Origin: Candidatus Chloroploca asiatica
Lineage (GTDB): Bacteria; Chloroflexota; Chloroflexia; Chloroflexales; Chloroflexaceae
DNA length: 40,169 nucleotides
Direction of reading: 5' to 3'
NCBI RefSeq assembly: GCF_002532075.1
Contig: NZ_LYXE01000116.1
Span: forward strand, 1 to 40,169
Within the stretch, counting starts at the first letter, position 1. Every line of letters starts with the position of its first letter. The notes under the pieces were generated by a model. That model ran no database searches and had not been told where the DNA came from. It saw only the letters and a list, made by a program, of their open reading frames with translations. This document shows, piece by piece, positions 1 through 40,169 of this stretch. The position numbers and the translations under genes were made by a program.

Positions 1-112
1 TTCCGAACGGCGTGAGGAATCTTCATTGCTACGCATGGAAGACCCCTCGCTCCGCTCGGGGTGACATGGCTGGCGCAGCGGGGTGACAAGGAGGATGCCT
101 TGGGCTTTATGT
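1..112. repeat. Diverged copy of the tandem repeat unit found at 18520-19155
   Basis: This stretch matches the 167-bp unit tandemly repeated near 18.5-19.1 kb: the motif TTCCGAACGGNGTGAGGAATC, then the palindromic CCCCTCGCTNCGCTCGGGG core, then GTGACATGGCTGG. It lacks a piece of the unit after about base 90. The family resembles the dispersed palindromic elements that translate as ERSEG-like peptides in many bacterial genomes. No gene is seen here. Confidence 0.8.
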
Positions 113-228
113 ACGCAACAAAGTGCTGATGATGCATTGCGATCTGCTCGGCGTTTCGTTCAGTTGACGCGCGATGTGCAAGCCCCGGTTTCCAACAAAG
201 AACCGGAAGATCGTGTCTCCGCGCCTCT

Positions 229-318
229 GCGTTAAAACCTCCGGAACGCCGTGGCGTCGGCCTTGCGCGACGGGTGGATTTTCTGCTCGTGGTGCGGTAC
301 ACTCATGGTCTGAGGGAA
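229..318 (+). repeat. 90-bp direct duplication upstream of cassette A (copy 1)
   Basis: These 90 bases recur at 1949-2038 with only two substitutions. Each copy ends shortly before a paralogous antitoxin-like gene (361-684 and 2074-2397), so gene and upstream region were probably duplicated together. The first part belongs to the dispersed GCGTTAAAACCTCCGGAAC repeat family. TACACT at 298-303 may serve as a -10 element, but no convincing -35 is seen. Bases 113-228 hold only a part-copy of the dispersed repeat from about 213. Confidence 0.85.
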
Positions 319-360
319 CTGATAGTGTGGGGTGATGCGAGCAGGAGAGAGGAGCACACG

Positions 361-684
361 ATGAACCCGTCCCTTGAACTAAAGCAGCAAACGCAAGAAT
401 TCCTCCGTGACACCGTGCCAGGCGAACAGGATCTCGATGCCAAGGTGCGTCACCTGATTGAAGCGGAGTATATGCGGCAATTGGGGCACTATCGACGGGT
501 TGATCTGACCCTCACCCACAAGTATGGCATGACCTTCAATGACTTCCTGGAGCAGTCCATTCCCCGTCAGAAGGAGTATTCCTGGGAAGTTGAGCAGGAT
601 GCCATGGATTGGGAAACCGCAATGGGCGGTATGGCAACCGTGGAACGCAAACTACGTGCCTTGCGGGAGACGACCCGTGAGTGA
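361..684 (+). CDS. Antitoxin-like small protein, cassette A
   Basis: This 107-residue protein is of unknown family. ATG 361 was chosen because a purine-rich GGAGAGAGGAG lies just upstream, and because the paralogue at 2074-2397 then has the same length. The two proteins share a C-terminal half built around AEYxRxLxxYRxxDxxLTxKYGMxF, followed by YxWEVExDAxxWETA. It is small and charged, with no membrane segment or signal peptide. The stop overlaps a downstream reading frame (GTG at 677) that looks like toxin debris. The antitoxin role is inferred from cassette structure and from neighbouring toxin-antitoxin pairs, not from a recognised domain. Confidence 0.6.
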   Translation: MNPSLELKQQTQEFLRDTVPGEQDLDAKVRHLIEAEYMRQLGHYRRVDLTLTHKYGMTFNDFLEQSIPRQKEYSWEVEQDAMDWETAMGGMATVERKLRALRETTRE

Positions 685-819
685 GCTTCATGAGCTTGCT
701 TTCGAAGCCGAGGAAGCCCTTCAGACCATATGGTTCCTCCGTTCGCTTGAAGAGGTTGAACGATTTTTACTTTTTTAGCGCGGGTGGAACAACTGCTGCT
801 TGAGAAAGACCTGCTGTAA
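677..819 (+). pseudogene. Probable remnant of the toxin partner, cassette A
   Basis: A GTG at 677 overlaps the antitoxin-like stop by 8 bases and opens a 33-codon frame that ends at 778. In another frame, the codons before the TAA at 817-819 encode a tail containing RVEQLLLEKDLL. This aligns with EVEQLLVEHELI at the end of the remnant behind the paralogous gene near 2.5 kb. Homologous C-terminal tails with broken frames suggest both cassettes once carried the same toxin gene and lost it by deletion and frameshift. Confidence 0.45.
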
Positions 820-844
820 CTCCGTGCTACCAGCAAGCCCCGGG

Positions 845-985
845 CGACACGGCGTTTTTGGTCTGTGGCGGGGGGAACGGCGGTGATCTTGACGCAAAGA
901 CGCGAAGGCGCAAAGGTAAAAAAGAAACTCTGCGCCTCCGTGTCTCCGCGCCTCTGCGTTAAAACCTCCGGAACGCCGTGGTGCC
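845..985. repeat. Dispersed repeat R2 between cassettes A and B
   Basis: The copy begins with GGGCGACACGGCGTTTTTGG and continues through GATCTTGACGCAAAGACGCG and AGAAACTCTGCGCCTCCGTG to CCTCCGGAACGCCGTGG. The ends are complementary (ACGGCGTTTT and AAAACCTCCGGAACGCCGT), so the element is partly palindromic. Related copies lie at 213-318, 1862-2038, 2569-2716 and 3975-4050. All five flank the small cassettes of this region and none was seen elsewhere in the window. Confidence 0.85.
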
Positions 986-1096
986 TGCAAAACAACCCCA
1001 GGACGATGGCCGCTATGCTATACTACCTCACCAGAAACCCTGGGAGACCGTCGGCGCATGCGGAGTTTGAACCGGCTCAGAAAACAGAGGTGTTCT

Positions 1097-1426
1097 ATGG
1101 ATAGAGTCGTCAGCGTTCTGGATATAGCCGAGCTACCGGCACACGAAATGCTCTCCATCCTCAGACAAGGAGCCATCGTCCGGCTCCCCTACCTGGAAGC
1201 ACGTTTCCACCAGGCGGAGGCGCAAGTTGCTCGCTTTGAAGAGCGCTACCAAACAACCCTGGCCCAGCTATCCGCCCAGGGCTTACCGGATGACGCAGAT
1301 TATCAGTTTCATGAAGACTTTATCGAGTGGGAATATTGGCACAAAGTCTGGCATGAAACCGAGATGATTGTGCGTAATGTCAGGCAGATCTTGCAATCGG
1401 CGGAGACACCCGTTGTCCACAGTTGA
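1097..1426 (+). CDS. Antitoxin-like coiled-coil protein paired with a DUF6516/TumE-like toxin
   Basis: This 109-residue acidic, helix-rich protein has a central stretch of heptad-like sequence (LEARFHQAEAQVARFEERY) likely to form a coiled coil. ATG 1097 is preceded by AGAGG. Its stop overlaps the start of the next gene by 14 bases, the tight coupling expected of a toxin-antitoxin operon in which the antitoxin comes first. A TGC-TATACT extended -10 lies at 1016-1024, without a clear -35. The antitoxin role, probably TumA-like, is inferred mainly from the downstream gene. Confidence 0.6.
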   Translation: MDRVVSVLDIAELPAHEMLSILRQGAIVRLPYLEARFHQAEAQVARFEERYQTTLAQLSAQGLPDDADYQFHEDFIEWEYWHKVWHETEMIVRNVRQILQSAETPVVHS

Positions 1427-1781
1427 ACGACGAGTGCAAGAGATTGAGCGAAAGTACGCCCATCTGGTGCATGACGTGGTAGTCCTCAGCCTGACGGATG
1501 AAACATTTCGCCTCATTCTTTACCTGCATAGTGGCTGCACGCTACGGGTCACAGAAAGATGGCGTGACCAGGTTCTGTTTCGATATAGCTATTACTGGCT
1601 AGCTAGTGACGCTAGCCTAAAAATTGGCTGGGACAATGTGCCTCACCACAGAGAATTGGAGAATTTCCCCCATCACAAGCATATTGGCGAGAAAGGCTGT
1701 AGAGTAGCATCCTACGAAACATCTCTTGACGATGTCATCGCCTTTATCGCAGCAGAAATAAACAGCGAGGATGGGTCATAA
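1413..1781 (+). CDS. DUF6516 (TumE-like) family putative toxin
   Basis: The product is about 122 residues if translation starts at TTG 1413, inside the end of the preceding gene. No ATG exists before the conserved core. The segment WDNVPHHRELENFPHHKH is typical of the DUF6516 family, which includes TumE-type mRNA-cleaving toxins. The histidine-rich WDN-PHH...FPHHKH block is presumed functional. The frame is intact, unlike the decayed partners in cassettes A and C. Translational coupling to the upstream gene and the short non-ATG start fit a repressed toxin. Identification rests on remembered family features. Confidence 0.65.
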   Translation: MSTVERRVQEIERKYAHLVHDVVVLSLTDETFRLILYLHSGCTLRVTERWRDQVLFRYSYYWLASDASLKIGWDNVPHHRELENFPHHKHIGEKGCRVASYETSLDDVIAFIAAEINSEDGS

Positions 1782-1861
1782 CGCGACAAAATACCGATCA
1801 CTTTTGGCAAAGCCAACTTCGTGGGAGCCCCTGAGCCTTGATGATCTGGAGCGCGTGGTGG

Positions 1862-2038
1862 CGGTGGTGCGGCGGTGATCTTGACGCAAAGGCGCAAAGG
1901 TAGAAAAAGAAACGCTGCGTCTCCGCGCCTCCGCGCCTCTGCGCCTCTGCGTTAAAACCTCCGGAACACCGTGGCGTCGGCCTTGCGCGACGGGTGGATT
2001 TTCTGCTCGTGGTGCGGTACACTAATGGTCTGAGGGAA
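1862..2038. repeat. Dispersed repeat R3 plus 90-bp duplication (copy 2)
   Basis: The left part (GGTGATCTTGACGCAAAGG to GCGTTAAAACCTCCGGAAC) is a copy of the cassette-flanking repeat, with a small internal expansion of the CTCCGCGC unit. Bases 1949-2038 duplicate 229-318 with two differences. The copy ends just before the second antitoxin-like gene. Confidence 0.85.
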
Positions 2039-2073
2039 TGACGTACATGATGCGCCGTTGGGAGGTGAACCAC

Positions 2074-2397
2074 ATGAGTAGAACCATTACGGTCTCTGAC
2101 GACTTGGTGCGCCGTCTGAACGACCTTTCCATTGCTCCGTCCGACGATCTTGCCGCCAGCCTACAGCGTCTTGTGGTCGCTGAATATCAGCGTCGTTTGG
2201 CACGCTACCGTCTGACCGATCATCAACTCACGCGCAAATATGGCATGTCCTTTGCGGCATTTGAGCACCAACAGATCACCAGGCAACACGGATACACATG
2301 GGAGGTCGAGTCAGATGCCATTGCCTGGGAGACGGCGGTCGATGGCATCGCGACCATGATGCAGGCGTTGGCAGGCGCGGGATCTCGAACATGGTGA
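2074..2397 (+). CDS. Antitoxin-like small protein, cassette C (paralogue of 361-684)
   Basis: ATG 2074 is preceded by GGGAGGTGAAC, a strong ribosome-binding site, and gives 107 residues, the same length as its paralogue. The N-terminus (SRTITVSDDLVRRLNDL) resembles the DNA-binding start of ribbon-helix-helix antitoxins. The C-terminal half carries the shared LTRKYGMSFAAF and YTWEVESDAIAWETA blocks. An upstream in-frame ATG at 2047 is less likely because it lacks a good ribosome-binding site. The downstream frame is a truncated toxin relic, so this antitoxin may be orphaned. Function is inferred. Confidence 0.65.
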   Translation: MSRTITVSDDLVRRLNDLSIAPSDDLAASLQRLVVAEYQRRLARYRLTDHQLTRKYGMSFAAFEHQQITRQHGYTWEVESDAIAWETAVDGIATMMQALAGAGSRTW

Positions 2398-2524
2398 ATG
2401 GCATCGACACCCTTTTGGCCAGCCCAACGTCCATGAAGCAACACCGGAAGGCATGTCGCGCCGACCCGTGATCCAGTTCATGAGCGAAGTTGAACAGCTT
2501 CTTGTGGAGCACGAGCTCATTTAG
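2393..2524 (+). pseudogene. Truncated toxin remnant, cassette C
   Basis: One frame, open across the end of the antitoxin-like gene, encodes a tail that includes HPFGQPNVHEA and then RRPVIQFMSEVEQLLVEHEL before TAG at 2522-2524. No start codon or N-terminal domain is present at this junction. The tail aligns with the end of the remnant in cassette A. It is read here as the 3' stub of a toxin gene after an internal deletion. An ORF of about 23 codons starting at an internal ATG is the only alternative coding reading. Confidence 0.45.
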
Positions 2525-2568
2525 AAGCGCAAGCCTGCGGACGTCTGAGCCGTTGCCCAGGTAAGGTA

Positions 2569-2716
2569 GACAAAGAAACTCTGCGCCTCCGTGTCTCTGT
2601 GGTAAACCCCAAAACGCCGTGGTACCAGGGCCTCGCCTGGGCGACACGGCGTTTTTGGTGTGGGTGGCGGGGGGAACGGCGGTAATCTTGACGCAAAGAC
2701 GCGAAGGCGCAAAGGT
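2569..2716. repeat. Dispersed repeat R4, permuted
   Basis: Here the AGAAACTCTGCGCCTCCGTG half comes first and the GGCGACACGGCGTTTTTGG to GACGCAAAGACGCGAAGGCG half comes second, the reverse order of R2. The two halves meet in a palindrome (AAAACGCCGTG...CACGGCGTTTT). The order fits the junction of two tandem copies, or excision and reinsertion. Confidence 0.8.
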
Positions 2717-2785
2717 TCAAAGCATCCCTGGTATAGCCCACCAAGATATGGTATCCTGCAAGGCACAGCAAGCATCGGAGGCCGT

Positions 2786-3178
2786 ATGCGAGCACACGTG
2801 ACCGAACAAAGCCTGATTGATCCCGAGCAGATGCGCCAGTATCGTGCCACAGCGCATCGGCGCATGGCCCAGCAGCGCGAGGCGCTGGAGGTGCGACGCC
2901 AGGCAGCGTGGCAAACCGCCCATCGTGCAGCGGTGCTGCTCAAGACCACATATGACGTCACGCGGGTGGTATTGTTCGGTTCATTGTCCCGCAATGAACT
3001 CTTTTCCCCCCACTCTGACATTGACCTGGTGGTGTGGGGCTTGGATGAGACCAGGTACTACCGCGCCGTCTCCCGACTCATTGACCTCGATCCATCGATC
3101 GCGATCGATCTGCTCCGCGCTGAAGCCTTGCCCACTGCCCTCGTGACCATGATCGAAACCACCGGTGTAACGCTATGA
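2786..3178 (+). CDS. MNT-type nucleotidyltransferase, antitoxin of a HEPN/MNT pair
   Basis: This 130-residue protein starts at ATG 2786, with GGAGG five bases upstream. The nucleotidyltransferase signature VVLFGSLSRNELFSPHSDID includes G65-S66 and the metal-binding pair D78/D80. A third acidic residue follows near D109 in SIAIDLL. In known HepT/MntA modules the MNT protein AMPylates and neutralises the HEPN RNase. The N-terminal 45 residues are a charged helix rich in Arg and Gln. Its stop overlaps the next start by 4 bases (ATGA), so the two are co-translated. The active-site residues are intact, so it could be catalytic. Confidence 0.85.
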   Translation: MRAHVTEQSLIDPEQMRQYRATAHRRMAQQREALEVRRQAAWQTAHRAAVLLKTTYDVTRVVLFGSLSRNELFSPHSDIDLVVWGLDETRYYRAVSRLIDLDPSIAIDLLRAEALPTALVTMIETTGVTL

Positions 3179-3657
3179 GCGCCTACACTGCGCTGGCCGG
3201 TCGCATGCAGGCATCGCTGCACGATCTAGAACAAGTCGTCAACCGCGCCGAAGCACTGCTGGGCAAAGCGCAGCAGCAAAATGACGTAGACTATCTCGAC
3301 GGCGTTGCGTTGAACCTGCACGGATTCTATGCTGGCGTGGAACGCATTTTCGAGGATATTGCGCGCACCCTGGACGAGAGTGTTCCAACGGGCTCGGATT
3401 GGCATCGTGATCTGCTGTTGCAAATGTCAGCAGCCATTGACGGTGTACGCCCCGCCGCGATCAGCCAGACGACCCGTTTCTCTCTGGACGAATATCGAGG
3501 TTTTCGTCACGTCGTGCGCAACGTCTATACCTTTAATTTACGCCCACTTCGCCTGCAAGAGTTGACGCAGAACCTGCGTCCATGTTATCAGCAACTCAGC
3601 ACCGAACTGGCGAGTTTCACCGCGTTTCTGCGTGATCTCGACAATACAGCGCCATAA
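3175..3657 (+). CDS. HepT-like HEPN-domain toxin
   Basis: This 160-residue all-helical protein is coupled to the MNT gene by an ATGA overlap. The block FRHVVRNVYTF (R111, H112, R115, Y118) matches the conserved region of HepT-like ribonuclease toxins, in which an Arg-X4-6-His-type motif forms the RNA-cutting site. The exact spacing here (RHVVRNVY) is the FRH-type variant, not the canonical RX4HXY. Length and position after the MNT gene fit the family. The likely role is an RNase neutralised by its partner, acting in stress or phage defence. The function is inferred. Confidence 0.75.
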   Translation: MSAYTALAGRMQASLHDLEQVVNRAEALLGKAQQQNDVDYLDGVALNLHGFYAGVERIFEDIARTLDESVPTGSDWHRDLLLQMSAAIDGVRPAAISQTTRFSLDEYRGFRHVVRNVYTFNLRPLRLQELTQNLRPCYQQLSTELASFTAFLRDLDNTAP

Positions 3658-3658
3658 G

Positions 3659-3797
3659 TAGTCTGTAACACAAGTTTTCTGCTCTCGGGCTTGGCTTCGA
3701 CAAGTTCAGCCAACGGCGGACGATGGGCGTTGCGAACGGACGGAGGCTGAGCCTGTCGAAGCCCCCGTTGGGATCAAGAAACGTACGTTACAGACTA
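3659..3797. mobile_element. MITE-like element 1
   Basis: It is bounded by an 11-bp perfect inverted repeat, TAGTCTGTAAC at 3659-3669 and its complement at 3787-3797. Inside is a second inverted pair, GGCTTCGACAAGTTCAGCC against GGCTGAGCCTGTCGAAGCC, of the common dispersed GCTTCGACAGGCTCAGC type. No coding capacity is seen. Confidence 0.55.
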
Positions 3798-3812
3798 ATA
3801 AGGCTGCTTGAG

Positions 3813-3966
3813 GCCGACTAAAACGCTTGGTGTGAGTTCTCGTCCACGGTTTTGCATCAGGATGCGGTACACGCGTAGCCTCCGCATCGCAAACGGGCGA
3901 AGTATGCATTTTTCGGCGGCGTCCCAGTGCGGCAAAAACGATCTCACACCAAGCGTTAAAGTCGGC
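3813..3966. mobile_element. MITE-like element 2 with 24-bp terminal inverted repeats
   Basis: The ends are GCCGACTAAAACGCTTGGTG... at 3813-3836 and the complement at 3943-3966. They pair over 24 positions with two mismatches, and the inner 15 bp (AACGCTTGGTGTGAG) pair perfectly. The 106-bp interior has no convincing ORF. Its size and termini suit a non-autonomous miniature element, but no transposase relative is in the window. Confidence 0.55.
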
Positions 3967-3974
3967 ATTCCGTA

Positions 3975-4050
3975 GGGCGCCAAGGTAGAAAAAGAAACGC
4001 TGCGCCTCCGCGTCTCCGCGCCTCTGTGTTAAAACCTCCGGAACGCCGCG
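3975..4050. repeat. Dispersed repeat R5, last cassette-flanking copy
   Basis: This is a part-copy of the cassette-flanking repeat (AAGAAACGCTGCGCCTCCGC through GTTAAAACCTCCGGAACGCC). It abuts the murJ stop codon and marks the right edge of the accessory region. Confidence 0.8.
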
Positions 4051-4053
4051 TTC

Positions 4054-5667
4054 TCAGCGAACCCGTGACCTCAGCGCCTCCGCCGGCGCCGCTCGCCCGA
4101 TGATGCTGAGCCCAAGATACGCCGCCCCCGCGAGCGCCAGCGCCCCAACCAACCAGGCGCTCAACGCGATCATATCCTTGGTCCACACATACGGGTGCGT
4201 TGCGGTCAGCGCTGGAATCGCTCCCTGGGAAACGATCGTCAGCAGTAGTAACCCCGCCCCGATGATCCCCGACGCGATCACCGCTACCCCGACACTCCGC
4301 CAGAGCGCTGGTTGCGCCCAGATGCCTGGGATAGCGTTGCCGAGCACCAGTAGCAGCAGCAAGGCTTCGATGTTGTTGGCAATGCTAAAGGCAAAGGCGA
4401 GGCTGGTGATGTCGTTGCCCGCACGCAGAAAGAAGGTGCCGAGGCTCAGGTTCAGCGCAACCTGGCCCATCCCGATCAGCACGGGTGTCCAGGTGCGCTG
4501 CATCGCATAGAAGGCGCGGATCAGGATCTCCGAGGTGGCAAAGGCCGGCAGCGCGAGCGCGTAGCCCATCAGGGCGTTCGTGGTGTGTTGCAGTGAGGCG
4601 GTGTCAAAGGCCCCCCGTTGAAAGAGCACGCGGCTGATCGGGAAGCCCAGGGTGAGCAGGATGGCCGTTGCGGGCAGGGTGAGCCAGAGAATCGTGCCCA
4701 GCGTCCGCCGAATGTCGTTGCTAAAGTCGTCGTAGCGCTCTTCGGCGACGAGCCGGGCGAGCCGCGGAAAGGCGACCTGGCTCAGGCTCAGCGAGAAGAT
4801 GCCGTACGGTAGCAGCATCAGTTGGTAGGCATAGCCAAGTCCCGCGACTTTGGCGGTGCCGTCGCTGAGCCGCGCCGCGAGCACGAGCGTGACGACGAGG
4901 CTGATGTGGGCGGCGGCCTGCCCGAGTACCCGTGGCCCCATCTGGCGGGCAATGCGCTTGACCTGTTCGATCCCGCGCCCTAGGTGGAGCCGTAGGCGCA
5001 TCTCGAGCGCATACAGCCCCGGGATCTGGACGAGCAGGTAGAAGAGGGCGCCAATCACGACGCCCCAGGCCATCCCCCAGATGCCGAGGCCGAACGCTTG
5101 CCCAACCAGTGCCCCCCCGATGATGCCAAGGTTGTAGATCGACGGCGCCATGGCGGGCAGCGTAAAGCGATCCCGTGCATTCAGTGCCGCCATCGCCAAT
5201 CCACCGAGCCCCAGCAACAGCGGCGAAAGCAGAAAGAGCCGCGTCAACTGCGTACTCAATTCCAGCGTGGCCTGATCAAAGTCCTGCCCACCATAGAGCG
5301 TGGTAATCAGCCACGGCGCAGCCAGGAAAATGACCACACTCGCCATACTCAAGATCAGCAGGGCCCAGGTGACTACCGCACTCGCCACGTGCCAGGCCCG
5401 CTCTTTACCGTCACGCTCCCACGTCTCAATAAAGACCGGAATAAAACTGCTGCCCAAGGCCCCACCAATAATCACCAGATAGAGCAGATCCACCACCGAA
5501 AAGGCCGTCCGATAGGCCGCCGCTTCCGCCGAGGTGCCAAAAAGATAGGTTGCCACCATATCGCGTAGCAACCCCGTCACCCGACTCAGCACAAAGCCGG
5601 CCATCACAATCAGACTATTGCCCAACGCCCCGCCGCGCACGCGGCGCACCAGCATCCCAAGTTGCAC
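4054..5667 (-). CDS. Lipid II flippase MurJ (MviN family)
   Basis: This integral membrane protein of the MATE/MOP superfamily has about 14 hydrophobic helices and moves lipid II across the membrane for peptidoglycan synthesis. The length of 537 aa is usual. Typical segments are LSRVTGLLRDMVATYLFG near the N-terminus, GGALGSSFIPVF in TM2, the LLPYGIFSLSLSQVAFPRLA block and RVLFQRGAF in the second half. The start is either GTG 5667 or ATG 5655. GTG 5667 has AAGGG at a reasonable distance, whereas the family core begins near the ATG. It is transcribed divergently from rpsT, whose -35 box overlaps the start region. The stop abuts a dispersed repeat. Confidence 0.95.
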   Translation of the reverse strand: MQLGMLVRRVRGGALGNSLIVMAGFVLSRVTGLLRDMVATYLFGTSAEAAAYRTAFSVVDLLYLVIIGGALGSSFIPVFIETWERDGKERAWHVASAVVTWALLILSMASVVIFLAAPWLITTLYGGQDFDQATLELSTQLTRLFLLSPLLLGLGGLAMAALNARDRFTLPAMAPSIYNLGIIGGALVGQAFGLGIWGMAWGVVIGALFYLLVQIPGLYALEMRLRLHLGRGIEQVKRIARQMGPRVLGQAAAHISLVVTLVLAARLSDGTAKVAGLGYAYQLMLLPYGIFSLSLSQVAFPRLARLVAEERYDDFSNDIRRTLGTILWLTLPATAILLTLGFPISRVLFQRGAFDTASLQHTTNALMGYALALPAFATSEILIRAFYAMQRTWTPVLIGMGQVALNLSLGTFFLRAGNDITSLAFAFSIANNIEALLLLLVLGNAIPGIWAQPALWRSVGVAVIASGIIGAGLLLLTIVSQGAIPALTATHPYVWTKDMIALSAWLVGALALAGAAYLGLSIIGRAAPAEALRSRVR

Positions 5668-5690
5668 GGACGGAACCCTTCTGCTATACT
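5662..5690 (+). promoter_or_regulatory. Promoter of rpsT
   Basis: The -35 box is TTGCAC (5662-5667), the spacer is 17 bp, and the -10 box TATACT (5685-5690) is extended by an upstream TGC. The 5' leader would be about 60 nt, with CCGGAGG before the start. The -35 overlaps the first codon of murJ on the other strand. Confidence 0.75.
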
Positions 5691-5754
5691 TAACCGTTAG
5701 CGGGAAGAATACAAAAACAAAGCGTAACCTGGATTATACCGGAGGTACCCATCC

Positions 5755-6015
5755 TTGGCGAACACACAGTCGGCAAAGAAGCGCATTCGGAGCAATGCAC
5801 GCAAACACGAGCGCAATACGGTCTATCGCTCACGCGTCAAAACAATGGTGAAAAAGGCCGAGATGTCGATCTTCAGCGGCACACCCGACGAAGAGGCCGT
5901 ACGCGACGCAATTAGCACGCTCGATAAAGCAGCCGTTAAAGGCATTATTCACAAAAACAATGCTGCCCGTCGCAAATCACGCCTGATGAAGAAACTCAAC
6001 GCTGCTAGCGCCTAA
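5755..6015 (+). CDS. rpsT: 30S ribosomal protein S20
   Basis: This 86-residue basic protein binds 16S rRNA in the small subunit. The sequence [20 protein letters not shown], then [12 protein letters not shown] and [17 protein letters not shown], is diagnostic. Translation starts at TTG 5755: the preceding GGAGG is about 12 bases upstream and there is no ATG before the conserved [12 protein letters not shown] initiation is known for S20 in other bacteria and is linked to autoregulation there. The gene is monocistronic, with its own promoter and a strong terminator, and is divergent from murJ and convergent with holA. Confidence 0.97.
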
Positions 6016-6031
6016 CCAACACACCTTTTTG

Positions 6032-6074
6032 TTCAGGCCGCTAAGGGTGGCAAAGCCACCCTTAGCGGCCTGAA
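6032..6074. terminator. Bidirectional hairpin between rpsT and holA
   Basis: A 19-bp perfect stem (6032-6050 with 6056-6074) closes on the loop CAAAG. CTTTTTG lies upstream on the plus strand and no long U-tract follows on either side. The TAA stop of holA (6062-6064) lies inside the stem. Confidence 0.8.
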
Positions 6075-7027
6075 TGATTCCCGACGCACGTTTCCGCCAC
6101 AAAGAGCTCAAGTGCTGTCTCAGGCTGGATGCGTCCGGTTTTGGTGGCAAGGTCGAGTTCGAGCAGGCGGGCATGCAATTCGCTCAGTTCACCCGGCCCA
6201 AAGGCCCGCGCCTGTTCAATGGCCTTGCGCACGACAAAGGGCTTTTGCCCTAATTCGGCGGCAATCGCCTCAGGCCGCATGCGTTGGGCGACCAGTTCCT
6301 GGACCCCCAGGAGAATGCGGATCTGACGGGCGAGCATAAAGAGAATGTAGGTCGGGGCCTGACCATCTTCGAGCAGGGCGTGAGCCCCGCGTAGCGCCGC
6401 GCCGATGCGCCGCATACTGAGCTCATCGAGGAACGCAAAGAGATTCTGTTCCTGACTGTCTTGCACCAGCAGATCGACCGTTGCCGACGTGATCGTCCCC
6501 TTCCGCCCCACATAGGTCGCCAACTTCTCCAGTTCCGTCTGGAGCGTCCGCGGATCACCGCCGGCGAGCTCGATCACGTGCTGGGCAGCTGGTGGATCGA
6601 GGCGCACCCCAAAGCGCCGGGCGCGTTCCGTCACCCAGCGCACCAGCTCGCCGCCCTGGGGGGGCTGAAACTCGCGCAACTCCCCGCTCTTCTTCAACTG
6701 CGTAAAGAGCACACTCCGGCGGTCAACATCTTCGCCCTCAACAAACACCAGCAGACACGATGGGGGCACCCGCTCGAGGTACGCCCGCAACTCATCGCGC
6801 TCTTTGCCCGCCTTCGTATGCTTCAGCGCATCGCTGACAATGACCAGGCGCTGATCGGCCAGGAAGGGCATCGCCTCACACGCCGCCGCCAGCGTCTCTA
6901 GCTTCAGCCGCCGCCCATCGAGCCGACTAATATTCAACTCTGCCACGTCCACCGGCACACGCGCACACAACTCGGCAACCGCCTCACTGCGCGCCAGTTC
7001 ATCAGGGCCGTAGAAGAGATAGAGCAT
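6062..7027 (-). CDS. holA: DNA polymerase III subunit delta
   Basis: This 321-residue clamp-loader subunit opens the beta sliding clamp. The N-terminus MLYLFYGPDELARSEAV matches the usual nucleotide-fold start (YLLYG-DE). The middle segment LAGGDPRTLQTELEKLATYV is the conserved delta motif GDxRxxxNELEKL, and the C-terminal collar domain follows (FMLARQIRILLGVQELVAQ). Length and domain order are normal. ATG 7027 is the first start before the conserved YLFYG. No strong ribosome-binding site is seen. Its stop codon is buried in the terminator shared with rpsT. Confidence 0.93.
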   Translation of the reverse strand: MLYLFYGPDELARSEAVAELCARVPVDVAELNISRLDGRRLKLETLAAACEAMPFLADQRLVIVSDALKHTKAGKERDELRAYLERVPPSCLLVFVEGEDVDRRSVLFTQLKKSGELREFQPPQGGELVRWVTERARRFGVRLDPPAAQHVIELAGGDPRTLQTELEKLATYVGRKGTITSATVDLLVQDSQEQNLFAFLDELSMRRIGAALRGAHALLEDGQAPTYILFMLARQIRILLGVQELVAQRMRPEAIAAELGQKPFVVRKAIEQARAFGPGELSELHARLLELDLATKTGRIQPETALELFVAETCVGNHSGR

Positions 7028-7289
7028 ACCATACCGTCCAGAGGAAAAAATTACCTCGGCATGCCGTGAATGGGTCAGTTTCGAACCTGCAAGCGCAGGT
7101 GGGTGCCCGCCTGTGAGTATCTGCGGCCCGCCGCATAACTCAACTCGTTAGAGCAAAGCTCCCATCGAAACAGTGTTGGCTCAAAACACATACCCACCCA
7201 CGGGCAGCCGAGGATACCCTGATCCTACCACGACCGCGCACGTTACGCAAGTAGGGCCGAAGCACCCCTCTTTTCTTTTTGCCCCCAAA
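7028..7289. other. Intergenic region upstream of holA
   Basis: No gene was recognised in these 262 bases. A stretch near 7070-7090 looks like a tRNA T-loop (GTTTCGAACCTGC), but no acceptor or anticodon arm can be folded around it. A small GAGC-AAA-GCTC hairpin lies near 7151-7161. The holA promoter must lie here, but no near-consensus pair was found. Confidence 0.5.
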
Positions 7290-7327
7290 GGGATGAAGGT
7301 GAGGGCGTCAGCCCTCACCTTCATCCC
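7290..7327 (-). terminator. Hairpin at the end of the M28-like gene
   Basis: A 17-bp perfect stem (7290-7306 with 7311-7327) has a 4-nt loop. The stop codon of the minus-strand gene (7321-7323) lies within the stem. Only TTT follows on the minus strand, so termination may be moderate. Confidence 0.7.
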
Positions 7328-8466
7328 TTGGCCTCCAACCCCCGCACGATGCCCACAATCAGCCGCGTGGTGCGTTCGACCAGGCGCGGTATCGCGGCAG
7401 AATCACTGTTCTGCGCCAACGCCCCCGGCGCAGGTCGGGCCAGAATCGTCACGGTTCGATAGCCGTGACGCCGCAGAATGCTTGCCAGCCGCCCCCGTTG
7501 CGCCAGGATCTGCGGTTCAGCATCAATCTGGGGATCGGCCGTGTCGGCTTCGAGCGCCAGTTCCAACAAGAGCGGATCGGCCACCCCCCCCGCCTGTTCG
7601 CGGCTCGCAATGACCACCTGGTTGCCCACCAGTGGCTCTAGCGTAATGCAAAGGGTGCGGGCACGGTCAAAGGGGAACCGTCTGAGCAGATTGGTGACAC
7701 CTCGCTGGTCACTGGCAACGGCACCAACCGCGACGGCCCACACCTCGACGTTGGTCAACGCGCCAAGGCGTTGCACGGCGGCCAGCATCGTCGCTAGGGT
7801 TGCCAGGCCGCCATCGGGGCTCGCCGGCGTTGGCGGGCGCAAGGCGGCAATTAGCAACAGCAGATAGCCCAGCCCACCAGGCAGACTGATCAGCCATGGA
7901 AGACCGGGGAGGAAAAGACTCATCCCGGAAGCCAGGATCGTCACCGTGGCAATGGCGACTCGTGCCAGCCCGGCGGTCGTCCCTATCCCGCACAGCGCCG
8001 CAAGCCCACGGTGCGTCAGCGCCATATCCAGGGGGGCCAGCAGCAAGACCCGCCAGCGTGGCACCGCCGGTTCAAGCCCCATCGCACCGGTAATTGCCCG
8101 GGTGCCCACAATATTCTGGCTTGCATAGCGCCGCCCTGGTGGGGGCAACGGCATCCCCAGACTATCGAGCAAGAACCACCCAAAGACGATCACTGCCAGC
8201 AACAGCGAAGGCAACGGCAGCAGCGGTGTCAGCAATGCCGCAACCAGCCCCAGCAGGGCCGGCCAGCGATACCAATGCCCTCGGTGCGGAACGACGCGTA
8301 CTTCGTAGGTGCCGACGCCCATCCCTGCATGGCGCAGCCGCCCATTGACAAACGCTGCCACCGTTGCCTCACCTTGCGACGTCGCCAACCGAGAACCAGT
8401 CTGGTCAGCCAATTGGCTGACCAGCACTTCGAGTTCTCGCGTATCGTCACGAATAGGTGTATACAT
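7321..8466 (-). CDS. M28-peptidase-like membrane protein
   Basis: This 381-residue protein has an N-terminal segment with GSRLATSQGEATVAAFVNGR, resembling the cap of M28-family aminopeptidase-like domains. Hydrophobic helices lie at about residues 70-105 and 165-210, and a soluble C-terminal domain follows. The metal-binding His/Asp/Glu set of active M28 enzymes is not evident, so it may be a non-catalytic relative. It starts 17 bases after the upstream secreted PPC protein and lacks its own clear ribosome-binding site, suggesting translational coupling. The fold assignment is tentative. Confidence 0.55.
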   Translation of the reverse strand: MYTPIRDDTRELEVLVSQLADQTGSRLATSQGEATVAAFVNGRLRHAGMGVGTYEVRVVPHRGHWYRWPALLGLVAALLTPLLPLPSLLLAVIVFGWFLLDSLGMPLPPPGRRYASQNIVGTRAITGAMGLEPAVPRWRVLLLAPLDMALTHRGLAALCGIGTTAGLARVAIATVTILASGMSLFLPGLPWLISLPGGLGYLLLLIAALRPPTPASPDGGLATLATMLAAVQRLGALTNVEVWAVAVGAVASDQRGVTNLLRRFPFDRARTLCITLEPLVGNQVVIASREQAGGVADPLLLELALEADTADPQIDAEPQILAQRGRLASILRRHGYRTVTILARPAPGALAQNSDSAAIPRLVERTTRLIVGIVRGLEAKG

Positions 8467-8483
8467 AACCGAGGCAACTGGGC

Positions 8484-9974
8484 TTATGGCACAGGTGTAG
8501 CCGTATTGGTTGGGGTCGCAGTTGGCTGATCAAGCACAAACTCACGATCAGGCGTGCCGGTCGGCACAGGCGTAAGCGGGTTAATCGGCAACCCGGTGAT
8601 CGTCGTCCGGCCACAATCGGTCTGCCCAGGCAAGCAGAGCAACAGGACAAGATCGTACCGAATAAACTGATTGCCCACATCGCCGACATTCTTGATCTGC
8701 ACAAAATAGAACCCATCAACCTCAGGAATAAACTCGATCTGTGAGTCGAGTGAATTGCCGCCCGGGATATCGTCATTGATGTCAATCACCGAGACCCCAT
8801 CGCGATCAGTGAGCACCATCACCGTATCCGCGCCCGCCTGGGTATCCTGGTTGACCCTGGTACGCCCAATATAGCGCCGCGTATCGGTATACATAATGTA
8901 ACGCTTGCCCGTCTTGCCAAAGAAGGTTACCCAGTCCGCGTCGCCATCAGGACAGAGCGCACGGTTCTCCTGGAGTTCATTCGATGTGATGAGTCTTGCC
9001 TGCTCGGGCAGACCATCGGGCTCAAAGAGATCGAGGCAGACATCGGTGACCAGCGTCGGCGTTGGCCCGTAGCTCCCGCTGAGCAGCGCAATCACATACA
9101 GGAAATCAACCCCACCCCGTCCAGCGACATCACGTACCCGAATATAGTACCGTCCATCAGCAGGGATACGGATCGTAATTCGGGGGCGTGTATCACCCGG
9201 ATTAGGACTCCCGGGGGTACGGTTGAAGAAATCATCATTAAAGGCGATACTATTCAGGTTCGCGTCAAAGAGTTCGAGGCTCAGATCCAGCCCAGGCGAC
9301 TGACTCGCAACATCAATCGTATAGACCTTGCCCTCGACCCCGCCAAACACCAGCCAGTCAACATCGCCAGCGGGGCAGATCGCCCGTTCCTGCGAGGTGT
9401 CAACATCAATCACTTTGGCCGTAGCCGGGCTATTATCATCCTCAAACCCATCACGACAGACCGGGCCACGGGTTGGCGTGACGGTCGCAGGACGGGGTGT
9501 TGCCGTCGTTGTTGGCGTTGGAGTAAACGTTGCCCCGGTGACGGTAAGCTGCAAAAAGATACTCTGGGTCACATTTGTCTGACCCGCAGCGGTACCGGTA
9601 ATAATGCCGGCAATCGTATAGACCCCTGGCGCAACCGTGTTGGCTACCGCAGCGCCAACACTGATCTGCTGTGACGATCCGACGGCAATGAAGGTTGAAC
9701 CAGAAGGAGCGATCTGAATACCAGTGGGAATGTTGCTAAAAGCCAGGGTAAATGTACGATCCACCGCACCGGGAATATTATTATTCGTGACGGTAATCAG
9801 GGTCTGATTTGTCCCGCCAGGCGCAACGCTGATCGCAGGGGTGGGAGGATCAACCGTAATAGCGGTTTGAGCGCTGAGCGGAAGTGAGGTGAAAGGGGCA
9901 GTTACCGCGAGAAAGAGTGCAACGATGATGAACGTGGCAACCGCGGCATTGCGCCAGTGTATACGGTGGTTCAT
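8484..9974 (-). CDS. Secreted protein with two PPC-type domains
   Basis: This 496-residue protein has a signal peptide (basic RIHWRN, hydrophobic core, probable cleavage near LSA-QT at about residue 36). An Ig-like beta domain (about 37-148) is followed by a Thr-Pro linker. Two related domains then begin with CRDGFEDDNSPATAKVI and CLDLFEPDGLPEQARLI and carry ICPAGDVDWLVF and LCPDGDADWVTF. These EPD...A...GDxDW patterns are typical of bacterial pre-peptidase C-terminal (PPC) domains. The tail is again Thr-Pro rich. A role at the cell surface, possibly in binding or adhesion, is inferred. It has a near-consensus promoter and an AGGAG site. Confidence 0.85.
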   Translation of the reverse strand: MNHRIHWRNAAVATFIIVALFLAVTAPFTSLPLSAQTAITVDPPTPAISVAPGGTNQTLITVTNNNIPGAVDRTFTLAFSNIPTGIQIAPSGSTFIAVGSSQQISVGAAVANTVAPGVYTIAGIITGTAAGQTNVTQSIFLQLTVTGATFTPTPTTTATPRPATVTPTRGPVCRDGFEDDNSPATAKVIDVDTSQERAICPAGDVDWLVFGGVEGKVYTIDVASQSPGLDLSLELFDANLNSIAFNDDFFNRTPGSPNPGDTRPRITIRIPADGRYYIRVRDVAGRGGVDFLYVIALLSGSYGPTPTLVTDVCLDLFEPDGLPEQARLITSNELQENRALCPDGDADWVTFFGKTGKRYIMYTDTRRYIGRTRVNQDTQAGADTVMVLTDRDGVSVIDINDDIPGGNSLDSQIEFIPEVDGFYFVQIKNVGDVGNQFIRYDLVLLLCLPGQTDCGRTTITGLPINPLTPVPTGTPDREFVLDQPTATPTNTATPVP

Positions 9975-10013
9975 GAATACACGCGGCTCCTAACATGAGG
10001 TTGAATCTTGAGT

Positions 10014-10043
10014 ATTATACTAATGAGGGTTACTCTATGTCAA
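10014..10043 (-). promoter_or_regulatory. Promoter of the PPC-protein operon
   Basis: On the minus strand, TTGACA (10043-10038), an 18-bp spacer and TATAAT (10019-10014) match the sigma-70 consensus exactly in both hexamers. The predicted leader to ATG 9974 is about 35 nt. Confidence 0.8.
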
Positions 10044-10162
10044 GATAAGAGCCCGCAACTATGCTGGGCGATGACATCATACGAAACCGGATACAAAAAT
10101 ACGCTCTATTTGGCAGCATGTACATGCAACCAGCGGCGCAAACGGCGGCACCCGGCAACAAC

Positions 10163-10257
10163 GGGGCACCCGGCCCCTGTAGGGGCACCCGGCCCCTGTA
10201 GGGGCACCCGCCCCCTGTAGGGGCACCCGCCCCCTGTAGGGGCACCCGCAAGGGGTG
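10163..10257. repeat. Tandem array of a 19-bp unit, left arm of a palindromic array
   Basis: The unit GGGGCACCCGGCCCCTGTA occurs five times in register at 10163, 10182, 10201, 10220 and 10239. A period of 19 rules out coding as the cause of the repetition. The last copy runs into the first palindrome, GGGGCACCCGCAAGGGGTGC. Confidence 0.9.
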
Positions 10258-10280
10258 CCCCTACAGGGGCAGGGCCGGGT

Positions 10281-10516
10281 GTAGGGGCACCCCTTGCGGG
10301 TGCCCTGGCGGGTGTGTGCAGGGCCGGGGGCCGGGCCCGGTGTCGGTGTAGGGGCACCCCTTGCGGGTGCCCTGGCCGGGCCCGGTGTCGGGTAGGGGCA
10401 CCCCTTGCGGGTGCCCTGGGCGGGGCCGGTGTAGGGGCACCCCTTGCGGGTGCCCTGGCCGGGCCCGGTGTAGGGGCACCCCTTGCGGGTGCCCTGGCGG
10501 GTGCCCTGGCGGGGTG
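10281..10516. repeat. Five palindromic 26-bp units, right arm of the array
   Basis: A 26-bp palindromic unit (hairpin GGGCACCC-CTTGC-GGGTGCCC) begins at 10281, 10348, 10392, 10431 and 10470. Spacers are rich in GGCCGGGCCCGGTGT, and partial copies run to about 10516. Relatives with GGGCACGG in the stem occur at 19180-19322. The array fills the divergent intergenic region and may fold strongly as RNA or single-stranded DNA. Bases 10258-10280 and 10517-10559 hold nothing else recognised. Confidence 0.9.
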
Positions 10517-10559
10517 CATACACGGAAGATGCAATAACTATGCAGGAAAGGAACACATC

Positions 10560-11639
10560 ATGCCTACGCAGCAACCGTACGATATCGCTATTATTGGCGC
10601 CGGGCCGATTGGCCTTGAACTCGCCGTTTGTCTCAAGCTCAGAGGGGTACGCTATGTGCAGTTCGATGCGGGTCAGATTGGTCATACGATGACCTGGTGG
10701 CCGCGCCAGACGACCTTTTTTAGTACAAGCGAGCGCATTGCGATTGCGGGGGTGCCGATCCCCAATAATCATCAGCAACGCACGACTGGCGAAGAGTATC
10801 TGGCCTATCTGCGGGCGGTCGTCGAGCAGTTTGACCTGCATATCAATAGCTACGAGCCAGTGACGAGTGTGACTGGCTCGGTCGGGGCGTTTACGTTGCA
10901 GACGAGCCATCGCACCGGGCTACGTACCTATCAGGCGGCACGGGTGGTCTTTGCCATTGGCGATATGCACTGGCCCCTTCGCCTCGATCTTCCCGGTGAG
11001 GATCTGCCCCATGTGAGTCACTATTTTCGTGATCCGCACGACTATTTTCGCCGTCGGTTGCTGATTGTTGGCGGCAAAAATTCTGCCGTCGAAGCCGCTC
11101 TCCGTTGCTGGCGCGCCGGTGCCCAGGTGACGATCAGCTATCGCCGTGCGACCTTCGATGAGCGCCGGGTGAAGCATTGGCTTATGCCCGATCTGCTGGC
11201 CCAGATCGAGGCCGGGACGATCCGCTTTTTGCCCGAGACGGTGCCAGTGGCGATTACGCCTGATTATGTTGAATTCGCTCGTACCGTCGACGGCGAACCG
11301 GTGCCAGGCCCAACGCTGCGCCACGCGACCGATTTTGTCTTGTTGGCAACCGGCTTTCGCGGCGACCAGAGCTTGCTCGAAGAGGTGGGCGTATTGCTCG
11401 AAGGTTCCAATCGCGTTCCCCGCTTTGATCCCGAAACAATGGAGACGAATGTCCCTGGTGTCTATGTCGCAGGGACGGTGGCGGCGGGCGTTCAGCAACG
11501 CTACTCGCTCTTTATCGAAAATTGTCACGACCACGCCGGCAAGATCACCCGCGCCGTGACCGGCCTCTGGCCGACAACGCTTGGTGATATTCCCGCCCGT
11601 ACCTATGGGCTCGCCTTTGAGCAATTTGAGGCAAATTGA
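10560..11639 (+). CDS. YpdA-like FAD/NAD(P) oxidoreductase (putative bacillithiol disulfide reductase)
   Basis: This 359-residue protein has an N-terminal FAD-binding motif [10 protein letters not shown] (about 10-19) and a second dinucleotide motif [13 protein letters not shown] (about 174-186). The segment [18 protein letters not shown] matches the substrate-side signature of the YpdA family, proposed to reduce oxidised bacillithiol. The C-terminal [10 protein letters not shown] is the usual FAD ribityl-binding strand. ATG 10560 follows CAGGAAAGGAA. The open frame extends upstream into the palindromic array, but that part is repeat-encoded and excluded. The gene stands alone, divergent from the PPC operon. 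The exact thiol substrate in this organism is unknown. Confidence 0.85.
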
Positions 11640-11659
11640 CACTCTGCGTTATTTATGGC

Positions 11660-11689
11660 TTGACAGGTCTCATAGGTATTTGTTATACT
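11660..11689 (+). promoter_or_regulatory. Promoter of the CocE/NonD hydrolase gene
   Basis: TTGACA (11660-11665), an 18-bp spacer and TATACT (11684-11689). Transcription from here would give a leader of about 135 nt. Confidence 0.75.
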
Positions 11690-11727
11690 TTTCATAACGC
11701 ACCGTGTAATATTTATCATACGCTTTG

Positions 11728-11800
11728 TGCGAAAGCCAGGCCGCTTTCGCTCAAAGCACGTTCAGGTTCAAGAGGGCAGGGTTCTCGTTTTCCCTGCCCT
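11728..11800 (+). promoter_or_regulatory. Two-hairpin leader upstream of the hydrolase
   Basis: Within the predicted 5' leader, GCGAAAGC...GCTTTCGC (11728-11749) can pair. AGGGCAGGG (11773-11781) pairs perfectly with 11792-11800 across a 10-nt loop and is followed by ATCTTTCCCATTTTC. The second hairpin resembles a weak terminator, so attenuation is possible. Alternatively it ends a readthrough transcript from the YpdA-like gene. Confidence 0.45.
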
Positions 11801-11831
11801 ATCTTTCCCATTTTCATCAGAGGAAGATCTC

Positions 11832-13607
11832 ATGCGGCGTTCGCTGGTGGCCATCGGCATAGCCGGGCTCGGATTGGTTGGCGTGGGGCTCTATGCCAGG
11901 CGTCGCCAGATCATCGCTCGTGCGTTTGGCTTGCGCCCACCCGAATATGCGGTGGCCGCTGAGTATGATCTGCCTGTGCCAATGTCTGATGGCACGGTGC
12001 TCTATGCCGATCGCTTTTTTCCGCGTGCCAGCGGGCAGTTTCCGACGATTCTGATCCGCACACCCTATGGGCGCCCCTCCGAGACTCGGTTGCTCGGGCC
12101 GGGTGGTTTGATGGGGGCAGCGCTCTTTGCTGAGCGTGGGTACAATGTGGTGGTGCAGGGGGTGCGGGGCCGTTTTCGTTCGGACGGGGTCTTTGAGCCT
12201 TTTGTCCACGAGCAGGAGGATGGCCGCACGACACTGGACTGGATCGCGGCGCAGCCCTGGTTCGAGGGCAATCTGGGGATGTGGGGTCCAAGTTATCTTG
12301 GCTATACCCAGTGGGCCGTGGCTGCCGATGCGCCGCCGTTTCTCAAGGCGATCATGCCGGTGATTACGACGAGCCGTTTCTCGCATTCGTTCTATCCTGG
12401 TGGCCCGTTTGCCTATGAGTCGTCGCTGCGCTGGGCAACCTATCTCGAGGCAACCAACCGACGCTCGCTTGACCTCGTTGCGCTGGTGCGGGTGTTGCGC
12501 CCGCAGCGCGAGGCGACCCTGGCGGCGACTCTGGCTTCGGCTCCGCTTGCTGAAGCCGATCGCCGGGCGACCGGGGCGGTGCAGCCCTTCTTTCAGCAGT
12601 GGCTCGCCGAGCCAGGCCCTGATGGGGCCTATTGGTCGCGGGTGGATTTTGATCGTTCGCTTGCGCGGGTGACGCCGGCTGTGCATCTGGTCGCTGCGTG
12701 GTACGACATTTTCCTGCGTGACCAACTTGCCGATTATACCGACTTGCTGGCTGCTGATGCACGCCCCTATCTCACGGTGCTCGCCGGGCACCATACCTCC
12801 AACAGCATCCTTGGCGCGTCTGTTCGCGAGGGGTTGACCTGGTTTGATGCGCTCTTGCACGGACGTGATGTGCCGCGCCGACGGGCCGTACGGTTGGCGC
12901 TGCTCGGGGCGCACGAAACCCACGAGATGGATTTCTGGCCTCCGCCGGCGCAATTGCAGCGGTTCTATCTGCACGCCGGGGGCTGGCTGCGTGAGACCAG
13001 GGCCCAAGAGGCTGCCGCTTCATCGTTCGCATATGACCCGCATGATCCAACGCCTTCGGTTGGTGGGCCGGTCTTGAGCCCGAATGGTGGGGCGCGAAAC
13101 CAGGCGCTAGTTGAGGCGCGCCGCGATGTGTTGCTCTTTACCAGTGTCCCGCTCGAAGCGCCGCTTGATGTGCTTGGCTATGTCCGCCTCGAGGTTTTTG
13201 TACGCTCCAATCTGGCCTATTTCGATCTCGTCGGGCGTCTCTGCGCGGTTGACCCTGATGGGCAGAGCATCAATGTCTGCGAGGGTGCCATCCGGGTTGA
13301 GCCGGGTGTTGGCGAGGTGCAACCTGACGGCAGCCTCCGGCTTGAACTTGATCTTTGGGCTACGGCACGGCGCTTTCAGGCGGGGCAACGCCTGCGGCTG
13401 CATATCTGTAGTGGGGCTCACCCCCGCTGGAATGTCAATAGTGGGGACGGACGAGCCTTGATCGACGCGGTTCCTGCGGGTCTCCGTGCCCGCCAAACGG
13501 TCTTTCACGACGCCGAGCATCCCTCCGTTCTGCTTCTGCCCGTTGTCAGCGAAGCAACCAGGCAGGCCATGGCAGGTGCGCAACTTCAGGAGGTTGTCAC
13601 ATCATGA
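11832..13607 (+). CDS. CocE/NonD family hydrolase (X-Pro dipeptidyl-peptidase S15-like)
   Basis: This 591-residue alpha/beta-hydrolase starts with a hydrophobic anchor (residues 2-20) followed by basic residues, so it is probably membrane-tethered or exported. The signature VPMSDGTVLYADRFFPRA is the standard CocE N-terminal strand. The nucleophile elbow is GPSYLGY, with Ser154. The C-terminal half, from about residue 400, is the jelly-roll domain of the family, including RLRLHICSGAHPRWNVN. Substrates of the family include acyl esters and X-Pro peptides, and none can be assigned here. ATG 11832 has AGAGGAAG upstream. Confidence 0.88.
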   Translation: MRRSLVAIGIAGLGLVGVGLYARRRQIIARAFGLRPPEYAVAAEYDLPVPMSDGTVLYADRFFPRASGQFPTILIRTPYGRPSETRLLGPGGLMGAALFAERGYNVVVQGVRGRFRSDGVFEPFVHEQEDGRTTLDWIAAQPWFEGNLGMWGPSYLGYTQWAVAADAPPFLKAIMPVITTSRFSHSFYPGGPFAYESSLRWATYLEATNRRSLDLVALVRVLRPQREATLAATLASAPLAEADRRATGAVQPFFQQWLAEPGPDGAYWSRVDFDRSLARVTPAVHLVAAWYDIFLRDQLADYTDLLAADARPYLTVLAGHHTSNSILGASVREGLTWFDALLHGRDVPRRRAVRLALLGAHETHEMDFWPPPAQLQRFYLHAGGWLRETRAQEAAASSFAYDPHDPTPSVGGPVLSPNGGARNQALVEARRDVLLFTSVPLEAPLDVLGYVRLEVFVRSNLAYFDLVGRLCAVDPDGQSINVCEGAIRVEPGVGEVQPDGSLRLELDLWATARRFQAGQRLRLHICSGAHPRWNVNSGDGRALIDAVPAGLRARQTVFHDAEHPSVLLLPVVSEATRQAMAGAQLQEVVTS

Positions 13608-13796
13608 CGCAATGCATCCGGGCCACTGGCCCAGTAGGGTTAGGGCTACCGCCCTAAAACGTTGTTTCGTGGGGCGAAAGCCCTCGAACGCGACGGCATG
13701 CAGGGCTCGGCCTTGCACACAACAACCAGGCGCAGCCAGAGCGGCTGCATCACTACAGCAGCGGTATCACTACCGCATCAAGAGGAGGCCTCGACA
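13608..13796. other. Structured intergenic region before the acyl-CoA dehydrogenase
   Basis: Small inverted repeats follow in series: GGGCCACTGGCCC near 13619, TAGGGC...GCCCTA near 13640, GGGCGAAAGCCC near 13662, GCAGCC...GGCTGC near 13734 and GCGGTA-TCAC-TACCGC near 13760. The TAGGGCnnnnGCCCTA type also occurs at 20537 and 20699. No gene is recognised. Confidence 0.5.
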
Positions 13797-14966
13797 ATGG
13801 AGTACGAGCACAGTGATGAGATCAAGATGCTGCGTCAGACGGTGCGCGAGTTCGTGGATAAGGAGATTCGTCCTATCGCCCGTGAGGTTGATGAAGAGGA
13901 GCGGGTACCGCTAGAGACGTTTAAGAAAGCCGGTGAGTTGGGCTTGTTGGGTGTGCCGTTCCCCGAAGTGTATGGCGGGCTTGACATGGGCATCACGGGC
14001 TATTGTGTGCTGATGGAAGAGTTGAACCGTGTCTGTGCTAGCCATGCGACGATCTTTGGGGCGCATGCGCAGCTTGCTGCGATGAGTGTCTACCTTGGTG
14101 GCAATGACGCCCAGAAGGATAAGTATCTGCAGCCGATGAATGAGGGCCGTCTCGTGGGGGCCTGGGCGTTGACCGAGCCGAACGCGGGCAGTGATGCGGC
14201 TAATCTTAGCACAACCGCCGAGTTGCGTGGTGATGAGTGGGTCATCAATGGTCAGAAGATGTGGATCACCAATGGCAGTTTCGCCGATGTGATCATTGTG
14301 CATGCGGTGACCGACAAGACCAAAGGTGCCCGTGGCGGGATCACCGCGTTCATCGTTGAGAAGGACTTCCCTGGTTTCAATGTGGGCAAGGTTGAGGACA
14401 AGATGGGCCTGAAGGCGTCGCATACCGCAAGCCTCTTCTTTGAGGATATGCGCGTGCCGGCCGAGAATGTGCTTGGTGGCGTCGGCCATGGGTTCCAGGT
14501 TGCCATGCGTACCCTCGATATCGGGCGCTGCGGGCTTGGTGGCAGCAGTGTTGGCGCAGCGAAAGAGGCGTTTGAACTTAGTCGCAACTATGCGATCGAG
14601 CGCCATCAATTTGGTCGCCCTATCGCCGATTTGCAGGCGATCCAGTTTAAGCTCGCCGAAATGGCGGTCAAGATCTATACGATGGAGCAGATCGTCTACG
14701 ATTGCGCACGCAAGGTTGATGATGGCAAAAATGCGACGCTCGAAAGCAGCATCGTCAAGCTCTACTGCACCGAGATGGCGAGCCAGGTGATTGACGAAGC
14801 CATCCAGATCTATGGCGGCATGGGCTTCTCACGTGAAGTGCCCCTCGAGCGGATGTACCGCGATGCCCGTGTGACCCGCATCTTTGAGGGCACCAACGAG
14901 ATCCAGAAGAGCGTCATCGCCAGTGAGTTGCTCAAGCAGGTCGGCTACCGCGTCAATCGGCGTTAA
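13797..14966 (+). CDS. Acyl-CoA dehydrogenase
   Basis: This 389-residue FAD enzyme oxidises acyl-CoA to the 2-enoyl-CoA and passes electrons to ETF. Family blocks in order are GLLGVPFPEVYGG, WALTEPNAGSDAA (FAD/substrate loop), WVINGQKMWITNG, the RHQFGRPIADLQAIQFKLA helix and the C-terminal RIFEGTNEIQ. The Glu of FEGT, residue 364, is at the catalytic-base position of short- and medium-chain enzymes. ATG 13797 follows AGAGGAGG. Length is normal. Chain-length preference cannot be read from the sequence. No other beta-oxidation gene is adjacent, so it may serve branched-chain amino acid or fatty acid breakdown. Confidence 0.93.
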   Translation: MEYEHSDEIKMLRQTVREFVDKEIRPIAREVDEEERVPLETFKKAGELGLLGVPFPEVYGGLDMGITGYCVLMEELNRVCASHATIFGAHAQLAAMSVYLGGNDAQKDKYLQPMNEGRLVGAWALTEPNAGSDAANLSTTAELRGDEWVINGQKMWITNGSFADVIIVHAVTDKTKGARGGITAFIVEKDFPGFNVGKVEDKMGLKASHTASLFFEDMRVPAENVLGGVGHGFQVAMRTLDIGRCGLGGSSVGAAKEAFELSRNYAIERHQFGRPIADLQAIQFKLAEMAVKIYTMEQIVYDCARKVDDGKNATLESSIVKLYCTEMASQVIDEAIQIYGGMGFSREVPLERMYRDARVTRIFEGTNEIQKSVIASELLKQVGYRVNRR

Positions 14967-14977
14967 CGCTTTGTTAT

Positions 14978-15028
14978 AGGCGACACCGGAAGACGACCAG
15001 CAAAGCTGGTCGTCTTCCGGTGTCGCCT
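14978..15028. terminator. Convergent hairpin between acyl-CoA dehydrogenase and Uma2 gene
   Basis: A 23-bp perfect stem (14978-15000 with 15006-15028) closes on CAAAG. The apex CCAGCAAAGCTGG is shared with hairpins at 23352 and 26578. The TAG of the minus-strand gene (15027-15029) overlaps the outer end of the stem. Confidence 0.8.
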
Positions 15029-15551
15029 AGGTGATCGTTACCCGACAGCCGCACCGCAGATCGATGGTCACGGGTGCGTTGTGCACATGGCGCTCATGAT
15101 CCGGGGTGTCGTGATAGACAACCCCGGTGCGAGGGTCAACGATCAGCACATCCTGCACGCCATAGGCAAGGTAGAAGGGCGCACCGTCAACACCGAGATC
15201 TTTCTCTTCATAGCCTACACTGAGCACCTCGACGACAGCCGCAGGGATCATCGTCAGCGCCTCATCGCTATCCGGTGGCTCGGTGCAGAAGATCGCGAGA
15301 TCAGGGCGTTTAAGCGAACCATCCGGGTCGCCAAAGCGAATCAGCGTATCGGCGAGCGCGAAGCAACCGCAGCCTCCAGCCTGCCCCGGGATCGGGCGCA
15401 GTGAACGTTCGATCCGTTGCAGCGCCTTCTGGTGCCGACTTGCCGGTGATGTTTCCCACTTCATCCGGCCACGGACATATTCGAGCCGTACCGGTGCCTT
15501 TGATGCATCGGTCTGCGCGATAATCTCGGCGATCTCAAGTACGGTGCTCAT
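15027..15551 (-). CDS. Uma2 family endonuclease-like protein (DUF820)
   Basis: This 174-residue protein belongs to the PD-(D/E)XK-like Uma2/DUF820 family, abundant in Chloroflexota and cyanobacteria. RPDLAIFC corresponds to the PDl motif strand, VVEVLSVGYEEKDLG to the E-(V)-LS...-D-K block, and YLAYGVQDVLIVDP to the conserved C-terminal GV-E-wvVDP strand. In the core, S/G-Y-E-E-K-D-L-G keeps the lysine. ATG 15551 has AAGGAGGGGAG upstream; a longer open frame to 16208 overlaps the glycosyltransferase on the other strand and is rejected. The cellular role of the family is unknown. Confidence 0.85.
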   Translation of the reverse strand: MSTVLEIAEIIAQTDASKAPVRLEYVRGRMKWETSPASRHQKALQRIERSLRPIPGQAGGCGCFALADTLIRFGDPDGSLKRPDLAIFCTEPPDSDEALTMIPAAVVEVLSVGYEEKDLGVDGAPFYLAYGVQDVLIVDPRTGVVYHDTPDHERHVHNAPVTIDLRCGCRVTIT

Positions 15552-15632
15552 CAGTTCTCCCCTCCTTGCGTTATGCTTATTATACCAGCCTCCAGCGCGG
15601 GGAACCGGTCTACGCCTCAGGACTTTGCAATG

Positions 15633-15675
15633 CTCTGGCAACAAATGCCAGCACTGCTGGCGTTTGTTGCCAGAG
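15633..15675. repeat. Long hairpin before the glycosyltransferase start
   Basis: The 20-bp arms 15633-15652 and 15656-15675 pair with one mismatch around ACT. The hairpin ends 8 bases before ATG 15684, between divergent genes, so it is not a simple terminator. TATAAT at 15680-15685 overlaps the start codon and has no clear -35. Confidence 0.6.
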
Positions 15676-15683
15676 CGCATATA

Positions 15684-18290
15684 ATGCACCGTATGCTGTA
15701 TCGTCCTTCGCTGGTGCGTGTGGCCCAGGTTGCGCTGGGGTTGCTCGCGATTGCCTATCTGCTCTATGCTGCTGTGCATGTGCGGCAGCTTCTGGCGTTT
15801 CCTTTTCCTCTTGACTATGGCGAAGGCCCGCTGGTTGCTCAGGTCGAGCGCCTGCGTGCTGGGGTGCCGATCTGGCGTCTCTATGCTGATCCAGAGCACG
15901 CCCCTTTTCTGATTGTCAATTATCCTCCGCTCTATCTGGTGCTTACGGCGATGCTGACGCCGCTGACAGGGTCGGTGTTGATCGCTGGTCGCCTGCTTTC
16001 CCTGGTTGCGACGCTCGCTGCAATGGGTGCCATTGCGTTGCTGGCCCGCCCTGGAGCCACCACGGCTTCCCCTACGGTACGCCGTACGTCGTGGTTGCTT
16101 GTGCTCCTCTTTCTTGCCATCCCAATTGTCCGCGAATGGTCGGCCCTGATGCGGGTTGACCTGCTCGGCCTTGCGCTCGGGCTCTGGGGCTTGGTGGTAC
16201 TGGTACATCCGCCGTTGCCCTCGCTGCGCCGCGTGGTCGTCGCTGGCCTCTTGTTGACCGCGAGTCTCTTTGTCAAGCCGTCACTCCTTGCGGCCCCGCT
16301 TGCCGCCTCGGCCTGGCTTGCCTGGCAGGCTTTGCCAGCCCTGATCGATGCGCGCCAGACGCTACCGGGGCGCAGGCGGCGCCGTCGCTATGCCGACCGC
16401 TTGCCGCTCTACCGCTTGGTGGTGCTTGGGTTGACCCTCGGCCTGGCAGGCGGGCTCACCTTGCTTGCAATGCAATGGGCGAGCCAGGGCTGGTTTGCGC
16501 TGCATGTCGTCGCGGCCAATGCGAATCGCTGGGACGCCGAGTTGGCGCTGCAGTTCTGGGTTCAGCAGATCCGCTTGCGCTGGGCGCTTGCGGCTGCCGC
16601 CTTGCTGGTTGCGTTCGCCGGGCTCGCTCTGATGCGCCGCACCCCTGTTGCGACTGCCGAGGCTGAGCTGGATGCTTCGCCGTCCAGATCCTCGTCGCGA
16701 ACCCTCCCCCGCTCTGCTGTCGAGCGGGAGCCAGGGGGTGAGGTCAGATGGCCGCGCTCGTCGTTCCAACTCGCGCTCTTGTATACGCTCGCCGGTTTTC
16801 TTACCGCGCTTGGCGTGGGCAAGGTTGGCGCGTATAGCAACTATTTCCTCGAACTCTACGCTGGTCTGATCTGGCTCATCGCGCTCGCGCCGAGTCTGAT
16901 ACGCTGCTGGTTGCCGTGGCGTGGGCCGCTCTTCTACGGGTTGCTTGTGCTGGCACTGGCCTACTATCCGCCGCTGTGGCACGCCGACCAGTTGCGTCCG
17001 GCCACTCTGGTCGAGCCATTGAAACCGCGGTTCGTCTTTGGGCGTCATGGGCTGCTGACCGATGCCAGGCGGCAGGCCGAAGTGTTAGCGGCCCAGACCA
17101 GGGTGGGGACAGTGCTTGCGACGACGGTGCAAGCGGCGGGGCCGGTGGTGCTGACCGACATGCCCGGAGTTGCCGCCGCCGCCGGGGTGACCTCGCGGCT
17201 CCAGGCGTTCGAGATGCGCCAGTTGCTTGATCAGGGGCTGGCCGACGAAACGGCGTTGCTGCACGAGCTCGCCAATGGCACGCTGCCCCTGGTGATCATC
17301 GATTACCTGGGCAACTGGCTAAGCCCCGGTGTCGTCGAACTGGTGCAGCGCCGTTATGCGCACGACGGTTCGCTGGGCACCTTCGATCTCTATCGTCCGA
17401 TCGCAACCGGGCCAGCCTATCCGCTTGACGGCGAGCTTGTCCTGGGCGACACGGCTTTGCGTCTAACGAGCTATGCCATTGTGCCGTCAGTGGGGCAAAT
17501 CTACGAGCCGGGTGAACTGGTGACGTTGACGCTGCTCTGGCAACGCACGGCTATGCCTCCTTCCAACGATGACCTGAGCGTCGTGGTTGATCTGGCGGCT
17601 CTCGACGGCGGCATTGTGGCAACCAGTACCCGCGAATTGCTCTACGGCATCTATCCACCGTCGCGCTGGCCGACCGACGCCACGGTGGAACATATGCACC
17701 CCTTTGAAGTCCCAACGAATCTGCCGCCAGGCTCGTACCAGATCAAGGTTAGCCTTGTTGATGCTGAAGGCGTATCAGCAGATGTGATATTACCGACGCC
17801 CCTCGCAGTTGCGCCGCAAGGCGGGCAATATGTCGCCGCAACCGACTATATGGTGCCGGGGGTTATGTGGGCCGCCTGGACAAACCTGGGTGGCCTCGAG
17901 CGCCTCGGGTGGCCGTTGACGCCGCTGGTTCCCTTTGACTGGGGGCGCCTACAATGTTTCGAGCGCCTCTGCCTCGAACTCCGGGGCAACGCAGTGACTC
18001 CGCGCCCCTCTGGGACAACCCTCTATCTCGCTGAAACTCGTCGGAGCACCACGTGTCGCGATGGTGCCCCGTCGCCTGATGGCCTCTGCCCGGCCATGGC
18101 CGAAGCTGCAGCACGCATCGCCCTGCCTGGCACACCCGTGAGTGGTGAAATGTGGCACGGTGATCGCATCGTTCAATGGACCACCCATACCCGCTTTGAA
18201 CGCCCCCTCAACGATGAAGCTGTCATGCTCGGGCGACTTGGGGCCGAAACCTTACGCCTACCGCCAGGGCAGCGCTATCGCTGGCCGTAG
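15684..18290 (+). CDS. Large membrane glycosyltransferase-like protein (GT-C fold)
   Basis: This 868-residue protein starts with a membrane helix, followed by the loop FPFPLDYGEGPLVAQVERL. That loop carries the acidic DYGEG signature typical of polytopic ArnT/PMT-like glycosyltransferases. Around ten hydrophobic helices follow to about residue 430. The soluble C-terminal part has a segment with DMPGVAAAAGVTSRLQAFEM, a beta-sandwich (about 585-705) and a terminal domain containing LERLGWPLTP and CFERLCLELRG, seen in many Chloroflexota envelope proteins. It probably transfers a lipid-linked sugar to an envelope acceptor. The start could be ATG 15684 or ATG 15693. Residues about 335-360 are a charged, repeat-derived insertion. 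Confidence 0.75.
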   Translation: MHRMLYRPSLVRVAQVALGLLAIAYLLYAAVHVRQLLAFPFPLDYGEGPLVAQVERLRAGVPIWRLYADPEHAPFLIVNYPPLYLVLTAMLTPLTGSVLIAGRLLSLVATLAAMGAIALLARPGATTASPTVRRTSWLLVLLFLAIPIVREWSALMRVDLLGLALGLWGLVVLVHPPLPSLRRVVVAGLLLTASLFVKPSLLAAPLAASAWLAWQALPALIDARQTLPGRRRRRRYADRLPLYRLVVLGLTLGLAGGLTLLAMQWASQGWFALHVVAANANRWDAELALQFWVQQIRLRWALAAAALLVAFAGLALMRRTPVATAEAELDASPSRSSSRTLPRSAVEREPGGEVRWPRSSFQLALLYTLAGFLTALGVGKVGAYSNYFLELYAGLIWLIALAPSLIRCWLPWRGPLFYGLLVLALAYYPPLWHADQLRPATLVEPLKPRFVFGRHGLLTDARRQAEVLAAQTRVGTVLATTVQAAGPVVLTDMPGVAAAAGVTSRLQAFEMRQLLDQGLADETALLHELANGTLPLVIIDYLGNWLSPGVVELVQRRYAHDGSLGTFDLYRPIATGPAYPLDGELVLGDTALRLTSYAIVPSVGQIYEPGELVTLTLLWQRTAMPPSNDDLSVVVDLAALDGGIVATSTRELLYGIYPPSRWPTDATVEHMHPFEVPTNLPPGSYQIKVSLVDAEGVSADVILPTPLAVAPQGGQYVAATDYMVPGVMWAAWTNLGGLERLGWPLTPLVPFDWGRLQCFERLCLELRGNAVTPRPSGTTLYLAETRRSTTCRDGAPSPDGLCPAMAEAAARIALPGTPVSGEMWHGDRIVQWTTHTRFERPLNDEAVMLGRLGAETLRLPPGQRYRWP
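16701..16743. repeat. Palindromic repeat inserted within the glycosyltransferase gene
   Basis: ACCCTCCCCCGCTC and GAGCGGGAGCCAGGGGGTGA are inverted around TGCTGTC, the pattern of a common intergenic palindrome. It sits in frame in the coding sequence and encodes a hydrophilic Arg/Ser/Pro stretch between two membrane segments. Confidence 0.6.
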
Positions 18291-18304
18291 CCCCCCGCCC
18301 GTGC

Positions 18305-18514
18305 CTTTTGGGATACTGCTGGCAAACTTTGTATGAGTGACCTTCGCTCAGAGAGCCGGTACTCCCCACAGCGTCGTTGCGGTTTTTTGCGGAGGAGGGC
18401 TGTGACGACCTCGCTTGGTGGCCCAGGATGCACGAGGCGCAATTTCTCGACGCAAGACGACCCGAAAAACGCAGGGTGCCGCTCAGTTGGGGTTTGCCAG
18501 CAGTATCCCAAGAG
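18305..18514. mobile_element. MITE-like element 3 with 23-bp terminal inverted repeats
   Basis: CTTTTGGGATACTGCTGGCAAAC-type arms at 18305-18327 and 18492-18514 pair over 23 positions with one mismatch, delimiting a 210-bp element. No intact gene is inside. It lies between the glycosyltransferase stop and the 167-bp tandem array. Confidence 0.65.
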
Positions 18515-18519
18515 GGCCA

Positions 18520-19155
18520 GGGGCGCGCGGCGGGGTGCCAACGCCAGCCATGTCATTCCGAACGGAGTGAGGAATCTTCGCTGCGGCGCATGGAAGACCC
18601 CTCGCTGCGCTCGGGGTGACATGGCTGGTGCAGCGGGGTGCCACGGCGGGCGCTCGGAGTGACAGGGCGGATGCCTTGGGGTGGCAAGGGCGCGCGGCGG
18701 GGTGCCAACGCCAGCCATGTCATTCCGAACGGAGTGAGGAATCTTCGCTGCGGCGCATGGAAGACCCCTCGCTGCGCTCGGGGTGACATGGCTGGTGCAG
18801 CGGGGTGCCACGGCGGGCGCTCGGAGTGACAGGGCGGATGCCTTGGGGTGGCAAGGGCGCGCAGCGGGGTGCCAACGCCAGCCATGTCATTCCGAACGGA
18901 GTGAGGAATCTTCGCTGCGGCGCATGGAAGACCCCTCGCTGCGCTCGGGGTGACATGGCTGGTGCAGCGGGGTGCCACGGCGGGCGCTCGGAGTGACAGG
19001 GCGGATGCCTTGGGGTGGCAAGGGCGCGCAGCGGGGTGCCAACGCCAGCCATGTCATTCCGAACGGAGTGAGGAATCTTCGCTGCGGCGCATGGAAGACC
19101 CCTCGCTGCGCTCGGGGTGACATTGCTGGTGCAGCGGGGTGACACGGCGGGCGCA
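18520..19155. repeat. 167-bp tandem repeat, about 3.8 copies
   Basis: Corresponding points fall at 18543, 18710, 18877 and 19044, an exact 167-bp period. Copies are nearly identical, differing for example at CGCGCGGCGG versus CGCGCAGCGG. Each unit holds CCGAACGGAGTGAGGAATC and a CCCCTCGCTGCGCTCGGGG palindrome. Short open frames recur in every copy on both strands but follow the repeat and have no ribosome-binding sites. Near-identity implies recent expansion. Confidence 0.95.
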
Positions 19156-19179
19156 GCGGCAGCGGGGTGACACGGCGCG

Positions 19180-19322
19180 CCGCCCCCCTTGCCCGTGCCC
19201 TACCAACGCAGGGCACGGGCAAGCCGTGCCCCTACAACGCACCGCCGCCGTACGGGCACGGCTTGCCCCCGCCCCCGCCCCCGCCCCCGCCGTACGGGCA
19301 CGGCTTGCCCGTGCCCCCACGC
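19180..19322. repeat. GC-rich palindromes and CCCCCG run
   Basis: Inverted units such as GGGCACGGGCAAGCCGTGCC and TACGGGCACGGCTTGCCC repeat three times, with a (CCCCCG)n run between the second and third. They are related to the palindromes at 10281-10516. No gene is here. Confidence 0.8.
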
Positions 19323-19427
19323 GTGCTTCGGCCTTATGATATATATGGTATACTACGCATAGTTTTGATAAGATTTGCATAGATTCTGAAGAAGAGCGCG
19401 TGCGCTCAATACAAAGGTAGCTCGCTC
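19323..19427 (+). promoter_or_regulatory. AT-rich hemH upstream region with possible -10
   Basis: An abrupt change to AT-rich sequence includes TATACT at 19349-19354. No consensus -35 is present 16-18 bases upstream. A GAGCGCGTGCGCTC palindrome lies near 19394-19407. Confidence 0.35.
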
Positions 19428-20537
19428 ATGTCCGTGCAGACTGGCATTGTGATGCTTAACCTCGGGGGACCAGCGACCCTCGATGAAGTCGGCCCTTTTC
19501 TCGTCCGCCTTTTTGCTGACCGCGAAATTATTCAGTTGCCCCTGCAAGCCTGGCTCGGCCCCTTCATTGCCCGGCGACGCACCGCTGCCGTGCAAGAGAA
19601 TTATCGCCTGATTGGCGGTGGTTCACCGATTTTGCGCTGGACTACTATCCAGGGCGAAGGTATGATCCGCTGGCTCGACCGGCTCTCGCCAGCGACGGCA
19701 CCTCATCGGTTTTATGTCGCTTTTCGTTATGCGCCTCCCTTTAGCGAAGATGCCCTGCGTCAGATGCAGGCCGATGGGGTGAAACGCGCGGTTGCCTTTA
19801 CCCAGTATCCCCAGTTTTCCTGCGCCACCACCGGCTCAAGCCTCAACGAGCTCTGGCGGGCAGCGCGGCGGCTTGGCCTTGGCAATGCGTTCTCTTGGAG
19901 TATGATTGACCGCTGGCCGACCCATCCCGGTTTTATCGAGGCAATGACCCGTAGCGTGCAGATCGGGCTTGAACAGTTTCCTGCCGCTGAACGCCATAAC
20001 GTGCTCTTGCTCTTTAGCGCCCACTCGTTGCCCCTCAAGATCATTGATCGTGGCGACCCGTATCCTCAGGAGATCGGTGCGAGTGTGCAGGCGGTGATGG
20101 TGCAACTCGGGTTTGCCTACGAATATCTGCTCGCCTACCAATCGGCGGTTGGGCCAGTGCGCTGGCTTGGGCCACAGACCGAGCAGGTGATCAAGCAACT
20201 GGGCGCGCAGGGGCGGCGCAACGTTCTCGTTGTCCCGCTTGCCTTCACGAGCGACCACATTGAAACGCTCGCCGAGATTGACCATGAATACGGCGAATTA
20301 GCTCACCGCGCCGGCATCACCAACTTCAAACGTGCCCCCGCCCTCAACGACGATGAAAACTTTCAACGTGCCCTCGCTGATCTTGTCGCTGAACACCTCG
20401 CAAGCGGGCTCAACCACTCGCGCCAGTATCCTCTGCGCTGCCCCGGATGTACCAGTGATCAGTGTCGCAACCTGCTCAATCCGGTTGCCTCGCCGGAATC
20501 CGTTGCGCTCGCGCACGACCGTCAGCTGCGAATGTAG
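19428..20537 (+). CDS. hemH: Ferrochelatase with [2Fe-2S] cysteine set
   Basis: This 369-residue enzyme inserts Fe(II) into porphyrin at the end of haem synthesis. The N-terminal VMLNLGGPATLDEVGPFL and the catalytic FSAHSLP motif (His199) are clear, and Glu283 in ETLAEIDHEYG matches the conserved acidic residue of the active site. The C-terminus carries C338-x2-C341-x4-C346. With Cys132 in YPQFSCATTGSS this reproduces the four-cysteine pattern of [2Fe-2S] ferrochelatases such as the human enzyme. ATG 19428 has only a weak GGTAG upstream. No other haem-pathway gene is adjacent. Confidence 0.93.
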   Translation: MSVQTGIVMLNLGGPATLDEVGPFLVRLFADREIIQLPLQAWLGPFIARRRTAAVQENYRLIGGGSPILRWTTIQGEGMIRWLDRLSPATAPHRFYVAFRYAPPFSEDALRQMQADGVKRAVAFTQYPQFSCATTGSSLNELWRAARRLGLGNAFSWSMIDRWPTHPGFIEAMTRSVQIGLEQFPAAERHNVLLLFSAHSLPLKIIDRGDPYPQEIGASVQAVMVQLGFAYEYLLAYQSAVGPVRWLGPQTEQVIKQLGAQGRRNVLVVPLAFTSDHIETLAEIDHEYGELAHRAGITNFKRAPALNDDENFQRALADLVAEHLASGLNHSRQYPLRCPGCTSDQCRNLLNPVASPESVALAHDRQLRM

Positions 20538-20558
20538 GGCGACAGCCCTGCACACCCA

Positions 20559-20723
20559 CGCTTGGGGCCGCAGGCCCATCCGCATGAACGTAAGCCTCCG
20601 GCTCGGGTTTGCGGTCCTGCGGCCCCAAGCATCTCGCTTGTGCTGGCGAAAACGGCCAGCGAAGCTGGCCGTTTTCGCCAGCACAAGCATGGGTTTTTAG
20701 GGCGACAGCCCTAAAAACCCATG
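20559..20723. repeat. Cluster of three long hairpins after hemH
   Basis: GCTTGGGGCCGCAGG near 20560 pairs with CCTGCGGCCCCAAGC at 20616-20630. A 25-bp perfect stem follows (20636-20660 with 20664-20688, loop GAA). A third hairpin has 16-bp arms (20688-20703 with 20708-20723, loop GACA). The middle apex CCAGCGAAGCTGG and the CCCCAAGnATCTCGC flank recur at 28401-28453. The cluster may end hemH transcription, but no strong U-tract follows. Confidence 0.75.
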
Positions 20724-20766
20724 CGCATCAGTCCGCAGGCTCCCAAAAAATCAATCCTATGGATGA

Positions 20767-20792
20767 GGTACCCACAGCCTGGCTGTGGTACC
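20767..20792 (+). promoter_or_regulatory. Hairpin just upstream of mutS2
   Basis: GGTACCCACAGCC and GGCTGTGGTACC pair with one bulged C. The hairpin ends 9 bases before ATG 20802, close enough to affect ribosome access. No function is proven. Confidence 0.45.
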
Positions 20793-20801
20793 ATACATCC
20801 T

Positions 20802-23309
20802 ATGAACATAGCACCACAAACGCTCGAAACCCTCGAGTTTTTCAAAATTCGCGAGCATCTCGCTCGCTATACGGCCTTTTCTGCGTCACGCGAGCTTGCC
20901 CTCGCCCTCTTGCCTTCGACGCAGCTGCCCGAGGTTCGTCAGGCCCTCGCGTTGACGAGCGAGGCCCGTCAGTTGCTCGATGAGTTTCCTGATCTCTCAA
21001 TTGGCGGCATTCGCGATATTCGCCGCGCTGCCCGCCATGCCGAGCGCGGTGGGGTGCTCGATGGCGCGAGTTTGCTTGAAATTGCGGGTACGACCATGGC
21101 CGCTCGCCAACTCCGCACTCGTCTGCTCAAGCTCAACCCCGAGCTCTTTCCCCTGGTGATCGAGCGCGCCGCGTTGCTGCCGATCCTTCCTCCACTTGAA
21201 GATGAGATTCTGCGTGCGATTGGTGATGACGGCAATGTGCTTGATAGCGCAAGCGCTGAACTGGGCCGTCTGCGCCGGGAGATCCGGATTGCCTTTGCTC
21301 GCCTCCAGGAAAAGCTTCAGAATATGATCGGGTCGGCTACGGTTGGAGCAGCCCTGCAAGAGCCGCTTATTACGGTGCGCAACGGGCGGTATGTGGTGCC
21401 CGTCAAGGCTAGCCATCGCAAAGATGTACGCGGTCTGGTGCATGATCAGTCGAGTAGCGGTGCAACCCTCTATATCGAGCCAATGGCGGTGGTCGAGTTG
21501 AATAATCGCTGGCGTGAGTTGCAAGCCGCCGAAGAAGAGGAGGTGCAGCGCATTCTCGCCGCACTTGCCGAGCGGGTGGGCCTGGCCGCGCCGCTGCTTG
21601 TGGCCGCCGTCGAAGCGATCGCCGAGCTTGATCTCGCCTTTGCCAAGGCGAAATATGCGACGAGCCTGCGCTGCGTCGCCCCCGAGGTGGTCAACTGGTC
21701 GCCTGATGTGCCGCTTCCCCCGGTGGCTGATCCTCAACTCGTTGACCCCGACCGTGAGCGGGCACCATTGTTGCTCACCGAGGCGCGCCATCCGCTGCTC
21801 GAGCAAAGCACCGTCGTACCAGTGACGCTCTGGCTCGGCGCTTCGTTTCGTTTGCTGCTGATTACAGGCCCCAATACCGGCGGAAAAACGGTTGCCCTCA
21901 AAACGACCGGCTTGCTGGCGCTGATGGCCCAGGCCGGTCTGCATATTCCCGCTGCTGCCCCGTCGCGTCTGCCGGTCTTCCACCATATCTTTGCCGACAT
22001 TGGCGACGAGCAGAGTATTGAGCAGAGCCTTTCGACCTTTTCGTCGCATATGCGCACGATCATTCGTGTGCTTGGTGCGCTCGAAGCAGCACCATTGCCC
22101 GAAGAACTCTGGGATGCCGATCACTGGAAATTGCTGAGTGAAGAACGCCCGCCAGCGCTCGTGCTCTTTGATGAACTCGGGGCTGGTACCGATCCGGTGG
22201 AGGGGGCCGCACTCGCGCGCGCCATTGTCGAGCGCCTGCTCGAACTCGGTGTGCTCGGTGTCGCGACGACCCACTATGCCGAACTCAAGGCGTTTGCCTA
22301 CAATACCGATGGCGTGCAAAATGCCTCGGTCGAATTTGACCTCGAAACACTCGCCCCCACCTATCGGTTGAGCATTGGCTTGCCAGGCCGTTCCAATGCC
22401 CTCGCGATTGCGCGTCGCCTCGGTCTCGATCCCGTGCTGGTTGACCGGGCGCATAGCACGCTTGACCGGAGTGATGCAGCGGTCGAAGATTTGCTCGCCG
22501 GCATTCACAAAGAACGTGAAGCAACGTCGCTCGCTCTCTTGCGTGCCGAAGAACTCCGTGTTGATGCCGCGAAGTACCGCGATCGCCTCGAACACGAATG
22601 GCAGCAATTTCAGCAGCAGCGTGAACAAGAGACTGAAGCCGCCCATCGTGAGCTCGAAGAAGAATTGCGCGAAGCACGCGGCGAACTCAAACGGTTACGT
22701 GACGACTTCCGCAGTGTCTCGCTCTCGCGTCAGTGGCTCGAAGAGGCCGATCAGCGCTTGAAGGATACTGCCGAGCAGGTGAAAGCCGTCGCCAGGCAAG
22801 CTAGGCCTGCCACCGTCGCCCCGCGTACTCAGGAACCGCGCCCTCTGCAACCTGGCGATACGGTCATGGTGCGCTCCGTCGGGCTCAAAGGCGAAATCGT
22901 CGCGCTTGATCACGAAGATGCCACGGCGACCGTTCAGGTTGGTGGGTTTCGTATGACGGTGGATCTCCGCGAATTGACCCGCGAAAAAGGTCAGCCTGAA
23001 ACGGCGAATTCCCGTCGCGACTATCGCCCCGAACGTACTGTTTCCCTCCCGCCCCCCCCAGATGTCTCTATGACCTTCGATATGCGTGGCTGGCGCGCTC
23101 ACGAAGTGAGCGACCGGCTTGATCGCTACCTCAACGACGCCTACCTCGCCGGCCTTTCCCAGGTGCGCCTTGTGCATGGCAAAGGTACAGGTGCCCTGCG
23201 CCAGATCGTGCGCGATGTCCTCCAGACCCATCCCCTGGTCGTCAATTTTGCTGGCGGCGGGCGCGATGGTGGGGATGGCGTGACCGTTGCGACCCTCGTT
23301 GACCGCTAA
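20802..23309 (+). CDS. mutS2: Endonuclease MutS2
   Basis: This 835-residue ATPase of the MutS2 family has a core and lever region with the EPMAVVELNNRW block. The Walker A motif GPNTGGKT is at about 356-363, and the LSTFSSHM and LFDELGAGTDPVEGAALA (Walker B) motifs follow. A long coiled coil rich in Glu/Arg spans about 590-680, and a C-terminal Smr nuclease domain has FDMRGW (about 759) and HGKGTGALR (about 792). The family acts on branched DNA or on stalled, collided ribosomes. ATG 20802 was chosen over ATG 20721 because family similarity begins at TLETLEFFKIREHLA. Confidence 0.96.
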   Translation: MNIAPQTLETLEFFKIREHLARYTAFSASRELALALLPSTQLPEVRQALALTSEARQLLDEFPDLSIGGIRDIRRAARHAERGGVLDGASLLEIAGTTMAARQLRTRLLKLNPELFPLVIERAALLPILPPLEDEILRAIGDDGNVLDSASAELGRLRREIRIAFARLQEKLQNMIGSATVGAALQEPLITVRNGRYVVPVKASHRKDVRGLVHDQSSSGATLYIEPMAVVELNNRWRELQAAEEEEVQRILAALAERVGLAAPLLVAAVEAIAELDLAFAKAKYATSLRCVAPEVVNWSPDVPLPPVADPQLVDPDRERAPLLLTEARHPLLEQSTVVPVTLWLGASFRLLLITGPNTGGKTVALKTTGLLALMAQAGLHIPAAAPSRLPVFHHIFADIGDEQSIEQSLSTFSSHMRTIIRVLGALEAAPLPEELWDADHWKLLSEERPPALVLFDELGAGTDPVEGAALARAIVERLLELGVLGVATTHYAELKAFAYNTDGVQNASVEFDLETLAPTYRLSIGLPGRSNALAIARRLGLDPVLVDRAHSTLDRSDAAVEDLLAGIHKEREATSLALLRAEELRVDAAKYRDRLEHEWQQFQQQREQETEAAHRELEEELREARGELKRLRDDFRSVSLSRQWLEEADQRLKDTAEQVKAVARQARPATVAPRTQEPRPLQPGDTVMVRSVGLKGEIVALDHEDATATVQVGGFRMTVDLRELTREKGQPETANSRRDYRPERTVSLPPPPDVSMTFDMRGWRAHEVSDRLDRYLNDAYLAGLSQVRLVHGKGTGALRQIVRDVLQTHPLVVNFAGGGRDGGDGVTVATLVDR

Positions 23310-23342
23310 AATCCTTCCTGGCTCGGCAACGTGTTGTTTGGG

Positions 23343-23373
23343 TGAAAGATGCCAGCTTTGCTGGCATCTTTCA
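23343..23373 (+). terminator. Terminator of mutS2
   Basis: A 14-bp perfect stem (23343-23356 with 23360-23373) closes on TTT. It has CATCTTTC in the 3' arm but no long U-run after it. On the minus strand the apex reads CCAGCAAAGCTGG. Confidence 0.65.
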
Positions 23374-23474
23374 TTGAACAAAACACAAAGAAAATATCTG
23401 CAAACCAAAAGCATTTTATCGTTTAATATATGGTTTGAGGGATTTTGGTCGGGTTCTGTTGAAGGAAATACCCC

Positions 23475-25637
23475 ATGGCTGGCACAAGCACACCTCCTGA
23501 TCCTCCTGACCACATTCGTCACCTGCCCAATAGTGTCGCAGTGGTGGCTACCAGTGGTGGTGATGTGCTGGTGCATTGTCCCCCCGAGACGCTGAAATAT
23601 TTGCTGCATGATGGTCTGATTCCGCCGTCAATTATTGTGTTGCCGGTTGATCTGACCGCAGGGCAGGAACTCGGCTCGAGTGGTTTTGTGCGCCGGGGGA
23701 TCAACTATGCGAGTGTCGAGTTTTTGATCTACTCGAACTTCTTTGGGCAGCAACGCAAAACACGCCTGGTGACCGTCACTGAGCACCAGGCCCGGCGTCT
23801 GCGCACGATCCTCAACGAAACAATCCGCGGGCCTGCTGATCCTGAAGATTATGGCGAGTTTGCCTGGGTACAGCAGGAATGTGCTGCCGTCGGCTATTAT
23901 GCGCCGCTTGGGCGGATGTTGCTGTTAGAAGATCTCGTCGAGATTGTGAGTCTTGAGGCCGGGGGCGGCGATTTTGGGGTGACGCAGCTCGCCCTTGAAG
24001 ATGACCATTTTGCCTTTCGTGAAGCAGGTCGCGTCATCGCTCGGCTCACGACCCAGATTACGACGCTTGCCGTGCCCCTTCATCTCGCCCCACCGCGCCC
24101 GCTCCAGCGTCAGGAAATTACGCTGCAATTCATTGGCGGCAGCGATGGCTTTGATCCCTCTGGCATTACCACCTGTTTTCTCGCGTACCTTGGTTCAACG
24201 GTGCAGACCCAGGCAACGCTCTTTGATGCGGCGGCCTATGTGGTGCTGCGCCTTGGCAATCTGGGCGTCTCGCCAAGCCATATCTCTGCGGTGGTGCTGT
24301 CGCATCTGCACGAAGATCACCTCGCCGGGTTGCCCGAGTTGATCTTGATGGGCAGCCATCGGGTGCGCTTGGTGACTTCGACCTTGATCTATCGTAGTCT
24401 GCTGCGCATCCTCGAAGCAATGCTCGATGTGCCGGCCAATCAGGTGGCGGCACTCTTTGATTTCTATTGCCTTGATCCCGGAACTCCGCTTGAACTGGAA
24501 GGACGCCACTTTGAGGCGATCTATGCGATCCATTCGATTCCCACGATTGCGGTGCGGGTGCAGGGCATCTGCTATTCGGGCGATATGCGCTATGACGAGG
24601 CTTGGTTTAGCGAACTCGAAGCCCAGGGGGTGCTGCTGCCCTGGCGCCGCGAGCAACTGATGCGCTTTGCTGAAGGGGCGAGCATTCTGGTTCAGGATGT
24701 TGGTGGAGGAGCGATCCATACGACGATGTCGGCCCAACTCCTTCAAACCCTCACCGCCAAGAGTCAGCGCCTGGTGCTCGCTCATACCAACAAAAATCAG
24801 TTGCCCGAGGATAGCGATGGCCTGGGCGATCGCATTGCGTTTGCCGGCAGTGGCATGGTCGTTGGCATGGGCGCCCATGTGCCTGGCGATGCCTTTACCG
24901 AAATGGTTGAGACAATCGCCGCCTGTCCTATCTTCGCCCGTTTGCCCATTGGTGAGCGGCTGATCCTTGCCAGTCAGGTCGAAGTGGTCAATTGGGCCGA
25001 CGGCGATGTGATTTTGCACCAGGGCGATCCCTCTGATGGGGTGACCTATATTGTGCATTCTGGCCTGGTCGCGATCGATATGGATGGGGCTCAGATGCGC
25101 TTGCTGGGCCGTGGTAGCAGCATCGGTGAGCGGGGGGCCCTGCTTGGTGAGGCTCGTTCCACCACGATGCACGCCCACGGTGAACTCCAGCTTTTGAAAC
25201 TCACCCCCGAGGTCTTTCTGCCGATTGCCAACACCTTGCATCTTGTCGAGGCATGTACTCGTGCCGATTGGATGGCCGAGTTGCCGATGCTACGGAGTTT
25301 GCCATGGGCTAGTTTGCTTGATCTTGCGCTCGATTTTCAACCATATCATCTGTTGCCGGGTGATATCCTCTTTTTGGCGGGCGAACCCGGGTATGAAGGT
25401 TATCTGCTGGTATCCGGTATGATGCGCCTGCTCGATCCTGCGGGCAACGAACTGGCCGTCAAAGCCACTCCTGGCACCTTCATCGGGGGCTATGCCGCCC
25501 TGTCGGGTGAGCCGCGCCGTACCAGTGCGCTGGCCGTGACGCCAGTCGTTGTCTGGAGCCTGCCGGCCTCGACTCTCGAGCGCCTCAATTTGCTCTATCC
25601 TCATCTCCTCTTGCACCTGCGCACGATCGTTGAGTAA
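23475..25637 (+). CDS. Metallo-beta-lactamase fold protein with two cyclic-nucleotide-binding-like domains
   Basis: This 720-residue protein has an N-terminal region (1-215) of no recognised family. An MBL-fold domain follows with the metal motif SHLHEDHLAGL (H277, H279, D281, H282), a later CYSGDMRYDEAW aspartate strand and AHTNKNQ as the last metal-ligand region. Two cNMP-binding-like domains lie at about 485-600 (DVILHQGDPSDGVTYIVHSG) and 601-720 (DILFLAGEPGYEGYLLVSG). A full phosphate-binding cassette is not clearly visible in either. It has no signal peptide. A nucleotide-regulated hydrolase is inferred. ATG 23475 has GAAGGAAA upstream. It follows mutS2 after a terminator. Confidence 0.8.
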   Translation: MAGTSTPPDPPDHIRHLPNSVAVVATSGGDVLVHCPPETLKYLLHDGLIPPSIIVLPVDLTAGQELGSSGFVRRGINYASVEFLIYSNFFGQQRKTRLVTVTEHQARRLRTILNETIRGPADPEDYGEFAWVQQECAAVGYYAPLGRMLLLEDLVEIVSLEAGGGDFGVTQLALEDDHFAFREAGRVIARLTTQITTLAVPLHLAPPRPLQRQEITLQFIGGSDGFDPSGITTCFLAYLGSTVQTQATLFDAAAYVVLRLGNLGVSPSHISAVVLSHLHEDHLAGLPELILMGSHRVRLVTSTLIYRSLLRILEAMLDVPANQVAALFDFYCLDPGTPLELEGRHFEAIYAIHSIPTIAVRVQGICYSGDMRYDEAWFSELEAQGVLLPWRREQLMRFAEGASILVQDVGGGAIHTTMSAQLLQTLTAKSQRLVLAHTNKNQLPEDSDGLGDRIAFAGSGMVVGMGAHVPGDAFTEMVETIAACPIFARLPIGERLILASQVEVVNWADGDVILHQGDPSDGVTYIVHSGLVAIDMDGAQMRLLGRGSSIGERGALLGEARSTTMHAHGELQLLKLTPEVFLPIANTLHLVEACTRADWMAELPMLRSLPWASLLDLALDFQPYHLLPGDILFLAGEPGYEGYLLVSGMMRLLDPAGNELAVKATPGTFIGGYAALSGEPRRTSALAVTPVVVWSLPASTLERLNLLYPHLLLHLRTIVE

Positions 25638-25729
25638 GCGGCTGTCTGAAAAGCCCTGATCGGGCCAAGGAGCCGTGTGCCAACCTAAGAGCGTGGGCCG
25701 CCGTTCGCGGGAACGACATGGCGAACTGG

Positions 25730-25765
25730 CCCGTTGGATGCCCGCTTCCGCGGGCATCCAACGGG
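25730..25765. repeat. Dispersed palindrome between convergent genes
   Basis: 16-bp perfect arms (25730-25745 with 25750-25765) flank TTCC. Arms and flanks resemble the widespread WMPAxAGIQ-coding dispersed repeats. It may also terminate the convergent genes at 25637 and 25774. Confidence 0.65.
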
Positions 25766-25773
25766 CGTTCAAG

Positions 25774-26271
25774 TCAGGGCGCATCTTCAGCCCAGAGCAT
25801 GCCGACGCGCCCGCCGCCCAGGGCCATGATGCCATTATCGAAGGGGGCTTCGCTCAATGAACGCCAGCCAGTTATCGCTTCTCCCGCGAGATCGTAGATT
25901 GCCACATCGCCGCTGATGGCCCCGTTGGTAAAGTAACGACTTCCCTGGGGAAAGAGCGCCAGGAATTGGCTCGCCAACCCGTCGGCCTTTTCGCGGGGCA
26001 TCACTTCGGTCGGATACGCCAGCTCGCCGACGATCAGATGGGTCACGAGTTTGGCGGCAATCCGCCGAGGTACCTCGATCCACGCTGCGCCAAGGCCGCG
26101 CAAGCCCGCCGCCTCAGCGAGTGCATCGAGCGCCGCACTCGCCGGGCCCGGCGTGGCCTCAGCGAGACGGGCCACCAGCAAACTCAGTGGATAGCTCGTG
26201 GCCCGTGCATGGTCGAGCGCATCGGCCAGTTCCATCAATGCTGGATCTTCATCAGGGAGTAACATCACCAT
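25774..26271 (-). CDS. Hypothetical protein, 165 aa
   Basis: No family is recognised. The product is acidic and Ala/Leu-rich. The first half is helical (ALMELADALDHARATSY, AALDALAEAAGLRGLG), and the second half contains VPRRIAAKLVTHLIVGELAYP and a beta-rich end with GDVAIYDLAGEAITGWRSL. It has no signal peptide or membrane segment. ATG 26271 was preferred over the in-frame TTG 26274; AAAGG lies upstream. It sits about 70 bases downstream of a terminator that ends the tiny unit at 26345-26537. Readthrough from that promoter could therefore control it. Confidence 0.6.
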   Translation of the reverse strand: MVMLLPDEDPALMELADALDHARATSYPLSLLVARLAEATPGPASAALDALAEAAGLRGLGAAWIEVPRRIAAKLVTHLIVGELAYPTEVMPREKADGLASQFLALFPQGSRYFTNGAISGDVAIYDLAGEAITGWRSLSEAPFDNGIMALGGGRVGMLWAEDAP

Positions 26272-26344
26272 CAATTTTGCCTTTAACTCTAGCTTCGTAA
26301 CATGATGAGGGTGTCAACGGAAAATGGCCTGGCAACATAAAAGA

Positions 26345-26365
26345 AGCCCCTGCATCGCAGGGGCT
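26345..26365 (-). terminator. Intrinsic terminator of the 15-codon unit
   Basis: AGCCCCTGC and GCAGGGGCT (9 bp) flank a 3-nt loop. Read on the minus strand the hairpin is followed by TCTTTTATG, a fair U-tract. Confidence 0.8.
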
Positions 26366-26404
26366 CCTTCAGGTCCTGGAGGGGTATCACCAGACTGGTT
26401 GAAC

Positions 26405-26452
26405 CTAACGGGCCTCACCAGCAGTGATACCCAGACGCTTATGATCACTCAT
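26405..26452 (-). CDS. Tiny ORF of 15 codons with very strong expression signals
   Basis: ATG 26452 to TAG 26405-26407 encodes MSDHKRLGITAGEAR, a hydrophilic, charged peptide with no run of one amino acid. It is preceded by AAGGAGGTGAT, matching the 16S anti-Shine-Dalgarno over 11 bases with AGGAGG 8 bases from ATG. A near-consensus promoter lies further upstream and an intrinsic terminator about 40 bases after the stop, so the transcript would be about 155-165 nt. It could be a leader peptide for 25774-26271, a small protein, or a small RNA whose Shine-Dalgarno-like segment titrates ribosomes. Peptide expression is inferred. Confidence 0.55.
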   Translation of the reverse strand: MSDHKRLGITAGEAR

Positions 26453-26456
26453 GGGC

Positions 26457-26467
26457 ATCACCTCCTT
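26457..26467 (-). promoter_or_regulatory. Near-perfect Shine-Dalgarno of the tiny ORF
   Basis: On the minus strand AAGGAGGTGAT complements the 16S 3' end over 11 nt, the longest match noticed in the window. The spacing to ATG 26452 is near optimal. Confidence 0.75.
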
Positions 26468-26508
26468 TACGCCTGAACGGCATTTCTTGTGAAACTTCTG
26501 ACAAGAGT

Positions 26509-26537
26509 ACTATACCTGAGACGTTTGTCCGTGTCAA
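26509..26537 (-). promoter_or_regulatory. Near-consensus promoter of the tiny unit
   Basis: TTGACA (26537-26532), 17 bp, TATAGT (26514-26509) on the minus strand. The predicted start is near 26502, giving a leader of about 50 nt. Confidence 0.8.
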
Positions 26538-26568
26538 GAGTAAAAAGCGGGAATTTTTTCCTGTCCTG

Positions 26569-26599
26569 GTCAACGAGCCAGCTTTGCTGGCTCGTTGAC
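26569..26599. repeat. Hairpin between divergent promoters
   Basis: 14-bp arms (26569-26582 with 26586-26599) enclose TTT, with imperfect extension by CCTGTCC/AGGGCAGG. The apex is CCAGCAAAGCTGG on the minus strand. A TATACT at 26659-26664 is a possible -10 for the gene at 26705, with TTGTCA 20 bp upstream. Confidence 0.65.
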
Positions 26600-26704
26600 T
26601 AGGGCAGGTGAGGGGTGATGCGTCTGTTGCTCTTGTCACGGCGTGGCTGAATCTGGCGTATACTAACATGATGCGAGCGCATCTTGCACAGAAAGTGAAT
26701 ATCC

Positions 26705-28369
26705 ATGGCTCAGCAGAGTGATTATGATGTTATTGTCGTTGGCGGTGGTCACAATGGGTTGACCACTGCTGGCTATCTGGCGAAGGCTGGCAAACGGGTG
26801 CTAGTCGTTGAACGGCGTGAGATTGTTGGGGGTGCCGTCTGTACCGAAGAAGTTATTCCAGGGTACAAGATTGATGTTGGTTCGTCGGCCCATATTATGA
26901 TCCACCTCACCCCGATTGTGAAGGATCTGGAACTTGAGCGTTATGGGCTCGAATATATTCAGATGGATCCCTTTGCGTTCTTTCCCTTGCCCGATGGAAG
27001 TGGTTCGATTAGCTTTTATCGCGATACCGAAAAAACAATCCAGAGCATCGCCTCAGTCTCGCCTCGCGATGCCGAGGCCTACCGTCGGTTTCTTGCCTAT
27101 TGGACACCGCTCAATGAAGCGGTTTTTGATGTGTTTCTCAATCCCCCGTCGGCGGCCCGCCTCTTTTCGACGGTTGGTTCGGCAACCTCACAGTTGCCGT
27201 TGGCCGACCGCAATCCGTTTGAAGTGACGCGGCGCTTCTTTACGAGCTATGCTCAGTTGATCAATGAGACCTTTGAGAGCGAGCCGATGCGGGCGGCGAT
27301 GACTTGGCTTGCCGCCCAGAGTGGCCCACCACCTGATGAGATCGGGGCGGGTGACTTTTTTGGCTGGCACGCGATGATGCATACCTGTGGTGCAGCCCAT
27401 CCGCGCGGTGGGAGCGGTGAGTTGACCCAGGCGATGGCCCGATCCTTCAAGAGCGCTGGCGGCGATCTCGTCCTTGGTGCCCCTGTGCGCCGGATTATTG
27501 TCAAGAATGGGCAGGTACAAGGGATCGAAACGATTGATGGGCAGCGTTATTCGGCCCCCATCGTTGTCTCCAATGCCCATGTTCTGACCACTATGCTCGA
27601 TCTGGTTGGCCCCGAACATCTTTCCTCTACCCTCGTGCATCGTCTGCGCAATATCCGCATCGGCAATGGCTTTGGGATGACTGTTCGCTGTGCCGCCGAA
27701 GAGTTGCCCGATTACTTGGCAGCTCCAAGCGGCGGTCAGCCCCACGAGAGCCACCACGGGTTGCAATTGCTCAGCCCTTCGATGGATTATGTCCGTCGTG
27801 CCTATGAGGATTATCTGCGTGGTCAACCCGCCCACGATCCAGCCGTCATTGCGATGACCTTCTCGGCGATCGATCCCGATGTTGCCCCTCCTGGCAAACA
27901 CACCGTCTTCCTGTGGGCGCAGTATTTTCCCTATGCCCTCAGCGATGGACGCCATTGGGACGATGTGCGCGAAGAGGCTGCCGACTCGATCCTCGAGGTG
28001 CTCTATCGGTATGCTCCCAATATGCGCGGCAAGATCATTGATCGTTTCATTCAGAGCCCGCTTGATCTTGAGCGTCGCATCGGGTTGCTCAAGGGCAATG
28101 TGATGCACGTTGAGATGAGTTTTGATCAGATGTTCTTCTTTCGCCCGCTCCCTGAGTTGGCCGAATACCGCACGCCTATCAAGGGGCTCTATCTGACCGG
28201 GGCCAGCACACATCCGGGCGGGGGTGTCTTTGGGGCCAGTGGCTCGAATACGGCTCGCGTTGTCTTGCGCGACGTTCACCAGCGCACCTGGGTGCCGTTG
28301 GCCGCCGGCGCCGGCGCCGGTGCGCTCGCCGCCGGGCTCTGGGCGGCCAGCCGCATGCGGCGCCCGTAG
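26705..28369 (+). CDS. CrtO-like carotenoid oxidoreductase (phytoene desaturase superfamily)
   Basis: This 554-residue FAD protein has an N-terminal dinucleotide motif VVGGGHNGLTTAGYLAKAG and ERREIVGGAVCTEE. The central HPRGGSGELTQAMA and the C-terminal MSFDQMFFFRPLPELAEY, then YLTGASTHPGGGVFGASG, are very similar to remembered cyanobacterial CrtO beta-carotene ketolase. Vertebrate PYROXD2-type proteins are related, so function is not certain. A ketolase acting on gamma- or beta-carotene would suit a phototrophic Chloroflexota. The last 20 residues form an Ala/Gly-rich hydrophobic helix, perhaps a membrane anchor, ending in RMRRP. ATG 26705 has a weak GAAAG site. Confidence 0.75.
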   Translation: MAQQSDYDVIVVGGGHNGLTTAGYLAKAGKRVLVVERREIVGGAVCTEEVIPGYKIDVGSSAHIMIHLTPIVKDLELERYGLEYIQMDPFAFFPLPDGSGSISFYRDTEKTIQSIASVSPRDAEAYRRFLAYWTPLNEAVFDVFLNPPSAARLFSTVGSATSQLPLADRNPFEVTRRFFTSYAQLINETFESEPMRAAMTWLAAQSGPPPDEIGAGDFFGWHAMMHTCGAAHPRGGSGELTQAMARSFKSAGGDLVLGAPVRRIIVKNGQVQGIETIDGQRYSAPIVVSNAHVLTTMLDLVGPEHLSSTLVHRLRNIRIGNGFGMTVRCAAEELPDYLAAPSGGQPHESHHGLQLLSPSMDYVRRAYEDYLRGQPAHDPAVIAMTFSAIDPDVAPPGKHTVFLWAQYFPYALSDGRHWDDVREEAADSILEVLYRYAPNMRGKIIDRFIQSPLDLERRIGLLKGNVMHVEMSFDQMFFFRPLPELAEYRTPIKGLYLTGASTHPGGGVFGASGSNTARVVLRDVHQRTWVPLAAGAGAGALAAGLWAASRMRRP

Positions 28370-28414
28370 CAGACTGCTGCGGGGGCGGTGTGGCTTTAGG
28401 CCCCAAGAATCTCG

Positions 28415-28453
28415 CATACGCAAACGGCCAGCGAAGCTGGCCGTTTGCGTATG
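28415..28453. terminator. Convergent hairpin after the CrtO-like gene
   Basis: An 18-bp perfect stem (28415-28432 with 28436-28453) closes on GAA. It shares core and left flank with the hairpin at 20636-20688. No U-tract follows on the plus strand. Confidence 0.65.
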
Positions 28454-28489
28454 TATAAGTACAATGTGTTGGCGTAGCCCCAAAATAGG

Positions 28490-29050
28490 CTACTCTTCGT
28501 GCGCCTCGTAGTAGGCCGCCAGGCCCGCCAACGCCATTTGCGCCAGGAAGGGTGTGACTTCGTTGCCAAGTGCGGTGCGGAAGGCACTGTAGTCAATGGC
28601 GACGGCTTCGCGCCACTGCTGCGCGGCAACGTAATCGGGGAGGTAGCGCCGCAACTGCGCCGCTAGATGCCGTCGTGTGTTGGGTAAGGCTACGGTGAGT
28701 ACCGCTGTCCGCAGGTAATCCGAAAAGGCCTCGCTCTCCTCTTCCTCGACAATTGGTGGTTCACCACACTGCCGCAGCATTGCCTCGACGAGCTCATCGG
28801 CGAAGTGCAATGGTGCAAAGGTGTCCCTTCGAAAGAGTTCTAAACAAAAGCTGTTGGCTGCCTCAGGGTCGGCATAAAAGGCATTGGCGACCGCACGCTG
28901 CCCTTTGAGCGCTTGCGAAGCCGCGAGAATGCGCTTTTGCTCGTCTTCATCTGGCTCTGATGCGAGCCAACTGCCTGCACATCGCGTGAGCCGGGTGGCT
29001 TCTGTACCCCCGCCCGCTCGCGTTGAGACCCGAACTGATCTTCCTCGCAT
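28490..29050 (-). CDS. Hypothetical protein, 186 aa
   Basis: No family is recognised. The N-terminus (1-30) is basic and likely disordered. The rest is acidic and helical, with WLASEPDEDEQKRILAA, a central VEEEESEAFSDYL stretch and a C-terminal VTPFLAQMALAGLAAYYEAH. No signal peptide or membrane helix is seen. ATG 29050 has AAGGAGAG upstream, which supports translation. TATACT on the minus strand (29133-29128) is a possible -10 without a clear -35. It is divergent from cysK and convergent with the CrtO-like gene. Confidence 0.6.
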   Translation of the reverse strand: MRGRSVRVSTRAGGGTEATRLTRCAGSWLASEPDEDEQKRILAASQALKGQRAVANAFYADPEAANSFCLELFRRDTFAPLHFADELVEAMLRQCGEPPIVEEEESEAFSDYLRTAVLTVALPNTRRHLAAQLRRYLPDYVAAQQWREAVAIDYSAFRTALGNEVTPFLAQMALAGLAAYYEAHEE

Positions 29051-29169
29051 GCGTTGTCTCTCCTTCGTCTCCCTACGTGCCTTGATCTGATGCAGGGTTC
29101 CTCCCCTGATGTGGATGCTAAGGGTGCAGTATACTCTATCTCGTAATCTTTACTATTTCTATTAAGAAC

Positions 29170-29198
29170 TTGACTTTGTGCCTCGTCAGGTCTACAAT
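29170..29198 (+). promoter_or_regulatory. Promoter of cysK
   Basis: TTGACT (29170-29175), 17 bp, TACAAT (29193-29198). The leader is about 35 nt and includes AAGGAG at 29226-29231. Confidence 0.75.
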
Positions 29199-29240
29199 AT
29201 GCTGGAAAGAAAGTTTGTAGTTTGTAAGGAGTAGGAGATC

Positions 29241-30170
29241 ATGGCGCGCATTTTTGGGAACATTACTGAACTAGTGGGCAATACTCCGCTTGTGCGCATC
29301 AATCGGGTCAATGATAGCCATGCAACCCTTGTGGCCAAATTGGAATTTTTCAATCCCGCCAGTTCGGTCAAAGATCGTATCGGGCTCGCGATGATTGAGG
29401 CCGCCGAGCGCGCTGGTTTGATTACACCCGGCGAGACGGTGTTGGTTGAGCCGACGAGTGGCAATACGGGGATTGGGTTGGCTTTTGTCGCTGCCGCTAG
29501 GGGCTATCGCTTGATTTTGACGATGCCCGAGACGATGAGTGTCGAGCGTCGGAAGTTGCTGCGTGGCTATGGGGCTGAACTTGTGCTCACCCCGGGGCCT
29601 GATGGCATGCGGGGCGCGATTGCTCGCGCCGAGCAGATCCTCTCCGATCTCCCCAATGGCTATATGCCTCAGCAGTTCAAGAATCCGGCCAACCCCGAGG
29701 TGCATCGCCTCACGACCGCCGAAGAGATCTGGCGCGATACCGATGGGGCGATTGATGTGCTGGTCGGTGGGGTTGGTACTGGTGGTACGCTGACCGGCGT
29801 GGGTGAGACGCTCAAGGCGCGCAAGCCTTCGCTGCGTGTGGTTGCGGTTGAACCCGAGGCTAGCCCGGTGCTCGCCGGTGGGAAGCCTGGCCCGCATAAG
29901 ATCCAGGGTATCGGGGCCGGTTTTGTCCCCGAGGTGCTCAATACCGCGATTCTTGATGAGATCCAGCCCGTCAGTAACGATGATGCGTTTGCCATGGCCC
30001 GTCGCCTGGCGCGCGAAGAGGGTCTGATGGTTGGGATTTCAAGTGGTGCCGCTTGTGTTGCTGCACTTCGTGTCGCTCATCGCTCTGAATATGCAGGCAA
30101 GTTGATCGTCTTTATTGTGCCCAGCAACGGCGAGCGTTACCTCAGTACCCCCCTCTATTCCGAAGAGTAA
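29241..30170 (+). CDS. cysK: Cysteine synthase A (O-acetylserine sulfhydrylase)
   Basis: This 309-residue PLP enzyme makes cysteine from O-acetylserine and sulfide. The PLP lysine is Lys44 in [23 protein letters not shown] is the substrate-binding loop, [14 protein letters not shown] the phosphate-binding loop, and GISSGAA holds the serine that contacts the PLP ring. The N-terminus [17 protein letters not shown] is canonical. Length and order are normal. The gene is monocistronic, with its own promoter and a 22-bp terminator stem downstream. Cystathionine beta-synthase is less likely, given the short length. Confidence 0.95.
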
Positions 30171-30189
30171 GCGTTGGCTGCTGGCCCGA

Positions 30190-30236
30190 CACCGCGAAGG
30201 GGGCGCTCAGTCAAACTGAGCGCCCCCTTCGCGGTG
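30190..30236. terminator. Bidirectional terminator between cysK and MBL hydrolase
   Basis: A 22-bp perfect stem (30190-30211 with 30215-30236) has loop CAA. It ends 4 bases before the TAA (30242-30240) of the minus-strand gene. Confidence 0.8.
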
Positions 30237-30239
30237 AGG

Positions 30240-31142
30240 TTATCCCTGCGCACTCCGCTGTTTTTTCAGGTAACGCAGCATCCCTGCGGTACTCATCTCG
30301 CTCCAACTGCGAGCCATCGTTACCGCCGGGCTGTCGTCGGGGCAACGAATCCACTCTGCGGCCAGCGCGATCGTGTCAGATTCACCTGCATCGAGCGCCT
30401 TCTCTGTCAGGTCAACCAGTTCTTCCAGTTTCGCGTGGGCGCGCTCTAACTGGAAGTCAACATCATCGTGCGGGCCATAGTGGGTCACATAGATCCGCGG
30501 CAGGTTCATCCCTCGCAGCAGCGCGATCGTGTTCCGCTGCGCCACCAGATTATAGGTCGGCACTGGCGTCACCGGGAAAGCGAGCCCCCAATGATCCATA
30601 ATCAGGCCGGCTGCGTCGCCAATAAAGAGCCCTCCGCTCTTTAGATCACGGTAGGAAAGATGATCCGGCGAATGCCCCGGGGTCGCGATCGCGGCAAGCA
30701 CCACGTCACGACCGAGGTCTAGCCGCAATTCTTCAGCCGGAAGCAATCGTTCCGCCGGAATCGGTTTAATGTCGCCATGCAACGGCCATGCCGCTTCACC
30801 AACTGCTCGCCGCACACTCGGAACCAGCTTGGAGGGGTCAACAAGATGCGGCACGGAGGTGCTGTGAATATAGACCGTCGCGCGGGGGAGCGCCGCCGCC
30901 AGATATCCGGCCCCACCGGCATGATCCATGTGGATATGCGTACAGAGAATGTGCTCGACCTCTTCAGGCCGAACCCCGAGCTTTTCCAGCCCGGCTAGCG
31001 TATGCGGTACCGTCAATGAAGTTCCTGTTTCGATCAAGGCGACTGTTTCACCACGCACAACATAGGTTACACCGACCCCAGGTACACCCAGCAGATTGTG
31101 GTCAATCGCGGTAATATGCGCATCAACATTGATGATTTCCAC
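30240..31142 (-). CDS. MBL-fold metallo-hydrolase
   Basis: This 300-residue soluble protein has the metallo-beta-lactamase motif CTHIHMDHAGGAGYL (HxHxDH), a second histidine in ATPGHSPDHLSY, an aspartate in LFIGDAAG and a late YVTHYGPHDD, so the dinuclear metal site looks complete. Likely relatives are glyoxalase II-like thioesterases or hydrolases of unknown substrate. Translation starts at GTG 31142, with AGGAG 7-11 bases upstream; the nearby ATG is out of frame. It follows dnaE by 39 bases on the same strand, so the two may be co-transcribed. Confidence 0.85.
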   Translation of the reverse strand: MEIINVDAHITAIDHNLLGVPGVGVTYVVRGETVALIETGTSLTVPHTLAGLEKLGVRPEEVEHILCTHIHMDHAGGAGYLAAALPRATVYIHSTSVPHLVDPSKLVPSVRRAVGEAAWPLHGDIKPIPAERLLPAEELRLDLGRDVVLAAIATPGHSPDHLSYRDLKSGGLFIGDAAGLIMDHWGLAFPVTPVPTYNLVAQRNTIALLRGMNLPRIYVTHYGPHDDVDFQLERAHAKLEELVDLTEKALDAGESDTIALAAEWIRCPDDSPAVTMARSWSEMSTAGMLRYLKKQRSAQG

Positions 31143-31181
31143 GCCATACTCCTTTTTGATTGATGTGGTTGCAGTGTAACA

Positions 31182-34100
31182 CTATTCTGCGATCACGCGT
31201 TCAGCCCCGATCACCCCTTTCAAGCTGTCAATGAGGCCAGAGGAGATCTGAATCGTGTGTTGTGATTGGAGAATGACCGTGCCGACGCCATTGGGCAGAT
31301 AGAGCGTCACGCGATCAGGGCCGATGCTCTCGCGCAGCACACTGTAGATGTTCTGCATACACCGTACATCGGCTTCGTCATTGCCCGTCCGCGGCAGATA
31401 GAGCCGCAAGGTGCGTCCCTGTGGTGCCGCAGGCGCTTCATGATACGTTCCGCCATTGCTGGCATTGCCATTCCCTTTGCCATTGCCGCGACTCTCACCA
31501 CCGTTCACCTTCACCTGTTGTTTGGCACGAATCGTGGTGATGGGCGTGGTGGGCGTGGTGCTCGGGGGCGGTGTTGGCGGCACTGGTGTTAGGGTGGTGA
31601 CGTTTGTTGTGCGTGCTGGCTCACGCATTGACCCTGTTGCCGTTGCCCCGGCCTCGGGCTCGACAAGCTCGCCAAACCCCTCAAGATCCATTTCGCTCGC
31701 GATCGGTGCAGGCGCTGGTTGGGCCGCCGCAACGACAGGCTCGACACTCTCGACGACGAGTTGGGTCACATCGCGGCGGTTATCAACCTTGGCGGTCAGC
31801 TTGACGGCCCCATCATCACACAGCAGATCGCCCGCTTTCGCCAGGGTGCGTGGGAAGGCCACCAGTTCGATGGTGCCGGTCAGATCTTCCAGATTCGCCA
31901 CGAGCATCGTGTCGCCTTTGCGCGTCGTGATCCGGCGTACCCCATTCAAGACGCCTACAAACGTCATCGTCGAGCCGATGCTTTCTTCACTGATATCGCT
32001 CAGACTGCTGACATCTGTTAGATCGACCCCTTCGAGCGCCCGCGCAACCGGATCTTCCGACACATTCAGCCCGAGCAATTCCTTTTCCCAGAGCAACTCC
32101 TCTTTCATTTCTGCCGGGTTTGGCGTTATGATCGGCATCGGCACGCGGGACACGTTGAGGCTCTGGGTGCCGCCGGTTGCCTCGCCAAACATATCAAAGA
32201 GGCTGCTCTGGCCCACGTCGCGGGCCTTCTGGGCTTCGGCCCCTGCGCTGATCGCCTGGTCGAGAATCGCAAGTTTCTGCCGTCGCGAACCAGGCATGCT
32301 ATCGAACGCACCACCCTTGATCAGACTCTCTAGGACACGCTTGTTGATCGCATGGCGATCAACGCGCCCACAGAGATCCTCCAGTGAGACGAAGGGGCCG
32401 TTGGCTTCACGTTCGGCAATAATCGCCTCGACGGGCCCATCGCCAACATTCTTGATGGCTGCGAGCCCGAACCTGATCCCGCGGTCAAACTGCACGCCTA
32501 CGGGCAACGTCCCGTTGAGTGCCTCGATCTCGAAGCCCTTCTGCGACGCGTTGACATCGGGTTGCAGCACCGCAACCCCCAGTCGCCGTGCCTCAAGTGC
32601 GCCCTTGGCGATATCCTCAATCGTCCCCCCCGCGCCAGTCAACACGGCCGCCATATATTCGACCGGATAGTTCACCTTGAGCCAACTGGTCTGATAGCTG
32701 AGCAATCCATAGAGCGTTGCGTGAGGTCGGTTAAACGAGTAGCCCGCAAAAGGCAGGATCAGTTCCCACAACTCGTCGGCAACCTGCTGGCTGATCCCCT
32801 TTTTGAGACAACCAGCCTTGAAGATGGCGCCATTCTCGGCCATTAGCGCCTTGTTCTTCTTGCTGATCGCCTTGATGACTACATACGCTTGCCCAAGCGT
32901 ATAATCGGCGACGGTTTGGAGCAGTTGCATAATCTGCTCTTGATAGACAATCACCCCATAGGTGTCTTCAAGGATCGGCTTGAGAATCGGATGTAGATAC
33001 TTGATCTGGCCTGGATTATTCTTATTCGCAATATAAAGGGGAATCTGCTCGAGTGGCCCGGGCCGATAGAGGGCCACCATCGCATAGAGATCCTCGACCC
33101 TGGTTGGCTTGAGTTGCATCAGGTAACGTGTCATGCCCGCAGACTCAAGCTGGAACACATTGCGTGTTTCGCCCCGCCCCAGACTCGCAAAAACGTTGGG
33201 ATCATCAAGGGGAATCTGATCTAGCCAGAGGCTCTGCCCGGTCGAGCGCTCGATATACTTCAACGCCTCGGCAACGATTGAGAGGTTGGTTAGCCCGAGG
33301 ATATCCATCTTGAGCAGACCCATTTTGGCAAGGGTCGATCCTTCAAAGGCGGCCATCACGGCCTGATCATCCTTGGTTGTCCGTTGGAGGGGCACAAGAT
33401 CCTCGAGCGGCGAGCGACTCACGACGAGCCCACAGGCATGTGTCCCGACCGAGCGCATCCGTCCTTCAACCTTCTTGGCCCAATCAATCAGATCCTTCAG
33501 ATGAGGCTGCGTCTCGTAGATCTGGCGCAACTCAGGCACGCGCTCGAGCGCCTGGGCAATCGTTGTGCCGACAGGTAGCGTTGGGATAAGCCGGGCAACC
33601 CGATCGACCTCACTCAGTTCGATGCCCAGCACCCGCCCCATATCACGCAGCGCCGCCTTGGCCCCGAGTGTACCATACGTGATGATCTGGGCTACATTTT
33701 CGCGCCCATACTTAGTGGCGATGTAATCAAGAATTTCGCCACGACGACTATCAGCAAAATCGGTATCAATATCGGGCATCTCGAGCCGTTCACGTGAAAG
33801 AAACCGCTCAAAAAGGAGCTTATTGGCAACCGGGTCAACATCCGTGATCTCAAGGGCATAGAGCACCAGCGAAGCCCCAGCCGAGCCACGCGGGAGACAG
33901 GGAATCCCCCGCGAACGCGCATACTTCACGTAATCCCAGACGATCAACATATAATCGGGGAACCCGGTGGCATTAATCACATCAAGCTCATCTTCGAGCC
34001 GGGCCATATAGTGCTCAGGCGGTGCGCCGTGAAAGCGCTTCATCAACCCTTCTTCACAGACGAGTTTCAGATACGACGACGCATCATGGCCTTCGGGCAG

Positions 34101-34982
34101 ATCAAACTGGGGCAACTGCACGCGGCCAAAGTCGAGCTTGAGATTGCACATCTCGGCAATGCGCCGGGTATTCTCGAGCGGGCCGGTACCATAGCGCTTG
34201 AAGCGCTCCCACATGGCCTCACCTGACATAATGTGATAGCTCTCGTCCATGGCAAAATCTTTGGCACAGAATTCCTGATAGGTCAGGTTCATCCCCATTG
34301 ACATCACCATATGTTGCGTCTTCACATCCTCAGGGCGCACAAAATGGGTATCACTGGTTGCGACCAGGGGAATGCCAAGTTCGTTGCCAATCCGCACCAG
34401 TTCGTCATTGATGCCCTCGAGTTCCGGGGTATTGTCGTGCAATTGAAGTTCAAGAAAATAGTTGTCTGGCCCAAGCAAATCGCGGTAATAGGCGGCCATC
34501 GCGATGGCCTGGTCGCGTTGCTGCGCCGTGAGTGCCTGAATGACTTCACCCGCAATGCACGACGACGTGACAATCAGACCTTCGTGGTGCTGCTCTAGTA
34601 ACTCGCGGTCGATGCGCGGGCGCGCAAAGATCCCTTTGCCCATGCCGTCAAGATGTGACCGAGTCGTCAAATGCACCAGGTTGCGATAGCCAACCTCGTT
34701 TTTCGCGAGCAGCAACAGATGGTAATAGTTCTTGCCGCCCTTGACCATCTGACTCGTCCGCGAACCAGGGGCCATATAGGCCTCGACGCCGATAATCGGC
34801 TTGATGCCGGCCTTTTTCGCCGCATCATAGAACTCCATCGCCCCATACATCACCCCGTGGTCTGTGAGGGCAATGCTATCCATCCCTAGCTCAACGGCAC
34901 GTTCGGCGATGGCCTTGGTTGAGGCGTATCCGTCAAGGAGGCTATATTCCGAGTGGACGTGGAGGTGTACAAAGTCTTTCAT
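31182..34982 (-). CDS. dnaE: DNA polymerase III subunit alpha
   Basis: This 1266-residue replicative polymerase starts with the PHP domain HLHVHSEYSLLDG (residues about 5-17). The catalytic palm has EMPDIDTDFADSRR (about residues 402-415, metal-binding aspartates), with the GSAGASLVLYAL finger region before it. The tau/beta-binding and helix-hairpin-helix parts follow, then an OB domain containing TTRKGDTMLVANLEDLTG. A Pro/Thr/Gly-rich linker precedes a C-terminal domain with TLRLYLPRTGNDE. ATG 34982 was chosen because MKDFVHLHVHSEYS is the family start. An upstream extension to 35063 is excluded. Confidence 0.97.
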   Translation of the reverse strand: MKDFVHLHVHSEYSLLDGYASTKAIAERAVELGMDSIALTDHGVMYGAMEFYDAAKKAGIKPIIGVEAYMAPGSRTSQMVKGGKNYYHLLLLAKNEVGYRNLVHLTTRSHLDGMGKGIFARPRIDRELLEQHHEGLIVTSSCIAGEVIQALTAQQRDQAIAMAAYYRDLLGPDNYFLELQLHDNTPELEGINDELVRIGNELGIPLVATSDTHFVRPEDVKTQHMVMSMGMNLTYQEFCAKDFAMDESYHIMSGEAMWERFKRYGTGPLENTRRIAEMCNLKLDFGRVQLPQFDLPEGHDASSYLKLVCEEGLMKRFHGAPPEHYMARLEDELDVINATGFPDYMLIVWDYVKYARSRGIPCLPRGSAGASLVLYALEITDVDPVANKLLFERFLSRERLEMPDIDTDFADSRRGEILDYIATKYGRENVAQIITYGTLGAKAALRDMGRVLGIELSEVDRVARLIPTLPVGTTIAQALERVPELRQIYETQPHLKDLIDWAKKVEGRMRSVGTHACGLVVSRSPLEDLVPLQRTTKDDQAVMAAFEGSTLAKMGLLKMDILGLTNLSIVAEALKYIERSTGQSLWLDQIPLDDPNVFASLGRGETRNVFQLESAGMTRYLMQLKPTRVEDLYAMVALYRPGPLEQIPLYIANKNNPGQIKYLHPILKPILEDTYGVIVYQEQIMQLLQTVADYTLGQAYVVIKAISKKNKALMAENGAIFKAGCLKKGISQQVADELWELILPFAGYSFNRPHATLYGLLSYQTSWLKVNYPVEYMAAVLTGAGGTIEDIAKGALEARRLGVAVLQPDVNASQKGFEIEALNGTLPVGVQFDRGIRFGLAAIKNVGDGPVEAIIAEREANGPFVSLEDLCGRVDRHAINKRVLESLIKGGAFDSMPGSRRQKLAILDQAISAGAEAQKARDVGQSSLFDMFGEATGGTQSLNVSRVPMPIITPNPAEMKEELLWEKELLGLNVSEDPVARALEGVDLTDVSSLSDISEESIGSTMTFVGVLNGVRRITTRKGDTMLVANLEDLTGTIELVAFPRTLAKAGDLLCDDGAVKLTAKVDNRRDVTQLVVESVEPVVAAAQPAPAPIASEMDLEGFGELVEPEAGATATGSMREPARTTNVTTLTPVPPTPPPSTTPTTPITTIRAKQQVKVNGGESRGNGKGNGNASNGGTYHEAPAAPQGRTLRLYLPRTGNDEADVRCMQNIYSVLRESIGPDRVTLYLPNGVGTVILQSQHTIQISSGLIDSLKGVIGAERVIAE

Positions 34983-35133
34983 GAAAAAGTCTTTACACTT
35001 GTAAAACCAGCAAACCCCACTGCTTATGCAAAAAACGAATGTTTTCCACAGCCTTGCTGTCAATTTAGCGCACCATAACGCGCTTTTTAGACATAACGTA
35101 GAGTGGGTGCGGGTCAGACGATTGCTGGTTTCT

Positions 35134-35142
35134 ATTATAACA
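35134..35142 (-). promoter_or_regulatory. Possible extended -10 promoter of dnaE
   Basis: TGTTATAAT on the minus strand is an extended -10 with a perfect TATAAT, but the -35 is weak (GCCACA at 17 bp). A CACAGGGC...GCTCTGTG hairpin overlaps that region. It would give a leader of about 145 nt. Confidence 0.45.
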
Positions 35143-35183
35143 CAGGGCTCTGGCTCTGTGGCTAGTGTAAAGGGTACAAAGCG

Positions 35184-35224
35184 ATCAGTCGCCTCGTATG
35201 AGCTGCTCTTACGAGGCGACTGAT
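35184..35224 (-). terminator. Hairpin after ssb
   Basis: 15-bp perfect arms (35184-35198 with 35210-35224) enclose an 11-nt loop 26 bases beyond the ssb stop. No long U-tract follows on the minus strand. Confidence 0.6.
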
Positions 35225-35250
35225 GGGTCGTGCGGGCGCATCAAGACGCC

Positions 35251-35676
35251 TTAAAACGGCACGTCTTCGTCGTGGACTGGGGCTTCCACATCTTCGACTT
35301 CGGCAACCGCTTCGCTTGGCAGTCCCGGACGAGCATCAAGAAAGAGGACATTCTCAGCGCGAACAAGAGTTCGTGAGCGTGTCTGCCCACTTGCTTTGTC
35401 GGTCCACGCGTCGGTGCGCAACGCCCCGTTGACCCGCACCCGACTCCCCTTGTGCAGATAGCTGTTGCACAATTCGGCCAGTTTGCCCCAGGCCTCGACA
35501 CTCGTCCAATCCGTCTCAAATTCACGCCGCCCCTCGGTATCAAGGTTGGTAAACCGCTTCGTCGCGACTCTTAAACGACAGACCGCCGCACCATTGGCTA
35601 GAAAACGTAACTCGGGATCGGCTCCTAGCCAGCCGAGCAACTCTACGCAATTGACGGTTCCCTTCACCGGACCCAT
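35251..35676 (-). CDS. ssb: Single-stranded DNA-binding protein
   Basis: This 141-residue SSB has the OB fold with NCVELLGWLGADPELRF, RLRVATKRFTN and WTSVEAWGKLAELC. The acidic C-terminal tip DEDVPF recruits repair and replication partners. The protein is shorter than many SSBs because the linker is brief. ATG 35676 has AGAGGGCAGG upstream. It lies upstream of dnaE on the same strand, separated by 268 bases with a hairpin, so it is probably a separate transcript. A SsbB-like specialised role cannot be excluded. Confidence 0.92.
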   Translation of the reverse strand: MGPVKGTVNCVELLGWLGADPELRFLANGAAVCRLRVATKRFTNLDTEGRREFETDWTSVEAWGKLAELCNSYLHKGSRVRVNGALRTDAWTDKASGQTRSRTLVRAENVLFLDARPGLPSEAVAEVEDVEAPVHDEDVPF

Positions 35677-36113
35677 ACCTGCCCTCTTTCTTACTTGTGC
35701 GCCCGCCTCTCCTCTACAGGGTATGCGCTGCGCTCTCCTGATACGCTCGCTATGTATACCGCCGCACGACCCCCAAAGATACGGCCCTTCCTGGAAGCGT
35801 GTCTTTTGCCAAATTCGTTAGGGTTGCCGTCCATCCAGATTGTCTCTAAGACAGGTATACTAATAAAGACTGGTATACTCTTATCGTCTTTGAGCAATGC
35901 ATCCACTCGACCCCGTGCAGGCAGTCGTCGCAAAACCGAGCCGAGCGCTTATTTCGTTTGTGAACGATGTTTCCCGGGTTGTGTAACCCTGAGCGCAGCG
36001 AAGGGTCCAGGCGTCCCAATGGCAGAGATACTCCGCTGCGCTTGGCATAACAAGGTCGTGAGCAGCGCAGAAGATGTAGCTCTCACACTAATGTAGATAC
36101 GATAGCAAGACGC
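35677..36113. other. Divergent intergenic region with 14-bp direct repeats
   Basis: AAGACAGGTATACT (35848-35861) and AAGACTGGTATACT (35866-35879) differ at one base, and their starts are 18 bp apart, so they lie on nearly one face of the helix over two turns. They may be an operator or tandem -10 elements. A dispersed repeat with CTGAGCGCAGCGAAGGG lies at about 35985-36055. No gene is seen. Confidence 0.6.
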
Positions 36114-39100
36114 ATGGGCGACTCTCTTCAAGCAGCTTCCGCCGACAAACTGGCAACGATCCTCGAGTTGAGCCAGCTTGTCTGCTCTTCACTCGATCTG
36201 GCAGTGGTCTTTGAACGCATTCTGACGGCGGTGCGTGATTTGAGCCATGCCGAGATTATTTCGATCATGCTGCTTGACGATCAAGGTGAACAGCTCGAGA
36301 TTGTCGCTTCCTATGGCCTTGATCCTGCCCAGTTCGAGCACTACCGTTTTCGCCTTGGTGAAGGTATTGCCGGTTGGGTTGCCCGCTATGGCGAGCCGGT
36401 GCATACCGCTAGCCCTGGAAGCGATGTGCGGTTTCTGCCGCGAGCAACACCCCATGCCTCAACCCTCTTTGTCTTGCCCTTGCGCGTACGTGACCGCGTC
36501 CTCGGCGTGATTAATATGGTCAAACAGACTGATGGGGTCTTGTTTCATCCCGAGATTGTGCAGATGGTGGCGATCTTTGCCGACTATGCTGCGATTGCGA
36601 TTGATAACGCGGCAGCCGCAGCCGCGCTGCGTTATGCCGCTACCCGCGAGCGCCTCTCGCACCTCGTCTCGCAGGCTCCTCGTCAGTCGGGCGTTGTCAA
36701 TGCGGTCGTTGAACGCCTGCTCGATGAACTGATCACCACGCTCGAGGTACAAGCGGGTCTCTTTGTCGCGAACAGTGACCAGTCGGGCTATCGCTTGCTC
36801 GCAGCCTCCTCTGGGTTTACCCAGGATGTGACCGCGTGGACGCCAGCCCATCCTGAGTTTGCTTGTACCGAAATCAACCGGGGGGCCAGTTCCGCCTTAC
36901 AGCTTCGCCTTGATGTCGAAGCTGCGCCCGTCGGCTGGCTTCTGATCTGTCCACCCGGAATGAACTATATGTGGCAGCGTGGTGAAGTCGAACTCGCTCG
37001 TTTTGCCGCTGATCAGATGGCGCTCTTGCTTGCCAATGACCAGTTGTTCCAGCAAGAACAGCAGAATCGTGCCCTCATTCGTACCCTCAATCAGTTGGCG
37101 GCAGCTTCCCATGCCATGGTTGGGCGTGCAACGCTGCTCGATTTTATCCTGGAACAACTCCAGGGCTTGATTGCTTACGATTCGAGTGGCATTTTCCTCT
37201 TTCACGATGATGACTATGCTCGGATGGAAGCCGGACGAGGGTTTCATCGTGCTGCCCCTGGCCTTGTGCTCTATATGGGGCCTGGTTCACTTACATGGGA
37301 TGTCCGCCAGCAACGCCAGGCTCGCTATGTCCCCAATGTCCAGGAGTTGACCGGATGGCAGCCAGTGCTTGATAGCGACCTTGTTCGCGCTTGGATCGGC
37401 ATCCCTCTGATTGTCCACGATACGGTGATTGGCATTCTGACGATTGATAAATGGACGCCGGGCGCTTTCAGTGCTGCTGATGTGCAGGTGGCGCAACTCT
37501 TTGCTGACCACGTGGTTGTGGCAATCAACAATCAACGCCTGTTGTATGATGCCCAGACGCGTGCTAGTCAGTTGCAGTTACTGCACCAGACAACCATGCG
37601 GATGGGGACGTATCGTGCCTTGCCACCTCTGTTTGATGATGTCGCCCGCCTCTTGCATCGCACGTTTGGGTACTATCAGGTGCTGTTGGCAACCCTCGAA
37701 GGGGAGACTTTGGTGTTCCATGTGGCGTATGGTGTCATCAATGATCCTCGGATCCTCTATCCCGAACAACGTGCGAGTTATCATGAGGGTCTGCTTGGCT
37801 GGACTGCCCGTACGGGTGAAACGCTCCTGCTCAATGATGTTCGGGTCGATCCGCGCTATCAACAGCATCCTCGTTTGCCCAGGCTCGCTGCCTCACTGGT
37901 GGTGGCGTTGAAACGGGACACCCGCATCCTCGGGATTATTGCCGTTGCTAGTGATCAGACCGGTGCGTTTAGTCAGCACGATCTCTATCTGCTCGAAGCC
38001 CTGGCTGCGCAGACGGTGATGGTGCTCGAACAGTTGCGTCAGGATCAAGAGTTGCGGGATGTGGAAGATCGTATCGCCCAGAGCGAACGCTTGCGTGCCC
38101 TTGGTGAATTGGCAAGTGGAGTTGCGCACGATTTCAATAATTTGCTCGCCAGCATCCTTGGTCATATCCAGCTCTTGCTTGATGCGTCGCTCAGCGCCGA
38201 GGTTGCTGATGAGTTGCGTATTGTTGAACGCTCAGCCCTCGATGGCGCTGCTGCCGTCCGTCGCTTGCACAACTTTGCCCAGACGAATCGCGTTTTGCCC
38301 CACGAGATGGTCGATCTTGCTGAACTGGTTGAAGAGAGCCTCGCCATGACCCGACCTGTCTGGCGTGAGGCACCTCAGCGCCGTGGCATTCTGATCACGG
38401 TCATAACTGATCTCCAGCCTGTGCCTCCCTTCGCAGGTGATGCTCCCGCGCTCCGTGAAATGATCACGAATCTACTCTTGAATGCTGTGGATGCGATGCC
38501 ATCGGGTGGTCAACTGACCCTGCATACCGCGCTTGTGCCCGCGTCGGCAAGCCCCCTGCGGCAAGCATCAGCGCTCATTCAACTGAGCGATACCGGGGTT
38601 GGTATGAGCCAGGAAGTTCAGGCGCGTATGTTTGATCCTTTTTATACAACGAAAGGGTCAGCTGGTACCGGGATGGGCCTGGCGATGGTCTATGGTATTG
38701 TTCAGCAACACCTTGGTCAGATTGTTGCCTCAAGTGAACTCGGTGTCGGCAGTACGTTCAAGGTCTATATGCCTATCCGTTCGGTTCCTCAGGTTGAGGT
38801 AAGAGCGCCTACACCATCGCAACCCCCTCTTGCCCAGGCCAGGCGCCTTCTTGTTGTCGAAGATGATCCGCCGGTGCGACGGGTGCTGGTGCGTCAGATC
38901 CAGCGCCTCGGTTATCATGTCACGGAAGCCGCAGATGGTGCGACGGCCCTTGCCTTGCTGACGGCACATCACTTTGAGTTGCTCTGTACTGACCTCGGGA
39001 TGCCTGGCCTCTCGGGATGGGAACTGATTGATCGTGTGCGCATGCACTACCCTGATCTAAAGCTTGTGTTGATCTCGGGGTGGGGCGATCAACTTGATCC

Positions 39101-39197
39101 CGCCGAAGCACGGGCCCATGGCGTTGATGCGATCCTTGCCAAACCCTTCGAATTTACCAGTTTGCAGCGTGTTTTGTATAGCTTGCTTGACCAATGA
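36114..39197 (+). CDS. GAF-domain hybrid sensor histidine kinase
   Basis: This 1027-residue soluble protein has four GAF or GAF-like sensor regions at roughly 25-165, 190-305, 330-475 and 490-640. The dimerisation/phosphoacceptor domain has GELASGVAHDFNNLL (His672). The ATPase domain has EMITNLLLNAVDAMPSGG (N box), LSDTGVGMS (G1) and GSAGTGMGLAMVYG (G2). A C-terminal receiver domain (about 912-1027) has phosphoacceptor Asp960 in CTDLGMPG, the acidic pair VVEDD and a conserved Lys in LAKPFE. No membrane segment is present, so it senses a cytoplasmic signal. The output partner is not adjacent. ATG 36114 lacks a strong ribosome-binding site. Confidence 0.9.
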   Translation: MGDSLQAASADKLATILELSQLVCSSLDLAVVFERILTAVRDLSHAEIISIMLLDDQGEQLEIVASYGLDPAQFEHYRFRLGEGIAGWVARYGEPVHTASPGSDVRFLPRATPHASTLFVLPLRVRDRVLGVINMVKQTDGVLFHPEIVQMVAIFADYAAIAIDNAAAAAALRYAATRERLSHLVSQAPRQSGVVNAVVERLLDELITTLEVQAGLFVANSDQSGYRLLAASSGFTQDVTAWTPAHPEFACTEINRGASSALQLRLDVEAAPVGWLLICPPGMNYMWQRGEVELARFAADQMALLLANDQLFQQEQQNRALIRTLNQLAAASHAMVGRATLLDFILEQLQGLIAYDSSGIFLFHDDDYARMEAGRGFHRAAPGLVLYMGPGSLTWDVRQQRQARYVPNVQELTGWQPVLDSDLVRAWIGIPLIVHDTVIGILTIDKWTPGAFSAADVQVAQLFADHVVVAINNQRLLYDAQTRASQLQLLHQTTMRMGTYRALPPLFDDVARLLHRTFGYYQVLLATLEGETLVFHVAYGVINDPRILYPEQRASYHEGLLGWTARTGETLLLNDVRVDPRYQQHPRLPRLAASLVVALKRDTRILGIIAVASDQTGAFSQHDLYLLEALAAQTVMVLEQLRQDQELRDVEDRIAQSERLRALGELASGVAHDFNNLLASILGHIQLLLDASLSAEVADELRIVERSALDGAAAVRRLHNFAQTNRVLPHEMVDLAELVEESLAMTRPVWREAPQRRGILITVITDLQPVPPFAGDAPALREMITNLLLNAVDAMPSGGQLTLHTALVPASASPLRQASALIQLSDTGVGMSQEVQARMFDPFYTTKGSAGTGMGLAMVYGIVQQHLGQIVASSELGVGSTFKVYMPIRSVPQVEVRAPTPSQPPLAQARRLLVVEDDPPVRRVLVRQIQRLGYHVTEAADGATALALLTAHHFELLCTDLGMPGLSGWELIDRVRMHYPDLKLVLISGWGDQLDPAEARAHGVDAILAKPFEFTSLQRVLYSLLDQ

Positions 39198-39787
39198 AAG
39201 AACAACCGTTGCCCTCATCAACCCGATCGGTTTCACCGTGGCCGATCCGCCAGCGTCAGATTCGTCGCCAGATCGTCTATCTCTGGTGGACATTGGTGTT
39301 GATCGTGAGTCTTATGCTCGCGAGTGGCATGCTGGCGGTGACCCTCCAAGCCTCACGTGATGATACGCGACGCACCGATCTTGCCCTGGTGGTGATACCT
39401 GTCGTGCCCTCACAGGCGATGATTGATCATACCCTTGATCTCTATCGCCGCGGTCTTGTCCCCCAGATGCTACTCGTCGGCGAGGGTAGTGATGGCCTGC
39501 GTGCACGCCTTGTTGAACAGGGCCTCAGTGAAGAACGCATTGTGCTGCTGTCGACCTCTCATCACGTGCCTGCCGACCTACAACTCGCCGGACAGAGTGC
39601 CCGTACCCAGGGCAGCCAGACCGTGCTTGTCGTTGCTGAACCTGCAGATATGTTGACCGCACTCAAAATTATGCGTGATCAGGATCTCCGTGCGTATAGT
39701 TCACCTGTCCGCGAGTCAACCCTCGATCTCGGGACGTTATTCCGCGCTACGATGCGCTATTGGTCCTATGTGCTTGCCCTGTCTTGA
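39194..39787 (+). CDS. YdcF/ElyC-like (DUF218) membrane protein
   Basis: This 197-residue protein has a basic N-terminus, one membrane helix (about 28-50, IVYLWWTLVLIVSLMLASGM) and a Rossmann-like domain outside. The pattern DLALVVIPVVPSQAMIDHTLDLYRRGLVPQMLLVGEG fits the DUF218 fold (hydrophobic strand, helix, LL-xG). However, the usual VLG-G motif after the first strand is altered to VVIPVVPS. It overlaps the kinase gene by 4 bases (ATGA), so the two are co-translated. A role in envelope metabolism is inferred from the family only. Confidence 0.6.
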   Translation: MKEQPLPSSTRSVSPWPIRQRQIRRQIVYLWWTLVLIVSLMLASGMLAVTLQASRDDTRRTDLALVVIPVVPSQAMIDHTLDLYRRGLVPQMLLVGEGSDGLRARLVEQGLSEERIVLLSTSHHVPADLQLAGQSARTQGSQTVLVVAEPADMLTALKIMRDQDLRAYSSPVRESTLDLGTLFRATMRYWSYVLALS

Positions 39788-39814
39788 GGCTGAAAATTCG
39801 TGATCAAACACCGC

Positions 39815-39843
39815 TTGACAAAATCTAAACCGGGTGCTATACT
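39815..39843 (+). promoter_or_regulatory. rRNA operon promoter
   Basis: TTGACA (39815-39820), 17 bp, TATACT (39838-39843), followed by an AC-rich start region near 39850. No second promoter was recognised before the 16S gene. Confidence 0.85.
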
Positions 39844-39851
39844 CCTCAACG

Positions 39852-39890
39852 TGTTCAGCGGTTTCACCTCTGACGAGGTAAACCAGAACA
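39852..39890 (+). other. Hairpin at the start of the rRNA leader
   Basis: TGTTC...GAACA encloses GGTTTCACCTC-TGAC-GAGGTAAACC, a long interrupted stem starting within a few bases of the predicted transcription start. Confidence 0.6.
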
Positions 39891-39946
39891 AGTGAGAGTA
39901 GTTCGAGGCCGCAAAGCGAACCGCGCCGACAAAGTCGGAGACGTCG

Positions 39947-39981
39947 CCAGGCCGGAGGGGAAACCCGCCGCCTGGTTTTTT
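39947..39981 (+). terminator. Terminator-like hairpin within the rRNA leader
   Basis: CCAGGC...GCCTGG closes an inner GGG-GAAA-CCC tetraloop stem with one bulge, and is followed directly by six T residues (39976-39981). It lies between the rRNA promoter and 16S. GTGAGAG (39892-39898) and CTCTCAC (39993-39999) can pair around the whole segment. A CCGAC-AAA-GTCGG hairpin lies just before it (39927-39939). No antitermination boxA was recognised. Confidence 0.7.
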
Positions 39982-40094
39982 GTCGCCAAGACCTCTCACA
40001 ATGCACCTTAGCAACTAAACAGTGACAGCATAAAGTAATGGTTTCACGTTTATTCAGTGGCGTAGACCTGACCGTAAGGTCAGAGCTTCACCAT

Positions 40095-40169
40095 TCAACG
40101 CAGAGTTTGATCCTGGCTCAGGACGAACGCTGGCGGCGTGCCTAATGCATGCAAGTCGCACGCAGGGTG
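40095..40169 (+). rRNA. rrs: 16S ribosomal RNA, 5' end (partial)
   Basis: AGAGTTTGATCCTGGCTCAG at 40102-40121 is the universal 5' primer region (E. coli position 8), so the mature end is near 40095. It continues with GACGAACGCTGGCGGCGTGC and TAATGCATGCAAGTCG and is cut by the window edge. Upstream, CTGACC-GTAA-GGTCAG forms a small leader hairpin near 40069-40084. Confidence 0.97.

Follow-up and report, generated by a model that had tools for sequence, protein, structure and literature searches.

A conserved tiny RNA of Chloroflexota suggests an undescribed kind of translation-controlled RNA

The comparisons described below suggest that a tiny RNA conserved in Chloroflexota represents an undescribed kind of translation-controlled RNA. 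In the window, that is, the whole stretch of 40,169 nucleotides analysed here (contig NZ_LYXE01000116.1 of Candidatus Chloroploca asiatica), it is encoded by a complete small expression unit on the minus strand (26537-26337), consisting of a promoter, a small hairpin, the extended Shine-Dalgarno sequence AAAGGAGGTGAT, an ATG, 15 codons, a stop codon, and a terminator; the unit is below the size that gene finders detect, and no Rfam family matches it. Our preferred explanation, which we hold to be moderately probable, is that this free-standing mini-mRNA of ~165 nt is a translation-gated RNA switch, whose state depends on and reports the loading of ribosomes, with an output probably exerted in trans and the peptide being secondary. 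The anatomy itself is well supported by comparison of the aligned copies: its own promoter, Shine-Dalgarno sequence, start codon, a short frame running through a segment B, a stop codon near a segment C, a terminator, and two predicted helices. Every element named by an earlier, sequence-only reading (promoter, Shine-Dalgarno sequence, 15-codon ORF, and terminator, all on the minus strand) is present, whereas the switch formed by three segments (A, B, and C) and the small hairpin before the Shine-Dalgarno sequence had been missed. The features are the following.

26537-26509, minus strand: promoter, TTGACA (26537-26532), 17-nt spacer, TATAGT (26514-26509); read in the sequence and conserved in the copies.
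26482-26470, minus strand: small hairpin TGCC-GTTCA-GGCG, directly before the Shine-Dalgarno sequence; 88.8% of cells paired in 58 Chloroflexales copies.
26468-26457, minus strand: extended Shine-Dalgarno sequence AAAGGAGGTGAT, predicted to be complementary to ~12 nt (11-12) of the 16S tail.
26462-26453, minus strand: segment A (GGTGATGCCC), the 3' part of the Shine-Dalgarno sequence plus the spacer, pairing with B in 580 of 580 A-B cells.
26452-26405, minus strand: ORF MSDHKRLGITAGEAR, 15 codons and stop (ATG 26452-26450, TAG 26407-26405), with start and frame kept.
26432-26423, minus strand: segment B (GGGTATCACT), within the ORF, partner of A or C according to the alignment and covariation.
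26391-26382, minus strand: segment C (GGTGATACCC), past the stop codon, a rival of A for B according to B-C covariation.
26369-26337, minus strand: intrinsic terminator AAGGAGCCCCTGC-GAT-GCAGGGGCTTCTT followed by TTATG, hairpin at 26369-26341; read in the sequence and found in 60 of 67 distinct copies.

The RNA is predicted to start at about 26502, and in the window copy the terminator hairpin (26369-26341) and segment C (26391-26382) do not overlap. A long, near-perfect inverted repeat (GTCAACGAGCCAGC, AAA, GCTGGCTCGTTGAC; 26568-26599, minus strand) lies between the promoter and the divergent gene at 26705.

Taken singly, neither the promoter nor the terminator is beyond chance. Between positions 20001 and 40000 of the window, there are 12 promoter-like sites versus 8.5 (sd 2.8) in shuffled sequences, the top score, 11 of 12, being shared by the promoter of the unit and a site at 39815, and 22 terminator-like sites versus 18.6 in shuffles, the unit's own terminator being absent from the scan list. 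A 16S rRNA gene (40095-40169, plus strand) that runs off the window end starts ~250 bases downstream of the other top-scoring site (39815-39843, plus strand; TTGACA-17-TATACT with TG before the -10 element), which is probably the rRNA promoter. The sequence AAGGAGGTGAT at 3-9 nt upstream of an ATG occurs only once in the 5.84-Mb genome, at the unit, and the 16S tail in one relative (L075) ends in GGATCACCTCCTTT, so that 12 nt of the Shine-Dalgarno sequence can pair with the tail. The fold of the RNA has a z value of -5.29 against shuffles, which, like the single occurrence of AAGGAGGTGAT at this spacing, exceeds chance. The case for the unit rests on its conservation.

This conservation, the lack of which had been named beforehand as a refuting observation, is evident in close relatives. 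A DNA similarity search found the unit in 72 of the 82 genomes of the order at E <= 1, the weak rows being no better than chance. A covariance model (R1), built from 58 copies of that similarity-search set and hence not independent of them, matched 73 of the 82 genomes at E <= 0.01, and 54 of the 56 good genomes, mostly in single copy (two strong R1 copies in G052, G061, and G070 only). The 58 copies form an alignment (A2) derived from 70 loci through a 63-row alignment (A1, without L040 at a contig end, L059 and L062 with odd pairing or spacing, and duplicates) by removal of five Herpetosiphonaceae rows with misaligned B. Upstream of the distinct Chloroflexales copies, a promoter scoring at least 10 of 12 is found in 65 of 67 (versus 0.7% of shuffles), and a terminator follows in 60 of 67 (versus 7 of 134 shuffles). 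Among 400 sampled genomes of the phylum, R1 matched 70, namely 40 of the order, 13 of the 14 from the same class outside the order, and 17 others. A second model (R2), built from 23 Anaerolineae-type copies, matched 61 of 400, of which 44 were new beyond R1; the union is 114 of 400, given that both samples are apparently identical and that matches near E 0.01 may be due to chance. In a scripted check of the architecture, 18 of 20 loci passed (20 of the 30 R1-matched genomes outside the order), as did 27 of the 30 best R2 loci, with a script that misses L146 and L149 (GGGGG for GGAGG, L149 being unit-like by eye) and the off-centre L250.

A search of the genome collection with the pattern AAGGAGGTGATGC-N15-45-GCATCACC (the genomes partly overlapping those of the other searches) gave 72 stretches, 48 of which have an ORF of 13-19 codons. 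All 48 have a B-C helix score of at least 6.0 and 45 have a terminator; 47 belong to Chloroflexota (Roseiflexus, Kouleothrix, Sphaerobacter, Caldilineaceae, Ardenticatenaceae, Anaerolineales, and others), and the remaining one to a Bdellovibrionales MAG (L176). The other 24 stretches are without such an ORF (two have chance ORFs of 4 and 22 codons), two of them have a terminator-like site, and their best B-C score, 7.0, overlaps the lowest of the 48. Since the pattern demands eight A-B pairs, the A-B pairing is not independent evidence here, whereas the ORF, the B-C helix, and the terminator are. In the class of the Bdellovibrionales MAG, R1 matches 11 of 76 genomes at E <= 0.1 and 6 of 76 at E <= 0.01, and a strict pattern matches 1 of 78. 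Nine of ten of those loci examined show a near-full Shine-Dalgarno sequence, mostly followed by GCCCATG, and an ORF of 13-21 codons, and most have, by eye, a small hairpin directly before the Shine-Dalgarno sequence; in L270 and L271 the A-B and B-C helices are convincing, whereas L269, L272, and L276 have plausible ones and the remaining loci weak ones. These Bdellovibrionota look-alikes may reflect either common descent or convergence; small RNAs of B. bacteriovorus are described in PMC3627812. In samples from two other phyla, those of two genomes that had turned up as coding noise, R1 (E <= 0.01) matched 4 of 246 genomes in one and 3 of 247 in the other, and these are taken as background, because the scripted check found the unit architecture in none of the seven loci, nor in one aeromonad match. 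The presence of the unit in almost all good genomes of the order and its scattered occurrence across the phylum, together with the look-alikes in another phylum, point to strong and old selection on it.

The aligned copies suggest that two conserved helices compete within the RNA. In A2 (A in columns 26-35, B in 68-77, C in 113-122), all 580 A-B cells are paired; A is nearly constant, whereas every change in B preserves the pairing, mostly through G-U, and the three third-codon positions within B are pyrimidines in 174 of 174 cells. The covariation score of the structure with A-B was reached by 3 of 500 shuffles, a control that is weak because A hardly varies; the support for A-B in the alignment is the absence of any breaking change, the pyrimidines in B included. 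In several Herpetosiphonaceae (outside A2), A and B are changed jointly at the helix end (GCTA with TAGC), and in L059 and L062 the pairing or spacing differs. For B-C, 94.8% of cells are paired and five of the ten pairs are changed on both sides, giving 60 double-changed cells versus 16.6 (sd 7.4) in shuffles (reached in 0 of 500) and 1-13 cells in slid controls; the mid-helix pair 71-119 is broken in 16 of 58 copies. The Anaerolineae-type copies have a longer B, whose 3' half faces A and whose 5' half faces C, the halves overlapping, and RNAalifold on their alignment alone picked B-C, with double changes in 6 of 16 pairs. In these copies (L169-L268), a conserved GCCATCCTA or TATCYY stretch precedes the Shine-Dalgarno sequence, at the place occupied in Chloroflexales by the TGCC-GGCA hairpin, and is weakly paired with GGAGGTG by RNAalifold.

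As B is common to both, A-B and B-C are mutually exclusive. When the sequence is truncated before C, all 70 predicted folds have B paired with A; in the full-length folds, the partner of B is A in 18 of 70 and lies downstream in 49 (B was placed 3 nt off, by a tie, in three Herpetosiphon rows of the truncation folds). Between the A-blocked and C-blocked states, the mean difference in predicted energy is 0.5 kcal/mol (sd 3.3; 65 rows, without L040, L062, and duplicates); the two lie within 5 kcal/mol of each other in 55 of 65 rows, and B-C is the lower in 25. Thus, neither state is clearly the lower one, as expected of a switch. These predictions are for 37 C, and several hosts of the unit are presumably thermophiles.

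The reading frame is kept as well. All 70 copies have ATG as the start codon, and 68 have an ORF of 12-17 codons; L020 and L030 have lost the usual stop codon, giving ORFs of 21 and 24 codons, the latter continuing through C. The distance from ATG to B is 17, 20, 23, or 26 nt in 69 of 70, even though this stretch forms the loop in the A-B fold, and a stop codon lies 15 nt past B in 59 of 70. Within Chloroflexales, the part of the ORF before B has a pN/pS of 0.40 and the part after it 0.46, compared with 0.9 for B itself; these values are pooled from 82 overlapping close pairs that are not independent, and are partly shaped by RNA pairing. We read these data as probable selection for a ribosome that passes B and stops near C, the peptide itself being selected weakly or locally. 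The peptide changes completely between classes, with its length and C-terminus varying, and B is read as GC-ATC-ACC in Chloroflexales versus GCA-TCA-CC in Caldilineaceae and Anaerolineales; accordingly, what matters most is probably something other than the product itself. The suggestion that the unit encodes a small protein thus stands as regards the kept start, stop, and frame and the low pN/pS outside B, but not as regards a peptide common to the classes. The serine codons before B (A2 columns 39-67) comprise 80 AGT, 6 AGC, and no TCN, and AGTAGTAAGCGTA recurs in copies of other classes (L218, L234, and L241); this may reflect either a sequence constraint beyond the peptide or the sensing of one tRNA.

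A role as a leader peptide attenuating the downstream ORF at about 25774-26271, also proposed by the sequence-only reading, is highly improbable. That ORF is close to the unit and on the same strand in the window, but among the 36 loci with long flanks its family adjoins the unit in only two (that of the window and that of another genome of the genus), and the terminator, which follows C and has no strand in common with the switch, stands between them. Neighbours differ in other clades, with SecF-like genes near the unit in Caldilineaceae (names read from translations). The varying neighbours and the terminator after the unit argue against its being a leader of this ORF. In 18 of the 36 loci (e.g., L075, L083, and L084), from several families of the order, the gene next upstream, on the strand of the unit, encodes a LysM lipoprotein-like protein. 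Its absence beside the unit in the window and in L071, L072, L073, and L099 makes it look like an old address, with the neighbour lost in the window's genus, rather than a partner. A link to rRNA was likewise discarded: 23S and 16S genes lie beside the L075 copy, whereas the other nine scanned loci (L091 ending soon after the element) have no rRNA at gathering. No match to the unit was found among 72,556 plasmid records.

With no downstream gene in common, the output of the unit would probably be exerted in trans. In the predicted mechanism, A-B would form first during transcription, hiding the ribosome-binding site, and, once C has been made, B-C would displace A and open it. A ribosome loaded on A would melt B while translating; at the stop codon, B would re-emerge behind it and close on A unless a new ribosome is already there, in which case B would pair with C. 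The state of the RNA would in this way report how readily ribosomes load, and the candidates for the output in trans are the conformation itself, its stability, or the occupied ribosomes. The values of pN/pS below 1 outside B leave room, in the codon comparison, for a useful peptide as well. The best supported of the three possibilities raised by the sequence-only reading (small protein, leader peptide, or RNA acting through its Shine-Dalgarno-like segment) is the RNA engaging ribosomes, now with the addition of two competing conserved helices predicted to hide and free the site. More tentatively, we consider it possible that this RNA class, occurring in at least two phyla, has its own conformation as the product and, through A, B, and C, senses the speed or quality with which 30S subunits with an intact 16S tail load, relaying this in trans as a ribosome gauge. 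If true, such a gauge of ribosome loading would give bacteria a novel means of reading translation capacity by RNA alone.

Several other explanations share part of this evidence. Unlikely, though the most probable of these, is a dual-function small RNA that pairs in trans with mRNAs (through B mimicking the 16S tail, through C, or through the start-codon loop), the ORF tuning its stability or adding a peptide. It would agree with the free-standing nature of the unit, with its own promoter and terminator and no common neighbour, and with the part of the coding loop that is nearly fixed at the nucleotide level, as seen in the AGT serine codons before B; B and C, however, vary freely while pairing with each other, which is not the behaviour of a seed. 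The kept start, stop, and frame, along with the pN/pS values outside B, could also be accounted for if the RNA were the mRNA of a functional micropeptide of 13-19 amino acids, with the structure regulating its amount, but a peptide that is not conserved between classes, has B in a different frame, and varies in length and C-terminus makes this rather improbable. We regard as improbable, too, a ribosome trap, in which 30S or 70S particles are retained on the RNA by the over-strong Shine-Dalgarno sequence together with the start codon and the short ORF, so that translation capacity is reduced or stored, and the helices do no more than regulate access. The genome's single full-length Shine-Dalgarno sequence and the strong, conserved promoter would suit it, yet a pure trap needs neither a frame kept through B nor a stop codon near C. 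A type I toxin mRNA with a hidden Shine-Dalgarno sequence deserves almost no credence: metastable hairpins hiding this site have been proposed for such mRNAs (PMC6733600), but the listed peptides contain, by eye, no membrane-length hydrophobic stretch, and a consensus scan, which cannot exclude one, gave no plus-strand promoter-like site in the unit.

The unit can be compared with catalogued systems. In the window, Rfam 15 gave only the 6S RNA (7048-7218, minus strand, 58.9 bits) and 16S at gathering, both elsewhere than the unit, and sub-threshold matches up to E 10 are at chance level only (best E 0.064, on the other strand); 11 loci with diverse copies likewise gave no Rfam 15 match at gathering. 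Among the listed matches of searches in the open-access literature, at most 20 papers each, there was no description of the unit. Leader-peptide attenuators of the trp and erm type have a short translated ORF and mutually exclusive hairpins. The unit apparently resembles them in its short ORF, with start, stop, and frame kept, and in its mutually exclusive helices. Unlike them, it has no regulated gene downstream (the ORF family lies beside it in 2 of 36 loci and the neighbours vary), its terminator is a separate hairpin with no strand in common with the switch in the window copy, and it has no common run of regulatory codons. Dual-function small RNAs with a small ORF are exemplified by SgrS and SR1. 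Coding sRNAs are described in PMC5521070 as free-standing small transcripts with a short ORF and a strong Shine-Dalgarno sequence. As a predicted free-standing small transcript with these same two elements, the unit is like SgrS, SR1, and the coding sRNAs, but differs from them all by the overlap of its ORF with the switch and by a peptide that is not conserved between classes.

In the type I toxin mRNA AapA3 (PMC6733600), the Shine-Dalgarno sequence is hidden by hairpins, one of them in the ORF, that are proposed to form during transcription, and the short ORF of the unit with its Shine-Dalgarno sequence hidden by the predicted A-B helix is similar to what is described there. In contrast to mRNAs of the AapA3 type, the unit has a peptide that is not toxin-like by eye, has no antisense promoter-like site listed, and occurs in 54 of the 56 good genomes of the order. 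The unit would work somewhat like the attenuators and the metastable toxin mRNAs of PMC6733600, but lacks defining features of both. Finally, extended Shine-Dalgarno sequences in Staphylococcus aureus, which pair with the 16S tail beyond GGAGG towards the start codon, are reported for many mRNAs (PMC13009471); the same extended pairing is predicted for the unit, here at one site in the genome tested and inside a switch.
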